Part shown: piece after piece, positions 1 through 64,000 of the stretch
Layout of the letters: each line of letters begins with the position of its first letter
Position numbering within the stretch: the stretch's first letter is position 1
Origin: Pseudobdellovibrionaceae bacterium
GTDB lineage: Bacteria > Bdellovibrionota > Bdellovibrionia > Bdellovibrionales > Bdellovibrionaceae
Length of the DNA: 64,000 nucleotides
Reading direction: 5' to 3'
Assembly (NCBI GenBank): GCA_016785955.1
Contig: JAEUWH010000082.1
Span: 62,001 to 126,000, forward strand
Position numbers and translations under genes: made by a program
The notes under the pieces: generated by a model
Told to the model about the DNA's origin: nothing
Database searches by the model: none
The model's input: the letters and a program-made list of their open reading frames with translations, nothing else

Positions 1-73
1 GGAAAAAAAAGATTCCCCAAAATTACAAATGTCAAAGCCGTCGGTTTTAGGTTAAAATAAAAAAACATACTTT

Positions 74-1351
74 ATGATCGGAATACCCACCTTGAAATTT
101 AGATCTGGCGCACATAATATAGGAAATAAAGACCTAAGTCTGCGGTCGTTAGTATTGCTGATGATGGCTATCACACTTATATTGTACTCAAAAATGGCTC
201 AGGCCCAAGAAGGCACTGGTTCAAAGTCTAAAGCAGTGACACAAAAAAAATTTTTGCCAAATGAGTCTAAAGAAGAAACTGACGACAATAGCAGTGATGA
301 TGTCGACGACAAAGAATCAATGACCGCAGTAGATGTTAATGAAGACAGTGCGACGGATAAAGGCCTACTCGGTAAAGAATTGAATACGGAATCGCTTCCA
401 GAATTGAATACATCGTCTATCGAAAATATTGAAACAAATAACAACAACGAAGATGTCGATAATAAAGATGTCGAAGTGCTATCAACTTTAGAAAATGAAT
501 CTAAAAATGACATGCCTATATCTAAAAATAAAAAAGAAAATTCTGATCTAACACCACCAGATGATATAGTTCGAACATCGCCAGAACACCCCCCCCTCAT
601 CGAAACGATACAACCAGAGCCCATTGTGCCGATGGAGGATTATAGAGCACAAGTGGCCGAAGCGGATATGGTTGAAGTTATTCCTAAGGAAAAAAATGTG
701 GAAATTGAGCCTTTTAAAGAATACAAAAGTTATCGAGATCGTCGATCACGTCATGGATTCTTGTTTAGTGTCAATGCCGAGCATTTATATTTTCAAGACT
801 ATGCATCGATCATCGATAACGTTTTGTATGAAGAAATGTTTGGCCAGGAAGACCTGACAATAGTTCAGGCGAGTGTCGGTTACAAATTGAATTTCTTCTT
901 AGGAGCATTGACGGTGGGCGCGGGTTATGGCCAAGGAACACTGATTGACGATCGTTTTGTAAACGCACAAGGAGCGAATCAAGAAAGAACTCTGACGATT
1001 GCCAAAACGACTGGGCAGGTGCAGTGGATGTTAGATAGCTTAATGCGTGAGCCATACTTTGTTCCTTACGCGGGCTTTAGTATGTGGCAAATGGATTTAA
1101 CTGAAGCACAGGTTGTGGGTGGTCAGTCTACAACGTATACAACAGGGTACGGAACAGCGCTTACCGTGGGGTTTTTAGTGCAGTTAAATTGGATAGAGCC
1201 CGAAACATCCAAACTGGGATATATGAGCCAAGGCCTAGAGAACACCTACCTGGACGTGTTTTGGACGCAGTATCAAAACACAGACGAAGAGCTTGATCCA
1301 TCATTTGCAAATGACTTCAACTTTGGTGTAGGGCTTCGGCTGGAATTTTAG
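74..1351 (+). CDS. Exported protein with acidic linker and outer-membrane beta-barrel-like C-terminus, unknown function
   Basis: 425 residues. A hydrophobic stretch near residues 25-45 ending in MAQAQ looks like a signal peptide with a long N-region; an internal start at 161 (MMAITLIL) would give a more ordinary one, and neither start has a clear Shine-Dalgarno (SD). Residues ~55-210 are Asp/Glu/Asn/Ser-rich low complexity, probably a disordered periplasmic linker. From about residue 225 alternating hydrophobic and Gly/aromatic residues (SVGYKLNFFLGALTVGAGYG) suggest beta strands, and the protein ends in GLRLEF, a terminal Phe as in BAM-assembled outer-membrane proteins. Function not recognised. 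The next gene starts about 100 bp downstream on the same strand. Confidence 0.7.
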   Translation: MIGIPTLKFRSGAHNIGNKDLSLRSLVLLMMAITLILYSKMAQAQEGTGSKSKAVTQKKFLPNESKEETDDNSSDDVDDKESMTAVDVNEDSATDKGLLGKELNTESLPELNTSSIENIETNNNNEDVDNKDVEVLSTLENESKNDMPISKNKKENSDLTPPDDIVRTSPEHPPLIETIQPEPIVPMEDYRAQVAEADMVEVIPKEKNVEIEPFKEYKSYRDRRSRHGFLFSVNAEHLYFQDYASIIDNVLYEEMFGQEDLTIVQASVGYKLNFFLGALTVGAGYGQGTLIDDRFVNAQGANQERTLTIAKTTGQVQWMLDSLMREPYFVPYAGFSMWQMDLTEAQVVGGQSTTYTTGYGTALTVGFLVQLNWIEPETSKLGYMSQGLENTYLDVFWTQYQNTDEELDPSFANDFNFGVGLRLEF

Positions 1352-1454
1352 TCCAGTATTGGCTCCGATAAGCTTAAAAAAATTCTAAAAGTCTTGTCTC
1401 AACGCTATTCTGTATACTGAGAACACAGTGTAATAATAAATTTCGAGGACTGAC

Positions 1455-1982
1455 ATGAGAGCGTGGAAATATGTATTGGTTTTTGGCTTAACCATTTTTA
1501 GTTTTGTATATGTGAACGCCAACATGAACAAAAAATTTAGTTACAAAGCGCCGACAAATTTTGTTGTCGAAACTAATTACTTTCCTAGTTTTTTTCCAAC
1601 AATGTACAATTATAATGGGGTCGAAAGAATCACCGTGCTGATTCCGCCAGAAATAAAATCCAAAATTGGCGTGCCCAAAACGAAAACGGGCGAGTTAAAC
1701 CCGTCCTTTATTCAGGGCAAATTAAATTTTAACGAGCAGTTTGGCATCGAAGACTGGAAAATGGATAACTACAAGTTTTCACAAACTCCGCATGGCGAGC
1801 GACTCGAGTTGGTAGGTAGCTACACCAGCTATGCAGGCGTGAAGACCACTTTTATTGAACATCACTATTTTGGAAAATCAAGAATGCAATCGATTCAATT
1901 ATTTTATCCTTCTCTGGCCCAGGGGAAAGTAGTGGAACAAGCTAAACTCAGTCTGCAAACATTTAGTCCGAATGTGAACTAG
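1455..1982 (+). CDS. Small exported protein of unknown function
   Basis: 175 residues preceded by a GAGGAC-type SD. The N-terminus MRAWKYVLVFGLTIFSFVYVNA is a signal peptide or membrane anchor. The remainder is soluble, rich in aromatic residues and beta-prone, without Cys and without a motif I recognise. It ends one base before the first possible start of the following large exported protein, so the two are almost certainly cotranscribed and perhaps translationally coupled; a shared envelope role is inference. Confidence 0.7.
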   Translation: MRAWKYVLVFGLTIFSFVYVNANMNKKFSYKAPTNFVVETNYFPSFFPTMYNYNGVERITVLIPPEIKSKIGVPKTKTGELNPSFIQGKLNFNEQFGIEDWKMDNYKFSQTPHGERLELVGSYTSYAGVKTTFIEHHYFGKSRMQSIQLFYPSLAQGKVVEQAKLSLQTFSPNVN

Positions 1983-1989
1983 GATGTAT

Positions 1990-4434
1990 ATGAAAATGAA
2001 TTTCAAATCTCTAATCGTCACAATTTTCATAATCCAAACTACCTTAAGCCCTTTCGTTTTGGCCCAGCAACTGCCTCAGTCCAAAGGTCAAGAAGGTGCT
2101 CCACCCTCATCTCAGGCAACGGAACAAGCTTCCTCTGAAGCCCAGCAGTTCGCGACCTTTGTAAACTCAGGAGATTTTAGAGAGGCCGGGAGCCTCTTAC
2201 AGAGTTCAGAAAAACCCTATTCGTTGTTGCTAGCGACCGCGTGCCAAGGACAAGCCGAATACTTGAGTGGATTTATCAACAAAGTCGAGCAGACAAATGG
2301 AAATGGCCAAGTCATTGAGGGTGTGACGGTAAAGGGGTCATTGACAGAGAAAGAAAATGTGTATGGCGAAAGAAATTTTGATTATGACAAAATACAAGAC
2401 GCTATTTTCAACACCGAAGGTACCCCCGAATCAAAACGCTGTTTGCATTTCTTTAATGTGGCGGCCCTGAGTGAATACAATAAATATTTCGATTCTCGTA
2501 GCAAAGATAATGAATGTGGATTGTCTTTAGATTTTTCGGAAAGAACACCAAAGTTGACCAGGGATCCTTCTAAGAAAACTGCAAAATGTGACGTCGACTA
2601 TGGCGGAAAACCTTTGTATCAATTTTTAGAAGAACAGATGCAAAGATTTGCGGATGTTGTAGAAAAACTAAATAAAAAAAATGATGATGCGCGAACAAAA
2701 GCTCAAGCCGAGGTCGCGCCTCGCGAAAAAACCGAAGCCGCCATTGGCCAGTGTAGTGGGAACGATTGTAGCCCACACAAGGGGCTGGATTATCCGGATA
2801 CAGTCAAGGTTATCAACAAAGAGTGCTGTGACGTATTTCGTGATAATTGGGAAGTTTTGGGTTTTAGTACAGTGAAGGGAGCAAAGCCGACCAACAGAAT
2901 TTGCAATGATATGTTCGATAAAGATAATGATGAAGGCTATTGTGAGGGACGCTTCTGCAGTAAAACATTGGGTGAGTGTCTAGTAAATTTCTTCGGTGCT
3001 TTTGCCAAAAATGCTTATAGTTCATTTATCGACAGTTTTGATGTTGTAGGTTGGATCAGCCAGCTGGCTGTTTTAGCTAAAGAAATAAAATCGGGTGATC
3101 TCTATGAGACGGCAGCAAAAATCGTCAAGGGTATGTTTGGTTTTGATGAGAAGCATATGCGTTGCCTGAATAGAAAATCCCAGTCTCAGTATTACTGTCA
3201 AATGTTCGGAAAGTTTTCGGGAAGTAGTGCCGGTTTTGCGGCCGGTATGGGCGGCATGATTGGTGGTATAAAAGGAATGGCCGGTGGAATTAAAACATTC
3301 GCAAAAACGAAAAGCTTAAAAAATGTGAGTTTTATTAAAGAGCCCATCAAGCAGGCTGTGAAGACCGGATATAAATCTGCGGTGGTTGCGACCGTATGGC
3401 CATATTTTATGGGTCGAGGTATGATGTCGGCTACGGTGAAAGCGACTAAAACGGCGTGGACATATCCTCCGTATTATTTCAGCAAAGTGACTGGTGGCAA
3501 AGGTGTTCGATCAGTCGTAGCCGACTCTGCAAGTCGCGTGGCCAGCGCTGTTGAATCGATCAGACCAGGGGCTGCAGGTGGTCGAAGTGCCGGCACGACT
3601 GCTGGCAGTGGCGCCGTTGGTGCTTCGGGCGCTGGCTCTACGGCAAGTGGCGGGGCGGCTTCAGGGGCAAGTGCCTCAAGCGCGGCTCCGGCAGCGACTA
3701 GTAGTAGCGGCAGTGGCGCCGTTGGCGCTTCAGGTGCTGGCTCTACGGCAAGTGGTGGAGCGGCTTCAGGGGCAAGCGCCTCAAGTGCGGCTCCGGCAGC
3801 GATGAGTCCCACCGAAGAGATCCTAAGAGCCTCCCGAATTGTTGAAAAACCGGGACCCATTTACACAGGCTCTGCCGGAAAATTGCTTTCAAAGACTGAG
3901 CAAAATCTAAATGCAGCGAAAGCAAAACTAGAACAATTAAAGCAACATCAAAACAGTCTTTCCGAAGGGGTACTCGTTGGGCCAAATGGGAAGCTTAATT
4001 TCAAAAATGATGCTCAAAAATATGCTGAGTTTAATACTGTGACTAAACAAGTGAAGGAAGTGGAAGGATTTATACAAACCTTGAGTAAACAAGCCGATGA
4101 CCTTAAGAAAGAAATACAAGCTAAAAAAGTGAACAATCGTATCGGAACCGGGGTGGGTATAGGTGCCAGTATGAATGCTTTACCGGCTCCTGAGGAAAAT
4201 AAAAAAGATCCAACAAAGCAAAAAGACGATGGTCGTACCCTGGCCCCAGCAACTCAGGGAGTGGGCACGGGACTACCTCCTAAAAGTACTCCAAATCCAG
4301 CTGGGGGGTCTTCAGCACCAGCCACTGCCCCGGCTCCGGAGCCAGCTCCCGCAGCGGCGGGGGAGACCTCAGATTCGGCATCGCCTTCGGGAGTGCAGCG
4401 TAGTGGAGATGCGAATGAGGACCCAGGACCTTAG
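1990..4434 (+). CDS. Large Cys-rich exported protein with glycine-zipper segment and tandem Ala/Gly/Ser repeat
   Basis: 814 residues from the ATG at 1990, chosen because an AGGA (1981-1984) lies at proper spacing; 1984 is also possible. A signal peptide (MNFKSLIVTIFIIQTTLSPFVLAQ) is followed by a region holding 14 cysteines (nt ~2250-3200), suggesting disulfides outside the cytoplasm. Then comes a Gly/Met-rich hydrophobic stretch (SSAGFAAGMGGMIGGIKGMAGG, nt ~3220-3295) like a glycine zipper and a second hydrophobic segment. A 35-residue Ala/Gly/Ser unit is repeated almost twice (nt 3604-3801), followed by a coiled-coil-prone part (nt ~3880-4130) and a Pro/Ala-rich tail. No family recognised; surface-exposed or secreted is the likely location. 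Confidence 0.7.
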   Translation: MKMNFKSLIVTIFIIQTTLSPFVLAQQLPQSKGQEGAPPSSQATEQASSEAQQFATFVNSGDFREAGSLLQSSEKPYSLLLATACQGQAEYLSGFINKVEQTNGNGQVIEGVTVKGSLTEKENVYGERNFDYDKIQDAIFNTEGTPESKRCLHFFNVAALSEYNKYFDSRSKDNECGLSLDFSERTPKLTRDPSKKTAKCDVDYGGKPLYQFLEEQMQRFADVVEKLNKKNDDARTKAQAEVAPREKTEAAIGQCSGNDCSPHKGLDYPDTVKVINKECCDVFRDNWEVLGFSTVKGAKPTNRICNDMFDKDNDEGYCEGRFCSKTLGECLVNFFGAFAKNAYSSFIDSFDVVGWISQLAVLAKEIKSGDLYETAAKIVKGMFGFDEKHMRCLNRKSQSQYYCQMFGKFSGSSAGFAAGMGGMIGGIKGMAGGIKTFAKTKSLKNVSFIKEPIKQAVKTGYKSAVVATVWPYFMGRGMMSATVKATKTAWTYPPYYFSKVTGGKGVRSVVADSASRVASAVESIRPGAAGGRSAGTTAGSGAVGASGAGSTASGGAASGASASSAAPAATSSSGSGAVGASGAGSTASGGAASGASASSAAPAAMSPTEEILRASRIVEKPGPIYTGSAGKLLSKTEQNLNAAKAKLEQLKQHQNSLSEGVLVGPNGKLNFKNDAQKYAEFNTVTKQVKEVEGFIQTLSKQADDLKKEIQAKKVNNRIGTGVGIGASMNALPAPEENKKDPTKQKDDGRTLAPATQGVGTGLPPKSTPNPAGGSSAPATAPAPEPAPAAAGETSDSASPSGVQRSGDANEDPGP
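3604..3801 (+). repeat. Tandem 105-bp coding repeat, 1.9 copies
   Basis: Copy 1 spans 3604-3708 and copy 2 spans 3709-3801 (93 of 105 bp). Both begin GGCAGTGGCGCCGTTGG and encode the same Gly/Ala/Ser unit (GSGAVGASGAGSTASGGAAS and onward) with only synonymous differences over the shared part. The period keeps the reading frame (35 codons), so copy number could vary without frameshift. Confidence 0.9.
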
Positions 4435-4442
4435 TTGGTCCT
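4425..4442. terminator. Short hairpin spanning two convergent stop codons
   Basis: AGGACC-TTAGTT-GGTCCT forms a 6-bp stem between the end of the exported-protein gene and the end of mfd. The stop codons are only six bases apart. No T tract follows on either strand, so terminator activity is a guess. Confidence 0.3.
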
Positions 4443-7400
4443 AGTTGAAAATTCCCATTCGTCGAATGAGGGATTTATTCTTGTCTTGAGCCTTGGCGGT
4501 GGGGTCCTTAGGATCGTTTCCGTCACTGACGGCCAGCAGATATTTCAATTCTTCGTAAACCGCCGACCAGCTGATTATTTCCATTCGCACATTTAAACGA
4601 CTATCGGGCGTGATCGAATATTTTTTCGGTTCTCGCCCAGCCAATTTAATAGCACTTTCCGGAGAGAGCTTTGTTTTTTCCGTAAACACCAACGAGATTT
4701 TTTTGATTCCGGCACTGACATCGCGAATTCCCAGATCCTTGCATGCTTTTCTTACAAGCATCACTCCGATCAAATTCACAACTGGCTCGGGTAGGGCGCC
4801 AAACTGATCTTTCAGCTCATCTTCGATTTTTTCCACGTCCTCTTCAAACTTAATTTCCGCCAAGGCTTTGTAATAACTTAAACGCATGCGAATATCTGGG
4901 ATGTACGCATCAGGAATCATCGCCGGTATCTTCAAATTAATTTCTGGATCCAGATCATTGTCATCCGGCTCTTCTCCGCGCGCATGGGCGAGAGCTTCGT
5001 TCAGTAAGTCCATGTACAATTCATAGCCCACTGTATTCACGTGGCCAGATTGATCGTCACCCAGTATATTTCCCGACCCACGCAATTCCAAATCATACTG
5101 AGCGATCTTAATGCCACTACCCAATTGAGTATTCTCCTGAATAATTTTGAGACGCTCTTGTGCGTCTTTATCCAACTGTCTGGAGCGCGGTAACAGCAAA
5201 TAACAGTAGGCACGTTGCTTAGAGCGACCGACTCGTCCCCGCAATTGATACAGTTGCGATAATCCAAAGAGCTGTGCTTGATCAATGAACATCGTGTTCG
5301 CTCGTGCCACGTCCATGCCTGATTCAACGATGGCCGTGCTGACAAGCATATCAATTTCGTGATTAAAAAAAGCCAGCATTGTTTTCTCAAGCTCGTCTTC
5401 GTCCATTTGTCCATGAGCAACTTTCATGCGTACATTGGGCAACATTGCGCGCAGCTCGTCCGCAATGCCGTATATAGTCTGCACACGATTGTGAATAAAA
5501 TAAACTTGGCCACCGCGATGGACTTCAGACTCAATGGCCTTACGAATAGTTTCTTCCTCCCATTTACAAATAAAGGTACGCGTCGGCAAACGATCCACGG
5601 GAGCCGTGTTAATCAAGCTCAGGTCGCGAATTCCGACAAGACTCATGTTCAATGTTCTTGGGATAGGCGTTGCGGACAAGGCCAAAGTGTCAACGGTCGT
5701 TTTCATCTTTTTTATTTTTTCTTTGTGTACCACGCCAAATTTTTGCTCTTCATCAACAACTAATAAACCAAGATCCTTAAAGACAACATCTTTAGAAAGC
5801 AGTCGATGTGTGCCGATAATGATGTCGACTTTACCTTCCTTCAGCTCTACCAATGTTTTTTTAACATCGGCCGCGCTGACAAATCGGTTCAGCTCTTTAA
5901 TGACGATAGGCCAATCCTTAAAGCGCTTTTTAAAATTTTCAAAATGCTGAAACGTTAAGACGGTCGTCGGTGCCAGAACAGCCACTTGCTTTTTACTTTC
6001 GACGGCAAAAAACACGGCCCGCATAGCGACTTCCGTTTTTCCAAAGCCGACATCCCCGCAAACAAGTCGATCCATAGGCTTGTTAGATTTCATATCTTTA
6101 TAGATATCACGGATGGACCGTTGTTGGTCTTCCGTTTCTTCATAGGGAAAACCGTTTTCAAACTTCTGTATTTCGCCATCGTTCAGATGAAATGCGGGTC
6201 GTTGAATTTCCGCACGCTTAGCATAAAGAGTCAGTAGTTCACTGGCGATATCTTTCAGATGACTGCGAACTTTGACTTTTGTTTTTTCCCATGAAGTGCC
6301 GCCAAGCTTGTCCAGCGGGATGGCGCCGGCCGCACCAGAATATTTTTGCAATTGGCCCACGCGATAAACGGGCAAATAAAGCCTATCTTTTTCTTTGTAA
6401 GAGAGCTGGATGAATTCAGAATCGACGCCATCGACCAGCATGACCTTCAGCCCCTCGTACTGTCCAATTCCGTGCTTAACATGCACCACTAAATCGCCGG
6501 GTTTTAAATCTCCAAAGTTCAGGCGTTTGGCTTGCTTTTGAAACTCGTCCGTGGCGGAGCCCGATGAGCCCACCGAGGAACGGCTTTTTTTGCCAAAAAA
6601 ATCTTCTTCGCGCAGGAAAACAATTTTTTCATCTTCGATACGCAAACTTTCGAAACATGGGCGTTGCAAAAAATGAATAATTTTGGGATTCCGATTTTGT
6701 TCAGTAACCATCGAATCCCAGCGATAATCGTCAGTCGAGACTTGTCTGAATTCAAAATTCATATGCTCAAAATAATTTTTCAAACGTTCCGCTTGGGTAG
6801 CATTCCGAAGGCTGACAAAGACCCGATAGTGATCGCCCTTCCATTGAGACAATTTGTTCTGAAGCGCCAGCATCCATGCTTGGCTGCCCACGGTCGCCGC
6901 CAAAGACAGATTGGAAAATTCTTGCACACCAAACGAGCGAAAATCAAGTCGCGAGCTTTCGTTGTTCCGGTCCAAAGTGGACGTAGAATTAAAATCAATA
7001 TTCGAAAAATAAAACTCTTGAGTTTGTATGCCAAGATCAATTTCTTGCTCACTTTTGTTTTGCAGCCAGTGCGGCGAGAAAAAATCATCGAGAGGGGGGC
7101 GAATTAAACTTTTTGTCGAGTTTTTAAAATCAGATTTGATTTCTTCTAAGGCATCATCGCTGATTCGGTGAATTTCTAAAGGATCTATGTACCAAATCCA
7201 AGGCTTAGCCGAGAAATGATCCAGGGGCAACGAGGGGTTTTCGTAAAAACTGGAAATAAGGAACTCGATTCCAGGAAAAAAATTCTTTTGCACAAGTGAG
7301 CGACTTAAGTCGTCGACCTCTTCATTTCGCAAATCCCGACCCGCGGTGGTTTTACGAAATCGGGGGACAATATTTTCATATTCACCATCGACATACAAAG

Positions 7401-8091
7401 TTTCCTTGGCCGGGGTCAGTAAAAACGAAGACACTTCGGCTTCACTTTTTAAAGAGTCCGTCGAAAAAAAGCGCAGAGTTTCAATTTGATCTCCAAAAAG
7501 CTCGATACGAACTGGTTTTTTCTCTCCCGGTGAAAAAATATCTACAATTCCACCTCGAATGGCGAACTGACCAACGTCCTCGACTAAAGGAGCCGACTCG
7601 TACCCCAAATCAATCAAATATTGAGACAGACTTTCAGGCAAACTGTCGCCCGGCCGAAACAATCGAGTCGTCTCGATCAGGGTATCCACGGGGATCGTTT
7701 TTTGCTGAAGGCCCAAAAAAGAGGCAATAAAAACTTCCCCGGGTTTTGCATTTTGTGCGCGACTTAGAAACAGCAAGCGATCCCGTAGGATATGTGGTGA
7801 GGGATACAGTCCTGAATAGGGAGAGACATCAAACTCGGTCATCACGTAGACCTTTTTGTTCGGGTCGAAGAACTCAATAGCGTGAGCGAGCTTGGCACAA
7901 TCAGACTCTTTGGGAACGACAAACAAATGCGGCTGGGAGTTTAGTCGCCGAGAATGGGAAAAGGCTATAAAATAGGCAATTGAAAGTAGTGACGAGGAGC
8001 CAATGATCGAAATTTTCGAACCATGGTCTCGGTCGGCCATCAACCGTTCAATTTGTGATTCCAAATGTGGATTCAAAGTTTCGAAATTCAT
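4441..8091 (-). CDS. mfd: Transcription-repair coupling factor Mfd
   Basis: Mfd removes RNA polymerase stalled at DNA lesions and recruits UvrA. From the Met at 8091 (MNFETLNPHLE) the protein has 1216 residues, slightly longer than the E. coli protein. The N-terminal UvrB-like module is followed by the CarD-type RNA polymerase-interacting domain (LVVHVKHGIGQYEGL, ~residue 530), the RecG-like translocase with Walker A GDVGFGKT (~677), DEEQ box (~780), SATPIPRTL motif and RGRVGRSKQRAYC (~950), then the C-terminal TRCF domain. The frame is open to 8139, but that start would lie inside the nuoA promoter and has no SD, so I prefer 8091. Confidence 0.95.
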   Translation of the reverse strand: MNFETLNPHLESQIERLMADRDHGSKISIIGSSSLLSIAYFIAFSHSRRLNSQPHLFVVPKESDCAKLAHAIEFFDPNKKVYVMTEFDVSPYSGLYPSPHILRDRLLFLSRAQNAKPGEVFIASFLGLQQKTIPVDTLIETTRLFRPGDSLPESLSQYLIDLGYESAPLVEDVGQFAIRGGIVDIFSPGEKKPVRIELFGDQIETLRFFSTDSLKSEAEVSSFLLTPAKETLYVDGEYENIVPRFRKTTAGRDLRNEEVDDLSRSLVQKNFFPGIEFLISSFYENPSLPLDHFSAKPWIWYIDPLEIHRISDDALEEIKSDFKNSTKSLIRPPLDDFFSPHWLQNKSEQEIDLGIQTQEFYFSNIDFNSTSTLDRNNESSRLDFRSFGVQEFSNLSLAATVGSQAWMLALQNKLSQWKGDHYRVFVSLRNATQAERLKNYFEHMNFEFRQVSTDDYRWDSMVTEQNRNPKIIHFLQRPCFESLRIEDEKIVFLREEDFFGKKSRSSVGSSGSATDEFQKQAKRLNFGDLKPGDLVVHVKHGIGQYEGLKVMLVDGVDSEFIQLSYKEKDRLYLPVYRVGQLQKYSGAAGAIPLDKLGGTSWEKTKVKVRSHLKDIASELLTLYAKRAEIQRPAFHLNDGEIQKFENGFPYEETEDQQRSIRDIYKDMKSNKPMDRLVCGDVGFGKTEVAMRAVFFAVESKKQVAVLAPTTVLTFQHFENFKKRFKDWPIVIKELNRFVSAADVKKTLVELKEGKVDIIIGTHRLLSKDVVFKDLGLLVVDEEQKFGVVHKEKIKKMKTTVDTLALSATPIPRTLNMSLVGIRDLSLINTAPVDRLPTRTFICKWEEETIRKAIESEVHRGGQVYFIHNRVQTIYGIADELRAMLPNVRMKVAHGQMDEDELEKTMLAFFNHEIDMLVSTAIVESGMDVARANTMFIDQAQLFGLSQLYQLRGRVGRSKQRAYCYLLLPRSRQLDKDAQERLKIIQENTQLGSGIKIAQYDLELRGSGNILGDDQSGHVNTVGYELYMDLLNEALAHARGEEPDDNDLDPEINLKIPAMIPDAYIPDIRMRLSYYKALAEIKFEEDVEKIEDELKDQFGALPEPVVNLIGVMLVRKACKDLGIRDVSAGIKKISLVFTEKTKLSPESAIKLAGREPKKYSITPDSRLNVRMEIISWSAVYEELKYLLAVSDGNDPKDPTAKAQDKNKSLIRRMGIFN

Positions 8092-8127
8092 CACTACGCA
8101 CCCAGTTAAAATGTTCAGATATATTTC

Positions 8128-8156
8128 TTGGAAATACATGTAATGACAAGTATAAA
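8128..8156 (+). promoter_or_regulatory. Sigma70-type promoter of the nuo operon
   Basis: TTGGAA (8128-8133), a 17-bp spacer and TATAAA (8151-8156) precede nuoA by about 50 bp, in the gap divergent from mfd. AAGGAG at 8195-8200 is the nuoA ribosome-binding site. Confidence 0.6.
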
Positions 8157-8207
8157 TTTATTTTGCACGTGTGTTTTTTATAGATCTTTGTCGACAAGGA
8201 GTGGACG

Positions 8208-8597
8208 ATGGCGGAAGCATCCGGAATGCCATTAGGTGGAGTCATATTTCTCACCGTATTTTTAGCTATTTTTGGAACATTTTTGATTTTTTTAGCGCGG
8301 GCTATTGGCGGCCGAAGAACCAATAATTCTGCGGCAAAGCGGGACATTTACGAGTGTGGTATTCCCGGCCAAGACAAGCGCGAGACTAAGGTTTCCGTTA
8401 AATTCTATTTGACCGCGATTCTTTTTATTCTTTTCGATATTGAAATTATTTTTATGTACCCGTGGGCGATTACATTTCGTGATTTTATCAGTTCGGGGCA
8501 GGGAACATTTGTTTTTGCATCGATGATGATATTCTTGGCTATATTTATTTTCGGGTTGTTCTGGGAAATTAAATCCAAAGCCTTAGAGTGGGACTAG
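8208..8597 (+). CDS. nuoA: NADH-quinone oxidoreductase subunit A
   Basis: Small membrane subunit of complex I (ND3 type), 129 residues with three predicted membrane helices. The conserved core SVKFYLTAILFILFDIEIIF carries the acidic pair expected next to the quinone channel, and the Cys in the YECGIPG loop before it is the ND3-type cysteine. A strong AAGGAG lies 7 bp before the ATG. It is first in an operon that continues directly into nuoH; nuoB, C and D, which normally follow nuoA, are not here. Confidence 0.95.
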   Translation: MAEASGMPLGGVIFLTVFLAIFGTFLIFLARAIGGRRTNNSAAKRDIYECGIPGQDKRETKVSVKFYLTAILFILFDIEIIFMYPWAITFRDFISSGQGTFVFASMMIFLAIFIFGLFWEIKSKALEWD

Positions 8598-8609
8598 AGG
8601 AGCGGCGGC

Positions 8610-9728
8610 ATGGGACACGATAGTTTTGAAATAACGATCAACTGTATAAAATTGGTTTTAATTTTTTTAATGATGGTGCAGGCGGTGCCGATATTGGTTT
8701 GGGTCGAGCGACGGGGCTCGGCGTTTATCCAAAATCGATTTGGTCCCAACCGCGTAGGCCCCTTGGGCTTGCTTCAGTTGCTTGCAGACGCCGTGAAGTT
8801 TTTAACGAAAGAAGACTTTGCGCCGGATCGTGCGATTCGTCCGTTGTTTTATGCGGCGCCAGTGTTTGCGCTAATTCCAGCAACTTTGGCCTTTGCCGCT
8901 ATTCCGATGTCGGTGCCGCTGGAGATTGGCGAATATGTTTTTAAAATCCAGGGTTACGACATGAATGTCGGGATCGTGTTCATTTTGGGTGTTTCGTCGC
9001 TTGCGGCGTACACGATTTTGATGGCGGGTTGGGGTTCGGCAAGTAAGTTCTCGCTATTGGGTGCTCTGCGCGCCAGTGCGCAGGTGATCAGTTACGAATT
9101 GGCGCTTGGGCTGTCCATTGTAGGTGTGATTTTGTTGTTTGGAACATTCAATTTGACGGAAATGGTGATTGCGCAGCAGGGTCCGCTGACCTTTCGGGCG
9201 TTTGGGCACACGATCTCGTCTCAGTTTCTGCCTAACTGGGGTATTTTTTATCAACCACTGGCGGCGGTTATCTTTTTTGCGGCAACATTTGCTGAATCCA
9301 ATCGCTTGCCATTTGATTTGGCCGAGGGTGAAGCTGAAATCGTTGCGGGATTTCATACAGAATATGGCGGCTTCAAAATGCTAATGTTCTTTATCGGCGA
9401 GTACGGGCATATGATGTTGGGCTCGGCATTGATGATTATTTTCTTTTTCGGTGGTTACGGAATTCCAGGTGTGACAGTGGCAGATGTGCGCCAATGGGCT
9501 GCGGGTATTACAGACTCGGCCACCCAAATCAGCGTTATCACCACTTTGGTTCATTTTTTAAGTTTTATGCTTAAATTTGTTCTGTTTTTGTGGATCTTTA
9601 TTTGGGTGCGCTGGACGTTGCCTCGATTTAGATATGATCAATTAATGGATTTAGGCTGGAAAACTATGTTGCCTTGGGCTTTGGGTAATACCATTTTAAC
9701 AGCATTGGTAATTTATTTGATTTCTTAA
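8610..9728 (+). CDS. nuoH: NADH-quinone oxidoreductase subunit H
   Basis: 372 residues, multi-pass ND1-type subunit that forms most of the quinone-binding chamber and connects the peripheral arm to the membrane arm. Family signatures are clear: QNRFGPNRVGPLGLLQLLAD near residue 40 and AESNRLPFDLAEGEAEIVAG around residue 230, with the charged residues that line the E-channel. The ATG follows an AGAGGAG SD and lies 12 bp after the nuoA stop. Length is close to other bacterial NuoH, with a somewhat expanded segment (~125-215) containing a periplasmic loop. Confidence 0.95.
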   Translation: MGHDSFEITINCIKLVLIFLMMVQAVPILVWVERRGSAFIQNRFGPNRVGPLGLLQLLADAVKFLTKEDFAPDRAIRPLFYAAPVFALIPATLAFAAIPMSVPLEIGEYVFKIQGYDMNVGIVFILGVSSLAAYTILMAGWGSASKFSLLGALRASAQVISYELALGLSIVGVILLFGTFNLTEMVIAQQGPLTFRAFGHTISSQFLPNWGIFYQPLAAVIFFAATFAESNRLPFDLAEGEAEIVAGFHTEYGGFKMLMFFIGEYGHMMLGSALMIIFFFGGYGIPGVTVADVRQWAAGITDSATQISVITTLVHFLSFMLKFVLFLWIFIWVRWTLPRFRYDQLMDLGWKTMLPWALGNTILTALVIYLIS

Positions 9729-9749
9729 ATGTAAATAACGGAGTAAGTG

Positions 9750-10322
9750 ATGACCCCAGATGTTTTTCTTTTTTGGTTTTTAGCGTTGCTGATTGTGGGC
9801 AGCGGTTTGGCAGTATTGCTATTTACTAATCCAGTTTATTCGGCATTGTCTTTGGCCATGACCATGGTTGGCGTGGCCGCTATTTTTATTACATTAAATG
9901 CTTACTTCATCGCGGGTGTTCAGCTGATTGTATATGCTGGCGCCGTGATGGTTTTGTTCGTCATGGTGATAATGTTGTTTGATATTAAATCAGAGGTGCA
10001 GGCCTTTACTTCGGGTAAAATTTCAGGCGCGATGAAATTAATTGCGGTGGGGTTGTTGTCTGGTTTGATTGTTGGCGGAATTATCATGGGGCAAAAGTCT
10101 TTTGTGGGAGAGCTTTCAAAAGATGCGGCGGCTCAGGTGGCCGAAGCAAATTCTGCGAAAATGAAGCGCGCAGCGGGTGCTGATGCGGCCACCAAAGAAT
10201 TGGGTGTGGCATTATTTACTAAACATATTTTTGGATTCGAAGCGCTGGGTGTGTTGCTGACTGCAATTGCGGTGGGAACCGTGGCGTTGGCGCGCAGTCG
10301 TGGGGGCACACATGCCAAGTAG
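9750..10322 (+). CDS. nuoJ: NADH-quinone oxidoreductase subunit J
   Basis: 190 residues, ND6-type membrane subunit of complex I. The N-terminal helices and the segment YAGAVMVLFVMVIMLFD are typical. The frame opens with GTG-ATG; the ATG at 9750 is preferred because GGAG at 9740-9743 is then 6 bp away. An Ala/Lys-rich insertion (EANSAKMKRAAGADAATKEL) separates the last two helices and probably faces the periplasm. The 3' end overlaps nuoK by 11 bp. Confidence 0.93.
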   Translation: MTPDVFLFWFLALLIVGSGLAVLLFTNPVYSALSLAMTMVGVAAIFITLNAYFIAGVQLIVYAGAVMVLFVMVIMLFDIKSEVQAFTSGKISGAMKLIAVGLLSGLIVGGIIMGQKSFVGELSKDAAAQVAEANSAKMKRAAGADAATKELGVALFTKHIFGFEALGVLLTAIAVGTVALARSRGGTHAK

Positions 10323-10638
10323 TTCATTTCTAACGGACATTTCTTTGAATCACTATTTGATCTTGTCGTCAGTTTTGTTTGTCATCGGTATGGCTGGGGT
10401 TTTGTTGCGACGAAACGTGATTGTAATTTTGATGTCGCTTGAGCTGATGTTGAACGCCGTTAATATTTCATTTATTGCGTTTAGCAAATTTACCCAAAAT
10501 GTAGATGGGCAAATTATGGTTTTCTTTGTGATGACCATTGCTGCCGCAGAGGCCGCGGTGGGCTTGGCGTTGGCAGTTGCTATTTTTAAACGCTTTAAAG
10601 AAGTTAACATTAAGTTTTTCGAACACTTAAGAGGCTAG
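10312..10638 (+). CDS. nuoK: NADH-quinone oxidoreductase subunit K
   Basis: 108 residues, ND4L-type subunit with three helices. The two conserved membrane glutamates of the proton path are visible: Glu44 in SLELMLNAVN and Glu80 in AAAEAAVGLA. The start at 10312 (MPSSSFLTD) is inside the nuoJ gene, 11 bp before its stop, preceded by a G-rich SD; a longer upstream extension of the frame would only add nuoJ-overlapping residues of odd composition. Overlap suggests translational coupling. Confidence 0.94.
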   Translation: MPSSSFLTDISLNHYLILSSVLFVIGMAGVLLRRNVIVILMSLELMLNAVNISFIAFSKFTQNVDGQIMVFFVMTIAAAEAAVGLALAVAIFKRFKEVNIKFFEHLRG

Positions 10639-10646
10639 AGGTTAGA

Positions 10647-12578
10647 ATGGATCATTCGGTATTGATGGCAATTTTGTTACTTAGTCCATTCATTGGTTTT
10701 TTGATCAATGGAGTTCGTTATAAACAACCGACCTACAAATTATCCGGTGGAATCGCAACGGCGGCGGTGTTTATCTCGTTTATTTGCTCGGTCTTATTGT
10801 TTTCTGATTTGGTGGGGCTGCCTGCCGATCAACGCAAAATTCACGTTAAGTTTTTTGAATGGCTCAGCGTCGATAAATTCAAGGTGGATGCGGCGTTTTA
10901 CGTAGATCAAATCAGTGGTATCATGATTTTGATTATCACGGGTGTAGGATCCTTGATTCATTTGTTTTCGACCGAGTACATGCATCACGATAAAGGCGTT
11001 ACAAAGTATTTTTCGTACTTAAATCTGTTTGTGTTTAATATGTTAATCCTAGTTTTGGGCGATAGTCTTTTGACGATGTTTGTTGGCTGGGAAGGCGTGG
11101 GGTTGTGCAGTTATCTTTTAATCGGCTTTTGGTTTACGGATAAAGAAAAAGCGGCAGCTGGGATGAAAGCGTTCATCACGAATCGTGTTGGGGATGCCGC
11201 GTTTTTGTTAGGCATGTTCATCCTATTTTCAACTTTTGGAACGCTTAATATTCAAGAAATTAATTCTTTAGCTCCCACGGCGGTAGAGACCTCTTGGTTG
11301 GGCGCGCTGACCTTGGGAACAATGTTTTTATTTGTAGGGGCGACGGGTAAGTCAGCTCAAATTCCTTTGTATGTATGGCTGCCAGATGCCATGGCGGGGC
11401 CGACGCCCGTGTCGGCGTTAATCCATGCGGCGACGATGGTGACGGCGGGTATTTACATGATCGTGCGTTTGAATCCTATCTTTATTGTCGCACCAAATAC
11501 GATGATGGTGATTGCGATTATCGGTGCGCTGACGGCATTGATGGCGGCCAGTATTGGCATCACGCAGTGGGATATTAAAAAAGTATTGGCGTATTCCACG
11601 GTGTCTCAGTTGGGATACATGTTCCTGGCGGTCGGAGTGGGTGCGTTCGGTGCGGGTTTGTTTCATGTAATGACACATGCATTTTTCAAAGCATTAATGT
11701 TCTTGGGCTCGGGCAGCGTGATCCATGCCATGCATGAAGAGCAAGATATTCGCAAAATGGGTGGTTTGAAAAAATATATGCCGATCACTCACTGGACATT
11801 TTTCCTGGGCTGGTTGGCGATCATCGGTATTCCTCCATTTGCAGGATTCTTTTCTAAAGACGAAATATTATGGATGAGTTTCCATAGCCCCATGGGCTCG
11901 CCCGTTTTGTGGGCCGTGGGTGCATTGAGCGCGGGAATGACAGCGTTCTACATGACTCGATTGATGTGTTTAACATTTTGGGGAAAATCACGGGTGCCGA
12001 AATCGGTTCATCCACATGAATCACCGGCCATGATGACAATTCCATTAGTCGTCTTAGCGTTCCTAAGCGTGGTTGGTGGATGGATTGGAATTCCCGAAGT
12101 GATCGGTCATACGTTTGGTCATATTCCAAATTATTTGGGTGATTGGCTGGCTCCAGTCATTAGACCTATTCCAAACTTAGCTCCTGCGGATCATTCATTA
12201 GAGTGGGGATTAATGGGAGCCTCTTTCGGTATCGCCTCTATAAGTGCATTTGTCGCGTACCATTTTTATGTAAAATCGCCGGAAATTCCTGGTAAAATTG
12301 CGGCCTCAATTAAGCCAGTGTATGAACTTGTTTTCAAAAAATATTTGGTTGATGAGTTATATTTCAAAACAATTATCAATCCGCTTGTCGAGATATCTAG
12401 AAAAATTTGGTTTTACATCGATGTGAACTTTATCGATAAATTGACATACATTATAGCGGATTTGATCAAAGGCGGTGGTGGTGTGACACGGTCACTGCAA
12501 ACTGGAAATGTGCAAGTGTACGCGATGTACATCGCTATTGGCTTAGTGGTGGCTTTATCAATTATTATTATTAAGTAG
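10647..12578 (+). CDS. nuoL: NADH-quinone oxidoreductase subunit L
   Basis: 643 residues, the ND5-type antiporter-like proton pump at the distal end of the membrane arm. Signatures: FVGWEGVGLCSYLLIGFW with the conserved Glu, and GPTPVSALIHAATMVTAGIYM. The C-terminal part (from ~residue 555) has a long amphipathic stretch and a final hydrophobic helix, matching the lateral helix HL that braces the arm. SD AGAGG at 10637-10641. Eight bases separate it from nuoK. Confidence 0.95.
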   Translation: MDHSVLMAILLLSPFIGFLINGVRYKQPTYKLSGGIATAAVFISFICSVLLFSDLVGLPADQRKIHVKFFEWLSVDKFKVDAAFYVDQISGIMILIITGVGSLIHLFSTEYMHHDKGVTKYFSYLNLFVFNMLILVLGDSLLTMFVGWEGVGLCSYLLIGFWFTDKEKAAAGMKAFITNRVGDAAFLLGMFILFSTFGTLNIQEINSLAPTAVETSWLGALTLGTMFLFVGATGKSAQIPLYVWLPDAMAGPTPVSALIHAATMVTAGIYMIVRLNPIFIVAPNTMMVIAIIGALTALMAASIGITQWDIKKVLAYSTVSQLGYMFLAVGVGAFGAGLFHVMTHAFFKALMFLGSGSVIHAMHEEQDIRKMGGLKKYMPITHWTFFLGWLAIIGIPPFAGFFSKDEILWMSFHSPMGSPVLWAVGALSAGMTAFYMTRLMCLTFWGKSRVPKSVHPHESPAMMTIPLVVLAFLSVVGGWIGIPEVIGHTFGHIPNYLGDWLAPVIRPIPNLAPADHSLEWGLMGASFGIASISAFVAYHFYVKSPEIPGKIAASIKPVYELVFKKYLVDELYFKTIINPLVEISRKIWFYIDVNFIDKLTYIIADLIKGGGGVTRSLQTGNVQVYAMYIAIGLVVALSIIIIK

Positions 12579-12593
12579 AGTTTGGAGACTGAA

Positions 12594-14141
12594 ATGCTTC
12601 TAAGTACTGTAATTTTTCTGCCGTTGTTTTTCGCTCTGGTTATGACTTTTTGGCCGCAGCAACGAACCCTTAGACACTTGGCCTTGGGATTTTCGTTAGT
12701 GGAGTTTTTGATCAGCTTGATGATTTTGTCAGAATTCGATATTGGCTCGGCGCGATTGCAGCTGGTGGAAAAAATCACCTGGATCGAGCGATTTGGTATT
12801 CAATACTTTGTCGGGATCGACGGAATTTCTTTGTGGTTAGTCTTGTTGACCACATTTATTACACCCATCATTATCCTGGCCTCGTGGCAGTCGATTGATA
12901 CTAAAGTAAAAGGCTTTCATGCCTGTTTATTTTTGCTTCAAACGGCCATGATCGGAACATTTCTGGCGATGGATGCGATCTTGTTCTATGTGTTTTGGGA
13001 ACTCTCGCTGATTCCAATGTATTTTATGGTAGGGATCTGGGGTGGCGCACGTCGAATCTATGCCACGATAAAATTTTTCATCTTTACGATGGCGGGTTCG
13101 GTGTTGATGTTGGTCGCGATCATTTACATGATGTACTTAACTCAGCAAGCGACAGGGGTCATGAGTGCCAGCCTGCTGGAATTTTATAAAGTTCAAATTC
13201 CATTTGTTGCCGGCACATTGATGAGTCAGCAGACGTTATTATTTTTCGCATTTGCCTTGGCATTTGCGATTAAGGTCCCGATTTGGCCAGTGCATACGTG
13301 GTTGCCTGATGCCCACGTGGAAGCCCCAACGCCAGGATCGGTGATTCTTGCCGGTGTGATGTTGAAGATGGGAACGTATTGTTTCTTGCGCTGGGTGATT
13401 CCTTTGTTCCCGGATGCTACAGAATATTGGTCATGGTTGTTCTTATCGCTGGGAGTGATTGGCATCGTATACGGAGCCTTGGTCGCCATGATTCAACCAG
13501 ATATAAAAAAATTAGTGGCCTACTCGTCAGTATCGCATATGGGCTATATCATTCTTGGTTTGTTTGTATTGAATCAATACGGAATCACGGGTGGCATTTA
13601 TCAGATGTTGAATCATGGTGTTTCCACCGGCGCCTTGTTCTTGTTGATTGGCATGATATACGAACGCACGCATTCAAGGGAAATCTCTAAGTACGGCGGA
13701 TTGGCGGGCGTATTGCCAATATTTACGATCTTCTTTTTTATTATCACACTTTCGTCGATTGCGGTGCCGTTAACGAACGGTTTTATTGGTGAATATTTGA
13801 TTCTGATGGGTACATTCAAAGCGGCTCCGGTTTATGCGTATATTGCAGTAACGGGCGTAGTGCTGGGTGCGGCTTATATGCTGTGGATGTTTAAGCGTGT
13901 GTTTTTTGGGGAAAAGGGCGAGTTAGTGAAAGACGAGCACCATCCTCTGCATGACTTAAATCTTCGTGAGATTGTCGTGATGGTGCCATTGGTTATCCTA
14001 GTTTTCTGGATGGGAATATTCCCGAATCATTTTTTGAATTGGACAAAATCCAGCGTGGATCATTTGGTGAACAATAAAAGCAAATACTATCTAGAAATTC
14101 ATGAAACTAAAGTGGCTAAAGGAATTGAGTATGGAAATTAA
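12594..14141 (+). CDS. nuoM: NADH-quinone oxidoreductase subunit M
   Basis: 515 residues, ND4-type antiporter-like subunit. FYVFWELSLIPMYFMVGIWGG holds the conserved Glu, and LPDAHVEAPTPGSVILAGVM with the following Lys is the pump signature. The ATG at 12594 is chosen over an in-frame TTG at 12582 because GGAG (12584-12587) sits 6 bp before it. The last codons overlap the nuoN start. Confidence 0.95.
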   Translation: MLLSTVIFLPLFFALVMTFWPQQRTLRHLALGFSLVEFLISLMILSEFDIGSARLQLVEKITWIERFGIQYFVGIDGISLWLVLLTTFITPIIILASWQSIDTKVKGFHACLFLLQTAMIGTFLAMDAILFYVFWELSLIPMYFMVGIWGGARRIYATIKFFIFTMAGSVLMLVAIIYMMYLTQQATGVMSASLLEFYKVQIPFVAGTLMSQQTLLFFAFALAFAIKVPIWPVHTWLPDAHVEAPTPGSVILAGVMLKMGTYCFLRWVIPLFPDATEYWSWLFLSLGVIGIVYGALVAMIQPDIKKLVAYSSVSHMGYIILGLFVLNQYGITGGIYQMLNHGVSTGALFLLIGMIYERTHSREISKYGGLAGVLPIFTIFFFIITLSSIAVPLTNGFIGEYLILMGTFKAAPVYAYIAVTGVVLGAAYMLWMFKRVFFGEKGELVKDEHHPLHDLNLREIVVMVPLVILVFWMGIFPNHFLNWTKSSVDHLVNNKSKYYLEIHETKVAKGIEYGN

Positions 14142-15594
14142 TATTGGTTTAGCAGACGTCATGCGTATTTCGCCCATGATCGCAATTTTTATTGCGAGCT
14201 TGTTGCCGATCACCACAAAAGTTTTGTCTGGAAACAAAGAGCCCAATAATCTTGTGACCTTGATTCAAGGGATTGCGGGTCTGATCGTAGGGCTGGTTTT
14301 GCTAACGGTAGTTGGCGGCAGTGGCGAATTGGCTTTTAGTAAGTCTTTGGTATTTGATTCGATCACCTTATGGATGGGCGCGCTGGCAATCCTGTCAGCA
14401 ATGGGCGCGATCATCATAATGTATGAAAATTTTGCGACGAATGGTAAACAGTTCGCTGAACTGGTGTTTTTGGCACTGAATTCAGTCGTAGGCATGTTGA
14501 TCCTGGTTTCGGCCATGGATCTGTTGACATTGTTCGTGGGTCTAGAGCTGATGTCTTTGACTCTGTACTTGATGATCGCAATGAGCCATGAAGAAAAACT
14601 TTCGAAAGAAGCTGCGTTTAAATATTTTCTGTTGGGAAGTTTTGCCTCGGCGATATTTTTGTACGGTACGGCGTTCGTTTTCGGAACGACAGGGTCTACA
14701 AATTTGATCACGTTCATGCAGGAAGCATCCAGTTTGGTTCAGTCTAATCGCCTGTTCCTGTTCGGAATTTCGTTCGTGATTTTAGGATTCTGTTTCAAAG
14801 TGTCGATCGCACCTTTCCATGCTTGGACTCCCGATGTTTATCAGGGGGCGCCAACGCCGCACACGGCTTTCATGGCAACGGCGGTGAAAGTGGTTTCGTT
14901 TGCCGCATTTTTACGGGTGATTGCAACGAAGTCTTTGGTGGGCTCTGAAGGCCTATTTGATGTTCTTCAATGGCTGGCGGTGATTACGATGATCGTGGGA
15001 AATGTCGGAGCCATCGTACAAACGAATCTCAAACGTGTTTTGGCCTACTCGAGTATTTCAAACTCTGGATATGTTTTAGTGGGTGTCATCACCGCGGGCA
15101 TCAGTGACACGGGATTTTTTGGCGCGTCTGCAGTAATATTCTATTTGTTTAGCTATTGTTTGATGACGTTGGGTGCATTTGCGATTGTTTCTATTTTAGA
15201 AAAGAATGAAAATCATATGATTTCATTGGATGGTCTAAAAGGACTCGCATCACGTCGTCCTGTGTACGCATTTTGTTTTGCATTGTTTCTTTTGTCTTTA
15301 GCGGGCATTCCGCCTTCTATTGGATTCTTCGGAAAGTTCTACCTATTCAATGCGGCTGTTGGTGAAGGACTGATTTGGCTGGCAGTATGGGGTGTGATTA
15401 ACTCGGTAATTAGCGTTTACTATTATCTGAAACCAATTGTTTATATGTACATGACCGAAGGTGAATCTGAAATTGCTGGTCATAACTTAAGTGCCACCAC
15501 AGTCACTATGATTGTCTCGGCCGTATTTATCGCGCTTCTTGGTATGTTATCTGGCCCAATATTTTCGGCTGTAGAAAAAAGCTTTATCAATTAA
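14131..15594 (+). CDS. nuoN: NADH-quinone oxidoreductase subunit N
   Basis: 487 residues, ND2-type antiporter-like subunit. Conserved segments include LFVGLELMSLTLYLMIAM with the membrane Glu and FHAWTPDVYQGAPTPHTAFM. The start at 14131 lies 11 bp before the nuoM stop and has AAGGA at 14119-14123; a farther upstream ATG at 14101 would overlap nuoM more and lacks an SD. Last gene of the operon, followed by a bidirectional terminator. Confidence 0.95.
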   Translation: MEINIGLADVMRISPMIAIFIASLLPITTKVLSGNKEPNNLVTLIQGIAGLIVGLVLLTVVGGSGELAFSKSLVFDSITLWMGALAILSAMGAIIIMYENFATNGKQFAELVFLALNSVVGMLILVSAMDLLTLFVGLELMSLTLYLMIAMSHEEKLSKEAAFKYFLLGSFASAIFLYGTAFVFGTTGSTNLITFMQEASSLVQSNRLFLFGISFVILGFCFKVSIAPFHAWTPDVYQGAPTPHTAFMATAVKVVSFAAFLRVIATKSLVGSEGLFDVLQWLAVITMIVGNVGAIVQTNLKRVLAYSSISNSGYVLVGVITAGISDTGFFGASAVIFYLFSYCLMTLGAFAIVSILEKNENHMISLDGLKGLASRRPVYAFCFALFLLSLAGIPPSIGFFGKFYLFNAAVGEGLIWLAVWGVINSVISVYYYLKPIVYMYMTEGESEIAGHNLSATTVTMIVSAVFIALLGMLSGPIFSAVEKSFIN

Positions 15595-15625
15595 TTTCTG
15601 TTACTAAGTTTGGATATCAATTAAC

Positions 15626-15654
15626 AAAAGCCATTAAAATTATTAATGGCTTTT
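15626..15654. terminator. Bidirectional rho-independent terminator after nuoN
   Basis: AAAAGCCATTAA (15626-15637), a 5-nt loop and TTAATGGCTTTT (15643-15654) form a perfect 12-bp stem with T/A runs on both sides. It serves nuoN and the convergent small exported-protein gene. Confidence 0.85.
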
Positions 15655-15656
15655 TG

Positions 15657-15980
15657 CTAACGACAACTGATCGTATACAAATAACCACTTTCTATTCCAA
15701 AACTGCCTTCAAGTTCAAATTGCACGATCATGCGGCCAGAAGCTCCGCGCATGACTTTGGCGACTTGGTCGTCTTTTCGACAAAGGTAACCAAAATTACG
15801 CTCTTCACATTTCATGGCACTGTATTTTTGATTGGCGGCTAACAATACACCTTGAAGTCGTTGCCCACGAATACTTTTTCTAATCTCAAACGATTGAGTA
15901 GGACTTTCACATCGGAAAATTGGTTTTTCTTGAGCCATCAGCGGAAGTGAGAGAAATAAAACCAGAATAAATTTAAGCAC
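15657..15980 (-). CDS. Small exported protein of unknown function
   Basis: 107 residues from a GTG at 15980 (LKFILVLFLSLPLMAQ follows), which has a GGGGG run just upstream; a GTG at 15992 would add four residues. A typical signal peptide ends at MAQ. The mature ~90 residues contain four Cys (FRCES, MKCEERNFGYLCRK, TISCR), consistent with two disulfides in the periplasm. No family recognised. It converges on the nuo operon and shares its terminator. Confidence 0.65.
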   Translation of the reverse strand: MLKFILVLFLSLPLMAQEKPIFRCESPTQSFEIRKSIRGQRLQGVLLAANQKYSAMKCEERNFGYLCRKDDQVAKVMRGASGRMIVQFELEGSFGIESGYLYTISCR

Positions 15981-16324
15981 AACAGCCCCCACGTATTAGA
16001 TTTAAGATTTATTTTTAAATCTTTCCAGTTTTTAGAACAATGTACAAAATATTAACATATAAAAAATATCCCGCAACGATGTCATCAGGCATATTTATAA
16101 GAAGGAAGTCATATAAGCGGCTTCATTACGTGTTTTTAGAAAATTATGAGAAAATTTATAGCAAAATCGTTAGCAAAACTTTTTTCTTACCAAAATCTCT
16201 ATCAAATCCAAGTCCTCACCAAGTCTTTACTAAGGCGTACACGAAGGGCCTTAACAAAAACTGTGCTTATCAACCTACCGAGTGTCATTACCAATGTACC
16301 TAGGCCAATTAATTATTAGATAAA
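15981..16324. other. AT-rich intergenic region without a convincing gene
   Basis: 344 bp between two minus-strand genes. An 87-codon plus-strand frame (16040-16303) lacks an SD and looks like chance. The region holds one copy of the dispersed TGTCATTACC motif at 16283-16302, and AGGCCAA/TTGGCCT form a weak inverted repeat across the 3' end of the hydrolase gene (~16302-16336). Confidence 0.5.
16283..16302 (+). repeat. Dispersed TGTCATTACC repeat, divergent copy
   Basis: TGTCATTACCAATGTACCTA matches 16 of 20 positions of the identical copies at 55417-55436 and 62171-62190. Confidence 0.5.
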
Positions 16325-17584
16325 TTAGTCTTGGCCTGGCTGTTTCGTAGTTAGCAGAGCTTTTCTGGGGCATGAAAGGAATTCTCGGCCCAAGGTTCTT
16401 TGACTCAAAATGCTGCTCCAAATTTCGTCGGCACAGCCACGTAGACTGATCGTTAATGGCGCCTGGGCAGCATTAGGAACAACAACAAACTGTCGAGACG
16501 TTTTCTTTTGAACAGCCATGTGATACAACGCCGAGTACATCGGAGTTCCCGGATCGTTTGCGCCCTGAAAGTAGTATATTGGTACGGTGATTGGTACTGG
16601 AAATCTATTTGCGTCGTAAGCATTTTTGTATTCAATTCCCTCACAAACATTTTTGCCAGTTTTAATAAGTCGGCCGTTTTCCAAGGAACGACCATAGTAC
16701 CAATCTCCCCACAGTTCTCCACAACCAATCATACGAAAGAACAAGTTGGGAAAAGTACTTTCTTTTAGTTGCCCAAGAATTGTCTGCATGTAGTGTCGTT
16801 GTGTGGGAAGCATTTTTTTTGAAAGATACAATTCAAGCATGTTCAAGTGCCACACCAAAATATGCCCATTCACTGGAGGCTCTGGAACATCGCCTATGAT
16901 AATATCAGCAGTGACAAGTGCTGCCCACTCTTGCTTAGAAAATGAAGTCTCATTCCGTTCAGATTGAAAGTAATTTTTCCATTTAGGATGAAGTTGATTG
17001 AGCACCCGATCCCATTCATATTGATGAAAATAAAAATAAGAATCGAAATTATCGAACTTCTTACCAATAGCTCCTTCTAAGACCAATGCTTTTGGAAGTT
17101 CAAACTTTTCCATTTCGATTTTATTAACCAACTGGGTGGCCACCACGGTGCCGTAAGAAGCGCCATAGATGAGGTAGTTTCTTAAATTCAAACTCTTAAT
17201 CGCCAAAAACACATCATTCACGACATTTTCTGTTTTCAAATATGGCGCAAGTGTGGCTGATTCGGCAATATAGTTACAACCCACGCTACGGGGGTCGATG
17301 TATATTTTGTTATAATTAGCGGGCACTGCACCCAAAGGCCATTGGCCAGAAGTAATGATAGATCCCTGACCCGGTCCACCAGGAAGGATGATCACGGTCG
17401 GGGAAAGTGGATTCACGACTTCATATTTAAAACGATAGTCAAATACCGGAGACTTTGGTTTGCTGTAATCCCAAGGAACCTTAACCGTGCGAATAGTTTT
17501 TATGTCTAAACAAGGGTTTGTTTGAGCCAATGCAACTATGCCAGAGAAAAATGATATAATCAAAATAGCCATTGATTTTTGCAT
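16325..17584 (-). CDS. Exported S33-like alpha/beta hydrolase (TAP/proline-iminopeptidase type) with altered catalytic His
   Basis: 419 residues with signal peptide MQKSMAILIISFFSGIVALA and an excellent SD (AAAGGAG, 5 bp from ATG). LPGGPGQGS near residue 75 is the oxyanion-loop HGGPG-type motif, YGASYGT (~140) the nucleophile elbow with the catalytic Ser, and GANDPGTP (~340) the catalytic Asp region. Where tricorn-factor/TAP-like hydrolases carry the catalytic His, the sequence reads VPNAAQAPL (~373), so a Gln seems to replace it. The Cys in RGCADEIW (~380) matches the conserved C-terminal Cys of TAP-like enzymes. Probably a periplasmic peptidase or esterase, if active. Confidence 0.8.
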   Translation of the reverse strand: MQKSMAILIISFFSGIVALAQTNPCLDIKTIRTVKVPWDYSKPKSPVFDYRFKYEVVNPLSPTVIILPGGPGQGSIITSGQWPLGAVPANYNKIYIDPRSVGCNYIAESATLAPYLKTENVVNDVFLAIKSLNLRNYLIYGASYGTVVATQLVNKIEMEKFELPKALVLEGAIGKKFDNFDSYFYFHQYEWDRVLNQLHPKWKNYFQSERNETSFSKQEWAALVTADIIIGDVPEPPVNGHILVWHLNMLELYLSKKMLPTQRHYMQTILGQLKESTFPNLFFRMIGCGELWGDWYYGRSLENGRLIKTGKNVCEGIEYKNAYDANRFPVPITVPIYYFQGANDPGTPMYSALYHMAVQKKTSRQFVVVPNAAQAPLTISLRGCADEIWSSILSQRTLGREFLSCPRKALLTTKQPGQD

Positions 17585-17705
17585 CAGAACTCCTTTGGGG
17601 AGCGGTGTAGAACCCGTCTCAGTATTTTATTAAGAGGGTTCTATGTAGTTTTTCATATAGGCGCAACCAAAAATATCTAAAAACAAATAAACACTAGAAA
17701 TGCTG

Positions 17706-20700
17706 TTATAATTGCATATTTAATACAAATAAGAATAAGGATATCTGGGCCTCATAGTCTTGCTGTTTCAATCTGAACTTAGCAGGATTTTCCTTCTGCA
17801 TTTTTAGTAATTCTTTAAGACGTTTTAACATCGCTATTGTAACCTTGTTTTCCTTGGCATCCGTAGCGACATAATAGCTGCCATTTCGGGTTTCATAGCG
17901 TTGCATTTCTGGATATTTCTCGGCCTTTTCCTTTTCGGCTATATTTGCAATGAACCAGCGCTTATTTCGTTCAGCTTTTGTAAGCTCTTTGTTTCCAGTA
18001 CCGTCGGCAAACGCTGAAATCATAAACTGCCATGTTTGGATTAAGTGGTCGTACTCTGTTCTCCACTTTTCAAAGTAGTAATTTTTAAGTTCACTTTGCC
18101 CAGCAGTTTCTGGAAAAATATCTTGGTAAGAAATTCCGTACAAAATTCGATTTACAATTTTTTCTACGAATTCTTCACGAAACTCAGGCTCATCCAACAT
18201 GGACAGCATAAGACCCCTTTGTTTAGAAATAAAACTTACGGCGGCTCGTTGAGTCAGTACATCTTTCGCAAGTTTTTTATCTAATCGTGTTCCAATTATA
18301 TCCCAGTAACTTTGAAAATCATCTTTACCTGTTGAGACATCGTTGATTGTGGATTTAACGGCTCTTGTATTTAACAGATCAATCGTCATGCTATGCATAT
18401 CGCCAGTAGCTTTTTGATTCTCATAGTAAAAACCAACTTGGCGTTCAAATTTTCCTAGATTGTTTAGTTCAGCGGCGATGTTTGGACTATCGCACGAAAT
18501 CTCGCGAATACCCAGCTTGGCCTCAACTTGTTTAATAAGTAGATCAAGCTCTGCTAGCTCGTAGTGGCCGGCAGAAGTTTTAATCAAGCAATAACGATCG
18601 GGAATGAAAGTTACGCTTAAAAGAAACTTTGAAATTTCACGTGTGGCTTCGTAATAGTCCTCGTAGTGCTGCTTGTAGCGTGGGCTTGATTTCATCTTAT
18701 CTAGTACTTCTGTTCGGAACGAGAGGGCATCATAAATTTCTAAAGAGGCATTCTTTTCACCCACAAATTCGGTCAGATAAATACGCCATTGTTCGTAAAT
18801 CATTTTCATTCTATTAAAAATGATTTCTGCTTTGTAGTTAGCCAGGTCAGAGGGTGATGGTGATTTAGCCCGATCATATTTAAAATTCTCTGTTGCAAAG
18901 AGAGTATTGTACTTATCTTTTAAAATCCTCACAACTTCAAGTGGGTTCTTGCCACTATCATGACGTTGACAAAGTGGATCCATTTTTAAATCGACATGGA
19001 CATCAGTACAAAAAGCCATAGGTAGCTTTTCAAATTTCAAATTGGCGACGTTGTCATCGATAGACTTATTTATATTCAGTGGTTGAGTTCTGCAATCAAT
19101 GTCTTTTATCTTACCCACATAACCATAGCGGATGGCCTCGACATCATAAGGCCCAACAAATGTTAAGCGATCTTCAGTTGAATCAGTATATTCCATTACT
19201 GAACTTGATCGGGCCAGTATTGTACTACTTTGACTCTGAGTTTTTGGACAGGAATAATCTTTGATTGTACCGAGTGTTTGTTCGTCAAACTTGTGAGTGT
19301 GATTCATAGAGTCTGCGCTGGCCGCAAAGTTGTGTTGAAGACCAAAATTATGACCCAACTCATGCAAAATAGTTGCGGTAACTTTGGCAGGCAAAAGAGC
19401 CTCAGCACATTTTTTCAGAACGTCTAGCTCTTGGCACTGAACATCTTTTGAGTTTTCATTGCAGATCACTTTTTCTTTTGATTTTGGGGTTTTTGCGTAT
19501 TCTCGAAGATCTGCACAGTCGGGTGTGTTGTCGATGTCGCTCAAGAGATTGCCACCGTTCAATGCAAAATCACATCGTGAATGTCCGTATAAATTTTCTG
19601 TTTTTGAGGTTTTTTTCCTGATGATGTCAATTGCTACACCGGCATCGCCACCGGACGTTGCTGTCGAATCTGTTGCAACGATATTCAGGGCATCTAGAGC
19701 CACGTTAATCGATTTATGCCCAAGCGGATAGTTGGTGACCAAGTCTCCACGGGCATGTCGCAAATAATTCCTGAGTGAACCTACGATCGCGTCGCGAATA
19801 CTAGTAACGTGAACATTCGCTGTTGCCGAAACTATTTGTCCAGTATCTGGGTCGGCTATGCTGGGGCCATAGCCGAATAAGGCGGTAGGAGTTAAAGTTC
19901 TTACAAGGTTAATCGAGTTATATCGAATGTCTCCCAAAGTCACTCGTACAGACTCGTCCAAATACACATCAACGTCATTCATTCCCGCCTGCTTAAAAGC
20001 AAAGTCCCAAGCCTTTAGTGATTTGCGTACAGTTTCGACCAATCGTTCTTCGGTTGTAGAGTCTTCTGTTAACAAAAAGCGAATGCGACGTCGTTTGTTG
20101 CCATCTTTTGTTGTATAGTCTTCAGGGTGAAATCGATTTATAAATTTATTCAATTCATAATTTTCAAGTCGATATTTCTCTAGTGTTTGGAGTGATGTCT
20201 TGTTGGTTGAAAAGTATCCAAAATGACGGAAGTCATTAAAAAAATATATTCTAGGAGTATACTCGACAGCTGATAGGTTCTTAATAGAGCTTTCTCTTCT
20301 AAATGAAATGGTCAGCTTGACGCCATTAAGTTGTAAGGAGAATATGAAAAAATCTTCAGCCATTTTAAAGTTTGTCAGGATGGGGTCTGCTGATTTTTGA
20401 AGACTACTAATAAGTTCTGAATTTGTTTTTCGAAAATCAATCAGAGCCCATTCACGTTCTTTCCAATTTTTTAGCTTGGCTTTGTCAGACCCATATTTCA
20501 CCGAGTCTAGTTTTGAATTTAATGCCGAGTCGAGATACTTTACCGGAAACCGTATCACGGTTGTTAAATTGTTAAGCTTATCAATATCATCGATGATTTT
20601 GATGCGCTTATCGTAATCTGAATTTAGTCCTAAAATATAGTCTTGCGTGCGTACAAATTGAACTTTATCAGCCGATTTCCATTCAGAGTCATAAGAGGCT

Positions 20701-21425
20701 TGATAACCTAAGAGGGAATTTGATTCTTCAGCGGCTTTGGAAATAATGGACGAAGTATACCATACACCATCAAAGTAATCAGATCTGATTATATGCTCGG
20801 TTTTGTCTTGGAATGCAACGACCTCTGGCACTCGAGAAATTCTAAAGTGAGTTGCTTCTTGTTTAGTCTGCACAGATTCTTCACGAAGACGTGAGGTCTT
20901 GTCGCCATTGTCATCTTTGGCGACAAGGATTTTGTAGAATCCAGTAATGGGGTAGGAAACCAGTGGAACCGAAAGTGACTTGTCGTCCTCTTTTTCTGCA
21001 AGCATCCGTTCTTCTTGGGCGACCGAGTCTGCAGGTCCATTTCGAAAAATAATCAGTTTTTGATGAGTAACTTTGTAAATAAGCTTGTATTTAGTTTTCT
21101 CGACGCCTGCAAATTCGATGTCTTTTGGAAAAAAAGGTGCATCGGTTTCGTAATTAACAAGTTTGATTTTGGAGGAGTCTTTCTCTGTGCTGTATTCACT
21201 GGACGCATAAAATATATTATTTTTTGATTCGGTTGTTTGTAATTGATCGACGCGAGAATCGTAATCAGAGATTGCAAGTAAATCTAAACCGGCGCCTTCT
21301 GGGAAGCGGGCATCTCGCTTTTTGGTACAAGCGGAGTGAGCCAATAGAGCTGAAACTAGCCCGATAGTAGATATCCATTTACCTACTTGATTTAAAACTG
21401 GTGCTTTTACGTTCAACAGGGTCAT
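17706..21425 (-). CDS. Large exported zinc metalloprotease of the metzincin type (DUF4953/DUF5117-like)
   Basis: 1239 residues. The N-terminus (KWISTIGLVSALLAHSACTKK) is a signal sequence with a Cys at a near-lipobox position, so a lipoprotein is possible but the box is poor. The zinc motif HELGHNFGLQHNF lies near residue 685, with a Met-turn (SSVMEYTD) about 55 residues later: the HExxHxxGxxH pattern of metzincins. The flanks resemble bacterial DUF5117/DUF4953-type zinc proteases, with a long helical C-terminal part. SD CGGAGAAG precedes the ATG. Likely digests protein outside the cytoplasm. Confidence 0.8.
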   Translation of the reverse strand: MTLLNVKAPVLNQVGKWISTIGLVSALLAHSACTKKRDARFPEGAGLDLLAISDYDSRVDQLQTTESKNNIFYASSEYSTEKDSSKIKLVNYETDAPFFPKDIEFAGVEKTKYKLIYKVTHQKLIIFRNGPADSVAQEERMLAEKEDDKSLSVPLVSYPITGFYKILVAKDDNGDKTSRLREESVQTKQEATHFRISRVPEVVAFQDKTEHIIRSDYFDGVWYTSSIISKAAEESNSLLGYQASYDSEWKSADKVQFVRTQDYILGLNSDYDKRIKIIDDIDKLNNLTTVIRFPVKYLDSALNSKLDSVKYGSDKAKLKNWKEREWALIDFRKTNSELISSLQKSADPILTNFKMAEDFFIFSLQLNGVKLTISFRRESSIKNLSAVEYTPRIYFFNDFRHFGYFSTNKTSLQTLEKYRLENYELNKFINRFHPEDYTTKDGNKRRRIRFLLTEDSTTEERLVETVRKSLKAWDFAFKQAGMNDVDVYLDESVRVTLGDIRYNSINLVRTLTPTALFGYGPSIADPDTGQIVSATANVHVTSIRDAIVGSLRNYLRHARGDLVTNYPLGHKSINVALDALNIVATDSTATSGGDAGVAIDIIRKKTSKTENLYGHSRCDFALNGGNLLSDIDNTPDCADLREYAKTPKSKEKVICNENSKDVQCQELDVLKKCAEALLPAKVTATILHELGHNFGLQHNFAASADSMNHTHKFDEQTLGTIKDYSCPKTQSQSSTILARSSSVMEYTDSTEDRLTFVGPYDVEAIRYGYVGKIKDIDCRTQPLNINKSIDDNVANLKFEKLPMAFCTDVHVDLKMDPLCQRHDSGKNPLEVVRILKDKYNTLFATENFKYDRAKSPSPSDLANYKAEIIFNRMKMIYEQWRIYLTEFVGEKNASLEIYDALSFRTEVLDKMKSSPRYKQHYEDYYEATREISKFLLSVTFIPDRYCLIKTSAGHYELAELDLLIKQVEAKLGIREISCDSPNIAAELNNLGKFERQVGFYYENQKATGDMHSMTIDLLNTRAVKSTINDVSTGKDDFQSYWDIIGTRLDKKLAKDVLTQRAAVSFISKQRGLMLSMLDEPEFREEFVEKIVNRILYGISYQDIFPETAGQSELKNYYFEKWRTEYDHLIQTWQFMISAFADGTGNKELTKAERNKRWFIANIAEKEKAEKYPEMQRYETRNGSYYVATDAKENKVTIAMLKRLKELLKMQKENPAKFRLKQQDYEAQISLFLFVLNMQL

Positions 21426-21643
21426 AAAACTTCTCCGGTCACTAGCGAAGCGAAAACCATGCCCCCCAAATCGGACTAAAATCCAGTGTCTTTTCAGTAC
21501 ATTAAGTAAAGATAAAAAGGGGGAGGATGAAATTTATGTTTAAAAATTAAACAAAAGTAACATTAAATGAAGACAATAATTTCTGAGGGAATATCTTTAA
21601 AATTATGATGGTGGACGTGATGGTGACAGCCGGAAAGGGGCGG

Positions 21644-22840
21644 CTAGAGGTGTTTTCGCAGAGTATTGATCCCCGACTTAAATCCAATACGGACAATTCG
21701 CTCTAAAATTTTGGGACTAAGGCTGAAATGATCGACCATGAACATCTCATAGTTCTGGGGTAGTGGAGTGATGTGGATATAGTCGGTTTCGGCATTGTGC
21801 TGAAATCGCTGGTTAAACTGTCTCAAAAGACTTTCCCGATGTTCGTCGGGAAGTCGGTGCTCTTTGAAGTAGGTGTCGATGGTTTTATGAATATGACGAA
21901 GCGTATTCTGCCACTCGATATGCTTGTGGGTTTTTTGTTCAAGAACCTGATACAGTGCTTGATTCAAAATCACGGGAATTCCATACTTGTGCAAACTACC
22001 GACTTTGGGTGTGTAATGATAGGGCTGCATCGAAAATGATGAAATTACCAAGTCACAACCGTGATCTGCTGCGATGTGAGCGGATAATGTTTCTCGAATT
22101 TCGCCATCATAGTAGTAACGCTCCTCACCTCGCAAATTTGGCAGATTGTACGGCGAGAAAATGGGAGGCAGTGACGTGCTGCAAGCAACTGCGTCACTAA
22201 TCGACGCATAGTTAACGAGCTTTGTAGATGGAGTTTGCAAATTCTCCTTAAAATTCCCAAAGATAACCTTCCTTGAGTGGTTTAGCTGTGTGGCAACAAT
22301 GTATAATTCAGGGTCAAGTGAGGCAAAATCATTCTCGATAAGGACATATTTACGGAGATACTTTTCGACCCCTTTCGTCGTGAATAGTCCATTTACTTTA
22401 AAACCATTTTTGATCAGAGTCTCGATTCCCCCGGTAACCAGTGACTTGGTCAGAAGACCTTTGGGTACATAGTTCAGCAGACTGCCACTGTTGATATCAA
22501 AGATTTTTCGATAAGTTAGCGGCGTGAGTATCCTAAAATCCTGTGTTGAGTATTCAGGACTAACGCCTAACCCTAGTTGAAAAGCAGTGATTAGGCTCTC
22601 GACTGGATAGCCAGCCGCCAAGACAGTTGTGATAAATGAGCCGGCACTAGAGCCAACATATAGCTGAATAGTCAAATCTGGTCGTTGCTTATTTTTGAGT
22701 AGGCGTCTGGAGCCTCCGGCGAAATGGAAACCCTTAGCCTTCAATGCTAGGCATACTCCAATATGATAGGCCGCGGCTTTGATTCCACCACCACTCAGCA
22801 CCAGTCCGATCTTCTTTTTGTTCTCTAGTCGAATAGTCAC
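21644..22840 (-). CDS. Patatin-like phospholipase
   Basis: 398 residues, serine acyl hydrolase of the patatin family. LSGGGIKAAAYHIGVCLAL (residues ~15-33) is the oxyanion glycine loop, YVGSSAGS gives the GxSxG elbow with catalytic Ser65, and YYDGEI (~245) supplies the Asp of the Ser-Asp dyad. No signal peptide, so it acts in the cytoplasm or is exported by another route. GTG start at 22840 with a weak GAG upstream. Patatins are known as predation-related lipases in Bdellovibrio; involvement here is inference. Confidence 0.88.
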   Translation of the reverse strand: MTIRLENKKKIGLVLSGGGIKAAAYHIGVCLALKAKGFHFAGGSRRLLKNKQRPDLTIQLYVGSSAGSFITTVLAAGYPVESLITAFQLGLGVSPEYSTQDFRILTPLTYRKIFDINSGSLLNYVPKGLLTKSLVTGGIETLIKNGFKVNGLFTTKGVEKYLRKYVLIENDFASLDPELYIVATQLNHSRKVIFGNFKENLQTPSTKLVNYASISDAVACSTSLPPIFSPYNLPNLRGEERYYYDGEIRETLSAHIAADHGCDLVISSFSMQPYHYTPKVGSLHKYGIPVILNQALYQVLEQKTHKHIEWQNTLRHIHKTIDTYFKEHRLPDEHRESLLRQFNQRFQHNAETDYIHITPLPQNYEMFMVDHFSLSPKILERIVRIGFKSGINTLRKHL

Positions 22841-22975
22841 AATTAACTCTAAATTAAATATCCTCGAGGCCGGATAATCAATAGGTATTCAGGCCCTAGG
22901 TGTAGATTTCAAGACCTACTCAAAGAATATTCACTCGTGGTTTGACAGAGGATACTCGGTTGAATATCTTGAAAT

Positions 22976-23012
22976 ACAAGAGTAACCACATCACCAAACT
23001 GGTTACTCTTGT
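22976..23012. repeat. Perfect 12-bp inverted repeat
   Basis: ACAAGAGTAACC (22976-22987) and GGTTACTCTTGT (23001-23012) with a 13-nt loop. No T tract follows. Confidence 0.85.
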
Positions 23013-23075
23013 TGGGCAACAGCCTAACCGCTAAATGGGTCAAATGGTTGTAATCCAAATGGCCTAGACAACGAG

Positions 23076-23128
23076 ACAAGCAAACAAAATGAGAAATAAT
23101 TTCGAGTTTTGTTTGCTTGTTTGCAAAC
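23076..23128. repeat. Perfect 14-bp inverted repeat with an alternative overlapping hairpin
   Basis: ACAAGCAAACAAAA (23076-23089) pairs with TTTTGTTTGCTTGT (23107-23120). The right arm also contains GTTTGC (23111-23116), which can pair instead with GCAAAC (23123-23128), so two RNA folds exclude each other. Confidence 0.8.
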
Positions 23129-23263
23129 CCAGACTCAGGACCACCTAAGACCCCTGGCTCTGGTTACGAGAGTAGAAGAAAAAAGTAATAAGAGTTAATT
23201 AAGAAAATTAATTAAGACAATTAAAAGTAGAAATAGTTAAAAAGATAAAAAAAGAAAAAGAAA

Positions 23264-24010
23264 ATGGAAACTTGGCTACCACTTACAGATTATTCTTCGA
23301 AGTACAAGATTAGTGTATCTACGCTCAGACGAAGAATTAAGGCGGATGATATTAAATATCATTTTCAAGATGGCAAGTATTACATTTTTGATGAGCAGCC
23401 CACAAGAAGTGAACAATTTAAAACGGAATCAATTAAAAATTCTATTAAGAGCAGCCCCTCCCTTAACTCTCTTGATTCGGATTTAATATTTGATGATGAA
23501 ATACTTAGTGATTTGGATATGGGATCTGAAGCGATTGAGGTCGACAAGGCCTATTCGCAGCGACCACCGGCCGTGGGAATAGTGCATGCGTACAATCCTG
23601 ACTTTTTAGAGAATTTAAAGAAGTCGGCGAATGCGAAGTTGCCGCAGGTGAAATCTCAACAGGGTGTTTTAAGCCAGCAACAGGCGATTCGAACTGCACC
23701 GGCAATTAACATTGAAGAAGAATATTTTTTTAAAAAGGAAAAACCCGCAGCAACCGAGCCCGAGGAAATAACAGAGTCCGAAAGCCAAACGGTGAGGGAT
23801 TTTTCTGATAAGATTTCGAAGATCGGTATCAACGAACCGGTTTTAACGGCGGCCAACAAATTATTGAACGAACTAAAAAAGGCGTATACGCAGATTCTTC
23901 AAGAAAAAGAAGAGCAAATGATGATTCTGAAAGAAGAAGTATCAGATCTAAAGACTCTGGTGAAGGCTCTAGAGCGAGAAAACGAAAAATTAAAAAATCA
24001 AAACTGGTAG
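23264..24010 (+). CDS. HTH (excisionase/MerR-like) protein with C-terminal coiled coil
   Basis: 248 residues. The N-terminal ~45 residues (WLPLTDYSSKYKISVSTLRR, then KYHFQDGKYYIFDEQ) look like a small winged helix-turn-helix of the excisionase/MerR type. The middle is disordered and Ser/Glu/Gln-rich. The last ~60 residues form a heptad-rich coiled coil (LLNELKKAYTQILQEKEEQM and onward), suggesting dimerisation. No SD is visible; the leader is purine-rich. Probably a DNA-binding regulator or nucleoid-associated protein; target unknown. The papain-like gene follows after 36 bp. Confidence 0.75.
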   Translation: METWLPLTDYSSKYKISVSTLRRRIKADDIKYHFQDGKYYIFDEQPTRSEQFKTESIKNSIKSSPSLNSLDSDLIFDDEILSDLDMGSEAIEVDKAYSQRPPAVGIVHAYNPDFLENLKKSANAKLPQVKSQQGVLSQQQAIRTAPAINIEEEYFFKKEKPAATEPEEITESESQTVRDFSDKISKIGINEPVLTAANKLLNELKKAYTQILQEKEEQMMILKEEVSDLKTLVKALERENEKLKNQNW

Positions 24011-24046
24011 TTCGAAACAGGCTGAAGAATTGCTTTTTATTTTGGT

Positions 24047-25090
24047 ATGAAAAATATCAAATCTATACTGCATTTAATTTGTATTTTAAGTATCGTAACT
24101 GTCCAAGCATTATACGCTGACCAAACTTTAGACGAAAGTGAATGCAAGCCACGTGATGTTTCCGCTAGACTTGGTTCGTTGCGTGATCAGGGCAACATTG
24201 GATGGTGCTATGCAAATGTGGCTGCGGATTTAATGACGTTTCGTTATCATAGCCAGCTGCAAGGCGAAGAAGTGTCTGCGGGCTTTGTGGCCATCACATT
24301 TAACCAATTTACAAAATTGAAAGCCAATGCTGATGCTGGGTTTGTGTTACCTGCAGTATGGTTTGCTGAAAATAGTGGGGCCATTTGTCCACAAAGTTTT
24401 CAGGATTTGGCTTTGAAATCAAGTCCTAATCTGACGATCAGAGATCAAATCAATGGTTTAGTGAGCTTGAAAGAAGCGTTTAACAAGAGAAAGCGTCAGC
24501 CGGGTACTTGGGAAAATGCGCTGAGTGTTTACCAAAAATCGGATAGTTTCATTAACAAAATTGCTTTGGGAGAGCTGACTGAAATATTAGAGAATTCTTC
24601 AGTCCGAAGTTTTCCACGTCACTTGGCAGAACGCCTTTGTCAAAATTATCTGAAAAAGCTCGATATGTCGGGTGTAATCCGACCTACTATTGATTTTATT
24701 GAAGGGTGGAAAAATATTTTCCCGATGATTCTGAGAAAAAATAAATTTCAGACACCGCTGAGTTCTGGTCGGGATACTCTTATTAGAGAGTTAAACGAGC
24801 AAGTGAGTAAAAACAACTTAGTAGGCATGAGTTATAACACAAAAATTTTCTATGATCTTTCATCAAACACGGAAAAAAAAGTGGGCGGTGAGCATGCGTC
24901 CAGTATCGTCGGCCGCAAGTGGATCGATGGCCAATGTCACTTTAAACTGAGAAACTCGTGGGGAAAGCGATGTGATTTATATATAAATCCCGTACTAAAG
25001 GACAAATGTGATCCAAGTACGGGATATCTTTGGTTACCTGAAACTTTATTAAAACAGACTATCTCCGATATCATGTACTATCATCGATAG
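24047..25090 (+). CDS. Exported papain-family (C1) cysteine peptidase
   Basis: 347 residues with signal peptide MKNIKSILHLICILSIVTVQALYA. The active-site pattern of clan CA peptidases is complete: QGNIGWCYANVAADLM with Gln48 and Cys54, GGEHASSIVG with His (~283), and LRNSWG with Asn (~302). The mature region begins almost directly with the catalytic domain, so no long inhibitory propeptide is present. Cys pairs near the C-terminus (GKRCDLYI, KDKCDPS) may form disulfides. Likely periplasmic or secreted protein digestion. Confidence 0.88.
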   Translation: MKNIKSILHLICILSIVTVQALYADQTLDESECKPRDVSARLGSLRDQGNIGWCYANVAADLMTFRYHSQLQGEEVSAGFVAITFNQFTKLKANADAGFVLPAVWFAENSGAICPQSFQDLALKSSPNLTIRDQINGLVSLKEAFNKRKRQPGTWENALSVYQKSDSFINKIALGELTEILENSSVRSFPRHLAERLCQNYLKKLDMSGVIRPTIDFIEGWKNIFPMILRKNKFQTPLSSGRDTLIRELNEQVSKNNLVGMSYNTKIFYDLSSNTEKKVGGEHASSIVGRKWIDGQCHFKLRNSWGKRCDLYINPVLKDKCDPSTGYLWLPETLLKQTISDIMYYHR

Positions 25091-25106
25091 CCGTCGTGTC
25101 TCTTTG

Positions 25107-25129
25107 GGCGGTGGCACTATGCCGCTGCC
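25107..25129. terminator. Hairpin between convergent papain-like gene and lon
   Basis: GGCGGTGGCA-CTA-TGCCGCTGCC pairs over 10 bp with two G-U pairs; there is no T tract, so terminator activity is uncertain. It overlaps the lon stop codon. Confidence 0.4.
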
Positions 25130-27555
25130 GAAGATGAAGTTTTACCTTTTTTACCAGTTTTTCCTTCAGTCTTTTTAGCTTTGCCCTTTGCGGATTTGTC
25201 TAAAGCAACTGTGAAAACCTCGTCTAAATTTTCTGCCATGATAAAATTCATTTTATCTTTGAAAAATTTAGGAATATCAGAAAGATCCTTTTGGTTCGCC
25301 ATCGGAATCACGACGGTCGTGATGCCTTGATTTAATGCGGCCAAACATTTCTCGCGGATACCACCAACGGGAAGTACTTTACCTTGTAGAGTCACTTCAC
25401 CTGTCATCGCAATGTCATGACGTACCGGAGTATCAGTCATTAAGCTAATAAGTGCCGTCGTCATCGTGATACCTGCTGAAGGCCCATCTTTAGGGATGGC
25501 ACCCGCTGGCAAGTGGACGTGGATATCATATTTTTCAAAAAAATCATCTGGAATACCTAGTTCTTCCATGTGAGCTCTGCAGTAAGACATCGCTGCGTGA
25601 GCAGATTCTTTCATGACATCACCCAGTTGTCCAGTTAAGGCCAGATGCCCTTTTCCTTTCATCTTAAGAGCTTCAATAGTTAGAACTTCACCGCCGGCTT
25701 GAGTCCATGCTAGGCCCTGAACGATACCGACCTGAGAGTCTTCTAATTTTTCTTCACGTAAAAACTTAGGCGCACCCAAGAGTTCTGGAACTGTCGTTGC
25801 ATTCACTTCAAAATGAGTGCATTCGTTCATTACCACCATTTTTGCAATTTTGCGGCAAACAGAACCGATTTCTCGTTCTAAATTACGCAGACCTGCTTCA
25901 CGAGTGTATCCAGCAATCAGATACTTGATTCCATCATCAGTAAAAGTAACCTGATGAGCCTCCAGGCCATTGTTTTCCAGTTGCCGTTTGATCAAATGCT
26001 TTTTTGAAATCAAGAGTTTATCATTTTCCGTGTACCCAGGAATTTGGATAATCTCCATACGATCTCTTAGAGCGGGGGGAATATTTTCAAGAACATTCGC
26101 CGTCGCGATAAACAAAGCATTGCTCAAATCAAAATCCACATTCAAATAGTTGTCGCGGAAGGTTGAGTTTTGCTCTGGATCTAATACTTCAAGCATTGCG
26201 GCCGAGGGGTCTCCTCTAAAGTCACTGCCGAGCTTGTCGATTTCATCGAGTACTAGAACAGGATTATTTGTTTTCACTTGACGAAGAGCTTGAACAATTT
26301 TGCCTGGCATCGCACCGACATAAGTTCTGCGGTGACCACGAATTTCAGCTTCGTCTTTCACGCCCCCTAAAGCAATTCGATGATATTCGCGGTTCATGGC
26401 GCGAGCAATCGATTTACCAAGAGACGTTTTTCCCACTCCGGGAGGTCCTGCAAAACACAAGATTGGTCCCTTCATGTTATTTTTTAACTTTCTAACAGCT
26501 AAAAACTCAAGAACGCGGTCCTTAGCCTTTTGAAGTTCATGATGATCTTCATCAAGAACTTCTTTTGATCGGCTTAAATCGATCGAGTCATCGGATTTTT
26601 TAGCCCAAGGAAGATCCACCATCCAATCTAGGTATGTGCGAACCATCGTTGCTTCGGATGCATCTGGATGCATCCGCTCTAGACGGTGAAGCTGTTTAAG
26701 TGCTTCAGTCAAAACAGTTTTAGGCATTCCACTGTTGTTAACCTTTTCACGAAGTTCTTCGATTTCTTCAGATTTAGAATCATTTTCGCCTAATTCATTT
26801 TTGATCGCTTTCATTTGATCTTTAAAGAATTGATCGCGAGTTGACTTCGGCATGTCGTCTTTGCCGCCTTTAGCTTTGTTTTGCAGCTGAAGGGCTTCAA
26901 TTTCAGAATTCAAAAAGTCTAAAACTAGTTGCATTCTTTCTTTTGCGTCGACAGTTTCGATTACTTTTTGTGCTTCGGTAACTTTGATACCAAGGTTAGC
27001 CGCAATTAAGTCGGCGCCTTTACCTGGATCTTGTAAATCGTCGAGTACTAGTAAAATATCTGGCAATAGGGTTTTCCCTAAAGAGATGATTTTTTCAATA
27101 CGCTCTTTAGATTTTTGCATAAGAACTTCGTTTTCTGTAGGAGAAGTGGTTCTTACGTCTTCGATTTTTTCAACGGCGACTTCAAAATTTGGCGTTGTTT
27201 TAGCATAGTTCTTAATGCGACCTTTAGCCACACCTTGAATCAATATCCTGATTTGACCGTCTGGAACTTTTTTCATTCGCATGATCATCGCGATAGTTCC
27301 CACGGTATAGATGGAATCAGGATTTGGGTTTTCTTCATTTAGATCTTTTTGAGACACTAAGAAGATTAGTCGATTTTTTGATAGGGCTTCCTCTACTGAT
27401 CGTATTGATGATTCCCTTCCTACTACGAGGGGAATGATCATATAAGGAAACACAACAAAATCACGGACCGGCAACATTGGAAGAGTTGGTGGTATATCGA
27501 TAGTTTTATCGTCTTTATAAGATCCACCGTTTCCGCTTCTATCATCAAAACTCAT
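25117..27555 (-). CDS. lon: ATP-dependent protease Lon
   Basis: 812 residues. Substrate-binding LON domain at residues ~25-220 (LPMLPVRDFVVFPYMIIPLV), AAA+ module with Walker A GPPGVGKTS (~370) and Walker B VLVLDEIDKLG, and a C-terminal Ser-Lys protease with DGPSAGITM (Ser ~690) and EKCLAAL (Lys ~733). It degrades misfolded and regulatory proteins in the cytoplasm. A Lys/Gly/Ser-rich tail of about 25 residues beyond the protease domain is unusual. SD AAAGGG precedes the ATG. Confidence 0.96.
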   Translation of the reverse strand: MSFDDRSGNGGSYKDDKTIDIPPTLPMLPVRDFVVFPYMIIPLVVGRESSIRSVEEALSKNRLIFLVSQKDLNEENPNPDSIYTVGTIAMIMRMKKVPDGQIRILIQGVAKGRIKNYAKTTPNFEVAVEKIEDVRTTSPTENEVLMQKSKERIEKIISLGKTLLPDILLVLDDLQDPGKGADLIAANLGIKVTEAQKVIETVDAKERMQLVLDFLNSEIEALQLQNKAKGGKDDMPKSTRDQFFKDQMKAIKNELGENDSKSEEIEELREKVNNSGMPKTVLTEALKQLHRLERMHPDASEATMVRTYLDWMVDLPWAKKSDDSIDLSRSKEVLDEDHHELQKAKDRVLEFLAVRKLKNNMKGPILCFAGPPGVGKTSLGKSIARAMNREYHRIALGGVKDEAEIRGHRRTYVGAMPGKIVQALRQVKTNNPVLVLDEIDKLGSDFRGDPSAAMLEVLDPEQNSTFRDNYLNVDFDLSNALFIATANVLENIPPALRDRMEIIQIPGYTENDKLLISKKHLIKRQLENNGLEAHQVTFTDDGIKYLIAGYTREAGLRNLEREIGSVCRKIAKMVVMNECTHFEVNATTVPELLGAPKFLREEKLEDSQVGIVQGLAWTQAGGEVLTIEALKMKGKGHLALTGQLGDVMKESAHAAMSYCRAHMEELGIPDDFFEKYDIHVHLPAGAIPKDGPSAGITMTTALISLMTDTPVRHDIAMTGEVTLQGKVLPVGGIREKCLAALNQGITTVVIPMANQKDLSDIPKFFKDKMNFIMAENLDEVFTVALDKSAKGKAKKTEGKTGKKGKTSSSAAA

Positions 27556-27872
27556 ATCAGCACCCTTTATTTGTACGATTTTTCTTACACAAATATTCGG
27601 CCTGAAACCTGCTGAGCTTTAAGAGTATTTCGCTATCTTAGGACCTGATTTTTTAGAACAAAGACTACAAATTCCAGTTTTAGGTCTAGAGAAAAAACTA
27701 TAAAACAAAATTATGACATAAAATGACGTCGAGAAAGCGACATCCCTGTCATAAATACCCTTTATCCTTAAAAGGTAATTTCAATTTCATATTATCTCAG
27801 AGAACTTTTTGGGGCTCTTCTGTAATTTTTGGTAAGTTGAAGTTACAAAGTCTTAAACTTAGTGGGCATTAG
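27556..27872. other. Upstream region of lon
   Basis: 317 bp between the end of a DksA-like gene and the lon start. It holds an imperfect dyad around 27715-27755 (ATGACGTCG, AGAAAG, CGACATCCCTGTCAT) that could be an operator or leader hairpin. No CIRCE element or clear open frame was seen. Confidence 0.4.
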
Positions 27873-28361
27873 CTATTGGTGCTTGATGCGTACTTCTTCT
27901 TCGCGCTCTTCCATGCATGCAATGCAAAGAGGGGCCAAAGGACGAGCCTGTAGGCGTTTCGGATGAATGTGCTCCCCACAGCCCTCACATTCTCCGTAGG
28001 TGCCATGAGCGATTTTATTTAATGATTTATCAATTTCCAAAAGTGCCTTCATTGAACGTTCATGCAAATGTATAGATAAATTATTGCTTAGGTCATTAGA
28101 AGCAACTTCAGCCTCATCGGATAACTGAACAGATTCTTGTTGCGAACGTTTGAACTCATCGGTTCGGTTTAAAATTTGACTTTTTTGAAATAAAAGGGAC
28201 TCCTTGATCGAAGGAAGTAAATCTTTTAAAGAAACCTCATCAAGCTGAACCGTACGCTCTGTCGCTGACGAATTCACATCAGCAACATTTTTAATACTGA
28301 CTTTTTCAGACTTCATGGTTTTGGTCTTTCCCTTTTTTTCAGCGATAACTACACTTTTCAC
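27873..28361 (-). CDS. DksA/TraR-family zinc-finger protein
   Basis: 162 residues from the GTG at 28361, chosen because AAAGGGG sits 6 bp before it; the frame is open to 28439 but that start has no SD and adds an odd hydrophobic peptide. A Lys-rich N-terminus is followed by a helical, likely coiled-coil region (~30-115) and an intact C4 finger: CEGC, 17 residues, CIAC. Members bind the RNA polymerase secondary channel and tune rRNA and amino-acid promoters, often with ppGpp. A second, finger-less paralogue lies just upstream. Confidence 0.82.
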   Translation of the reverse strand: MKSVVIAEKKGKTKTMKSEKVSIKNVADVNSSATERTVQLDEVSLKDLLPSIKESLLFQKSQILNRTDEFKRSQQESVQLSDEAEVASNDLSNNLSIHLHERSMKALLEIDKSLNKIAHGTYGECEGCGEHIHPKRLQARPLAPLCIACMEEREEEVRIKHQ

Positions 28362-28467
28362 TTTCTTCCCCTTTGTAAAAAAAACGCTATCGGCCGTTAA
28401 AACAAGGCTGAATAATACGGAGATCAAAGATTGTGTCACTAAAAAAATGAGAATGATTATTTATTCA

Positions 28468-28520
28468 ACACGAATTTAACGCGATGAAATTAACCCAAGA
28501 CAGAGGCGTTAAGTTCGTGT
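28468..28520. repeat. 15-bp inverted repeat between the two DksA-like genes
   Basis: ACACGAATTTAACGC (28468-28482) and GCGTTAAGTTCGTGT (28506-28520) pair at 14 of 15 positions (the other can be G-U) with a 23-nt loop. In the direction of the genes it follows the upstream paralogue; no strong T tract, so attenuator, processing site or operator are all possible. Confidence 0.8.
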
Positions 28521-28538
28521 CAGATATTTTTAATTTTC

Positions 28539-28931
28539 TTATATTTGAGCAAAATGATTCTTATAACGCTCGCGAATTTCTGCACCTTCGATACTCAATC
28601 GTGTCCAAGGAATACTGAGTAGACGTTGTTCTTCAATAGGTTCAAGGGTTTCCTCGCACACACCAAAATGATTTTTTTCTATTCGCGCCAGTGCAAATTC
28701 AATTTCAGAAAGTTGAAAACGAAAACGTTCTTGATTGATAAGTAAATTATATTCTTCTAGCTGTGCCACAGATTGATCGATTTCATCGCCCACGTTTTTG
28801 TTATTTTCTTTGAAGCGCTCGGCAGACATTTTTAATCGATTCAATATATCTTGCTTTGCCAAAACTAATTTTTTTCGGCACTCGTCAATAATTTTTCTGT
28901 TTACTAGTTCCGTCGCACTTGAAAATGACAT
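28539..28931 (-). CDS. DksA/TraR-like protein with degenerate zinc finger
   Basis: 130 residues with a very good SD (AGGAGG, 4 bp from ATG). Two long helices (residues ~10-85) should form the DksA-type coiled coil. The finger region reads CEETLEPIEEQRLLSIPWTR then LSIEG: relative to C-x2-C-x17-C-x2-C, positions two to four are Thr, Ser and Gly, so one of four cysteines remains. Zinc-free DksA variants exist in other bacteria, but those I know still keep a Cys and a Thr. Likely an RNA polymerase-binding regulator. Confidence 0.78.
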   Translation of the reverse strand: MSFSSATELVNRKIIDECRKKLVLAKQDILNRLKMSAERFKENNKNVGDEIDQSVAQLEEYNLLINQERFRFQLSEIEFALARIEKNHFGVCEETLEPIEEQRLLSIPWTRLSIEGAEIRERYKNHFAQI

Positions 28932-29099
28932 AAGCCCTCCTGGCTCTAAAGGTTAGTTTTTGAGCCTGTATCAGGCCCTTCGGAGAGTTAGATACGCGTA
29001 CCCATGATTTGGGTTAAAACTTGGTAAAAAAAAATAAATATTTTTCAGAGCCGTAATCAGATACAGAACAGGCCCGAGCGGGGGAGTGGTATTGGCCAG

Positions 29100-30806
29100 C
29101 TATTTGACCTTTACCGTTTCGCCTTTTTGCACTGTTAAAGTCATCAGAGGACGAAATAAATCTTTGCCAGAAGTCGTAGACAGCGGTCCAAAACTGCCAT
29201 CAAATTTTCTTAATTTCAATAACTGCCGACCCATTTCTTCCCGAGAACTTACGCCTTGTAAAACCAATTGGCGTAAAATTAAACCCGAATCATAGGCAGA
29301 AACTTCGAATTGTGCCGGGTATTCATTAAAGTAGCTCATGTATTCTCGAACAAAATCAGATACGGATTGATTTGGCCCTTCAGAAATAAAATTATCTGCA
29401 AAATAAATGGGAAAATTCAGCTGCGCCAAACGCTTTGCAGATCCTGGAGTATTTAAGATATTTGTAGATAAAATTTTAGTATCTTTCACACGAGAATAGT
29501 TCAAAAATGCGTTGATCTGAGAAATCACTCGCGCTTGGTCAGGAATAAAAATCGCATCGAAATTTTGAATGGGTGTTAGTAAATCATCCGTATTGACGTT
29601 CTCACGGGCATTTTTGCCTTTAAGAGTCTGTTTAAACGCACGCAGTTTTTGATAGTACTCGTCTTTACGGGCCTCAATAAAATAAGTACCCACCAAGCGT
29701 TGCACTACGGGACGAAAGTCTGTTTCCTTTGGATCATATGTCTGTGCTGCAACGATTTGTCCACCTTGAGTAAGCACTTCGTCCCAAAAAATATTAGCAT
29801 ATTCAACTCCGTAAGGATCATTCGGGTATAAAATAGCAAACTCGGACATATCCATTTCTGTCATTGCTGTGCGGACAAGATGACGCACTTGCATTTCGGC
29901 CGTCAAAGAATTACGAATGGCCGTAGGATGAATATCGTTCAGGCCTTGCTTTTGCGAAAGGTAAATAAACGGAATGTTGTATTCTGAAGCAATCGCAAGC
30001 TCTGTTCCAACTGTCTTGCTTAAAACTCCACCGACAATTGCGATCACGTTGTCTTCTTTCACCAGTTTTTCTACTCCAAGACGCGCTAAATCCGAGCGTC
30101 CCTCACTGTCTACAATGGCTAAGCGAAATTTAGAGAAACCCTGGTGAGTTCCTAGACCTAATTGTAGACCGCGTAAAACTTTTTGCCCCACAGCTGAACT
30201 TTTTCCTGTTAATGGCAAAACTACGCCGATGGTTTGAGATGAAACACGAACAGTGGCTTCCATATCAGAAAGTACTTTTTGTGAAGAAACGGCTATATCA
30301 CTTTCTGGAAGAAGTTCGACGACTGAACGATAGTAACGCTTACTTTCTTCAATATTATTACTAGCTAATTCCATTTCGGCTAATTTAAACAAGGCATAGC
30401 CCCGCAAATAACCATAGTCAGATGTTCGCGCAATTGTGTGTAAGTTGTCTTTGGATAATCGTGAGTAAATAAAATCAATAGATTTTGATTTATAAAAGTC
30501 GGCCTTTTTTGAATCCGTGTGGGATGTGGAAAGTGTTGCCGAAATGTTAAAAGCCTCCCAATAAGATCCAGCCCTTTCCATTTGAGAGAATTTATTCTCT
30601 TCAAGCAGAACGGCATTTGCCGCAGTGGGATCTGTTGGGGCCGCAGGCGTCTGGCCAGGCAAAGCCGTCGGAGGATTTTTAGGAATTGCTTTTTTAGGGG
30701 TAGTGACTGGTTTATCAGCCAGTTCGGGACGTTGAGTTTTAATATTATTAGAAGTGCATCCCAAACCAAAAACAAAAATTAAATAAAAAAAAGCCGTTTT
30801 TTTCAT
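29100..30806 (-). CDS. LpoA/LppC-like lipoprotein with periplasmic binding-protein fold
   Basis: 568 residues from the ATG at 30806: MKKTAFFYLIFVFGLGC is a lipoprotein signal with lipobox FGLGC (Cys17). The longer frame starts with TTG at 30842 and would spoil it. A Pro/Thr-rich linker leads to a helical TPR-like segment (~65-185), then a type-1 periplasmic-binding domain (IGVVLPLTGKSSAVGQKVLR onward, ~190-560). The order TPR plus binding-protein fold is that of LpoA, the outer-membrane activator of PBP1A; a ligand-binding role is the alternative. Confidence 0.8.
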   Translation of the reverse strand: MKKTAFFYLIFVFGLGCTSNNIKTQRPELADKPVTTPKKAIPKNPPTALPGQTPAAPTDPTAANAVLLEENKFSQMERAGSYWEAFNISATLSTSHTDSKKADFYKSKSIDFIYSRLSKDNLHTIARTSDYGYLRGYALFKLAEMELASNNIEESKRYYRSVVELLPESDIAVSSQKVLSDMEATVRVSSQTIGVVLPLTGKSSAVGQKVLRGLQLGLGTHQGFSKFRLAIVDSEGRSDLARLGVEKLVKEDNVIAIVGGVLSKTVGTELAIASEYNIPFIYLSQKQGLNDIHPTAIRNSLTAEMQVRHLVRTAMTEMDMSEFAILYPNDPYGVEYANIFWDEVLTQGGQIVAAQTYDPKETDFRPVVQRLVGTYFIEARKDEYYQKLRAFKQTLKGKNARENVNTDDLLTPIQNFDAIFIPDQARVISQINAFLNYSRVKDTKILSTNILNTPGSAKRLAQLNFPIYFADNFISEGPNQSVSDFVREYMSYFNEYPAQFEVSAYDSGLILRQLVLQGVSSREEMGRQLLKLRKFDGSFGPLSTTSGKDLFRPLMTLTVQKGETVKVK

Positions 30807-30898
30807 AGAAGATAAGTATAAACCAGCAACTCGAGAGAACAAGTAATTTCAATCCCTAAAGCACGAGGACAGGGCCTAGCACACTGTAACATTATAAT

Positions 30899-30964
30899 CG
30901 GCGAAAAGAACTTTTTGCCGTGGGGACTTTCAAAACAAAAGGTTTATGACTTTTGTTTTGAAAG
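30899..30964. terminator. Two tandem hairpins at the 3' end of the dnaJ-like gene
   Basis: CTTTCAAAACAAAAG (30927-30941) and CTTTTGTTTTGAAAG (30950-30964) form a perfect 15-bp stem whose 8-nt loop carries the stop codon. A second stem CGGCGAAAAG/CTTTTTGCCG (30899-30920) follows in the gene direction. Confidence 0.6.
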
Positions 30965-31930
30965 TTTTTGCACTTTTTCTTTATATTCCTTAATAAGCGG
31001 AGTTTCTGAAGCGGTCTGCGAAAGCTTATTAAGAAGCTCTTTTTCCACTGCGGATACTTCTTGTGGTGTATCGACAAGAATGCGGATCAACATATCACCA
31101 CTGCCAAATCCTCCCATTTTGGGCAGACCTTTATTTTTTAGCCGTAAAGCCTGGCCCGTATGGGTGCCCGGAGGAATTTTAATTAACACACGGCCAGTTA
31201 AAGTGGGCACCTCCATTGAGGTCCCTAAAATTGCATCAATGTAAGAAACGGGAAGCTCTAGGACTACGTCGCTATCTTCACGTTTAAACAAGGTGTGCTC
31301 TTGGATTTGAATGATCACGTATAAATCACCAGCCTGACCAGTGGGCGAGTTGTCACCTTCCCCCGTCAGTTTTAATTTTTGATTATCTTTCACCCCTGCC
31401 GGAACAGTCACGGCAAGTTTTGCATTTTCTTCTTTGGTGCCGTTGTTACGTACAAAGGAAATCACTTTCTCGGAACCCGTGGCAGCTTCTTCCAGGGAAA
31501 TACTTAACGTGTAACGAAGATCGGCGCCCTTCTGAGGGCGCTGACGACCCCGGCCACCGCCCGCGCGGGACGCACCAAAAACTTCGCTAAAAACATCACC
31601 AAAAATATCTTGAAAAGGATCGCCGCCCGCGCCACCGCCAGTATAGGTGCGACCGTATCCACCCCCACCACCAAATGGTCCCCCGCTATTACCAGCGAAC
31701 GGATTTCCACCTTGAGTGTGCCCAAACTTGTCATAGATATCGCGTTTTTTTGAATCGCCCAATGTCTCGTAAGCTTCCGTGATTTCTTTAAATTTGTCCT
31801 CGGCCTTTTTATCACCAGGATTTTTATCTGGATGAAACTGAATCGCTAGCTTGCGATAAGCCTTTTTGATTTCCTCATCCGTAGCACTGCGAGAAACCCC
31901 CAATAGGGTGTAATAATCTTGTTTGGCCAT
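30944..31930 (-). CDS. Type-B DnaJ (CbpA-like) co-chaperone without zinc finger
   Basis: 328 residues. J domain at 1-70 with HPD at residues 33-35, a Gly/Phe-rich stretch (~75-130), then the two C-terminal substrate-binding domains (from ~140, [20 protein letters not shown]). No CxxCxGxG repeat is present, so it is the CbpA class, not canonical DnaJ. It stimulates the DnaK ATPase and delivers clients. The ATG overlaps the grpE stop (TAATG), so translation is coupled to grpE. dnaK is not in the window. Confidence 0.9.
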
Positions 31931-32487
31931 TAAGCATCCAATTTTTGAGCGACTACGACCTGTCCCGTACGAATAACTTTTTCATGAAATTTATAAGGCT
32001 TTTGAAACACGCGCGCAATATAGCCCGGTGGAACTTTATCCGTTGCCTCAGCACTTAAAGCCTCGTGAATACTGGGATCAAATGGCTGCCCCTCGGCGGG
32101 AACTTCAACGATGGCGTGCTTGCCAAGTAAGGATTTAATTTCAGAGGAAGTCATCTCGATACCTTTAACAAAAGAAGCAAAATTTTCAGCAGTTACCTTC
32201 ATTATCAAGGCCCGCTCAAAATTATCGAGGATAGGTAGCAAGTCTTTAACGAATCTCTCTGCGCCATATTTTTGCAGATCAGATCGTTCTTTAATAGACT
32301 GTCGCTTATAGTTGTCGAATTCCGCCTTTAAATAAAGTAGATCGTTTTTATATTTCTCGGCTTCCGCTTTCCATTTTTCTACTAAGGTTTCGCCAGCGCC
32401 ATTGGCCGCCTCGGCTGCGGCTCCGTTTTCTTGGGCTTCGATTTTTGATGGGTTTGAATCGTTGTCAGAAGTCAAAATATTCTCCAT
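31930..32487 (-). CDS. grpE: Nucleotide exchange factor GrpE
   Basis: 185 residues. Acidic N-terminus, then a long coiled-coil helix ([20 protein letters not shown], residues ~35-90), and the beta-rich wing domain ending in [15 protein letters not shown]. GrpE releases ADP from DnaK. It is placed 31 bp after hemW and coupled to the dnaJ-like gene. TATAAA lies 7 bp before the ATG with no clear SD, so an internal, nearly leaderless promoter is possible; cotranscription from hemW is the alternative. Confidence 0.93.
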
Positions 32488-32518
32488 GTCTAAATTTATA
32501 TAGATAATTAGTGAACGC

Positions 32519-33691
32519 TTACGTAAAAGTCAATTTTTCAAAGACCCAGTTGCTAATCAGCTTTCCCTGAGAGGTCAGGGTATAGCCATGATCCGTTGCT
32601 TGAACTAAACCACGTTGGCTCAATTGATTCAGCTGCGCATCGACTTTTTCTATCGACGACGTGCTAAACTTATTTTTAAGATCACTTAAAATAAGGCCTT
32701 TGGCGCGCCGAAGAGAGGTGTGACAAAAGTCTGTCAGGGACTGATTTTCTTTTAGATTTTCAAAATAAATATCTGCCAGCTCGGCCGGAGAATGAAGGGC
32801 TTTAAGTGCCTCAATTTCTTGCTGATAAATTTTTATATTGTTGGGATTCCAAAAACGTTGTCCCCATGCGGAATGGGTCGAACGCTTTAGGTACGAGTGA
32901 CTGCCAAGGCCAATGCCCCAGTATTCCTGATCACTCCAGTACAAATAATTATGTTTGGATTCAAATCCGGGACGGGCATAGTTAGAAATTTCATAGCGAT
33001 GGTATCCCGCAGAACTGAGCGCCGATTCAATGCGCTCGAACATCACCATTTGTTCATCTTCAATAGGACGATTTTTAGACAGTGGATGCCCTTCGGGGAC
33101 TGTTAAATAATAAGGACTGACATGAGGCGGTTCGATGGCCAAAGCTTGACTAAGGTCGTGGTCCAGTTCTGCGATGGTTTGGTAAGGCATACCAAAAAGC
33201 AGATCAAAGTTATAATTTAAATTATATTTTTTTAAAAGCCCAAGAGACTTTCTTGTGTCGTCCACAGAGTGCTCACGATGAACACGTTTTAGATGAGCGG
33301 AATTGAATGTCTGCGCCCCCACACTGAATCGATTGAAACCTAATTTTAAATATTCATTCAACTTATTTTCGTCGACGGTTCCAGGATTAATTTCCATCGT
33401 CAGCTCGGCGTCTGGACTCACCAGATAGCCAGCACTTGCTAAGGCATTGATTATTTGTACAATATTCTTAATGGCAAAAAGGCTAGGTGTGCCGCCGCCG
33501 AAATAAAGAGTGTCGATGAATTGAGACTCTTTGCCCTGCAGGAAAAATTGTTTTTTTAGATTAATCTCTTTAATAAGCAATTGTGTGTAGTCGGTCGGAG
33601 GTAAAATCTTGGTTTGCTCGTATGTGGCGAAATCACAATATGTGCAGCGCTGAATACAATAAGGAATATGCACGTAAACACCAAACGACAT
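32519..33691 (-). CDS. hemW: Radical-SAM haem chaperone HemW (coproporphyrinogen-oxidase-like)
   Basis: 390 residues. VHIPYCIQRCTYCDF contains the CxxxCxxC iron-sulfur motif (Cys12, 16, 19) and TLYFGGGTPSL the SAM-binding Gly motif; the C-terminal HemN-type domain follows (~residue 270 onward). Family members without the extra N-terminal part and extra Cys of HemN are HemW, which inserts haem, rather than true coproporphyrinogen dehydrogenases. No SD before ATG (ACTCCT instead). The start is 16 bp from the divergent M16 peptidase gene. Confidence 0.88.
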   Translation of the reverse strand: MSFGVYVHIPYCIQRCTYCDFATYEQTKILPPTDYTQLLIKEINLKKQFFLQGKESQFIDTLYFGGGTPSLFAIKNIVQIINALASAGYLVSPDAELTMEINPGTVDENKLNEYLKLGFNRFSVGAQTFNSAHLKRVHREHSVDDTRKSLGLLKKYNLNYNFDLLFGMPYQTIAELDHDLSQALAIEPPHVSPYYLTVPEGHPLSKNRPIEDEQMVMFERIESALSSAGYHRYEISNYARPGFESKHNYLYWSDQEYWGIGLGSHSYLKRSTHSAWGQRFWNPNNIKIYQQEIEALKALHSPAELADIYFENLKENQSLTDFCHTSLRRAKGLILSDLKNKFSTSSIEKVDAQLNQLSQRGLVQATDHGYTLTSQGKLISNWVFEKLTFT

Positions 33692-33697
33692 AGGAGT

Positions 33698-33725
33698 GTA
33701 TTAGAGTATGTCTAAAAAATTTCAA
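33698..33725 (-). promoter_or_regulatory. Candidate promoter of hemW, overlapping the M16 gene start
   Basis: On the minus strand TTGAAA (33725-33720), 16 bp, TAATAC (33703-33698), then only six bases to the hemW ATG. If used, transcription starts at or next to the ATG (leaderless). The -10 match is moderate. Confidence 0.35.
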
Positions 33726-36311
33726 CTAAAAAATGGTTTAAAAGTCCTTCTGATCGAAAGTCATAAATCACCTGTTGTCTCGGTGCAAATGTGGGTCAAG
33801 ACCGGCAGTGCCGATGAGGTGAAAAAGGAAGAAGGCCTATCGCATTTTATCGAACATCTGGTCTTTAAGGGTACTGAAAAATTCAAAGTTGGCGAAATTG
33901 CTTCGATCGTCGAAGGCTCTGGCGGCGAACTAAACGCCTACACTTCGTTCGACCAAACGGTATTCTATGTAACGATTTCAAAAAAATTTGCATCGGTGGG
34001 ACTGGATGTCGTCAGTCAAATGATGGGCTTTCCCACGTTTGATTCGAACGAAATCGATAACGAGCGAGAAGTCGTCATTGAAGAAATTAAGCGTGGCGAG
34101 GATTCTCCTCAGCGCCAAATTGGCCAGCTGCTGTTTTCCACGGCGTACAAAAAGCACGCGTACAAAGTTCCGGTGATTGGGTATGCAGACAATATCCGTA
34201 AAGTTTCAACGCAAAAAATTAAGCAATACTTTCAAAGCCGATATGTGCCTCGCAATATGTTTTTGGTCGTTTCGGGAGATTTTAAATCCACGGAAATGAA
34301 AAAAGAAGTGGAAACATATTTTGGAAAATTTAAAGACTTCAAGGTAAAGAAAGTAAAACGCATCAAAGAACCAATTCAGAAAAAAATCGCAATTGCGATT
34401 AAAAAATCTGATTTTCAAGAAACGCTGACGTATGTCGCCTTTAAGGCGCCGAACATTAAACACAAAGATATTCCTGGCCTTGATGTCCTAAGCTTGATTT
34501 TGGGTCAGGGCGATAGTTCGCGATTAGTTCATAAGTTGCGTATCGAAGAGGCCATCGTTAACGGAACAGGGGCTTTTACATTCACCCCGCAAGACGACGG
34601 ATTGGTGGCGTTTTCAGGATCGTTACAGCCGGCAAATCTAGAAAAGTACATGACGATACTGACAGACGAAATTGCGGAAATTTATCACAACCCGCCCACG
34701 TATGACGAAATTCAAAAAGCGGTTACGAACATTGCCAGCGAACAAGTCTATTCTGTGGAAACGGTGGATGGCTTGGCCCGCAAAGCGGGATCCCAAGAGT
34801 TTTTCATGGGGGATGCAGAATACTACAAGAAATATCTAGCGGCCATTTATGGCGTTAAACCCGCAGACATCACCAAGCTGGCAAAAAAGTATTTTGATCC
34901 AAGCAAAATGACAATTTCCATTCTTTCAAAACGCGACGAAAAAGAAGTGAAAACAATTGTAAACCAATTTGTGAAAAATCTAAAAGCCGCCTTGAAAGAT
35001 AAAAAACGCATTCATGCGAAACCAAAAGAAAAAGCAAAAAAAATCCAAACGCTGAAGTTTAAACATGACCTGGGGGCGAAATCGCCAGAAACAGAAAAAA
35101 TTTCACTTAACAAAGGTGTAACATTATATTTGCGCGAACAAAAGGAAACGCCCACATGCAGTATCAAGATGGCTTTCCTGGGGGGGACGCGCATCGAAAA
35201 TGAGAAACTAGAGGGATTATCAGAGCTGTATTCGCGCGTGTGGCCTGCGGGCTCAAAAAATTACACAGAAAATCAAATCAATCTGAAACTAGATACCATT
35301 GCCGCCTCGATGAGTTGTTTTTCAGGACGAAACACGGTCGGTATCTCGGTTGAGTTTTTATCGACGTTTCAAAAAGAAATGCTGACAATGTTGACGGATA
35401 CAATTCAATCGCCAATTTTTGATGCGAAAATTATCGAGCGTGAGAAAATGATTCAAAAAAATCAAATTCAATCACAAAGCGATAATCCGTCCCAGGTGTG
35501 TATTAAAGAATTTATGAAAATGATGTTTCCACATCATCCTTATTCTCGAGAAGTATTGGGAACGAAAGAGTCTTTGGACCTTATCACCCGCCAGGCCATG
35601 CTGGATTATCATGCGAGAATTTTTAATCATAAAAATGTCGCCATTTGTGCCGTGGGCGATTTCAACCGAGACGGTTTGGTCGAAAATTTAAATAGTTTAA
35701 TTGAGCATATGCCCGATGGGAAAAAACAAGAAGGTACGACGAAATTGGACAAAGTCGTCACTGATCAATTCTCGTTCAAAGAACTTAAAAAAGAACAGTC
35801 GCATATTATCGTGGGATACCGTGGGCTCAGCTTTAAGGACGAAGAGCGCTATACGTTGGATGTCATTCAATCGATTTTAGCGGGGCAAGGAGGCCGGTTA
35901 TTTTTCGAGCTGCGAGACAAAAACTCGCTGGCTTATTCTGTGTCACCTTTGAAAATGGCAGGGGTTGAAACAGGTTACTTTGGAGCCTATATTGGTTGTT
36001 CGCCAGAGAAGTCTAAAAAAGCAATTCAGATGATCAAAGATGAATTTGCCAAGTTGTGTAATACTAAAGTGGGTGCAGACGAGTTGATCCGATCTCAGAG
36101 ATATTTAGCAGGTCGTAACGACATTGATTTACAACGCAAAGGCAGCATTTGTAATAGCATTTTATTTGATGTCGTGTACGGGCTAGATGCAGATGAGACT
36201 TTCAAATCGTCCAGTCGCTATTTTGAAGTGACGGCCGAAGATGTTCAGGCTTTGAGTCAGAAAATATTTTTGCAGAACTCGGTTATTTCCGTGGTTGGTC
36301 CCAGTTACTAA
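33708..36311 (+). CDS. Two-domain M16 zinc peptidase (pitrilysin-like)
   Basis: 867 residues, a fusion of an active and an inactive M16 half. The first half carries the inverted zinc motif HFIEH (His46, Glu49, His50) and the third ligand in NEREVVIEEIKRGED (~125). The second half (from ~residue 455, KISLNKGVTLYLRE) has no HxxEH and would form the other half of the clamshell chamber, ending with SLAYSV-type R/Y motif near 745. No signal peptide is evident, so a cytoplasmic peptide-degrading role fits best. AGGAG lies 11 bp before the ATG, a loose spacing. Confidence 0.9.
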   Translation: MSKKFQLKNGLKVLLIESHKSPVVSVQMWVKTGSADEVKKEEGLSHFIEHLVFKGTEKFKVGEIASIVEGSGGELNAYTSFDQTVFYVTISKKFASVGLDVVSQMMGFPTFDSNEIDNEREVVIEEIKRGEDSPQRQIGQLLFSTAYKKHAYKVPVIGYADNIRKVSTQKIKQYFQSRYVPRNMFLVVSGDFKSTEMKKEVETYFGKFKDFKVKKVKRIKEPIQKKIAIAIKKSDFQETLTYVAFKAPNIKHKDIPGLDVLSLILGQGDSSRLVHKLRIEEAIVNGTGAFTFTPQDDGLVAFSGSLQPANLEKYMTILTDEIAEIYHNPPTYDEIQKAVTNIASEQVYSVETVDGLARKAGSQEFFMGDAEYYKKYLAAIYGVKPADITKLAKKYFDPSKMTISILSKRDEKEVKTIVNQFVKNLKAALKDKKRIHAKPKEKAKKIQTLKFKHDLGAKSPETEKISLNKGVTLYLREQKETPTCSIKMAFLGGTRIENEKLEGLSELYSRVWPAGSKNYTENQINLKLDTIAASMSCFSGRNTVGISVEFLSTFQKEMLTMLTDTIQSPIFDAKIIEREKMIQKNQIQSQSDNPSQVCIKEFMKMMFPHHPYSREVLGTKESLDLITRQAMLDYHARIFNHKNVAICAVGDFNRDGLVENLNSLIEHMPDGKKQEGTTKLDKVVTDQFSFKELKKEQSHIIVGYRGLSFKDEERYTLDVIQSILAGQGGRLFFELRDKNSLAYSVSPLKMAGVETGYFGAYIGCSPEKSKKAIQMIKDEFAKLCNTKVGADELIRSQRYLAGRNDIDLQRKGSICNSILFDVVYGLDADETFKSSSRYFEVTAEDVQALSQKIFLQNSVISVVGPSY

Positions 36312-36338
36312 AATCTAACCGGCAACACGAATCAAAAA

Positions 36339-36377
36339 TTTGTTCACAAGATCTACACCGTGGATCTTGTGAACAAA
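36339..36377. terminator. 18-bp hairpin between convergent genes
   Basis: TTTGTTCACAAGATCTAC (36339-36356) pairs with GTGGATCTTGTGAACAAA (36360-36377) with one G-U and a 3-nt loop. On the minus strand TTTTT follows, giving a strong terminator for the DUF2914 gene; it probably also stops the M16 transcript. Confidence 0.8.
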
Positions 36378-36382
36378 AGATA

Positions 36383-37477
36383 TTAGCGTTTAATAATTTC
36401 AAAATTTCTAGAATCCGTAGCCGTCGAGGTCTGGACTTCTAAATCCAGTCGCGTAATTTCCTGTCCATGGGTAGTCAACACCTGAATGCGCCACTCACCA
36501 GGTTGATAGTTGGTCTTATAAGTAAAACCGCGAAAGCCTTCCTTGCGTCCTCCGGTGATGGGCAGAGGAATTCGATCGGCTGCTATCCAACTGCCTTTGC
36601 TGTTTTTTTGCGACCATTGAATATAAATTTGATCTTGAAAACGAGCGGGCGAGTACACCTGTGCGTAATAGAAAATTTTATCTCCTGGCCGAGCAACAAA
36701 ATGCTGGTCACCAGATTGCCAGAACTTCCACCATTTTTTTTCCGTAGACAAAAGAAACTCGCCATTTTGCTTCTCGACGTTGTGGTAAATGCCTTGCTCG
36801 ACCACACTCAAAGGAATCGGCGGAATCCAGCCCATGATGTAGAAAAATAAAAATAAACCTATGACCGACGCGGCGGGGGCGATGACGATTTTCATTAATG
36901 AAAACTTATTGGGAATTTTCTTTAAAAGTAGTTGGTACATCCCATAAAAAGCCGCTCCCGTAAAAACGATAGCCAGCGCCAGGGGCATCCAGCCCACGAA
37001 GCCTAAAAGCAAAGGAAATAAAATGGAAAAAAACGAGAACACGCAAATTCCAAACATTCCCGCTTTGATACTCAGATTAGATTTTTTTACTCCCGGCAGT
37101 TCGTTCGCGCACAAAACCAACAGCATGACCCCTAGAAACAATAAACTGTGCAGGATAGAAGCGCTTTTGATATAGAACAAAGAATACAGACTTAAAAGCG
37201 AGCCCAAGAAGAAATGTAAAATCAACGTTCGATATTCCCAAGCTTTGACCGTTTTGGGGCCGGGCTTCCACTTGAACATGCGAAATAGAATCTCGTAGTA
37301 CAAAATCAAAAAGATAACGCCTAGATAGACGACTTGCTGAACAATGGAAAACAAATCGTCGATATCGGATAATGTTACGATATCAAATAAAAAACCACCG
37401 ATGAAAACGATGATGTCTAACTTGGTTTCATTTTCTTCGTAGTATTTTAAAAATCGACTTTTATATTCCGTAATCAT
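36383..37477 (-). CDS. DUF2914-family membrane protein
   Basis: 364 residues from the Met at 37477 (MITEYKSRFLKYYEENE); the frame is open to 37567, but that start has no SD and abuts the divergent gene. About eight hydrophobic helices (residues ~20-240) are followed by a soluble C-terminal domain (~255-360; FYYAQVYSPARFQDQIYIQW, then GEWRIQVLTTHGQEI) matching DUF2914, a predicted beta-sandwich. Function unknown; the domain should face the periplasm. Confidence 0.75.
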   Translation of the reverse strand: MITEYKSRFLKYYEENETKLDIIVFIGGFLFDIVTLSDIDDLFSIVQQVVYLGVIFLILYYEILFRMFKWKPGPKTVKAWEYRTLILHFFLGSLLSLYSLFYIKSASILHSLLFLGVMLLVLCANELPGVKKSNLSIKAGMFGICVFSFFSILFPLLLGFVGWMPLALAIVFTGAAFYGMYQLLLKKIPNKFSLMKIVIAPAASVIGLFLFFYIMGWIPPIPLSVVEQGIYHNVEKQNGEFLLSTEKKWWKFWQSGDQHFVARPGDKIFYYAQVYSPARFQDQIYIQWSQKNSKGSWIAADRIPLPITGGRKEGFRGFTYKTNYQPGEWRIQVLTTHGQEITRLDLEVQTSTATDSRNFEIIKR

Positions 37478-37565
37478 AAGGACCAAATTTATGCCAATCT
37501 CTGTAGAAAAGTCTAGTTGGTATTTCGGCATTGTCCGCCGATAACGAATCGTTAAAGGAGCCATC

Positions 37566-37862
37566 ATGTCGAAAGATTCATTGAATTCGCTTTCCGAGGC
37601 GATTGCTAAACTCGAGTCCGTGGGTCAATCCAAAACTCAACAGATTAAAGAGCATTTGGAAAAAGACTATGAAGAAATCAAAAACGCCCTCGAGACGATG
37701 AAACCCTATCTTGACGAGGTAAAACAAAAAGTCGAAAAAGAAGCGAAAGACACTAAAAATCAAGTCGAGCGCAAAGTTAAAGAAAGCCCTTGGCTAGCTC
37801 TGGGTATTGTCGGACTAGTGGCATTTTTTATCGGAATTTTTATAGGTCGAAGAGACAAATGA
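37566..37862 (+). CDS. YqjD/ElaB-like (DUF883-type) membrane-anchored coiled-coil protein
   Basis: 98 residues with AAAGGAG before the ATG. Residues 10-70 are a charged amphipathic helix (LEKDYEEIKNALETMKPYLD), followed by one C-terminal membrane helix (WLALGIVGLVAFFIGIFIG) and a positive tail (RRDK). This is the layout of YqjD/ElaB proteins, which in E. coli tether ribosomes to the inner membrane in stationary phase; that role is not shown here. Stop and next start overlap (ATGA). Confidence 0.75.
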   Translation: MSKDSLNSLSEAIAKLESVGQSKTQQIKEHLEKDYEEIKNALETMKPYLDEVKQKVEKEAKDTKNQVERKVKESPWLALGIVGLVAFFIGIFIGRRDK

Positions 37863-38209
37863 TTTTCAAAATAATTTCTATTATTTTCAAAATTATGGAG
37901 CGTCATTGGCTTGTTAATGAAACCAGAAAGACCGGCTTATTGTTCTATTTGAAATTTCTTCAAGCGACTCGGAAAAGTCTGGTCGGAATTCTATTCCTCT
38001 TTTTTGCATTTCAAATTTTTATTTTGGCATCAGTTGGATTAGTCATTGCGGGTTTGTACTTGGCTCCCATCGAATACGAGACCAAAATGTGGATTTTGTT
38101 TTATGCGTGTCTGGCGATTGTTTTTGTTTTCAGTTTTGTCTTGATCTATGCATTTTCTGAAAAAACCTGGTTCAAGTACTCGGGCGCAAAAGAATTGCTG
38201 TCCAAATAG
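37859..38209 (+). CDS. Small YqjE-like membrane protein
   Basis: 116 residues from the ATG at 37859, which overlaps the previous stop as ATGA; longer upstream extensions only read the preceding gene out of frame. Two strong hydrophobic segments (SLVGILFLFFAFQIFILASV and IVFVFSFVLIYAFS, residues ~40-100) with cytoplasmic ends. A YqjD-type gene followed by such a protein mirrors the yqjD-yqjE pair of enterobacteria, so I infer the two act together at the inner membrane. Confidence 0.7.
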   Translation: MIFKIISIIFKIMERHWLVNETRKTGLLFYLKFLQATRKSLVGILFLFFAFQIFILASVGLVIAGLYLAPIEYETKMWILFYACLAIVFVFSFVLIYAFSEKTWFKYSGAKELLSK

Positions 38210-38313
38210 AGGTACGGAACAAACCTGCATAGAAGAGCAGGCGGCCCGACAAAGGTTTTGTTTCAAATCAAGACGCGGCTCTTTTTGGTATAAATCAAAC
38301 GTATACTATCTAT

Positions 38314-38375
38314 TATAATTTCTATCCGGGCTTAGTCTTATTTTTAGTTAAAAAAAAACCGAAAACTATTATAAT
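38314..38375 (+). promoter_or_regulatory. Duplicated TATAAT elements upstream of an unknown gene
   Basis: CTATTATAATT occurs at 38310-38320 and again at 38366-38376, each holding a perfect TATAAT -10 box (38314-38319, 38370-38375). No convincing -35 was found. The second would give a leader of about 12 nt. Confidence 0.4.
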
Positions 38376-38393
38376 TAAAGATAAGACGAGATT

Positions 38394-39032
38394 ATGAACG
38401 CTGCTATTAAGCAAGACATCAATATTCTAGTGAGCTCTAAAGACTATTTTAGTCAGGTTCTTGACGACGCATTTTACGCGCGCAAAATAAAAGCCGAAAA
38501 TGATGTTCGAGGCTATTTGGTCCAAGTGCTAGAGCATTATTTGGATGCCCAAAACTTATTTGATAAAGAAAAAGTAGATGAAGCGGGAAGGCGTAAACCA
38601 ACCACACTTGCCGAACTATATTTGACGGCCGCAAGCGCTGATTTTAATCAAAGGATTGAGCTTTTAAAAAGACTAGGTGATAAGTCATTATACATCAGTG
38701 GCTTTTTTGGTGACTCTTTGCAGAGAAAAGTCATTGATATCGAATATTATGTGAACATGGGCGGTTCGGCTTACAATATTCTGGCAAAGACGGTTGATAA
38801 GAATGATCCCCAAAAAAATGTATTTGAAACAATATCGCGACGATTTGTCGATTTTGTCGAGGCCTTATCTTATATTAGTCAGAATGTAATGATTTCCAAT
38901 AATCAAAGTCTTTTACGATTATATGACAGGTATTTACAGACGGGCTCGACCTTGGCGAAGGAAAAACTGTTAGAACTGGGTATTGTTACAATATCTGGCG
39001 ATCCAAAGAATCCATTAAAACACGAAAACTAA
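38394..39032 (+). CDS. Cytoplasmic protein of unknown function
   Basis: 212 residues, no signal peptide, no membrane segment, no Cys. Predicted mostly helical, with a long first half (SSKDYFSQVLDDAFYARKIK, VRGYLVQVLEHYLDAQ) and no catalytic motif that I recognise. A GACGAG-type SD is weak. It stands alone between the membrane pair and tatB, with its own promoter-like elements. Function open; a scaffold or regulatory role would be guesswork. Confidence 0.72.
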   Translation: MNAAIKQDINILVSSKDYFSQVLDDAFYARKIKAENDVRGYLVQVLEHYLDAQNLFDKEKVDEAGRRKPTTLAELYLTAASADFNQRIELLKRLGDKSLYISGFFGDSLQRKVIDIEYYVNMGGSAYNILAKTVDKNDPQKNVFETISRRFVDFVEALSYISQNVMISNNQSLLRLYDRYLQTGSTLAKEKLLELGIVTISGDPKNPLKHEN

Positions 39033-39123
39033 GGGGATGCGGCAGCGGTCGGGCAAATTCCATGAGTGACTCTGAAAATCATTAACATTATAATTACTAA
39101 GAAACTGTAAACTTAGGATTGGT

Positions 39124-39549
39124 ATGTTTGGCCTTGGGATGAGTGAAATAATACTGTTGGGTGTGTTGGCGCTGTTGTTGATCGGGCCTCAGCAGTTGCC
39201 GGAAGTGGCACGCACAATTGGGCGTTTTATAAATGATCTTAAACGAAGCGCTGATGGATTAACGGATGAAATTAAAAAACAAGCGCGTGCCGATTTAGAT
39301 TTAGACTTTCTTCAAGAAAAGCGCAGTAAGGCGGATGAGACTTCGAAGCCTATTCCGATCTGGGATCCTAATAAGAAAAAAGAAGAAGCCCCAGAGCACA
39401 AACCCGGACCAGATGTTGATTCTGTTCCTAGTCCTAAGATCGAGCCGCCAGACCAAATGACATTTGTATTCACTCCTGAAAAACCGGATTTAGGTGGGCA
39501 TTCAGAAAATCCTGATCATCCAGAGCAAAAAAACGAGAAAAAAGACTAG
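39124..39549 (+). CDS. tatB: Twin-arginine translocase subunit TatB (TatA/B family)
   Basis: 141 residues. One N-terminal membrane helix (MSEIILLGVLALLLIGPQQL), the hinge Gly-Pro, an amphipathic helix (~residues 30-55) and a long Pro/Glu/Lys-rich tail. The length and the PQQLPEVART hinge favour TatB, the substrate-receptor partner of TatC, over TatA; the family split is not certain from sequence alone. The stop is directly followed by the tatC ATG. Confidence 0.82.
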   Translation: MFGLGMSEIILLGVLALLLIGPQQLPEVARTIGRFINDLKRSADGLTDEIKKQARADLDLDFLQEKRSKADETSKPIPIWDPNKKKEEAPEHKPGPDVDSVPSPKIEPPDQMTFVFTPEKPDLGGHSENPDHPEQKNEKKD

Positions 39550-40299
39550 ATGGAAAACGAAAAAGCCGAAACTATCGACAATCATATGCCTTTGACGGAA
39601 CACCTGACGGAACTGCGCAAGAGGATTATTAACAGTCTGTACGCTTTGGTGGTTTTCACAGCGGTATCATACGAATACAGTAAGGAAATTTTTGATTTTA
39701 TTCGTAAACCTATCGAAAAGTATTTGCCGGCCGGTGGCCTGGTCTATACGGCGCCAATGGATAAATTCATGGCCCACTTTAAATTAGCGATCGTGGTCGG
39801 AGTCATTGGGTCATGTCCGTTTTGGCTTTATCAGCTGTGGAAATTTGTAGCGCCGGGATTGTATAAAAATGAACGAAAATACATGACAAGTTTTATTACG
39901 ATCGGATCCTTTTTGTTTATTTCCGGGGTGGCGTTTTCATATTATGTGGCTTTGCCAATGACCTTTGATTTTTTGTTCAGCTTTGGGGGCGATCAAGATA
40001 AGCCGATGATTACGATTGATCATTACTTGGATTTTGTCAGCCAATTTGCGATCATGTTTGGGGTTTCATTTGAACTTCCCTTAATTTTAACTTTGTTGGC
40101 AATGGCCGGAGTCGTCTCGCAAAGATTTTTAATTGATAAAGGACGTTTTGCCGTGATGATCTTGGCTGTAATCGCGGCTTTGATCACTCCACCCGATGTC
40201 ATGAGTATGACGGTCATGTTGGTTCCAATGATTGCACTTTATTATATTGGTGTTTTGATGGTGGGAATTGTTCAAAAGAAATCGAAAGAGAACCCTTAA
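39550..40299 (+). CDS. tatC: Twin-arginine translocase subunit TatC
   Basis: 249 residues with six membrane helices. The cytoplasmic N-terminus HMPLTEHLTELRKRIINS is the conserved signal-peptide contact region, and APMDKFMAHFKLAI and the later DRGRF-type loop (DKGRFAVMIL) are family features. It binds twin-arginine signal peptides and, with TatB, starts translocation of folded proteins. The ATG abuts the tatB stop, so it is translated in coupling. No tatA is nearby. Confidence 0.94.
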   Translation: MENEKAETIDNHMPLTEHLTELRKRIINSLYALVVFTAVSYEYSKEIFDFIRKPIEKYLPAGGLVYTAPMDKFMAHFKLAIVVGVIGSCPFWLYQLWKFVAPGLYKNERKYMTSFITIGSFLFISGVAFSYYVALPMTFDFLFSFGGDQDKPMITIDHYLDFVSQFAIMFGVSFELPLILTLLAMAGVVSQRFLIDKGRFAVMILAVIAALITPPDVMSMTVMLVPMIALYYIGVLMVGIVQKKSKENP

Positions 40300-40377
40300 A
40301 ACACTCTCCAAGAGGCCGCCTAAGAGATTACTTAAGAGACCTAAGTTAAAACCTGGTCCCTTGAGGATCTTCTGTGA

Positions 40378-42498
40378 CTAAAATAATTTTTCTTTTAAAA
40401 ATATATATTGCATAGCCATATATTCAGCGGCCTGATTTAAATCAGCTGTGCGACCGTGTCCACCTTCGGTGTTCTCGAAATACATATAGGGTTTTCCGAG
40501 GGATTTCAATTTCGCCGCCATTTTTCTGGCGTGTCCAGGATGGACGCGATCGTCCTCGGTCGATGTCGTGATGAATACCTCAGGATAGACTTTGTCGATC
40601 TTTACATTTTGATAGGGAGAATAGCTGAGTAAATAATCTCGCTCTTGTGGATTTTCGGGAGACCCATATTCTGCAACCCAGCTGGCACCCGCTAAGAGCA
40701 GATGATAGCGAGCCATATCCAGTAAAGGAACTTCGCAAAGAACCGCCTTAAATAAATCGGGCCGTTGAGTCATCGCCACGCCCATCAGTAGGCCACCATT
40801 ACTTCCTCCCATGATGCCCAAATGCGCAGGTGAGGTAACCTTGGTTCTAATAAGATCCTCTGCGACGGCATAAAAATCGTCGAAGGCTCGTTGACGATTC
40901 AACTTCAGTGCCGATTGATGCCAACTGGGGCCGAACTCGCCGCCGCCGCGGATATTCGCAAGTACATATGTTCCACCTGTTTCTAACCACGCCTTACCCA
41001 TAACGGCCGAATAGTATGGTTGCATAGCCACTTCGAAACCGCCATAAGCATACAGCAAAGTGGGGTTCTTCGCATTGCTTGTGTGCTTTTTATTTTTAAT
41101 CAAATAATAAGGAACTTTGGTTCCGTCTTTACTGGTTGCCCATTTCTGTTCCACCACAATATCATCGGCTTTGAAAAACGCTGGCAGCGAACGCATTTTT
41201 TTTAGCCGATTGTGCTCATAACTGTAAAGTGTCGTCGGTTGATTAAAATTCGAATAAGTCACCAGAATCAAATCCGAGTTATCAGCCGTCGTCATCAGTG
41301 ACGAATTTCCTACGGTCGGCAATTTTAATGGTTTGAGTTCATTTTTGTCCGTTAATTCAAAAATGTTAGGATTGACCTGATTTAAAACCGTTAACCAACG
41401 TTTGTTTTTAGAAAAACTAATGCCACTGTAAATCTGATTCGGGGTAGAAAGAAAAACCAGATCGGGTTCAACAGACTGAGTAGTATCCGCTAAAAATTTG
41501 GCAATAGAAAATTTCAAAAGCGAGCCGGTTTGAAAAGTTCTTGAAGGTGTTTTCATCTCGCGCTTCACCAAATAATATCCGTCACCATTAAAAATTCCAT
41601 CCAGCTCGCTATCCAAAGGAATCGGAAGTTTTTTGGGCTCCAGATTGGGTGTTAGGGCATAATAATTATTATCGTAAAAATTAATTCGATCAACGATGAT
41701 GGGATAGGATGTCTTTCCGTCATGAATTGTTGAAACCCACGTTCCTGTATTTTGCTTGGGAGTCTGGATCAGCAAGCGTGCGTCCACCAATTTTTGATTC
41801 CGTTTCCATGTCTTGATCATACGGGGATAACCAGAATCCGTTTTAGAATCTTCGCCAAAATCTGTTCCCAGCATCAGCGTATCTTTGTCGATCCATGTCA
41901 CCGTCATTTTAGCTTCGGGCAAGGTGAATCCATCTTTAATGAACGTCTTTGTTGTCAGATCAAATTCGCGCATGATGGTCGCATCTTTACCTTTGCGAGA
42001 AAGAAAAACCAATGCGCGCGTAAAATCTTTACGTAAAATTTCGGTGCGCTTTAAAACCCAGCTTTCATTTTCTGCTTTACCAAGCGCATCCACGTCTAAC
42101 AAAATTTCCCAGTGCGGAGTTTTCTTATTCAATTCCGTCAGCTTGGTTCGACGCCACAAACCACGAGGATTTTTTTCGTCCGTCCAGTGGTTATATACGT
42201 ATTCGTCAATAATGGTCATCGCCGGAATACGATCTTTGCTGGCCAAGATATCTTTGATGTTACTTTTCAGCGTGTCAAATCCAGGTTGCGCTTTCAAGTG
42301 ACCTGCCGAAATTTCGTTTTCGCTTTTCACCCAGGCCATAGAGTCGGTGGATCGAATATCTTCTAGCTGGATAAAAGGATCCGTGCTTGTAACAGTAGAC
42401 GGCGAGGTTGTCTTTTTGTGCGTACAGGCAACAGAAAAAACCAAAACTAAAGAACTAAGCATAATCGATCGATGCTTGGCGAGCGCTTTGAAAATCAT
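40378..42498 (-). CDS. Prolyl oligopeptidase-family (S9A) lipoprotein
   Basis: 706 residues. The N-terminus ending in VFSVAC is a lipoprotein signal (lipobox SVAC), preceded by AAGGAAG as SD. Residues ~40-440 form the beta-propeller and the rest the alpha/beta hydrolase: IRGGGEFGPSWHQ, catalytic Ser in GGSNGGLL (~565), Asp in TEDDRVHPGHA (~650), His in EGGHGRT (~681). All triad residues are present. S9A enzymes cut short peptides after Pro; a periplasmic peptide-scavenging role is likely. Confidence 0.92.
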   Translation of the reverse strand: MIFKALAKHRSIMLSSLVLVFSVACTHKKTTSPSTVTSTDPFIQLEDIRSTDSMAWVKSENEISAGHLKAQPGFDTLKSNIKDILASKDRIPAMTIIDEYVYNHWTDEKNPRGLWRRTKLTELNKKTPHWEILLDVDALGKAENESWVLKRTEILRKDFTRALVFLSRKGKDATIMREFDLTTKTFIKDGFTLPEAKMTVTWIDKDTLMLGTDFGEDSKTDSGYPRMIKTWKRNQKLVDARLLIQTPKQNTGTWVSTIHDGKTSYPIIVDRINFYDNNYYALTPNLEPKKLPIPLDSELDGIFNGDGYYLVKREMKTPSRTFQTGSLLKFSIAKFLADTTQSVEPDLVFLSTPNQIYSGISFSKNKRWLTVLNQVNPNIFELTDKNELKPLKLPTVGNSSLMTTADNSDLILVTYSNFNQPTTLYSYEHNRLKKMRSLPAFFKADDIVVEQKWATSKDGTKVPYYLIKNKKHTSNAKNPTLLYAYGGFEVAMQPYYSAVMGKAWLETGGTYVLANIRGGGEFGPSWHQSALKLNRQRAFDDFYAVAEDLIRTKVTSPAHLGIMGGSNGGLLMGVAMTQRPDLFKAVLCEVPLLDMARYHLLLAGASWVAEYGSPENPQERDYLLSYSPYQNVKIDKVYPEVFITTSTEDDRVHPGHARKMAAKLKSLGKPYMYFENTEGGHGRTADLNQAAEYMAMQYIFLKEKLF

Positions 42499-42584
42499 AG
42501 GTCTTCCTTGGAAATAGGTTGTCTAAAAAATCTGTAATAAAAGACCATCCCTGTCAAGCACGCACGGGGAATAGCAAACTACCC

Positions 42585-42618
42585 AAAAAAAGAAAGGCAG
42601 GGGGATACCTGCCTTTCT
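42585..42618 (-). terminator. Rho-independent terminator of the acyl-CoA carboxylase operon
   Basis: AGAAAGGCAGG (42591-42601), 6-nt loop, CCTGCCTTTCT (42608-42618); on the minus strand the stem is followed by a T run (complement of 42585-42590). It sits about 60 bp after the biotin-carrier stop codon. Confidence 0.9.
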
Positions 42619-42676
42619 TTCATTACGTCTATAATTCTATAGTTATTTTGCTTCTATATCTATTTCGCTGTGTATT

Positions 42677-43204
42677 TTAAGGATTTTCAAATTTAATTAG
42701 GACGGCGCCAGATTCGACACTAGCCCCCTGTTTAACACAAACTTCTTTAATTTTTACTTCGCGGGTGGACCGCATTTCATTTTCCATTTTCATAGCCTCC
42801 ATGATCAACAACGGCTTGTTCGCCGGGATCACATCACCAGGTTTGACGAAAATTTCAATGACTTTACCAGGCATTCCCGACTTCAATTCGTTCGCTCCAG
42901 AGCCATTGCCACCTTTTTTTAAAGACTCATGCAGCAACATTTCATCATTGTAGATTTTAATACTCCGGAACGAGTTCCGTGCAAATACGGTGTACTCGGT
43001 GTCTTTACCCACAACGTCGATCAAGTACGACTGTCCTTGGAAAAGAAAGCTGATGTATTCTTCCGCGGTTTTAAAATCGTTTTTTGAAATGTCGTGATGT
43101 TGCCACTCGGAACCTTGGGCTTGTAAAGACACTTTCCAAGAATGACGAGTCTCGGTCACATCTACTTTATATTTTCGCCCTTGAATTTCTGCTTCGAAAT
43201 ACAT
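42677..43204 (-). CDS. Biotin carboxyl carrier subunit of acyl-CoA carboxylase
   Basis: 175 residues. The C-terminal ~75 residues are a biotinyl domain with EAMKMENEM, Lys139 being the biotinylation site. The N-terminal ~90 residues resemble the BT-type domain that in propionyl-CoA carboxylase alpha subunits joins carrier and carboxyltransferase. Here it is a separate protein. SD AGGAG is good. Last gene of the three-gene operon carboxyltransferase, biotin carboxylase, carrier. Confidence 0.9.
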   Translation of the reverse strand: MYFEAEIQGRKYKVDVTETRHSWKVSLQAQGSEWQHHDISKNDFKTAEEYISFLFQGQSYLIDVVGKDTEYTVFARNSFRSIKIYNDEMLLHESLKKGGNGSGANELKSGMPGKVIEIFVKPGDVIPANKPLLIMEAMKMENEMRSTREVKIKEVCVKQGASVESGAVLIKFENP

Positions 43205-43212
43205 ATTCGCTC

Positions 43213-44721
43213 CTACGCTAAACGCATCGACATCTTACGGCCGATACGCTTCCAGTTAGAGGTGATATTTAAATGTCTGACGTCTTTAGATTTACGCGAG
43301 TTATAGGCACTAATCGCAGCTGAAATTAAAAACACAGGGTCTTCGATTTGTTTAAACATCATTGGCTCGATGACCTCGAAATTTTTTTCAATAAACTGAG
43401 TTGTGTAACTGCCATCTAAAAACTTTGGGTGATCCAAAATTGTCTTATGCAAAACTATGTTTGTTTTAATTCCCGTCAATACGAACTCGGAAAGCGCGCG
43501 TTGCATACGACGAACGGCCGCCTCGCGCGTATCGCCCCACGTGATCAGCTTGGCAATCATGGGATCGTAATAAATAGGAACTTCGTAACCAGGATACGCA
43601 TAGGAATCCACGCGCATGAACGGCCCCTGTGGATGCCGACAAGCGCGAATCACACCAGGGTGGGGTTTATAGGTAATCGGATCTTCGGCGCAAATACGTG
43701 TTTCAATGGCGTGGCCTTTGATCTTAACGTCTTCCTGCTTGAAGCTGAGCTTTCTCCCCGCAGCAACGTATATTTGTTCTTTTACTAGATCATACCCCGT
43801 AATGGCCTCCGTAATCGGATGCTCGACTTGAAGACGAGTGTTCATTTCCATGAAGAAATATTCTTTGCTTTGGTTATCAAAGATAAACTCGATCGTTCCC
43901 GCACCAACGTAATTAATTTGCTGAGCGGCGCGTACGGCCGCATCGCCCATTTTTTGACGAACCGGATCGGGTACCGACGGAGACGGTGCCTCTTCAATAA
44001 TTTTTTGATGCCGACGTTGCACGGAACACTCGCGATCAAATAAATGGCACACGTTACCGTGTTTATCACCGAACACTTGAATCTCGATATGTTTGGGATC
44101 GTTTACGAAACGCTCCATGTACACGGTCGGATCTGCGAAATAGTTCTGGCCTTCCGAACGACATGCGCGAAACGCGCTCTCAAGTTCCGACTCTTGACGA
44201 ACCACGCGCATGCCTTTGCCGCCCCCACCAGCCGACGCTTTGATGATCACTGGGTACCCAATTTCCGCTGCGATTTTTCGAGCATCCTCGATCGTCTCGA
44301 TTCCGCCATCGCTGCCAGGAACCGTGGGCACTTTTGCTTTTTTCATCAAGGCTTTTGCCGATAATTTGTCACCCATGGCTTCAATGTTGGCCACCGTCGG
44401 CCCGATAAATGTAATTCCCGCTTCGGTGCAGGCTTTTACGAAATGAGCGTTCTCGGATAAGAAACCATATCCAGGATGAATGGCATCCACCTTGGCTTCT
44501 TTTGCAACTTCAATAATTTTTTTGTAATTTAAGTATGAATCTTTAGAAGGTGCCGGACCAATGTTATACGCTTGATCCGCCAGAAACACGTGCAGGCTGT
44601 CACGATCCGCATCGCTGAATACGGCGACAGATTGAATGCCTAACTCGCGACAGGCACGCGTGATACGAATGGCGATTTCTCCACGATTAGCAATTAATAT
44701 TCTTTTAAAAGGCAAATCCAT
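43213..44721 (-). CDS. accC: Biotin carboxylase subunit
   Basis: 502 residues. ATP-grasp enzyme that carboxylates biotin with bicarbonate. LIANRGEIAIRI at the start, KASAGGGGKGMRVV (~165) as ATP-binding Gly loop, MEMNTRLQVEHPITEAITG (~290) with the catalytic Arg, and the C-terminal domain to ~450. The final ~50 residues (AAISAYNSRKSKDV onward) go beyond standard AccC and resemble the link region of acyl-CoA carboxylase alpha chains. It is 8 bp from the carrier gene. Symbol accC is by homology; the substrate could be propionyl-CoA. Confidence 0.9.
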   Translation of the reverse strand: MDLPFKRILIANRGEIAIRITRACRELGIQSVAVFSDADRDSLHVFLADQAYNIGPAPSKDSYLNYKKIIEVAKEAKVDAIHPGYGFLSENAHFVKACTEAGITFIGPTVANIEAMGDKLSAKALMKKAKVPTVPGSDGGIETIEDARKIAAEIGYPVIIKASAGGGGKGMRVVRQESELESAFRACRSEGQNYFADPTVYMERFVNDPKHIEIQVFGDKHGNVCHLFDRECSVQRRHQKIIEEAPSPSVPDPVRQKMGDAAVRAAQQINYVGAGTIEFIFDNQSKEYFFMEMNTRLQVEHPITEAITGYDLVKEQIYVAAGRKLSFKQEDVKIKGHAIETRICAEDPITYKPHPGVIRACRHPQGPFMRVDSYAYPGYEVPIYYDPMIAKLITWGDTREAAVRRMQRALSEFVLTGIKTNIVLHKTILDHPKFLDGSYTTQFIEKNFEVIEPMMFKQIEDPVFLISAAISAYNSRKSKDVRHLNITSNWKRIGRKMSMRLA

Positions 44722-44739
44722 GATTACTCCATCTTCCGT

Positions 44740-46302
44740 TTACAACGGAATGTTCCCATGCTTTTTAGCAGGATTGACATCCTTTTTATTTTTCAACATT
44801 TCCAAAGCATCGATAATGCGTTTACGAGTCAGCGCGGGCTCGATCACTTCATCTGTATAGCCAAGCTCGGCGCTGACATACGGGTTGTTGAATTTCTTTT
44901 CATAATCCGCGATCAGTCTGGCCCGTTCGGCCACAGGGTCTTTCGCTTTTTCAATTTCGGCACGCGAGATAATACTGACCGCACCTTCGGCTCCCATCAC
45001 AGCGATTTCCGCTGAAGGATAGGCTAAATTCACATCTGCGCGAAGCAGTTTTGAACCCATAACGATATACGCACCACCATAAGCTTTACGTGTAATAACT
45101 GTCACCTTGGGAACGGTGGCCTCTGCATAGGCATAGAGCAACTTCGCCCCGTGCGTGATGATTCCATTCCACTCTTGATCTTTACCCGGCAGGAAGCCAG
45201 GAACGTCTACGAAGCTAACGATGGGAATATTAAAGGCATCACAGAAACGGATGAAGCGCGCGGCCTTGCGAGACGCTTCGATATTCAAACAACCCGCCAA
45301 AACTTGGGGTTGATTACCGACGATACCAACCGGTCGCCCGTTAAAACGAGCAAAACCCACAACAATGTTTTGCGCATAGTCTTTGTGGACTTCCAAAAAG
45401 TAACCTTCATCCACGCACTCGGTGATGACTTGGATGATATCATAAGGTTTTTTAGGGTTATCTGGAATTAAAGTGTTTAATGCTTCGACGATACGATCAG
45501 GACGGTCATTTGTCGGCAATATCGGCGCATCGTCCAAATTATTTGCCGGCAGGAAATTCAACAATTCGCGAATCATCAACAAACAGCTTTTATCATCGTC
45601 CACCGCAAAATGGGCCACTCCAGATTTTTGCGCGTGTGTGCTGGCGCCGCCCAGGTCTTCTTTGGTGACATCTTCGTGAGTCACCGTTTTGATAACGTCA
45701 GGACCAGTAACAAACATGTAGCTGGATTTGTTCACCATAAAAACAAAATCTGTAATACTTGGCGAATAAACCGCGCCGCCGGCACATGGACCCATGATCG
45801 CCGTGATTTGCGGGATGACGCCACTGCCAGTCACGTTGCGGGTAAAAATATCGGCATAGCCACCCAAAGACTCAATACCTTCTTGGATGCGGGCGCCACC
45901 CGAGTCGTTGATAGAGATAAACGGTGCTCCATTCTTCATCGCAAGGTCCATGACTTTACAGATTTTGTTGGCTTGGGTGCGCGACATCGATCCACCAAAA
46001 ACTGTAAAATCTTGGCTGGAAACGTAAACTAATTTTCCATTCACTCGACCGTAACCGGTGATCACGCCATCGCCGGGAACTAACGTTTTATCCATTCCAA
46101 AGTTCGTACATCGATGGGTCATTAAACGATCGGTTTCCACAAAACTGCCAGGATCCAGCAAAACATCCAATCGTTCGCGCGCCGTTAATCGTCCGCCCTT
46201 TTTATGTTTAGCGATACGATCTTCACCGCCGCCCTTCATGGCGTTTTCATTTTTTCTGTCTAACTCTTGAATCTTTAACAGATTCAGATTTGTAGGTTCC
46301 AT
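44740..46302 (-). CDS. Acyl-CoA carboxylase carboxyltransferase (propionyl/methylcrotonyl/acetyl-CoA type)
   Basis: 520 residues with AGGAG as SD. Single-chain carboxyltransferase fused as N and C halves: [19 protein letters not shown] (N half), [13 protein letters not shown] and [16 protein letters not shown] with oxyanion Gly residues, and [35 protein letters not shown] in the C half. This PccB/MmdA-type architecture carries CO2 from biotin to a short acyl-CoA. The VDVPGFLPG and D/S pattern favour propionyl-CoA over acetyl-CoA, but substrate is uncertain. Confidence 0.92.
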
Positions 46303-46359
46303 ATTGCTCCTAAAAATTTTAAATCTAAGTTCTTTCTAATTTTAATTTTTTAATATCTC

Positions 46360-47649
46360 TTAAGGGTAACTGCGACCGTACAGCCGAGGAAACGGAATCG
46401 TTTCACGTACATGTGGCAGGCCGCAAATCCAAGTCACGGTACGCTCGATACCCAAACCAAACCCACTATGAGGAAATGAACCAAATCGACGAAGATCCAA
46501 GTACCATTGAAAATCCTTTTCATCTAATTTGTGCTCTTTGATTTTGGTCATCAGTTTTTCAATACTCTCTTCGCGTTGACCGCCACCAATAATTTCGCCG
46601 TAACCTTCGGTAGCCAGCAAATCACAGCCCATTGCATATCCTGGCTCTTTAGGATCTTCTTTCATATAAAAAGCTTTGATGGCCTGAGGATAATGGTGAA
46701 CAAAGACGGGTTTATCAAATTTCGACGAAACAATGGTTTCATCCGGAGCACCGAAATCATCTCCAATTTGAAATTCTGGATTTTCTTTTTTAATCATTTC
46801 TGCCGCTTCACGATAGTGTAGACGGGGGAACGGACCCTTGATCACCTCGAGCTTGCTCATGTCACGCTCGATCACGCGAAATTCGTCCGCACGATTTTTA
46901 ATTGTACGCTGGACAATGTACTCCACAAATTGCTCGGCCAAATCCATGTTGTCGTACATGTCGTTGAAGGCAACCTCTGGCTCAACCATCCAAAACTCGA
47001 TCAAGTGTCGGCGTGTTTTGGATTTCTCTGCGCGAAAAGTGGGTCCAAAGCAATAAACTTTGCCCAGAGCCGCCGCGGTGGCCTCCATGTATAACTGTCC
47101 CGACTGTGACAAATACATTTTTTCATCAAAATACTTAGTTTCAAACAGGTTTGAAGTTCCCTCACAAGCGCTTGGCGTGAAGATCGGAGCGTCCGTCAAA
47201 GTGAACCCGCGGCCGTCAAAAAAATCACGAATAGCAGAAATAATTTCGTGACGGATGCGCATGATTGCATGCTGACGTTTAGAGCGCAGCCACAAGTGAC
47301 GATTTTCCATTAAAAAATCAGTGCCGTGATCCTTAGGGGAAATAGGATAGTTTTCGGAAGTGGCGATAATTTCTAACGTCTTAGCGCCAATTTCAAAGAC
47401 ATTTTCGTGCTTGGGATGCTTCTTAACAATTCCGGTCACTTTCACGGAACTTTCTTGGGTGGCTTTGTCGAACAGCTCTAGAGCGGCCTCGTCGGCCTCG
47501 CCTTTAAAAAACACACATGGAACAATACCCGTTCCATCTCGGAGTTCTAAGAACTTTACTTTTCCAGAAGAGCGAGCCTGATAGACCCAACCTTTTAACT
47601 CGACGTGTTCGCCAATATGATTCTTCAAATCACTAATAAAAAACCGCAT
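46360..47649 (-). CDS. asnS: Asparaginyl-tRNA synthetase
   Basis: 429 residues, class IIb synthetase. OB-fold anticodon-binding domain at ~15-110 ([20 protein letters not shown]), motif 2 [21 protein letters not shown] (~205-225 region) and motif 3 [19 protein letters not shown] close to the C-terminus. The sequence ends with LYGRSYP, and there is no aspartyl-type insertion, so it is AsnRS. ACGAGG precedes the ATG at 5 bp. Direct charging implies the cell need not rely on GatCAB for Asn-tRNA. Confidence 0.93.
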
Positions 47650-47793
47650 AAAAACCTCGTTGCAATTTTTTATATGATTTATGGAATTAATCCAATAAAC
47701 ATAAGGTCATCACGCTTTGCATCCGAAAGGGGTAAAGGACCAGAAATGGCGCACAGCTTCTGGCCAGAATAATGGCGGTTTAAACGACGACGA

Positions 47794-49041
47794 CTATCGA
47801 GCTAAATAATTATAGGCTTTCAACAGATTCAATCGACCACGTGAAGCAACTCGAAATTCGTGATTAGGTATTACATCGACCGATTTCACAAGTGCTTCTT
47901 TGATTTGTAACGAAGTCATATCCGGGAACGCGCTCCACAGCGCTGCCGCTGCCCCGGTTACAAAAGGGGCTGCCATGCTGGTGCCTTTTAAATATTCATA
48001 CTTTTCATTGGGTGTAGTGCTTAAAATATCATCCCCTGGGGCGGCTAGGTGAACCAAGTTAAAACTGCTGTTGGAAAATGAGGTCATATAGTCGTTATAG
48101 TTCGATGCTCCAACAGTAATTTGCCCCGAAATATTGAATGCGGCTGGGTAGGTGGGATTAAAATCTAAGTCGCGGCTTTCATTTCCCGCCGCTACAACAA
48201 TTAAAACGCCTTTTTTTGAAATTTCTTGAAATGCGTCCCGTAAAGTCGCGACGCAAACACTGCCACCCCAGCTGGCGTTGATCACTTTGGCGCCTCGTGA
48301 AACCACATAGTTCATAGCATTGATCGCATCTCCCAGCGAACCGGATCCATCATTTGAAATAAAAGGAGCGGCGACAATTTTGGCTTCGGGGGCAATGCCT
48401 TTCATCATTCCGCTGTGATCGGCGGCCACGATTCCCGCCACATGAGTACCATGCACGTTTTGGATCGTGTAGTTAGTCACATTGGTAAAATTAGCACTTG
48501 AATAATCGTCGATGTAGCCGTTCTCGTCATCGTCTTTTCCATTGTTAGGAATTTCCTTGGTATTAATCAAGATCTGGTCTTTCAATTTTGAATGGGTTAC
48601 ATCCACGTAAGAATCGACGATGCCGACGATAATGTTTTTACCCTTAGCATTTTTTTGCCACACTTGATCGGCTTGAATAATGGCTTGTCCCCATACTTGA
48701 TCGGCCGTGGTCGTTGCGTAAGGCGCCAATGACTCGGATGATGCGCTCAGTTCATCTTTTGTGTAAAATTGAACTTTGTGATCAAAGTGAACTTTTTTAA
48801 TTTTATCCAGGTTGCGGGTGACAAAACCTTTTCGAAAGTTTTCTTCGTTTTCACCCTGTTCCTTGGTGAACGTACCGTCTTCCCAGTGAACAATGTATTG
48901 ATTTTCAATGGCCTCGGCCTGGCAATTGTTTGCGGTTGTTTTGTTTGCAAAAACACTTTCCGGTGTCTTTTGGCCTTCTTTCGCACAAGAAATTAGAAAA
49001 ACAAATGAGGCCAATAGCAGGGTCAGTCGTACAACATCCAT
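47794..49041 (-). CDS. Subtilisin-family (S8) serine protease, lipoprotein
   Basis: 415 residues from the Met at 49041 (MDVVRLTLLLASFVFLISC): GGAG is 6 bp upstream and the start gives a clean lipobox (LISC). Propeptide-like region (~30-120; residues NQYIVHWEDGTF) then the catalytic triad: Asp in VDSYVD (~142, DS-Y instead of DSG), His in HGTHVAG (~197), Ser in GTSMAAPFVTG (~355), with oxyanion Asn in AAGNESRD. Most likely an outer-membrane-anchored extracellular or periplasmic protease. Confidence 0.9.
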   Translation of the reverse strand: MDVVRLTLLLASFVFLISCAKEGQKTPESVFANKTTANNCQAEAIENQYIVHWEDGTFTKEQGENEENFRKGFVTRNLDKIKKVHFDHKVQFYTKDELSASSESLAPYATTTADQVWGQAIIQADQVWQKNAKGKNIIVGIVDSYVDVTHSKLKDQILINTKEIPNNGKDDDENGYIDDYSSANFTNVTNYTIQNVHGTHVAGIVAADHSGMMKGIAPEAKIVAAPFISNDGSGSLGDAINAMNYVVSRGAKVINASWGGSVCVATLRDAFQEISKKGVLIVVAAGNESRDLDFNPTYPAAFNISGQITVGASNYNDYMTSFSNSSFNLVHLAAPGDDILSTTPNEKYEYLKGTSMAAPFVTGAAAALWSAFPDMTSLQIKEALVKSVDVIPNHEFRVASRGRLNLLKAYNYLAR

Positions 49042-49424
49042 GTGTATCTCCATCGCGGTGGTCCCTATTGTGATGACTCGCTAGGGTCCGGTTCTGGTGA
49101 ACTGTTCGACGTAAAAGCAGTGTCAATAGAGTCTATTTTTGCAGAACTAGACTTCGATCGAGGAAACGGAAACTCTGCGTACGCCCTAAAAAAGGCGCAT
49201 TCGAAAAAAAGAAAACACGCCGTAAAAAACCTGATGTATAAGAAAAACAGACCTTAAAATTGACGGAAATTTTTTTAACCGGAAAGGTAGAGGTTGATTT
49301 TTTGTTTTATTTTAGCTTTGAAGCCTTTTGCCGCCTTGAAGGCCAGGAAAATCATTTCCCGCTAGATTGTGGATCAAGATCTAGGTAAAACATAAACTCA
49401 GCAAGAATGGTTCAAGGAGCTTTG
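49042..49424. other. Intergenic region between divergent protease genes
   Basis: 383 bp. A 71-codon plus-strand frame (49042-49257) ends in a basic KKAHSKKRKHAVKN stretch but has no SD and no family; it may be chance. The rest is AT-rich upstream DNA for the S9 peptidase gene, with no clear promoter beyond AT-rich runs. Confidence 0.4.
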
Positions 49425-51308
49425 ATGAAACTATTTTTAGTCTTAATGATTTCGTTCGTGTTTGGTCAAACAAGTTTATCGAAAGAAAATGTTGATTTGA
49501 TTCCGCTAAGAGATTTTTTTAAAAATCCGGATTCCATAAACTATCAGATTTCCCCTGATGGAAAATGGATTTCATATTTAAAACCCTACGAACGGCGGTT
49601 GAATATCTTTGTCAAAGAAAACAAAGATGGCGCTCAAGAAACCAGGGTCACTTCGGTTACAGATCGAGACCTGGGCAACTATTTTTGGAAGGGCAACCAG
49701 CACCTGGTCTATACGCGTGACTTTGGTGGCGATGAAAATTTTCATGTGTTTACAGTCGATCTAAAAACAAAAACTGAAAAAGATGTAACTAATTTTCCCA
49801 ATACTCGCGCCGGGGTGGTGGACGCGCTAGAGAATGTCAAAGACGACGAAATGATTATTTCGCACAATATGCGGGACAAAAAAGTATTTGATGTCTACAG
49901 ATTAAATATCAAAACGGGAAAGTTAGTCTTGCTGGCGAAGAACCCGGGGACCATCATAAATTGGATTACCGATCATTCCGGACGCCTGCGGGCAGCTGTC
50001 GAGTCTGAAGGATTAGACTACCATATTCTTTATCGTGATACCGAGGACCAGAAGTTTTCAAAAGTATTTTCGTACACCTATAAAGAATCTTTTGAGCCCG
50101 TATTTTTCACCTTTGATAATCGTAATCTGTATGCGCTTTCCAATATCAATCGCGACAAGGCCAGCGTGGTCGAATTTGATTTGAAAAACAGGAAAGAATC
50201 CCGAATCATTTATCAGCATCCCGACGTGGATGTGTCCACGTTGAATTACTCGCGCAAACGCAAAGTTCTAACCGCGGCTGGGATTGTGACGTGGAAGACA
50301 ATTCCTCAATTTTTTGATCCCGTGATGGAAAATATATACAACAAAGTCGCTGAAAAACTGATCGGTAAAGAAGTGCGCATCGTTTCAACCACGAAAAATG
50401 AAGATCTTTTTATTATACGGTCATTGTCGGATCGATCCTTTGGGGCATTCTATGTCTATGATGCCACCAAAGATGAATTAAAACTGTTGGCTCAAGTGGC
50501 GCCATGGCTAGACGAAGAGAAATTAAATCCGACAAAACCCGTTAGCTATCTATCCAGAGATGGATTGACGATTAATGGCTATTTAACTTTGCCAAAAGAT
50601 AAAAAAGCTAAAAACTTGCCGATTGTTATCAATCCTCATGGTGGCCCTTGGCACCGTGACGTGTGGGGATACAATCCGCAAGTGCAGTTTTTGGTTAATC
50701 GTGGTTATGGAGTTTTGCAAATGAATTTCCGTGGTTCCACTGGTTATGGGAAAAGCTTTTTGCAGGCGTCTTACAAGCAATGGGGACTCAAGATGCAGGA
50801 TGATGTTACCGACGGCGTGAAGTGGCTTATTCAAGAGGGAATTGCGGATCCAGATAAAATTTGCATTTATGGTGGCTCTTATGGTGGCTATGCGACGCTG
50901 GCCGGTTTAGTTAAAGAGCCTAAATTGTATGCTTGCGGAATTGATTTTGTGGGCGTTTCGAATTTATTCACGTTTATGAACACGATCCCACCCTATTGGA
51001 CAACGGAACTCGAGAAGCTTTATGAAATGGTAGGGCATCCCGAAAAAGATAAAGCTCAGCTGACGGCGACGTCTCCGGCATTGAATGCCGATAAAATCAA
51101 AGCACCGTTGCTGATCGTTCAGGGCGCAAAAGACCCACGCGTGAACAAGGCGGAGTCAGATCAAATGGTTCAGGCTTTGGAAAAGCGTGGGGTGAAAGTT
51201 CAATACATTGTGAAAGATAATGAGGGGCATGGGTTTCGCAACGAAGAAAATCGAATTGAATTCTACGAGGCGATGGAGGTGTTTCTGAAAAAGCACATCG
51301 GTAAATAG
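49425..51308 (+). CDS. S9-family peptidase (acylaminoacyl/dipeptidyl-peptidase-like), exported
   Basis: 627 residues from the ATG at 49425, which has AAGGAG 5 bp before it; the frame extends to 49407. Signal peptide MKLFLVLMISFVFGQTSLS. An N-terminal beta-propeller (~30-360; repeated ISPDGKWISY and later blades) precedes the hydrolase: HGGPWHRD oxyanion loop, catalytic Ser in GGSYGGYATL (~485), Asp in GAKDPRVN (~568), His in NEGHGF (~600). A second S9 enzyme beside the S9A lipoprotein, of the S9C type. Confidence 0.92.
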   Translation: MKLFLVLMISFVFGQTSLSKENVDLIPLRDFFKNPDSINYQISPDGKWISYLKPYERRLNIFVKENKDGAQETRVTSVTDRDLGNYFWKGNQHLVYTRDFGGDENFHVFTVDLKTKTEKDVTNFPNTRAGVVDALENVKDDEMIISHNMRDKKVFDVYRLNIKTGKLVLLAKNPGTIINWITDHSGRLRAAVESEGLDYHILYRDTEDQKFSKVFSYTYKESFEPVFFTFDNRNLYALSNINRDKASVVEFDLKNRKESRIIYQHPDVDVSTLNYSRKRKVLTAAGIVTWKTIPQFFDPVMENIYNKVAEKLIGKEVRIVSTTKNEDLFIIRSLSDRSFGAFYVYDATKDELKLLAQVAPWLDEEKLNPTKPVSYLSRDGLTINGYLTLPKDKKAKNLPIVINPHGGPWHRDVWGYNPQVQFLVNRGYGVLQMNFRGSTGYGKSFLQASYKQWGLKMQDDVTDGVKWLIQEGIADPDKICIYGGSYGGYATLAGLVKEPKLYACGIDFVGVSNLFTFMNTIPPYWTTELEKLYEMVGHPEKDKAQLTATSPALNADKIKAPLLIVQGAKDPRVNKAESDQMVQALEKRGVKVQYIVKDNEGHGFRNEENRIEFYEAMEVFLKKHIGK

Positions 51309-51561
51309 CCACCACACTGTGATCGTTTTGACTCATTTAAAAAGGTAACTATAGATTAAGCCGCTTTAGACTTAACTTGATTCCATTTGGCTCTGTCGTG
51401 CGTTCATTTTTTCGGCATAGTGATTGCTAACTCTACAGAACAAGATTCGTTGTTGGTTTTAGTGCAGATTATAAATCGATCTAAGAAAGATTTACATAAA
51501 TGTGCCCAAAAAAGACATCGAAGCGGGGGAGAGCGAAACGCTCTTTAAAAATGGGGTTAGC

Positions 51562-52053
51562 ATGTTGAGCACATTGTTCTTAAAAAAAATATTTTACTTT
51601 TTCACGACGGGAACGTTGTTATTTTATATTGTTTCCTTTGAAACCTCGGGACACGCGGCGGACGAGGAAAAAGTCCGACTCGAGATGATCCAGTGTCAGG
51701 AAAATGTTCGCGCGATGAACGCGGGACGCATTTTCACTTTAAAAGAAAGATTTCAAATCACATTTAAAAATATTGTCCGTCTAAATTTAGCTGAACAAAA
51801 AGCCGTAAGTTCCTATTTAAAAGAAATGAAATCCTCGTTGGTTAAACAAGGAACATCAAATCCTTTGAAGGTATCTACTTATAAATTTCACAGTGCCACG
51901 AATCAGCTTTTAGGATTTAAGGTGGTTGTTCAAGACTGGGAAAGCTCGATGGATGAAGTGACCTATTTTCTAGATCAAGATGCGCAAATCCTGTTTAAAC
52001 ATGTGGACAGGTTCGTTCCGGAAAAAACTTGGACGTGCGAAAAAAACAGCTAG
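51562..52053 (+). CDS. Exported protein of unknown function
   Basis: 163 residues from the ATG at 51562 (MLSTLFLKKIFYFF), with GGGG 6 bp upstream and a plausible signal peptide ending near GHAAD; an in-frame GTG at 51502 would add a charged 20-residue leader and hide the signal. The mature part is a soluble mixed alpha/beta domain with two Cys (IQCQE, TWTCEK). No family recognised. It converges on punA. Confidence 0.68.
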   Translation: MLSTLFLKKIFYFFTTGTLLFYIVSFETSGHAADEEKVRLEMIQCQENVRAMNAGRIFTLKERFQITFKNIVRLNLAEQKAVSSYLKEMKSSLVKQGTSNPLKVSTYKFHSATNQLLGFKVVVQDWESSMDEVTYFLDQDAQILFKHVDRFVPEKTWTCEKNS

Positions 52054-52065
52054 TTCCTGTTGGCC

Positions 52066-52890
52066 CTACAGAGTTTCGATCAGTGTCTTCATAAAATTAG
52101 AAAACTTCTGCTCTACTTTTTTAGCGGTTTCGGTGACTTCCTCGTGAGACAACTTTTGACGAGAAATCCCTGCGGCTAAGTTTGTAATACAGCTAAGTGC
52201 CCCTACGCGAAGACCTAAATGGTTTGCGGCGATGACTTCAGGTACGGTGGACATGCCCACGGCTTTTCCACCGAGAAGCTTAAGATAGCGAACCTCTGCT
52301 GGAGTTTCATAAGTGGGTCCGCTGACAGCGCAATAAATACCTTTATGATATCGAGTTCCCATGTTTTGAAAGATTTTTTCCATGGCCGAAATCATGGAAT
52401 GATCATAGGCTTCGGTCATGTCAGGAAAACGTGGGCCAAGCTCTTTGATGTTTGGTCCCATCAACGGATTGATACCCATCAAATTGATATGATCTTCGAT
52501 GATCATAAAATCACCTGCTTGCATGGTATCGCCAAAACCACCCGCCGAGTTGGTCAGAATTAACGTTTCAATTCCCAGCAGGGCCAGCGTTCGTGTGGGA
52601 AATACCACGGACTCCATGCTGTGGCCTTCGTAATAATGATTGCGGCCTTGAAGTATGACGATACTTTTATTTCCCAATTGGCCCAAGATAAGATTGCCTT
52701 GGTGCCCTTCGACGGTCGTAGACATAAAATGGGGAATGGCGCTGTAAGGGATTTTACACGTGACTTGAATTTGATCAACAAAGGCACCCAAACCAGAACC
52801 TAAAATCAAACCAATTTGTGGCTTCGTTGATGTTTGACTGCGAATAAAACTCACAGCTTCTGTTAAATTATCTAAAACCAAATTTTTCAA
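52066..52890 (-). CDS. punA: Purine nucleoside phosphorylase (trimeric type)
   Basis: 274 residues. It splits (deoxy)inosine and (deoxy)guanosine with phosphate to base and (deoxy)ribose-1-phosphate. Signatures: IGLILGSGLG phosphate loop, VEGHQGNLILG, LQGRNHYYEGH, ILTNSAGGF and GMSTVPEVIAANHLG, typical of the PNP/MTAP family, PunA subgroup (trimeric, 6-oxopurine specific). Third gene of deoC-deoA-punA. Two AGTATTTAG direct repeats lie in its 92-bp upstream gap. Confidence 0.9.
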   Translation of the reverse strand: MKNLVLDNLTEAVSFIRSQTSTKPQIGLILGSGLGAFVDQIQVTCKIPYSAIPHFMSTTVEGHQGNLILGQLGNKSIVILQGRNHYYEGHSMESVVFPTRTLALLGIETLILTNSAGGFGDTMQAGDFMIIEDHINLMGINPLMGPNIKELGPRFPDMTEAYDHSMISAMEKIFQNMGTRYHKGIYCAVSGPTYETPAEVRYLKLLGGKAVGMSTVPEVIAANHLGLRVGALSCITNLAAGISRQKLSHEEVTETAKKVEQKFSNFMKTLIETL

Positions 52891-52926
52891 TAGAAACCCC
52901 TTAGATCGAATTTAACCATCAAAACT

Positions 52927-52951
52927 AGTATTTAGCAAACCCAGTATTTAG
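52927..52951. promoter_or_regulatory. Direct repeat AGTATTTAG upstream of punA
   Basis: Two copies (52927-52935 and 52943-52951), 16 bp between starts, in the deoA-punA gap. Could be an operator, but nine bases is short. Confidence 0.25.
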
Positions 52952-52982
52952 TCTAGGGAGTTTTTGGGCCGCTCGCTAAGAC

Positions 52983-54299
52983 TCAAGTTAAATGGTTTAA
53001 AACCAGTCGATCTTTCTTTATTTTCGAAGATTTTACGACAAAAGACGCTTGTAAATCAGGCAATGCGTGTTGGAACAACTCTTGGTTATCCCCATGAATT
53101 GTAAAAATTGTGTCGCCCTTTTGAACGAGATCGCCGATTTTACAGTGAAATTCGATTCCAGCCGTTCCTTCGATCACGTCCTCTTTAATTTTTCGTCCTG
53201 CTCGCACTTTGATGGCGGCCAGCCCTATTTTTTCTACGTCGAATGAATGAATGAATCCTTTTTTTGTGGTTTTTACCTCAAGCGAGCGGGTGGGCAGCGG
53301 TAATTTGTCAATATTGCCCGTATGAAGAACACAGAGTTCTTTAAATTTCTCCCACGCCTTTCCTGACTCCAGAATTTCTTTGGCATGCGCCAAGCTTTTA
53401 TCTCGAGATTTATATTTCCCAGACAGAAACATCATTTCAGAGGCTAAAATTAGGCTAAGTTCCCGCGTATCATGATAGGAATCATAGCCGTATTTATTAA
53501 TATGAGTTTTGCCTTTCATTATCTCGAGACACTCAAAAACTTCCAAAGAGTTTCCCGCGTACCGGCCCAGGGGTTGATTCATCGATGTCAAAAATGCCGA
53601 GATTTTTTTTCCATAGCGCTTGGCAATCTTCATCAAGTATTTGGCCAAAACGGCGGCATCTTTAGTTTTCTTCATAAAAGCGCCCGAACCAAATTTTACA
53701 TCCAGAACCAGGCCATCAATTCCTTCGGCAAGCTTCTTGGACATGATACTGGCGCAGATCAATGGAATACAGTCAACGGTGGCGGTCACATCGCGAAGAG
53801 CATACAATTTTTTGTCGGCGGGACAGATCTCTTTGGTTTGCCCAATAAAGGCGATGTTGTGAGTTTCGATAGCGGCGATGAACTGTTCCAGCGAAAGCTG
53901 GGTGTTAAAACCGGGAATTGACTCCAGCTTATCCAAAGTGCCACCGGTGTGGCCAAGCCCGCGGCCAGAGATCATGGGAACGGGGATGCCGGCGGCTGCA
54001 ACGATAGGACCTAAAATCAAACTTGTCTTATCACCGACACCGCCGGTTGAGTGTTTGTCGACTTTAAATTTAGGTATGTTGGAAAAATCGACCGTAATTC
54101 CCGAGTGAATCATAGATTTTGTAAGACCAAAAGTTTCCTTTTCGGTCATGCCGTTGAAAAAAACAGCCATCAACCATGCGGCCATTTGATAATCGGGAAT
54201 ATCGCCACGTGTGTAGCTTTGGATGAGAAAATCAATCTCTTCCAGGTCTAACTCTTGGGCGTTTCGTTTCTTTCTAATGATTTCAGTTTGTAAAAGCAT
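52983..54299 (-). CDS. deoA: Pyrimidine-nucleoside (thymidine) phosphorylase
   Basis: 438 residues. N-terminal helical domain, then the anion-binding hinge KVDKHSTGGVGDKTSLILGP and SGRGLGHTGGTLDKLESIPG, both diagnostic for thymidine/pyrimidine phosphorylases; a C-terminal domain with a hammerhead-like biotin-fold follows (from ~345). It converts thymidine or uridine to base and sugar-1-phosphate. The start is six bases after the deoC stop, so the genes are one operon. Confidence 0.93.
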   Translation of the reverse strand: MLLQTEIIRKKRNAQELDLEEIDFLIQSYTRGDIPDYQMAAWLMAVFFNGMTEKETFGLTKSMIHSGITVDFSNIPKFKVDKHSTGGVGDKTSLILGPIVAAAGIPVPMISGRGLGHTGGTLDKLESIPGFNTQLSLEQFIAAIETHNIAFIGQTKEICPADKKLYALRDVTATVDCIPLICASIMSKKLAEGIDGLVLDVKFGSGAFMKKTKDAAVLAKYLMKIAKRYGKKISAFLTSMNQPLGRYAGNSLEVFECLEIMKGKTHINKYGYDSYHDTRELSLILASEMMFLSGKYKSRDKSLAHAKEILESGKAWEKFKELCVLHTGNIDKLPLPTRSLEVKTTKKGFIHSFDVEKIGLAAIKVRAGRKIKEDVIEGTAGIEFHCKIGDLVQKGDTIFTIHGDNQELFQHALPDLQASFVVKSSKIKKDRLVLNHLT

Positions 54300-54305
54300 A
54301 ACGTC

Positions 54306-54971
54306 CTAATAGCTAGACTCAGAGTCTGAGCCTTGAATAAGATGGATTCCCGCAGAAGTTCCCAAGCGATTGGCTCCGGCTTTGATAAATTCGATAGCCT
54401 GCGCTTCAGTTTTAATTCCGCCACTGGCTTTGATTTTCATGTGCGGAGCGAGCGTTTTTTTGAACAAAGCAATATCGCCAACGTGTGCGCCATTCGAAGC
54501 AAATCCCGTCGAAGTTTTCACAAAATGAGCCCCTGCAGATTCGATAATTTTGCAGGCCGTTGTTTTTTCGTCATCATTGAGTAGGGCGGTTTCAATGATG
54601 ACTTTTAAGATATTTCCCTGACAAGATTTCAGCACGGATGCGATATCGGTTTCGACAACGGAATAATCTTTATCTTTGAGGGCACCAATGTTGATGACCA
54701 TGTCTATTTCACGTGCGCCTTGAACCACGGCCCACTCGGCTTCAAAAGCTTTGGTCGCAGTGCTGTTCGCACCTAAAGGAAATCCCACGACGGTGCAAAC
54801 TTTCACAGAGGTACCGGTCAGTAAACGCGCGCACAGTGGAACCCAATATGAATTTACACAAACGGAAAAAAAACGATGCGTTTTGGCTTCGTCACAAAGT
54901 TTAATGATTTCATCCTTTCGGACATCAGGCTTAAGCAAAGTATGATCAATATAAGAAGCTAGATCTTTCAT
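54306..54971 (-). CDS. deoC: Deoxyribose-phosphate aldolase
   Basis: 221 residues, TIM barrel class I aldolase that cuts deoxyribose-5-phosphate to glyceraldehyde-3-phosphate and acetaldehyde. Recognised by DHTLLKPDV near the N-terminus, VINIGALKDKDY, KVIIETALL and FVKTSTGFA (Schiff-base Lys), and IKASGGIKT. First gene of the nucleoside operon; the preceding DNA has a good promoter whose -10 lies six bases before the ATG, and there is no SD, so the mRNA is probably leaderless. Confidence 0.95.
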   Translation of the reverse strand: MKDLASYIDHTLLKPDVRKDEIIKLCDEAKTHRFFSVCVNSYWVPLCARLLTGTSVKVCTVVGFPLGANSTATKAFEAEWAVVQGAREIDMVINIGALKDKDYSVVETDIASVLKSCQGNILKVIIETALLNDDEKTTACKIIESAGAHFVKTSTGFASNGAHVGDIALFKKTLAPHMKIKASGGIKTEAQAIEFIKAGANRLGTSAGIHLIQGSDSESSY

Positions 54972-54977
54972 ATCTAA

Positions 54978-55006
54978 ATTAAATAGATAACAAAAGCGTT
55001 TGTCAA
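54978..55006 (-). promoter_or_regulatory. Promoter of deoC-deoA-punA, likely leaderless
   Basis: On the minus strand TTGACA (55006-55001, consensus), 17-bp spacer, TTTAAT (54983-54978), then TTAGAT and the deoC ATG at 54971. Expected transcription start is at or one base from the A of the ATG. Confidence 0.65.
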
Positions 55007-55034
55007 AAATGATCGTAGCGGTTAGGGTAAATAT

Positions 55035-55412
55035 GTGACGAGATGGGTTTCAATTTTTATAATATGTTTTGCTGTTTTTGTAACGACGCCAACATATGGA
55101 CAATCACAATCCACATTTAAACGCACGACAGCCACAATTCTGTTTGCCAGTATTGGCGGTGGTGTTCTGGGTCTCAGCACGCTCAGTTTTTATGGCAAGC
55201 CCCAAGAGCATACGGATAATATCACTACGGGTGTTTTGATTGGCTTCATTGCGGGGGTCAGCTATGTGGCCTACGATAAGTATACTGATAAATACCCGCA
55301 GCGGCAGGCCGACAATCTTAAGTTTGAAGAGTGGAAAAACATATCTGAAAAATCGCAATTAAAATCTAAAATGGCAACATGGCCAATACTTTCTTTTGCC
55401 CACACTTGGTAG
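55035..55412 (+). CDS. Small exported or membrane protein of unknown function
   Basis: 125 residues from a GTG at 55035 with AGGG upstream. Signal peptide MTRWVSIFIICFAVFVTTPTYG; then two hydrophobic helices (ILFASIGGGVLGLSTLSFYG and TGVLIGFIAGVSYVAYDKY) separated by a short polar loop, so it may stay in the membrane. No family recognised. A copy of the dispersed TGTCATTACC repeat follows five bases after the stop codon. Confidence 0.62.
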   Translation: MTRWVSIFIICFAVFVTTPTYGQSQSTFKRTTATILFASIGGGVLGLSTLSFYGKPQEHTDNITTGVLIGFIAGVSYVAYDKYTDKYPQRQADNLKFEEWKNISEKSQLKSKMATWPILSFAHTW

Positions 55413-55416
55413 CGGG

Positions 55417-55436
55417 TGTCATTACCAACCTATCTA
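55417..55436 (+). repeat. Dispersed TGTCATTACCAACCTATCTA repeat
   Basis: Identical over 20 nt with 62171-62190; 16 of 20 with 16283-16302. Directly followed by a short dyad AGTCGA/TCGACT. Confidence 0.75.
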
Positions 55437-55459
55437 AGTCGATTTAGTTGCTAGGTCGA

Positions 55460-56539
55460 CTAAGAGGCTGGCCGTTTAATGGCGGCCGTTGACGACGATG
55501 TCATATCGGGTTCTTTTCCCAAGAAAGATTTTGCGTCTCCTGGAGCCACTTTTCCTTTTTTAACCAAGTCGTCGATGTATTTCTCGAATGAAACCATGCC
55601 TTGACTAAGGCCCGTTTGAATTGCCGAGGGAAGCTGATGAATTTTTCCTTCACGTATCAAATTGGCAACGGCTTTGGTGCTTTTTAGAATTTCGTAGGCG
55701 GCGACTCGCCCTTGTCCATCGGCGCGTGGGAACAATGTCTGCGCAACGACACCACGCAAGCTTTCTGAAAGCATGGTTCTGATTTGCGCTTGTTGGCTCG
55801 ACGGAAAAACGTCGATGATACGATCGATTGTTTTTGCCGCATTGTTTGTGTGAAGTGTCCCAAAAACGATGTGACCGGTTTCGGCGGCGGTCAACGCCAA
55901 AGAAATTGTTTCCAAATCGCGCAACTCGCCGACAAGCAAGATGTCTGGATCTTCGCGCAGAGCCGCTTTCAAGGCATTAGAGAAGGACTTAGTGTGCGAG
56001 CCAACCTCACGTTGGTTGATGACTGATTTGATGTTTTGATGAACGAACTCGATCGGGTCTTCGACCGTGATGATATGTGATTCGGTGTTCATGTTGATTT
56101 CATGAATCATGGCTGCTAGAGTTGTGGACTTACCAGAACCCGTGGGGCCGGTAACCAAAATTAAACCGCGGTCACAATCAATAAGATCCAAGATGCCTTG
56201 AGGTAAATTTAATTCCTGTGCGGATTTAATTTTTTCAGGGATGATCCGGAAAACTCCGGCTAAGCCTTTTCTCTGCATGAAGATGTTGCAACGAAAGCGT
56301 GCCAAACCAGAAACTGTATAAGCACAGTCAAGTTCCCATTTCTCAATAAATGATTTTTTTTGTTTTTCAGTGAGAATTTCAAAAAGCAAACCTTGAACTT
56401 CTTGGCTGGTGAGTTCTTTATAATTCAGAGGCATCATCTTGCCGTGCATGCGCAGATAAGGAGGCGCTCCGCTGGTGAGATGCAAGTCAGATGCGTTCTG
56501 TTCCACCATTATTTTGAATAAATCGTCAATTGCAGCCAA
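55460..56539 (-). CDS. pilT: Type IV pilus retraction ATPase PilT
   Basis: 359 residues from a TTG start at 56539 with AAGGAG 7 bp upstream; the initial part is LAAIDDLFK. Walker A VTGPTGSGKST (~135), Asp box TVEDPIEF, Walker B-like RDLETISLALTAAETGH with the His box, and the PilT-type VANLIREGKIHQL (AIRNLIRE) near residue 290. It drives pilus depolymerisation for twitching; in Bdellovibrio pili are needed to enter prey. No other pil gene is nearby. Confidence 0.94.
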   Translation of the reverse strand: MAAIDDLFKIMVEQNASDLHLTSGAPPYLRMHGKMMPLNYKELTSQEVQGLLFEILTEKQKKSFIEKWELDCAYTVSGLARFRCNIFMQRKGLAGVFRIIPEKIKSAQELNLPQGILDLIDCDRGLILVTGPTGSGKSTTLAAMIHEINMNTESHIITVEDPIEFVHQNIKSVINQREVGSHTKSFSNALKAALREDPDILLVGELRDLETISLALTAAETGHIVFGTLHTNNAAKTIDRIIDVFPSSQQAQIRTMLSESLRGVVAQTLFPRADGQGRVAAYEILKSTKAVANLIREGKIHQLPSAIQTGLSQGMVSFEKYIDDLVKKGKVAPGDAKSFLGKEPDMTSSSTAAIKRPAS

Positions 56540-56680
56540 AACCAGCTCCTTAGCTATTTTCTATGGAGTTCATCGGCATTTAACGAAAAAAAATAAGCGA
56601 AAAATAGCTGGACCAATTCTTTGACTCTGCTGGACTAATGAACTAAAAATCGTACGTTCGTTTAAGCGAAGGGATGGGCT

Positions 56681-58213
56681 ATGGCCGCAGAAATTTTGAT
56701 CAACGTAAGACCGCATGAAACTCGCGTGGCCTATGTGGATAAGGGCATTCTTACGGATCTTAAAATTGAAAGGAAAACATCCCCGACCATGGTTGGTTCG
56801 ATATTTCGTGGAGTTGTTTTACGGGTGTTGCCGGGAATGCAGGCCGCCTTTGTTGATATCGGTTTGGAAAAAGCCGCATTTCTGTATGTAGGGGATATTC
56901 GTGAAGATTTGGACTCGGACAGCTATCCCATCCCAGATTTAGACCGCGAAGAGCCTTTGGAGGAGACCTCGTTTGATGAAGAGGGCATACCTCAGAAAAA
57001 TGAGAATAAAACACCGATCCAGGATTTAATCAAAGAGGGCCAAGCGCTTTTGGTGCAAGTGGCAAAAGATCCTCTGGGGACAAAGGGGGCGCGACTCACG
57101 ACGCATATTTCTTTGCCGGGACGATTTGTGGTGTATTTGCCAACAATTCGTCATTTGGGAATTTCGCGACGAATTGAGCATGAAGAAGAGCGCGATCGCC
57201 TTAAGAATTTAGTTCAAAAAATAAATCCTCTGGGTGGTGTGATTGTGCGCACGGCGGGGGAAGGGGCTTCGGAAGAAAACCTGAAATCAGATGTTGATTA
57301 CCTGGATCGGCTTTCCAAAGAAGTTTTAAAAAACTACGAAAAACGAAAAACGCCCGGTCTTGTACACCAAGAACTCGAGGTAGAGCTTCGAGCCTTGCGT
57401 GATTTGATGAACGAGGAAGTGGCGACTGTATGGGTGGACGATAACGAAATTCACAAAAAAGTAAGCAAGTTTGTTTCGCAGTTAATGCCTAAATATAAGC
57501 AAAATATTATTTTGTACGAAGAGCCCAAGCCGTTGTTTGATTTATACGACGTGGAACTTGAAGTGTCGCGCTCGTTAGATCGGAAAATTTGGTTAAAATC
57601 AGGTGGTTACATAGTTATTGACGAAGCCGAGGCGCTGGTCGTCATTGATATCAACACGGGACGATTTGTCGGCAAAAAAGATCTCGAGGACACGATTTTA
57701 AAAACCAATTTAGAGGCGGTTAAAGAAATCGCCCATCAGCTGAGAATACGTAACTGTGGTGGAATTATCATTATTGATTTCATCGATATGGAAAAAGAAA
57801 GTCACCGTGAAAAAGTTTTAGAGGCTCTGAAAGAGGAAGTCTTAAAAGATCGCGGTAAAGTGAATGTGATGTCGATGTCATCGCTGGGTCTGGTTGAAAT
57901 GACCCGCAAGCGCACTCGACCTAGTTTGATTAAAACCCTATGCGAACCATGCAGTTATTGCGATGGTCATGGCTACATCAAGCGCAAATCGACAGTAGCC
58001 AACGAGATTTTTCGCGAGCTAGAGCGCGAGATCGGTATGATTGAAAATCCCAAGGCTACTTTTGCGATCCATTGCCGTAGCGAGATTGTGGACTGGATTT
58101 ATGAATTCGAAGGTAAGACTTTAGAGCATTTAGAGAAAAAGCTTAAGAAATCGGTCACCTTTAAAATCGAGCCCGGGTACCATATAGAGCAGTACGAGCT
58201 TTTCATTAAGTAA
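56681..58213 (+). CDS. rng: Ribonuclease G/E
   Basis: 510 residues; N-terminal S1-type RNA-binding region (~35-125, interrupted by an acidic insertion ~85-105), then the RNase H/DNase I-like catalytic core with IDINTGRFVG, DFIDME (Mg-binding Asp pair) and CEPCSYCDGHGY as the zinc link (~425). Length fits RNase G rather than RNase E, which has a long C-terminal tail. It matures 16S rRNA 5' ends and degrades mRNA. AAGGGATGGGCT precedes the ATG. Divergent from pilT. Confidence 0.92.
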   Translation: MAAEILINVRPHETRVAYVDKGILTDLKIERKTSPTMVGSIFRGVVLRVLPGMQAAFVDIGLEKAAFLYVGDIREDLDSDSYPIPDLDREEPLEETSFDEEGIPQKNENKTPIQDLIKEGQALLVQVAKDPLGTKGARLTTHISLPGRFVVYLPTIRHLGISRRIEHEEERDRLKNLVQKINPLGGVIVRTAGEGASEENLKSDVDYLDRLSKEVLKNYEKRKTPGLVHQELEVELRALRDLMNEEVATVWVDDNEIHKKVSKFVSQLMPKYKQNIILYEEPKPLFDLYDVELEVSRSLDRKIWLKSGGYIVIDEAEALVVIDINTGRFVGKKDLEDTILKTNLEAVKEIAHQLRIRNCGGIIIIDFIDMEKESHREKVLEALKEEVLKDRGKVNVMSMSSLGLVEMTRKRTRPSLIKTLCEPCSYCDGHGYIKRKSTVANEIFRELEREIGMIENPKATFAIHCRSEIVDWIYEFEGKTLEHLEKKLKKSVTFKIEPGYHIEQYELFIK

Positions 58214-58235
58214 ATCGACCTAGATCGGTTGGGTT
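58212..58235. repeat. Dyad at the end of rng, related to the dispersed repeat
   Basis: The reverse complement reads CCAACCGATCTAGGTCGATTTA, 20 of 22 positions equal to the sequence at 55424-55445 after the TGTCATTA core. Contains CGACC/GGTTG pairing; no T tract. Confidence 0.35.
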
Positions 58236-58379
58236 TAGTTTTGTAAAAAATGTAAAAGAAATCAGTTACTTTTCGGATTGATTTTGGGTATTCTGCCGAT
58301 CGGCTCGAACTTTTTCATAGACCGTCGATTTCATGCGAAGAATCTTTAATAAAGTTCATTAAAATTTTTGATTAAAATA

Positions 58380-58413
58380 TTGACAGACCAGGAGCGAAGT
58401 GGCAATTACTTCG
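58380..58413 (+). promoter_or_regulatory. Possible promoter and hairpin in the rplU leader
   Basis: TTGACA at 58380-58385 has only a weak -10 (CAATTA at 58403). A small stem CGAAGT (58395-58400)/ACTTCG (58408-58413) lies in the leader; GGAGG at 58434-58438 is the rplU SD. Confidence 0.4.
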
Positions 58414-58444
58414 AGTTTAATCCTGAATCCTGTGGAGGATAATA

Positions 58445-59038
58445 ATGTACGCAGTAATTAAAACTGGTGGAAAACAATACACTGTAAAACCGGGCGATGT
58501 TGTTCAAGTTGAGAAATTAGAACAAAATTTGGGTTCTGAATTTGAAATTAATGAAGTTCTTATATTTGGTGGTGATACGACTGTCGTTGGTCAGCCTCTA
58601 GTTAAAGGTGCTAAAGTGACTGTTGTTGTAACTAAACAAGGTCGTGACAGAAAAGTGATCGTATTCAAAAAGAAACGTCGTCATTCTTTCCGTAAGTTCA
58701 AAAATCACAAACAACCGTTCACAGAGTTATTTGTTAAATCCATCACGTCTCCCGAGGGTAAAACAACAGCCTCTGAATCTCAGCCAGTTGTTACAGACAT
58801 GGCGGCGGCACGAGCTCAACGTATCCAAGATAAAGTTCAAACACGCAGAGAACGCGTTGAATCCCGTTTAAACAGCAACAAATCAGTTTCTGCTGAGGAA
58901 ACTAAGACAGTAACTTCTAAAAAGAAGGCGTCTAAAAAAGTTGCTAAAAAAGCTGTAGCTAAAAAGGTATCCCCTAAAAAAGCGGCGGCAAAGAAAGCAG
59001 CTAAAAAGAAAACATCAAAAAAAGCAGCTAAGAAATAA
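58445..59038 (+). CDS. rplU: 50S ribosomal protein L21 with histone-like Lys/Ala tail
   Basis: 197 residues against ~103 in most bacteria. Residues 1-102 are L21 proper: MYAVIKTGGKQYTV, then KRRHSFRKFKNHKQPFTELF. Beyond ~104 a Ser/Thr/Glu/Arg-rich linker (104-157) leads to residues 158-197, half of which are Lys in KKA-type repeats resembling the C-terminus of bacterial histone-H1-like proteins. GGAGG precedes the ATG. The tail would extend from the solvent side of the 50S subunit or could bind RNA; its role is unknown. Followed by rpmA. Confidence 0.92.
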   Translation: MYAVIKTGGKQYTVKPGDVVQVEKLEQNLGSEFEINEVLIFGGDTTVVGQPLVKGAKVTVVVTKQGRDRKVIVFKKKRRHSFRKFKNHKQPFTELFVKSITSPEGKTTASESQPVVTDMAAARAQRIQDKVQTRRERVESRLNSNKSVSAEETKTVTSKKKASKKVAKKAVAKKVSPKKAAAKKAAKKKTSKKAAKK

Positions 59039-59073
59039 AACGGATTTTATTAAGATTTAAGTAAGGAGTTAGT

Positions 59074-59334
59074 ATGGCATCGAAGAAGGCGGGCGGTAGT
59101 ACCAAGAATGGACGCGATTCACAAAGTAAGCGTCTTGGCGTAAAAAGATTTGGTGGAGAGTCTGTATTACCTGGAACAATCATTGTGAGACAACGTGGAA
59201 CTAAATTCCACCAAGGCAACAACGTGCGTTTTGGTAGAGACTGGACAATCTATTCAATTATCGAAGGTGTAGTTAAGTTTGAACGTGAATCAAAAACTAA
59301 ACTTAAAGTTTCTGTGTATCCAAAAGCTGGATAA
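59074..59334 (+). CDS. rpmA: 50S ribosomal protein L27
   Basis: 86 residues. [20 protein letters not shown] is the conserved flexible N-terminus near the peptidyl-transferase centre, followed by [20 protein letters not shown]. The Ala after the initiator Met is direct, so no N-terminal cleavage extension like that of Firmicutes L27 is present. SD AAGGAG. Ends before a strong terminator. Confidence 0.97.
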
Positions 59335-59378
59335 ATAGAAAGAATAGAAAGAGCCGCTACTTAACGTAGATTTTTTAC

Positions 59379-59405
59379 AAAGGGAGTTTTTGACTCCCTT
59401 TTTTT
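59379..59405 (+). terminator. Rho-independent terminator after rpmA
   Basis: AAAGGGAGT (59379-59387), 5-nt loop, ACTCCCTTT (59393-59401), then a T run to 59405. It ends the rplU-rpmA transcript and separates it from obgE. Confidence 0.9.
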
Positions 59406-59419
59406 ATTAATAGCGAATA

Positions 59420-59517
59420 AGTATTAATAAGCATTTCTGCTTTGTTGTTCCCTTGTGGGCGTACTCAACGTACGTGTTTTCCTTAGGGTCCGCCTCGCAT
59501 AAATACTTATTAATACT
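59420..59517. repeat. 17-bp inverted repeat with 64-nt loop upstream of obgE
   Basis: AGTATTAATAAGCATTT (59420-59436) and AAATACTTATTAATACT (59501-59517) pair at 16 of 17 positions. Between them lies a GC-richer segment with CGTAC-TCAA-CGTACG. Confidence 0.75.
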
Positions 59518-59545
59518 AGTTAAGACATAGTTTAGAAAAGCAGTT

Positions 59546-60565
59546 ATGAGATTTATCGATGAAATTAAAATAGTGATTGGCTCTGGCCATGGTGGTCCTG
59601 GGTGCGTTAGTTTTCGCCGTGAAGCGATGACTCCGCGTGGAGGTCCTGATGGTGGTGATGGGGGAAAGGGTGGCGACTTGGTTTTGCGGGCCACACCTCA
59701 TTTGAATTCCCTTGTCGACTATCGAGCTAACAAAAGGTACATCGCTAAGAATGGTCTGCCTGGTGAGGGTGCCAAATCGTCGGGTGCTAATGGCGATGAC
59801 ATGGTTTTGCTTCTTCCTAAGGGGACAATCATCAGAAATATGGAAGGTCAGGTCTTGGCAGATCTGGCTGATGTGGATGAGTGTACGCTTCTAAAAGGTG
59901 GGCGTGGTGGAAAAGGCAATCACTTTTTCAAGACCTCCGTCAATCAAGCTCCTGAGCATGCACAGCCTGGCGAAGAAGGGAACGAGATGGAAGTCGTTCT
60001 TGAATTGAAATTAATTGCTGATGTGGGAATCATTGGATTTCCTAATGCTGGCAAATCGACGTTGATATCTCGAATTTCGGCTGCGAAACCAAAAATTGCA
60101 GATTATCCTTTTACAACTTTAGTTCCTAACTTGGGTGTTGTTAAAGTTGCTGATTTTAAATCTTTTGTAGTGGCAGATATTCCCGGTCTGGTAAAAGGCG
60201 CTCATTTGGGTGTGGGGCTTGGCATTCAATTTTTGAAACATATCGAGCGTACGAAATTTTTTATTCATTTAGTGGATGCTTCTGGATTGTCTCAGCGAGA
60301 TCCTTTGCAAGATTATGAAGACATAAATCATGAATTGAAAATGTACGATGAGGCCAACCAGGACAAAGATGGGTTTTTTCCGCTTACAGATCGAAAGCAA
60401 TTCGTGGTGTTGAACAAGATCGATACGTTGTCGGAAGCACAATTAACGAAACTAAAAACAGACTTTCAAAAACGATTTAATGTTAAACCCATCGCCATTT
60501 CAGCCTATACCGGAAAAAATATAGCTGAACTGATGACGTTCTTGACGCAAAATCTTTTTGAATAG
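59546..60565 (+). CDS. obgE: GTPase ObgE/CgtA
   Basis: 339 residues. Obg fold with glycine-rich loops (MRFIDEIKIVIGSGHGGPGC, PRGGPDGGDGGKGGD), then a G domain with G1 GFPNAGKST (~163), G2 YPFTT, G3 DIPGLVKGA and G4 NKID. It acts in late 50S assembly and ppGpp-linked growth control. No strong SD precedes the ATG; the C-terminal Obg-specific extension is short. The inverted repeat upstream may control it. Confidence 0.95.
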   Translation: MRFIDEIKIVIGSGHGGPGCVSFRREAMTPRGGPDGGDGGKGGDLVLRATPHLNSLVDYRANKRYIAKNGLPGEGAKSSGANGDDMVLLLPKGTIIRNMEGQVLADLADVDECTLLKGGRGGKGNHFFKTSVNQAPEHAQPGEEGNEMEVVLELKLIADVGIIGFPNAGKSTLISRISAAKPKIADYPFTTLVPNLGVVKVADFKSFVVADIPGLVKGAHLGVGLGIQFLKHIERTKFFIHLVDASGLSQRDPLQDYEDINHELKMYDEANQDKDGFFPLTDRKQFVVLNKIDTLSEAQLTKLKTDFQKRFNVKPIAISAYTGKNIAELMTFLTQNLFE

Positions 60566-60578
60566 AGAGAGAAAAATT

Positions 60579-61577
60579 ATGAAAATTGGTTTATTTGGTG
60601 GCACGTTTAATCCTCCGCATTTAGGTCATTTAAATGGTATCGAAACTGTTCGTCGCAAAATGGGCTTGGACAAAATTTTTATAATTCCCAATTTCCAAAA
60701 TCCATTGAAAAAAGAGTTAGACGGCCCAACGCCAGAACATCGATTGAATATGCTGAGAGCGGCTATTGTTGGCTATGAGAAATATTATGAAATCGACACT
60801 CAAGAATTAGAACGCAAAGGCTTAAGCTATACGAAAGATACAATTGCTGAATATCGCAAGCAGTATCAGTCGAAAGAAATATTTCTTATTCTGGGCGGCG
60901 ATAATTTAGAAAATTTTGATAAATGGAAAGATTATAAAAAGATTCTCGAGGAAGCAAATGTGGTGGTGACGACTCGACCTGGTTATGACATTCCGACGGA
61001 AAAAAGTGAGCTGCCTAAATACCTAGAAGACTTAACGGCGGATATCGAATTTAATTTTATCGAGTTAACTACGGGAAGAAGTATTCAATTCGTAACTCTT
61101 GATGATATCGAGATCTCTTCGACAGAGCTGCGCAAAAAACTGAGAACGGGTCGTCCAGTGACGAAATTTCTTCCGCTCAGTGTAGAAAACTATATTAAAG
61201 AAAATAATCTTTATCGAGATTTTGGGCAAAAAGTTAAGGATTATAAAAAGTTTGCTCTCTATTGCATGAATATTTTAGAAGATAAAAAAGGGATAATGAC
61301 CCTCGGTTACGACTTAACGGAAATGTCGGCGCCAGCGGAATACACCGTGATCGCTTCGGGAACATCCACTCGTCACGCAGTCTCATTGGCTGAATCCCTA
61401 ACCAGTGCGGTGAAGGATGAATTTAATTTGCTTCCCCAGAGCATCGAGGGAACGGACGAGGGGCGCTGGGTGGTTATTGATTACGGCAGTTTAATTATCC
61501 ATATTTTTTATGATTATGTCCGTCAGGAATACAATCTGGAACGACTGTGGAAAGAAGCCACTCCTATAACGAAATAG
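60579..61577 (+). CDS. nadD: NadD-RsfS fusion: nicotinate-nucleotide adenylyltransferase plus ribosomal silencing factor
   Basis: 332 residues from the ATG at 60579 (MKIGLFGGTFNPPHLGH); the frame is open to 60558 but this start leaves the obgE stop outside. Residues 1-~205 are NadD: GGTFNPPHLGHL nucleotide-binding motif and ISSTELRKKLRTG (~180-192). Residues ~220-332 (DYKKFALYCMNILEDKKGIM, then RHAVSLAESLTSAVKDE and EGRWVVIDYGSLIIHIF) are the RsfS/Iojap domain, which binds L14 and blocks subunit joining. In most bacteria nadD and rsfS are adjacent separate genes; here they share one frame. Confidence 0.9.
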   Translation: MKIGLFGGTFNPPHLGHLNGIETVRRKMGLDKIFIIPNFQNPLKKELDGPTPEHRLNMLRAAIVGYEKYYEIDTQELERKGLSYTKDTIAEYRKQYQSKEIFLILGGDNLENFDKWKDYKKILEEANVVVTTRPGYDIPTEKSELPKYLEDLTADIEFNFIELTTGRSIQFVTLDDIEISSTELRKKLRTGRPVTKFLPLSVENYIKENNLYRDFGQKVKDYKKFALYCMNILEDKKGIMTLGYDLTEMSAPAEYTVIASGTSTRHAVSLAESLTSAVKDEFNLLPQSIEGTDEGRWVVIDYGSLIIHIFYDYVRQEYNLERLWKEATPITK

Positions 61578-61603
61578 TATTTATTTTGCGGGAATGAGTC
61601 CTG

Positions 61604-62074
61604 ATGAAAGTAGTTTTATTAAATTTTCAGACCAGCAAAGAATCTTGGTTTCAAACCGCTAACGAAACTTATTCAGAAAAAATATCGCATTTCACCTCGT
61701 TCGAGATTAAAACCTTAAGAACTCAAGCTAATGAACGAGACCAAAAAGACATACGGATCAAGAAAGAAGGGCAAGCGGTCCTGGATTTATTGAAACCAGA
61801 AGACTTTTTGGTGTTGCTGGATGAAAAAGGCCAGGCCCTGACGTCGATGAAGTTTTCTGAACATTTGAATCGAATTTTAAACTCTGGAAAAAAACAGGTT
61901 TATTTTTTGATTGGTGGACCTTATGGCGTAAGCGACGAAATTAAAATGCGAGCATCGCTCAAAATTAATCTCTCGCCGTTTACTCTGAATCATTTGGTTG
62001 CCCAAGTGGTGCTGTTGGAGCAAATTTATCGTGGTTTTACGATCTTAAAGAATCTTCCTTATCATAACCCGTAG
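61604..62074 (+). CDS. rlmH: 23S rRNA pseudouridine-1915 N3-methyltransferase RlmH
   Basis: 156 residues, SPOUT-class methyltransferase with trefoil knot. Recognised by LLDEKGQALTSMKFSEHL, FLIGGPYGVSDEIKMRA and the C-terminal LSPFTLNHLVAQVVLLEQIYRG. It methylates pseudouridine 1915 in helix 69 of 70S ribosomes. Ends with YHNP, slightly shorter than the E. coli ending. Follows the nadD-rsfS gene after 26 bp, as in many bacteria. Confidence 0.95.
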   Translation: MKVVLLNFQTSKESWFQTANETYSEKISHFTSFEIKTLRTQANERDQKDIRIKKEGQAVLDLLKPEDFLVLLDEKGQALTSMKFSEHLNRILNSGKKQVYFLIGGPYGVSDEIKMRASLKINLSPFTLNHLVAQVVLLEQIYRGFTILKNLPYHNP

Positions 62075-62160
62075 AAACCCATAGAAAAAGCACGGAAAAT
62101 CCTTATCGTAACGATATAGAAAACCGATAGAAATTTTCTTAGTTCGGGAGAGGCCTTTTC

Positions 62161-62255
62161 CTGGGTAAGATGTCATTACCAACCTATCTAGGTAAGGGTC
62201 TTCTCTGGGTGAGAACTGGAGACGCTCCTGGGTAAGGACACTCTTGGTAAGATCC
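62161..62255 (+). repeat. Short CTGGGTAAG-like repeats in the rlmH-comF gap
   Basis: Variants of (T/C)CTGGGTAAG occur five times (near 62161, 62189, 62206, 62228 and 62246), spaced about 18-28 bp. The second overlaps the end of the dispersed repeat at 62171-62190. Confidence 0.4.
62171..62190 (+). repeat. Dispersed TGTCATTACCAACCTATCTA repeat
   Basis: Exact 20-nt copy of 55417-55436; both stand in intergenic DNA after gene 3' ends. Confidence 0.75.
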
Positions 62256-62287
62256 GACATGGCTTCAAATTAGCTAGGGTTGACGGG

Positions 62288-62920
62288 ATGATGTCGCATT
62301 TGATCTCTATTGGATTTAATAATTGTTTACAATGTGGTTCGTTTGCTTTTCGGCAGTCGATGCTGTGCCGGGTGTGTGAGAACAATCTATTCAACAGCGC
62401 TTATAAACCGGATTTGTTTGAATCTGAGGTTAACCAAATTCCATGCATGACACTGTTTCGCTGGCAGCAAGACCGTAACAGAATTTTAAATCGGTTGTCT
62501 TTGGGGTTGAAAGGAACGGGGCAAAAGGCGGCTTGGTGCTATTATGCAAGCTGTGTTGTGCAGAATTGGCTCGCCCGAGAGACGCCTCCGCAAAACTCGG
62601 TTATTGTTCCATGCCCAGCGGTGAGTGATCGTCACGATCATGCCTATCTATTTGCGGAGGCTTTATCGCAGCTAACGGGTATACCGTTAATTATGGCCCT
62701 AGAGAAGACGGTGGAAGGACCACAGAAGAATCTGACTCGGCGTGAACGTGTTTTCCGCTCAGGATACCAGTTTCGGTTACGTAACAATGTCTGTGAAAAA
62801 TTTTCTCGGGTTTACTTTGTCGATGACATAATAACGACGGGAGCCACAGTTTCGGCGGCTAACACACATTTGCGGGCGCTTGGCCGTGTAAAAGCGATAT
62901 CCCTTATAATTAGAAGATGA
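62288..62920 (+). CDS. ComF-family phosphoribosyltransferase-like protein
   Basis: 210 residues. An N-terminal zinc ribbon (Cys13, Cys16, Cys27, Cys30) is followed by a PRTase-like domain ending in VYFVDDIITTGATVSAANTH, the PRPP-loop motif. ComF/GntX proteins act in DNA uptake or recombination in naturally competent bacteria; the enzymatic activity of the domain is generally unproven. The start ATG-ATG at 62288 has a CGGG upstream. The following LolA-like gene begins ~30 bp later. Confidence 0.88.
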   Translation: MMSHLISIGFNNCLQCGSFAFRQSMLCRVCENNLFNSAYKPDLFESEVNQIPCMTLFRWQQDRNRILNRLSLGLKGTGQKAAWCYYASCVVQNWLARETPPQNSVIVPCPAVSDRHDHAYLFAEALSQLTGIPLIMALEKTVEGPQKNLTRRERVFRSGYQFRLRNNVCEKFSRVYFVDDIITTGATVSAANTHLRALGRVKAISLIIRR

Positions 62921-62951
62921 AAAGCCTAAGTGTTTGATATATAAAGGAATG

Positions 62952-63593
62952 ATGAACTTCAATATATCGTCAATTTTTTTGATTTTATTTAGTCATCTGT
63001 CATTCGTTGTTGCGGCCTCATCGCCACTGGATGATGTTGTTTCAAGATATCGAACATCCAAATTAGTCAGCATGGATGTGGTAAGAACCGTAAAATCTAA
63101 AGTGTTAAGCAAAGAAACAAAGTTTGTGGGAAAGATATATTTATCACAATCTAAATTTCGCTGGGATACGGACGCTCCAGAAAAAACTCAAATTATTTTC
63201 GATGGTAAAACAATTTGGAACATTCAGCACCCCAGTCCCGAGCTGCCGGGACCACTTCAGGTTGCAAAGTCTAAAGTCGATAAAAATACAAAAAAACAAA
63301 TTCTGTTGTCTACATTGTTAGGCACTTCGGAAATTAAGGAAAATTTTAAAATTTTAAAAACCGAAAATCAAAAAGAAGAAAAGATATATTTCCTGGAACC
63401 TAAAGGAAATGACATTCAAGTTAAGAATCTCGAAATTCACGTCGCAAATAAAAAAATCAGTTTAATATCTTTCAAAGACGATATCGGCAACCAAACTGAC
63501 ATGGCATTCAAAAATATAGAGTTTAGCAAAAAAGGTAAATCAAAACTTTTTCAGTATAGTCCTCCTAAAGAGGCACAGGTGATTACGTTATGA
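62952..63593 (+). CDS. LolA-like periplasmic lipoprotein carrier
   Basis: 213 residues from the second of two tandem ATGs (62949, 62952), AAAGGA being just upstream; an in-frame TTG at 62934 is less likely. Signal peptide MNFNISSIFLILFSHLSFVVA. Mature region has the LolA pattern: VGKIYLSQSKFRWDTDAPEK (strand with Arg/Trp), then TQIIFDGKTIWNIQHP and NIEFSKKGKSKLFQYSPP-like ending. LolA shuttles lipoproteins from LolCDE to LolB; many lipoproteins encoded here would need it. ATGA overlap with rimO. Confidence 0.82.
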   Translation: MNFNISSIFLILFSHLSFVVAASSPLDDVVSRYRTSKLVSMDVVRTVKSKVLSKETKFVGKIYLSQSKFRWDTDAPEKTQIIFDGKTIWNIQHPSPELPGPLQVAKSKVDKNTKKQILLSTLLGTSEIKENFKILKTENQKEEKIYFLEPKGNDIQVKNLEIHVANKKISLISFKDDIGNQTDMAFKNIEFSKKGKSKLFQYSPPKEAQVITL

Positions 63594-64000
63594 ATCCAGT
63601 AGAAATAAAAAAAGATAAAAAATCAGTCCATTTTATCAGTTTAGGATGTCCCAAAAACCTTGTGGACACCGAAATTATGGTCGGAACCTTGATGAAAGAT
63701 GGTTACGAAGTCGTCGCCGATGAGGACGGGGCCGATACGGTTATTATTAACACGTGCGGATTTATCGAAGACTCTAAGCGGGAATCCATCCAAAGAATTT
63801 TAGAAATGGGTGAATTGAAAAAGCAGGGTAAAATCAAAAAACTAGTCGTGGCCGGTTGTCTGACTCAAAGATATAAATCCGACATCGTGGATGAATTGCC
63901 TGAAGCAGATTTATTCGTAGGCTCGGGCGAGTTTCAAAATATCGATAAGATTTTGGACGAGAATAAAAAGGGAAGTGAAAAAAGAACATTTTTTAATTTA
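63590..64000 (+). CDS. rimO: Ribosomal protein S12 methylthiotransferase RimO, 5' part
   Basis: Begins at 63590 (ATG overlaps the lolA-like stop as ATGA) and is still open at the window end, 137 codons seen. The N-terminal UPF0004 domain is clear: VHFISLGCPKNLVDTEIMVG, INTCGFIEDSKRESIQ and VVAGCLTQRY with the three Cys of the auxiliary cluster. RimO methylthiolates the conserved Asp of S12. The radical-SAM CxxxCxxC motif and TRAM domain would lie beyond the window. Confidence 0.93.
   Translation, partial: MNPVEIKKDKKSVHFISLGCPKNLVDTEIMVGTLMKDGYEVVADEDGADTVIINTCGFIEDSKRESIQRILEMGELKKQGKIKKLVVAGCLTQRYKSDIVDELPEADLFVGSGEFQNIDKILDENKKGSEKRTFFNL

Follow-up and report, generated by a model that had tools for sequence, protein, structure and literature searches.

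Many conserved low-complexity tails on bacterial ribosomal proteins have no known job, and one that is kept nearly throughout a bacterial class raises the question of what it does for its bearer. Such a tail is found on the bL21 encoded in the 64,000-nucleotide stretch of Pseudobdellovibrionaceae DNA analysed here (the window). An earlier note, written from the letters of the window, described the product as an L21 core of about 103 residues, a Ser/Thr/Arg linker and a nucleoid-protein-like tail of 40 residues, half of them lysine, that could bind rRNA, mRNA or DNA. We asked which parts of this description hold and what role the extension is likely to play.

The bL21 gene and its core

The features discussed below are as follows.

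56681..58213, + strand: upstream open reading frame, which we take to be RNase G/E-like from its sequence
58445-59038, + strand: bL21 open reading frame, ATG to TAA, 197 aa
58445..58753, + strand: bL21 core, residues 1-103 (PF00829, TIGR00061, AF2)
58754..58924, + strand: part of the extension predicted to be structured, residues 104-160 (AF2, class alignment)
58925..59035, + strand: Lys/Ala tail predicted to be disordered, residues 161-197 (composition, alignment, spacing, AF2)
59074..59334, + strand: intact rpmA (L27), the next gene after bL21

The product of 58445-59038 is a normal bL21 with a long positive tail that is common to the whole class. Pfam Ribosomal_L21p (PF00829) covers residues 1-100 (E 4.6e-34, 117.1 bits against a cut-off of 27), which bears out the core of about 103 residues in the earlier note, and the NCBIfam L21 model TIGR00061 scores 97.5 bits, above its cut-off of 43.7; the full core thus belongs to bL21 by both curated thresholds. 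In the AF2 model the pLDDT of the core is mostly 93-97, with dips at residues 71-90. The gene is preceded directly by a GGAGG stretch, is the sole L21 match at E up to 1 in the 4.34-Mb genome, and keeps the rplU-rpmA order, with L27 immediately after it and then an open reading frame that is presumably Obg-like. An Rfam search for an rplU leader gave only two matches, both far below the gathering scores, and a promoter scan at bL21 gave a single site, on the opposite strand, where shuffled sequences gave more.

In one class member (locus L025, genome G011, contig C1, about 103229-103843), an L21 without the end of its Lys tail continues in the same frame as L27, joining it at about profile residue 36. 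This one-contig genome gave no separate L27 match, three sister genomes have an intact L27, and the shift in the rplU-rpmA region against a sister genome is 218 bases. Either L21 and L27 are naturally fused there, with the N-terminus of L27 missing, or the contig is misassembled.

Composition and predicted anatomy of the extension

The extension comprises about 95 residues beyond the L21 core and carries a net charge of +22 over residues 104-197; that of the core (1-103) is +11. The last 40 residues consist of 20 Lys, 11 Ala, 4 Ser, 3 Val, 1 Thr and 1 Pro, so that the half-lysine tail described earlier is confirmed by count. In the window, 105 ORFs reach 60 aa, and bL21 ranks highest among them for its richest 40-aa stretch, in Lys alone (0.50, against 0.325 for the runner-up) as well as in Lys+Ala (0.775 against 0.45); the background in the ORFs of 150 aa or longer is 7.8% Lys. 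The DNA of the tail contains three runs of 6 A and one of 7, at which slippage might occur. A DNA pattern for Lys-Lys-x-Ala-Lys-Lys matched 8 times in the genome and 3 times in a reversed control; L21 is the only ribosomal protein recognised among the 8, in a search that other tail patterns escape, and 3 of the 8 fall in small Lys-rich ORFs. Small Lys/Ala-rich ORFs of the same genome, outside the window, encode a Lys/Ala peptide of 24 aa (L205), a short protein with a Lys tail (L203) and a basic-then-acidic protein (L209).

In the AF2 prediction, the extension begins with a strand at residues 107-109 and a helix at 119-160, with pLDDT values of 92 and 97 over 121-140, 84 at 141-150 and 58 at 151-160, and ends in a tail without predicted structure, where pLDDT falls below 50 at 163-177 and 179-194. 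Because few of the 26 sequences in the input alignment extend beyond the core, the predicted helix rests mainly on the protein's own sequence. The Ser/Thr/Arg composition of the linker stands, but its reading as a mere spacer does not agree with the predicted short strand and long helix. Hydrophobic moments of 0.06-0.37 over residues 116-166 gave no clear sign of an amphipathic helix.

An alignment of 105 class proteins whose extensions span 40 aa or more (genomes G258 and G011 left out) shows well-kept columns at G105 (99%), V116 (84%), D118 (81%), K/R123 (82%) and K/R126 (81%), and Lys pairs at columns that include 163/164, 173/174, 178/179, 183/184, 188/189 and 192/193. Lys doublets thus recur every 4-5 residues along the tail (161-197). 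In 104 tails, for which G234 was dropped besides G258 and G011, Lys-Lys pairs occurred at 1.33 times the frequency of within-tail shuffles at lag 4, 1.45 times at lag 5 and 0.43 times at lag 2, ratios that are descriptive rather than independent tests because the rows are related. The alignment columns were used in place of a strict regular expression for the linker, since the latter recovered no more than 81 of the 112 class proteins (and none of the 67 from outside the class).

Retention across the class and selection on the tail

We made the comparison of L21 lengths across the phylum that the earlier note had proposed. An extension was called Lys-rich when it was 40 aa or longer and Lys made up 30% or more of the final 40 residues. 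By this measure, 104 of the 113 L21 proteins read from the class are Lys-rich (the 113 being 43 of the 64 matched in family f1 plus one from every matched genome of f2-f11, 70 out of 77 searched), as against 6 of 67 elsewhere in the phylum, where the best-scoring loci were read rather than a random sample. By length alone, at least 40 aa is reached by 107 of the 113 and by 21 of the 67, the 6 Lys-rich proteins being among the latter. In family f1, L21 was matched in 64 of 66 genomes, and the open frames span 184-244 aa in 64/64, lengths that count residues 5' of the start. The class exceptions are six proteins with short extensions (G249, G221, G224, G225, G196 and G254), the fusion in G011, one with a Lys fraction of 0.28 (G233) and one without a stop within the fetched stretch (G234). 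Near-identical L21 extensions were also seen in two different families (L055 of G258 and L058 of G200); the G258 copy, still counted in the 113, probably lies on a contaminant contig, given this likeness and the 6% contamination of that genome. The Lys-rich extension is therefore a well-conserved, class-wide trait and not a peculiarity of one genome.

Outside the class the picture is different. In family f12, 1 of 30 proteins read extends 40 aa or more past the core, and most of the 30 terminate in a brief basic segment at 101-121 aa; the open frames cover 92 of 121 matched genomes, and G131-G134 and G180 are among those that reach 237-268 aa, with sequences unread, so that the contrast in tail length is strong, though not complete. 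Many of the f12 proteins (L172-L201) share a brief, conserved basic C-terminus of a form like K-I-D-x-x-S-x-x-A-K-K-x-L-K, which may correspond, in shortened form, to the helix region described here. Among the best 80 named relatives, the extension is shorter than 10 aa in 71 and longer than 15 aa in 9, and these nine include a Rhodospirillaceae MAG rich in Lys and Ala (L134) and two Bdellovibrionales MAGs (L062, L063), on whose account we take the class as Bdellovibrionia. Judging from the short or missing tails in many members of other classes and in those 71 relatives, the tail is dispensable to ribosomes generally. Within f2-f11, larger genomes tend to carry longer extensions (Spearman 0.49, n=68, relatedness uncorrected, G258 and G234 omitted, and sizes blurred by some incomplete genomes): extensions below 40 aa were found in 5 of 14 genomes of up to 2.1 Mb versus 1 of 54 larger ones, and in several small-genome members the tail is absent or a short, weakly charged stub. 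A tail that is nearly class-wide, lost or shortened in several small genomes and mostly absent outside the class offers natural comparisons for finding its role.

At the genus level, the tail is present in 6/6 genomes, the window's own included. By the Nei-Gojobori method with these six genomes, dN/dS is 0.00-0.34 for the Lys tail (153-197) in 9 of 15 congener pairs, 0.18-0.71 for the linker (102-152) in 14 of 15 and 0-0.14 for the core in all 15; the remaining 6 Lys-tail pairs are saturated at synonymous sites, with 22-26 synonymous versus 5-18 nonsynonymous changes. Purifying selection acts on the Lys tail, which from these ranges tends to be more tightly constrained than the linker and less so than the core. 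A sequencing or assembly error behind the extension is ruled out by this conservation, as the tail recurs in 6/6 genus genomes with mostly synonymous changes between near relatives.

Possible roles and known likenesses

From the charge of the tail, binding to rRNA, mRNA or DNA is plausible, and tethering to mRNA or DNA is possible. We lean, by a modest degree, toward an arm that faces the solvent on the 50S subunit and binds phosphates electrostatically and non-specifically, chiefly those of its own rRNA, and so aids folding or assembly and steadies the subunit. In the proposed mechanism, the normal core of bL21 would anchor the protein in the 50S subunit, the strand and the helix of about 40 residues would lift the chain off the core, and past the helix the flexible polycation of Lys doublets would contact phosphate backbones on the solvent side with no sequence preference; the subunit's own rRNA would be the main target, and its folding or assembly would be helped and the subunit steadied. 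The sole L21 gene, the retention in genus and class, the selection, the Lys spacing and the helix followed by disorder argue for this reading, and the short or missing tails in other classes, the small-genome losses and the thin alignment behind the helix count against it. The placement of the arm outside the 50S, with its polycation on nearby phosphates, is suggested by analogy with two other L21 proteins. Passages of PMC5071890 place chloroplast bL21c at the surface of the large subunit and describe chloroplast-specific ribosomal extensions as mainly solvent-facing. For the L21 chain of Flavobacterium johnsoniae (7jil_R), the sequence is 147 aa long and about 104 residues are modelled, so on a solved ribosome the extension of a bacterial L21 can go unseen, presumably because it is flexible. 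Proximity makes the subunit's own rRNA the likeliest target.

The same charge and length, +22 over 104-197 with the predicted helix as a spacer, would also fit an arm that extends away from the ribosome and links it to mRNA, DNA or further ribosomes, for instance to hold it close to the nucleoid or packed in a dormant stage, and L21 proteins of other bacteria carry C-terminal helix-hairpin-helix (HHH) domains at or near the cut-off; rRNA, however, supplies the nearest phosphates on the assembled subunit, and we regard such tethering as a minority possibility. The bolder form of this idea seems improbable to us: a class-fixed strand-helix-polycation arm would tether ribosomes to nucleoid DNA or to one another and so let these predatory bacteria pack and re-release their translation machinery between dormant and growth stages. 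It is also rather unlikely, if a little less so than that bolder form, that the tail is a cheap low-complexity run kept mainly since Lys/Ala repeats readily expand and a basic tail does a ribosome no harm: the drift of its length and exact residues and its shortening or loss in several small genomes, with the uncorrected correlation given above, would agree with this, but nonsynonymous change is restrained while synonymous sites vary, the spacing of Lys doublets is maintained, and the tail occurs in nearly all class members read.

Two further explanations appear less probable still. The tail might bind another polyanion, such as polyphosphate, or serve as a hub of lysine modification, and PMC9239181 describes a histone H1-like protein, AlgP, that acts on polyphosphate granules in Pseudomonas; no link of either kind was found for the bL21 tail in this analysis, and we think it quite improbable. 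Least probable of all is removal of the tail after translation to leave a mature protein ending near residue 103, against which the purifying selection on the tail speaks. The rRNA-binding arm remains the reading that we prefer.

With respect to known proteins, the likeness to nucleoid-protein tails noted earlier holds as one of composition, and homology to histone H1 was not detected. The tail shares with linker histones a Lys/Ala-rich basic character (Lys+Ala of 0.775 over the last 40 residues), with only 1 Pro here, and Pfam matches up to E 1 comprised L21 and an insignificant cupin, with no linker-histone match. Weak matches to the ends of the NCBIfam models of a valyl-tRNA synthetase and a topoisomerase I (E 0.00045 and 0.025, both far below cut-off) are taken to reflect shared composition. 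The NCBIfam families of extended L21, NF008916 and NF008915, likewise combine an L21 core with a C-terminal extension and align to residues 1-134 and 1-173, but the protein scores far below their cut-offs (101.6 against 193 bits and 83.8 against 281 bits) and so belongs to neither. The L21 proteins with a C-terminal HHH_5 match (L067, L075 and L096, with 27.9, 27.0 and 26.5 bits at a cut-off of 27) come from a Burkholderiaceae, a Hyphomicrobiaceae and a betaproteobacterial MAG. The HHH domain is frequent in DNA-binding proteins, and the L21 C-terminus thus seems to be a recurrent site for additions that may bind nucleic acid.

Histone H1-like Lys-rich tails on ribosomal proteins are described for mosquito RpL23a and RpS6 in passages of PMC11764897, although these are eukaryotic, involve other proteins and are of independent origin. 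HupB, TopA and AlgP are bacterial proteins with basic low-complexity Lys-rich tails as well, but they are DNA-binding or polyphosphate-linked and non-ribosomal. Literature searches for the L21 gene of Bdellovibrio, and for a lysine-rich extension of L21 under that wording, returned nothing relevant. The closest precedent is the survey of Ntountoumi et al. (2019, PMC6821194), which reports lysine-rich low-complexity C-termini on bacterial L21, with more than 30% Lys in 34 of the 45 L21 cases surveyed, and holds that Lys-rich LCRs suggest nucleic-acid binding; a Lys-rich L21 tail is, therefore, already known as a kind. The present tail is alike in protein, C-terminal location and Lys content, as its 20 Lys in the last 40 residues exceed that 30% by plain count. 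Compared with the section of the paper on those L21 cases, it differs in its clade-wide retention, predicted helix and Lys doublet spacing, and class-wide retention together with the predicted helix is what the present analysis adds to it.

Follow-up and report, generated by a model that had tools for sequence, protein, structure and literature searches.

The nadD–rsfS locus

The window is a 64,000-nucleotide stretch of one contig from a Pseudobdellovibrionaceae bacterium, which is related to the predatory Bdellovibrio. Near its end, nadD and rsfS share one open reading frame that lies between obgE and rlmH (Table 1). Direct reading gives an ATG at 60579 and a TAG at 61575–61577, with no stop in between. 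The N-terminal part of the encoded protein matches TIGR00482 (NCBIfam) over residues 5–212 with 173.5 bits (cut-off, 112.45), covering positions 1–194 of the 194-position model, and the Pfam family CTP_transf_like over residues 5–186 with 84 bits. The C-terminal part matches PF02410 (RsfS, Pfam) over residues 230–324 with 87.2 bits (cut-off, 21.6) and TIGR00090 (NCBIfam) over residues 229–324 with 86.3 bits (cut-off, 56.9), and both matches reach the C-terminal end of their models. The name of the latter model, rsfS_iojap_ybeB, identifies RsfS with YbeB. All of these Pfam and NCBIfam matches exceed the curated cut-offs. Sequence matches in the PDB cover the same two parts, NadD over residues 2–213 and RsfS over about residues 228–327. 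The NadD motifs GGTFNPPHLGH and ISSTELR occupy residues 7–17 and 179–185, respectively. The first-pass annotation had claimed NadD motifs and a full RsfS domain in one frame and had proposed a search with both profiles; the reading of the frame and the domain matches bear this out, both profiles scoring above their curated cut-offs.

Table 1. Coordinates of the fused gene, its parts, and its neighbors in the window
Feature	Position	Strand	Basis or remark
obgE, upstream neighbor	59546..60565	+	TIGR02729, 422 bits
nadD–rsfS fused gene	60579..61577	+	332 aa, one frame, TAG stop
NadD domain (NaMN adenylyltransferase), residues 1–212	60579..61214	+	TIGR00482, NadD structure matches, motif conservation
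Junction between NadD and RsfS helix 1, residues 213–220	61215..61238	+	Length nearly fixed
RsfS domain, residues 221–332	61239..61574	+	PF02410, TIGR00090, residue conservation
rlmH, downstream neighbor	61604..62074	+	SPOUT_MTase, 154 bits

A search of the window's genome found RsfS once, within the fusion, and NadD in the fusion and in one weak match of 70 residues. The weak match is probably another nucleotidyltransferase, for example CoaD, as we infer for its name. A second, stand-alone nadD or rsfS was also considered and was rejected, as the genome search found none. The surroundings of the gene are conserved: within the sequence available around each of 68 fusion loci, obgE is upstream in 66 and rlmH is downstream in 63.

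Distribution of the fusion

A first survey covered the window's own genome and 59 relatives. A match was present in all 60 genomes and had an internal stop in none, which excludes a sequencing error in the window's genome. Both domains were covered in 59 of the 60; the sole incomplete match, in G032, runs off the end of its contig. A phylum-wide survey comprised 369 genomes, 144 of which belong to the same class as the window's genome. Loci retrieved by name come from Bdellovibrionaceae, Pseudobdellovibrionaceae, and other Bdellovibrionales/Bdellovibrionia. By count from the results table, 132 of the 144 class genomes contain the full-length fusion without a stop, at 34–85% identity, so the check in related genomes suggested by the first-pass annotation came out in favor of the fusion. 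The window's genome assembly consists of 124 contigs, which is the one point on the side of two genes having been joined by a sequencing or assembly error. As the same fusion occurs in 132 genomes, including those of G007, G010, G034, and G035, each assembled as a single contig, the chance of such an error is negligible.

Among the other class genomes, five have partial or unrelated matches only (G032, G243, G263, G201, and G203) and seven have no match. Six of these seven are 57–82% complete, and the exception, G271, is 95% complete. Nine of these 12 class genomes were rechecked with PF02410, and a separate RsfS was found in none. Outside the class, RsfS is present in 51 of the 62 genomes checked, always in unfused frames of 119–218 aa. 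No fusion was seen among the best 20 places in a plasmid collection, all of which are two-piece matches; nadD and rsfS are annotated there as separate genes wherever both are listed.

Some lineages deviate in one of the two genes. Families f13, f14, and f29 (e.g., G273, G281, G283, and G365) have NadD-like matches, and none of the nine genomes checked, which are 90–98% complete, has an RsfS match; RsfS has possibly been lost in these families. In family f12 (e.g., G164, G155, and G175), nadD and rsfS are not adjacent. The NadD-like matches of this family, located away from rsfS, are low-scoring and often contain one read-through stop, and its NadD looks highly diverged or replaced. In two relatives, a further weak NadD-like domain, the second in each, lies in a frame of about 700 aa (G036:C30:17104-17472 and G017:C11:163751-164068) and possibly represents another multidomain nucleotidyltransferase.

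Origin of the fusion

Sister lineages have nadD and rsfS as separate genes, often adjacent and in some cases overlapping, which agrees with the earlier claim that the two are often neighbors. At loci L047–L052, they are in the same frame, separated by one stop with an ATG 3–33 bases further on, and at L086 and L089 they overlap as TAATG. We built trees from NadD, RsfS, and their concatenation. In all three, the fusions form one clade with no separate gene within it. The support for this clade is 0.96 in the concatenated tree, and modest in the single-domain trees (0.76 for NadD and 0.66 for RsfS). As the genes outside the class are separate, often adjacent or overlapping, and sometimes in the same frame with a single stop between them, a single loss of this boundary probably gave rise to the fusion. 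The simplest reading of these sequences is one fusion event in the class ancestor. The ancestor of Bdellovibrionia would have had an adjacent nadD–rsfS pair within an obgE–nadD–rsfS–rlmH cluster; loss of the stop/start boundary would have created a single chain, which would have been retained since then.

Conserved residues and predicted structure

The residues important for either domain are maintained among the 68 fusions. On the NadD side, His14, His17, and Trp116 are invariant, and of the motif residues Ser180 is found in 64 and Arg185 in 67. On the RsfS side, Trp297, Asp301, and His308 are invariant, position 290 is Glu in 64 and Asp in the other four, and Tyr318 is present in 66. In Staphylococcus aureus RsfS, Glu70, Trp77, Asp81, and Tyr98 contact uL14 (PMC9503621, PMC7125091); in an alignment, they correspond to Glu290, Trp297, Asp301, and Tyr318 of the fusion, respectively.

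An AlphaFold2 model built from nine sequences has a mean pLDDT of 86 and a pTM of 0.78, and consists of two well-folded domains. The junction has a pLDDT of about 72, below that of either domain, so the model gives no firm position of one domain relative to the other. The NadD part aligns with NadD crystal structures with TM-scores of about 0.81–0.88 by target length (Foldseek, PDB). The best 50 Foldseek matches are all NadD chains and include no two-domain match.

The fusion is very likely a genuine bifunctional protein that has become fixed in the class Bdellovibrionia, as judged from sequence comparison. The N-terminal domain would act as NadD, converting NaMN and ATP to NaAD and PPi, and the C-terminal domain as RsfS, binding uL14 on the 50S subunit and keeping the 30S subunit from joining. 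We infer that each domain is active and that the gene yields the undivided chain; the kept motifs, the uL14-contacting residues, and the predicted fold lead us to expect both activities in one chain. The simplest consequence of the fusion would be a fixed 1:1 co-production of NadD and RsfS.

The junction favors one full-length product

The gene could also yield two products, either because the whole chain is cut at the junction or because an internal start additionally provides free RsfS. The lower AlphaFold confidence of the linker relative to the domains is in line with this, as are in-frame ATGs in residues 205–249, which occur in 37 of the 68 fusions. The commonest position of these ATGs is residue 249, which is inside the RsfS fold. 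Across the 68 fusions, the junction has no conserved internal start, and in just one of them does it contain a start codon preceded by a Shine-Dalgarno-like motif. An internal start for free RsfS was thus rejected, as neither the codon nor the Shine-Dalgarno site is conserved.

The length and the evolution of the linker also speak against two products. From Tyr212 at the end of NadD to Asp245 in RsfS, 64 of the 68 distinct fusions have exactly 34 residues. We then calculated pN/pS for 153 pairs of fusions with at least 70% identity, and obtained 0.115 for NadD, 0.126 for RsfS, and 0.119–0.155 for the linker; as synonymous sites are near saturation, only the likeness of these ratios is used, not their magnitude. 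This likeness indicates that the linker is under purifying selection, as both domains are. Neither near-constant length nor purifying selection is expected of a dispensable spacer, and we consider two products very improbable. A near-constant and selected linker, together with the near-absence of starts in the junction, favors one full-length product. The first-pass annotation had likewise proposed one polypeptide, to be refuted by a frameshift or an internal start, and comparative genomics strongly supports the single polypeptide and, by conservation, contradicts both of these.

Relation to known systems

A table of the Iojap family published in 2011 lists Escherichia coli YbeB and a NadD–YbeB fusion of Wolinella succinogenes, for neither of which pyrophosphatase activity or NAD cleavage was detected (PMC3223725); no other published test of such a fusion came up. 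With the Wolinella fusion on record, the architecture is already known; compared by its published name, it has both domains in one chain like the Bdellovibrionia fusion. Wolinella belongs to another phylum, Campylobacterota. A search limited to freely accessible papers found none that deals with the NadD–RsfS fusion of Bdellovibrionia. This fusion is a class-wide further case of a known architecture, and as such is solid but not unprecedented.

The fusion shares with NadD (TIGR00482; PDB 1KAM, 1K4K, and 3E27) the whole domain, the catalytic motifs, and the fold. The known NadD structures are stand-alone, whereas RsfS directly follows the last NadD helix in the fusion. With RsfS/YbeB/Iojap (PF02410; PDB 6SJ6 and 7BL4), it shares the whole domain and the uL14-contacting residues. 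Bacterial RsfS proteins of known structure are stand-alone chains of 105–152 aa, while that of the fusion is carried on NadD. The gene order at the fusion locus is the same as in the nadD–rsfS(–rlmH) clusters of many bacteria, but in those clusters nadD and rsfS are two genes with a stop or an overlap between them.

Possible coupling of NAD synthesis and ribosome silencing

The first-pass annotation had also taken a fusion to couple NAD synthesis and ribosome silencing; cross-regulation between the two domains is speculative. On top of bifunctionality, binding of NaMN, ATP, or NAD to the NadD domain might alter the binding of RsfS to the 50S subunit, or binding to the 50S subunit might alter the activity of NadD, and the energy state would be linked to the shut-down of translation. 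The conserved junction of fixed length and the retention of the fusion across the whole class are consistent with such coupling, and so is the action of RsfS in starvation (PMC7125091, PMC9503621). However, 1:1 co-production accounts for the retention equally well, and the Wolinella NadD–YbeB showed neither NAD cleavage nor pyrophosphatase activity (PMC3223725), and we regard the coupling as unlikely. We would be hesitant, more so than about coupling in general, to view the fusion as a metabolic sensor, in which the substrate state of NadD would control RsfS on the 50S subunit and tie NAD supply to ribosome shut-down. It is equally doubtful that such a sensor would operate, for instance, at the switch from prey-fed growth to the starving attack phase or back.

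Class-wide retention suggests that joining NadD to RsfS does no harm at the very least, and may even be beneficial. In many bacteria, nadD and rsfS lie together for no evident reason. The fusion, which occurs in culturable relatives of Bdellovibrio, is a natural protein with which a mutual effect of NAD synthesis and ribosome silencing could be probed. In Bdellovibrionia, any loss of RsfS would also affect the gene that encodes the only NaMN adenylyltransferase.

Sequence upstream of obgE

Between an rpmA-like frame (59074–59334) and obgE, a ten-pair hairpin followed by a T tract was located at 59379–59401 by consensus match only. The hairpin is a plausible terminator, and with it ahead of obgE, the genes from obgE onwards may be a transcription unit of their own. 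A frame at 58445–59038 resembles, by eye, ribosomal protein L21 in its N-terminal part, and ends in a long Lys/Ala-rich C-terminal tail (KKAAAKKAAKKKTSKKAAKK) with a histone-H1-like appearance.
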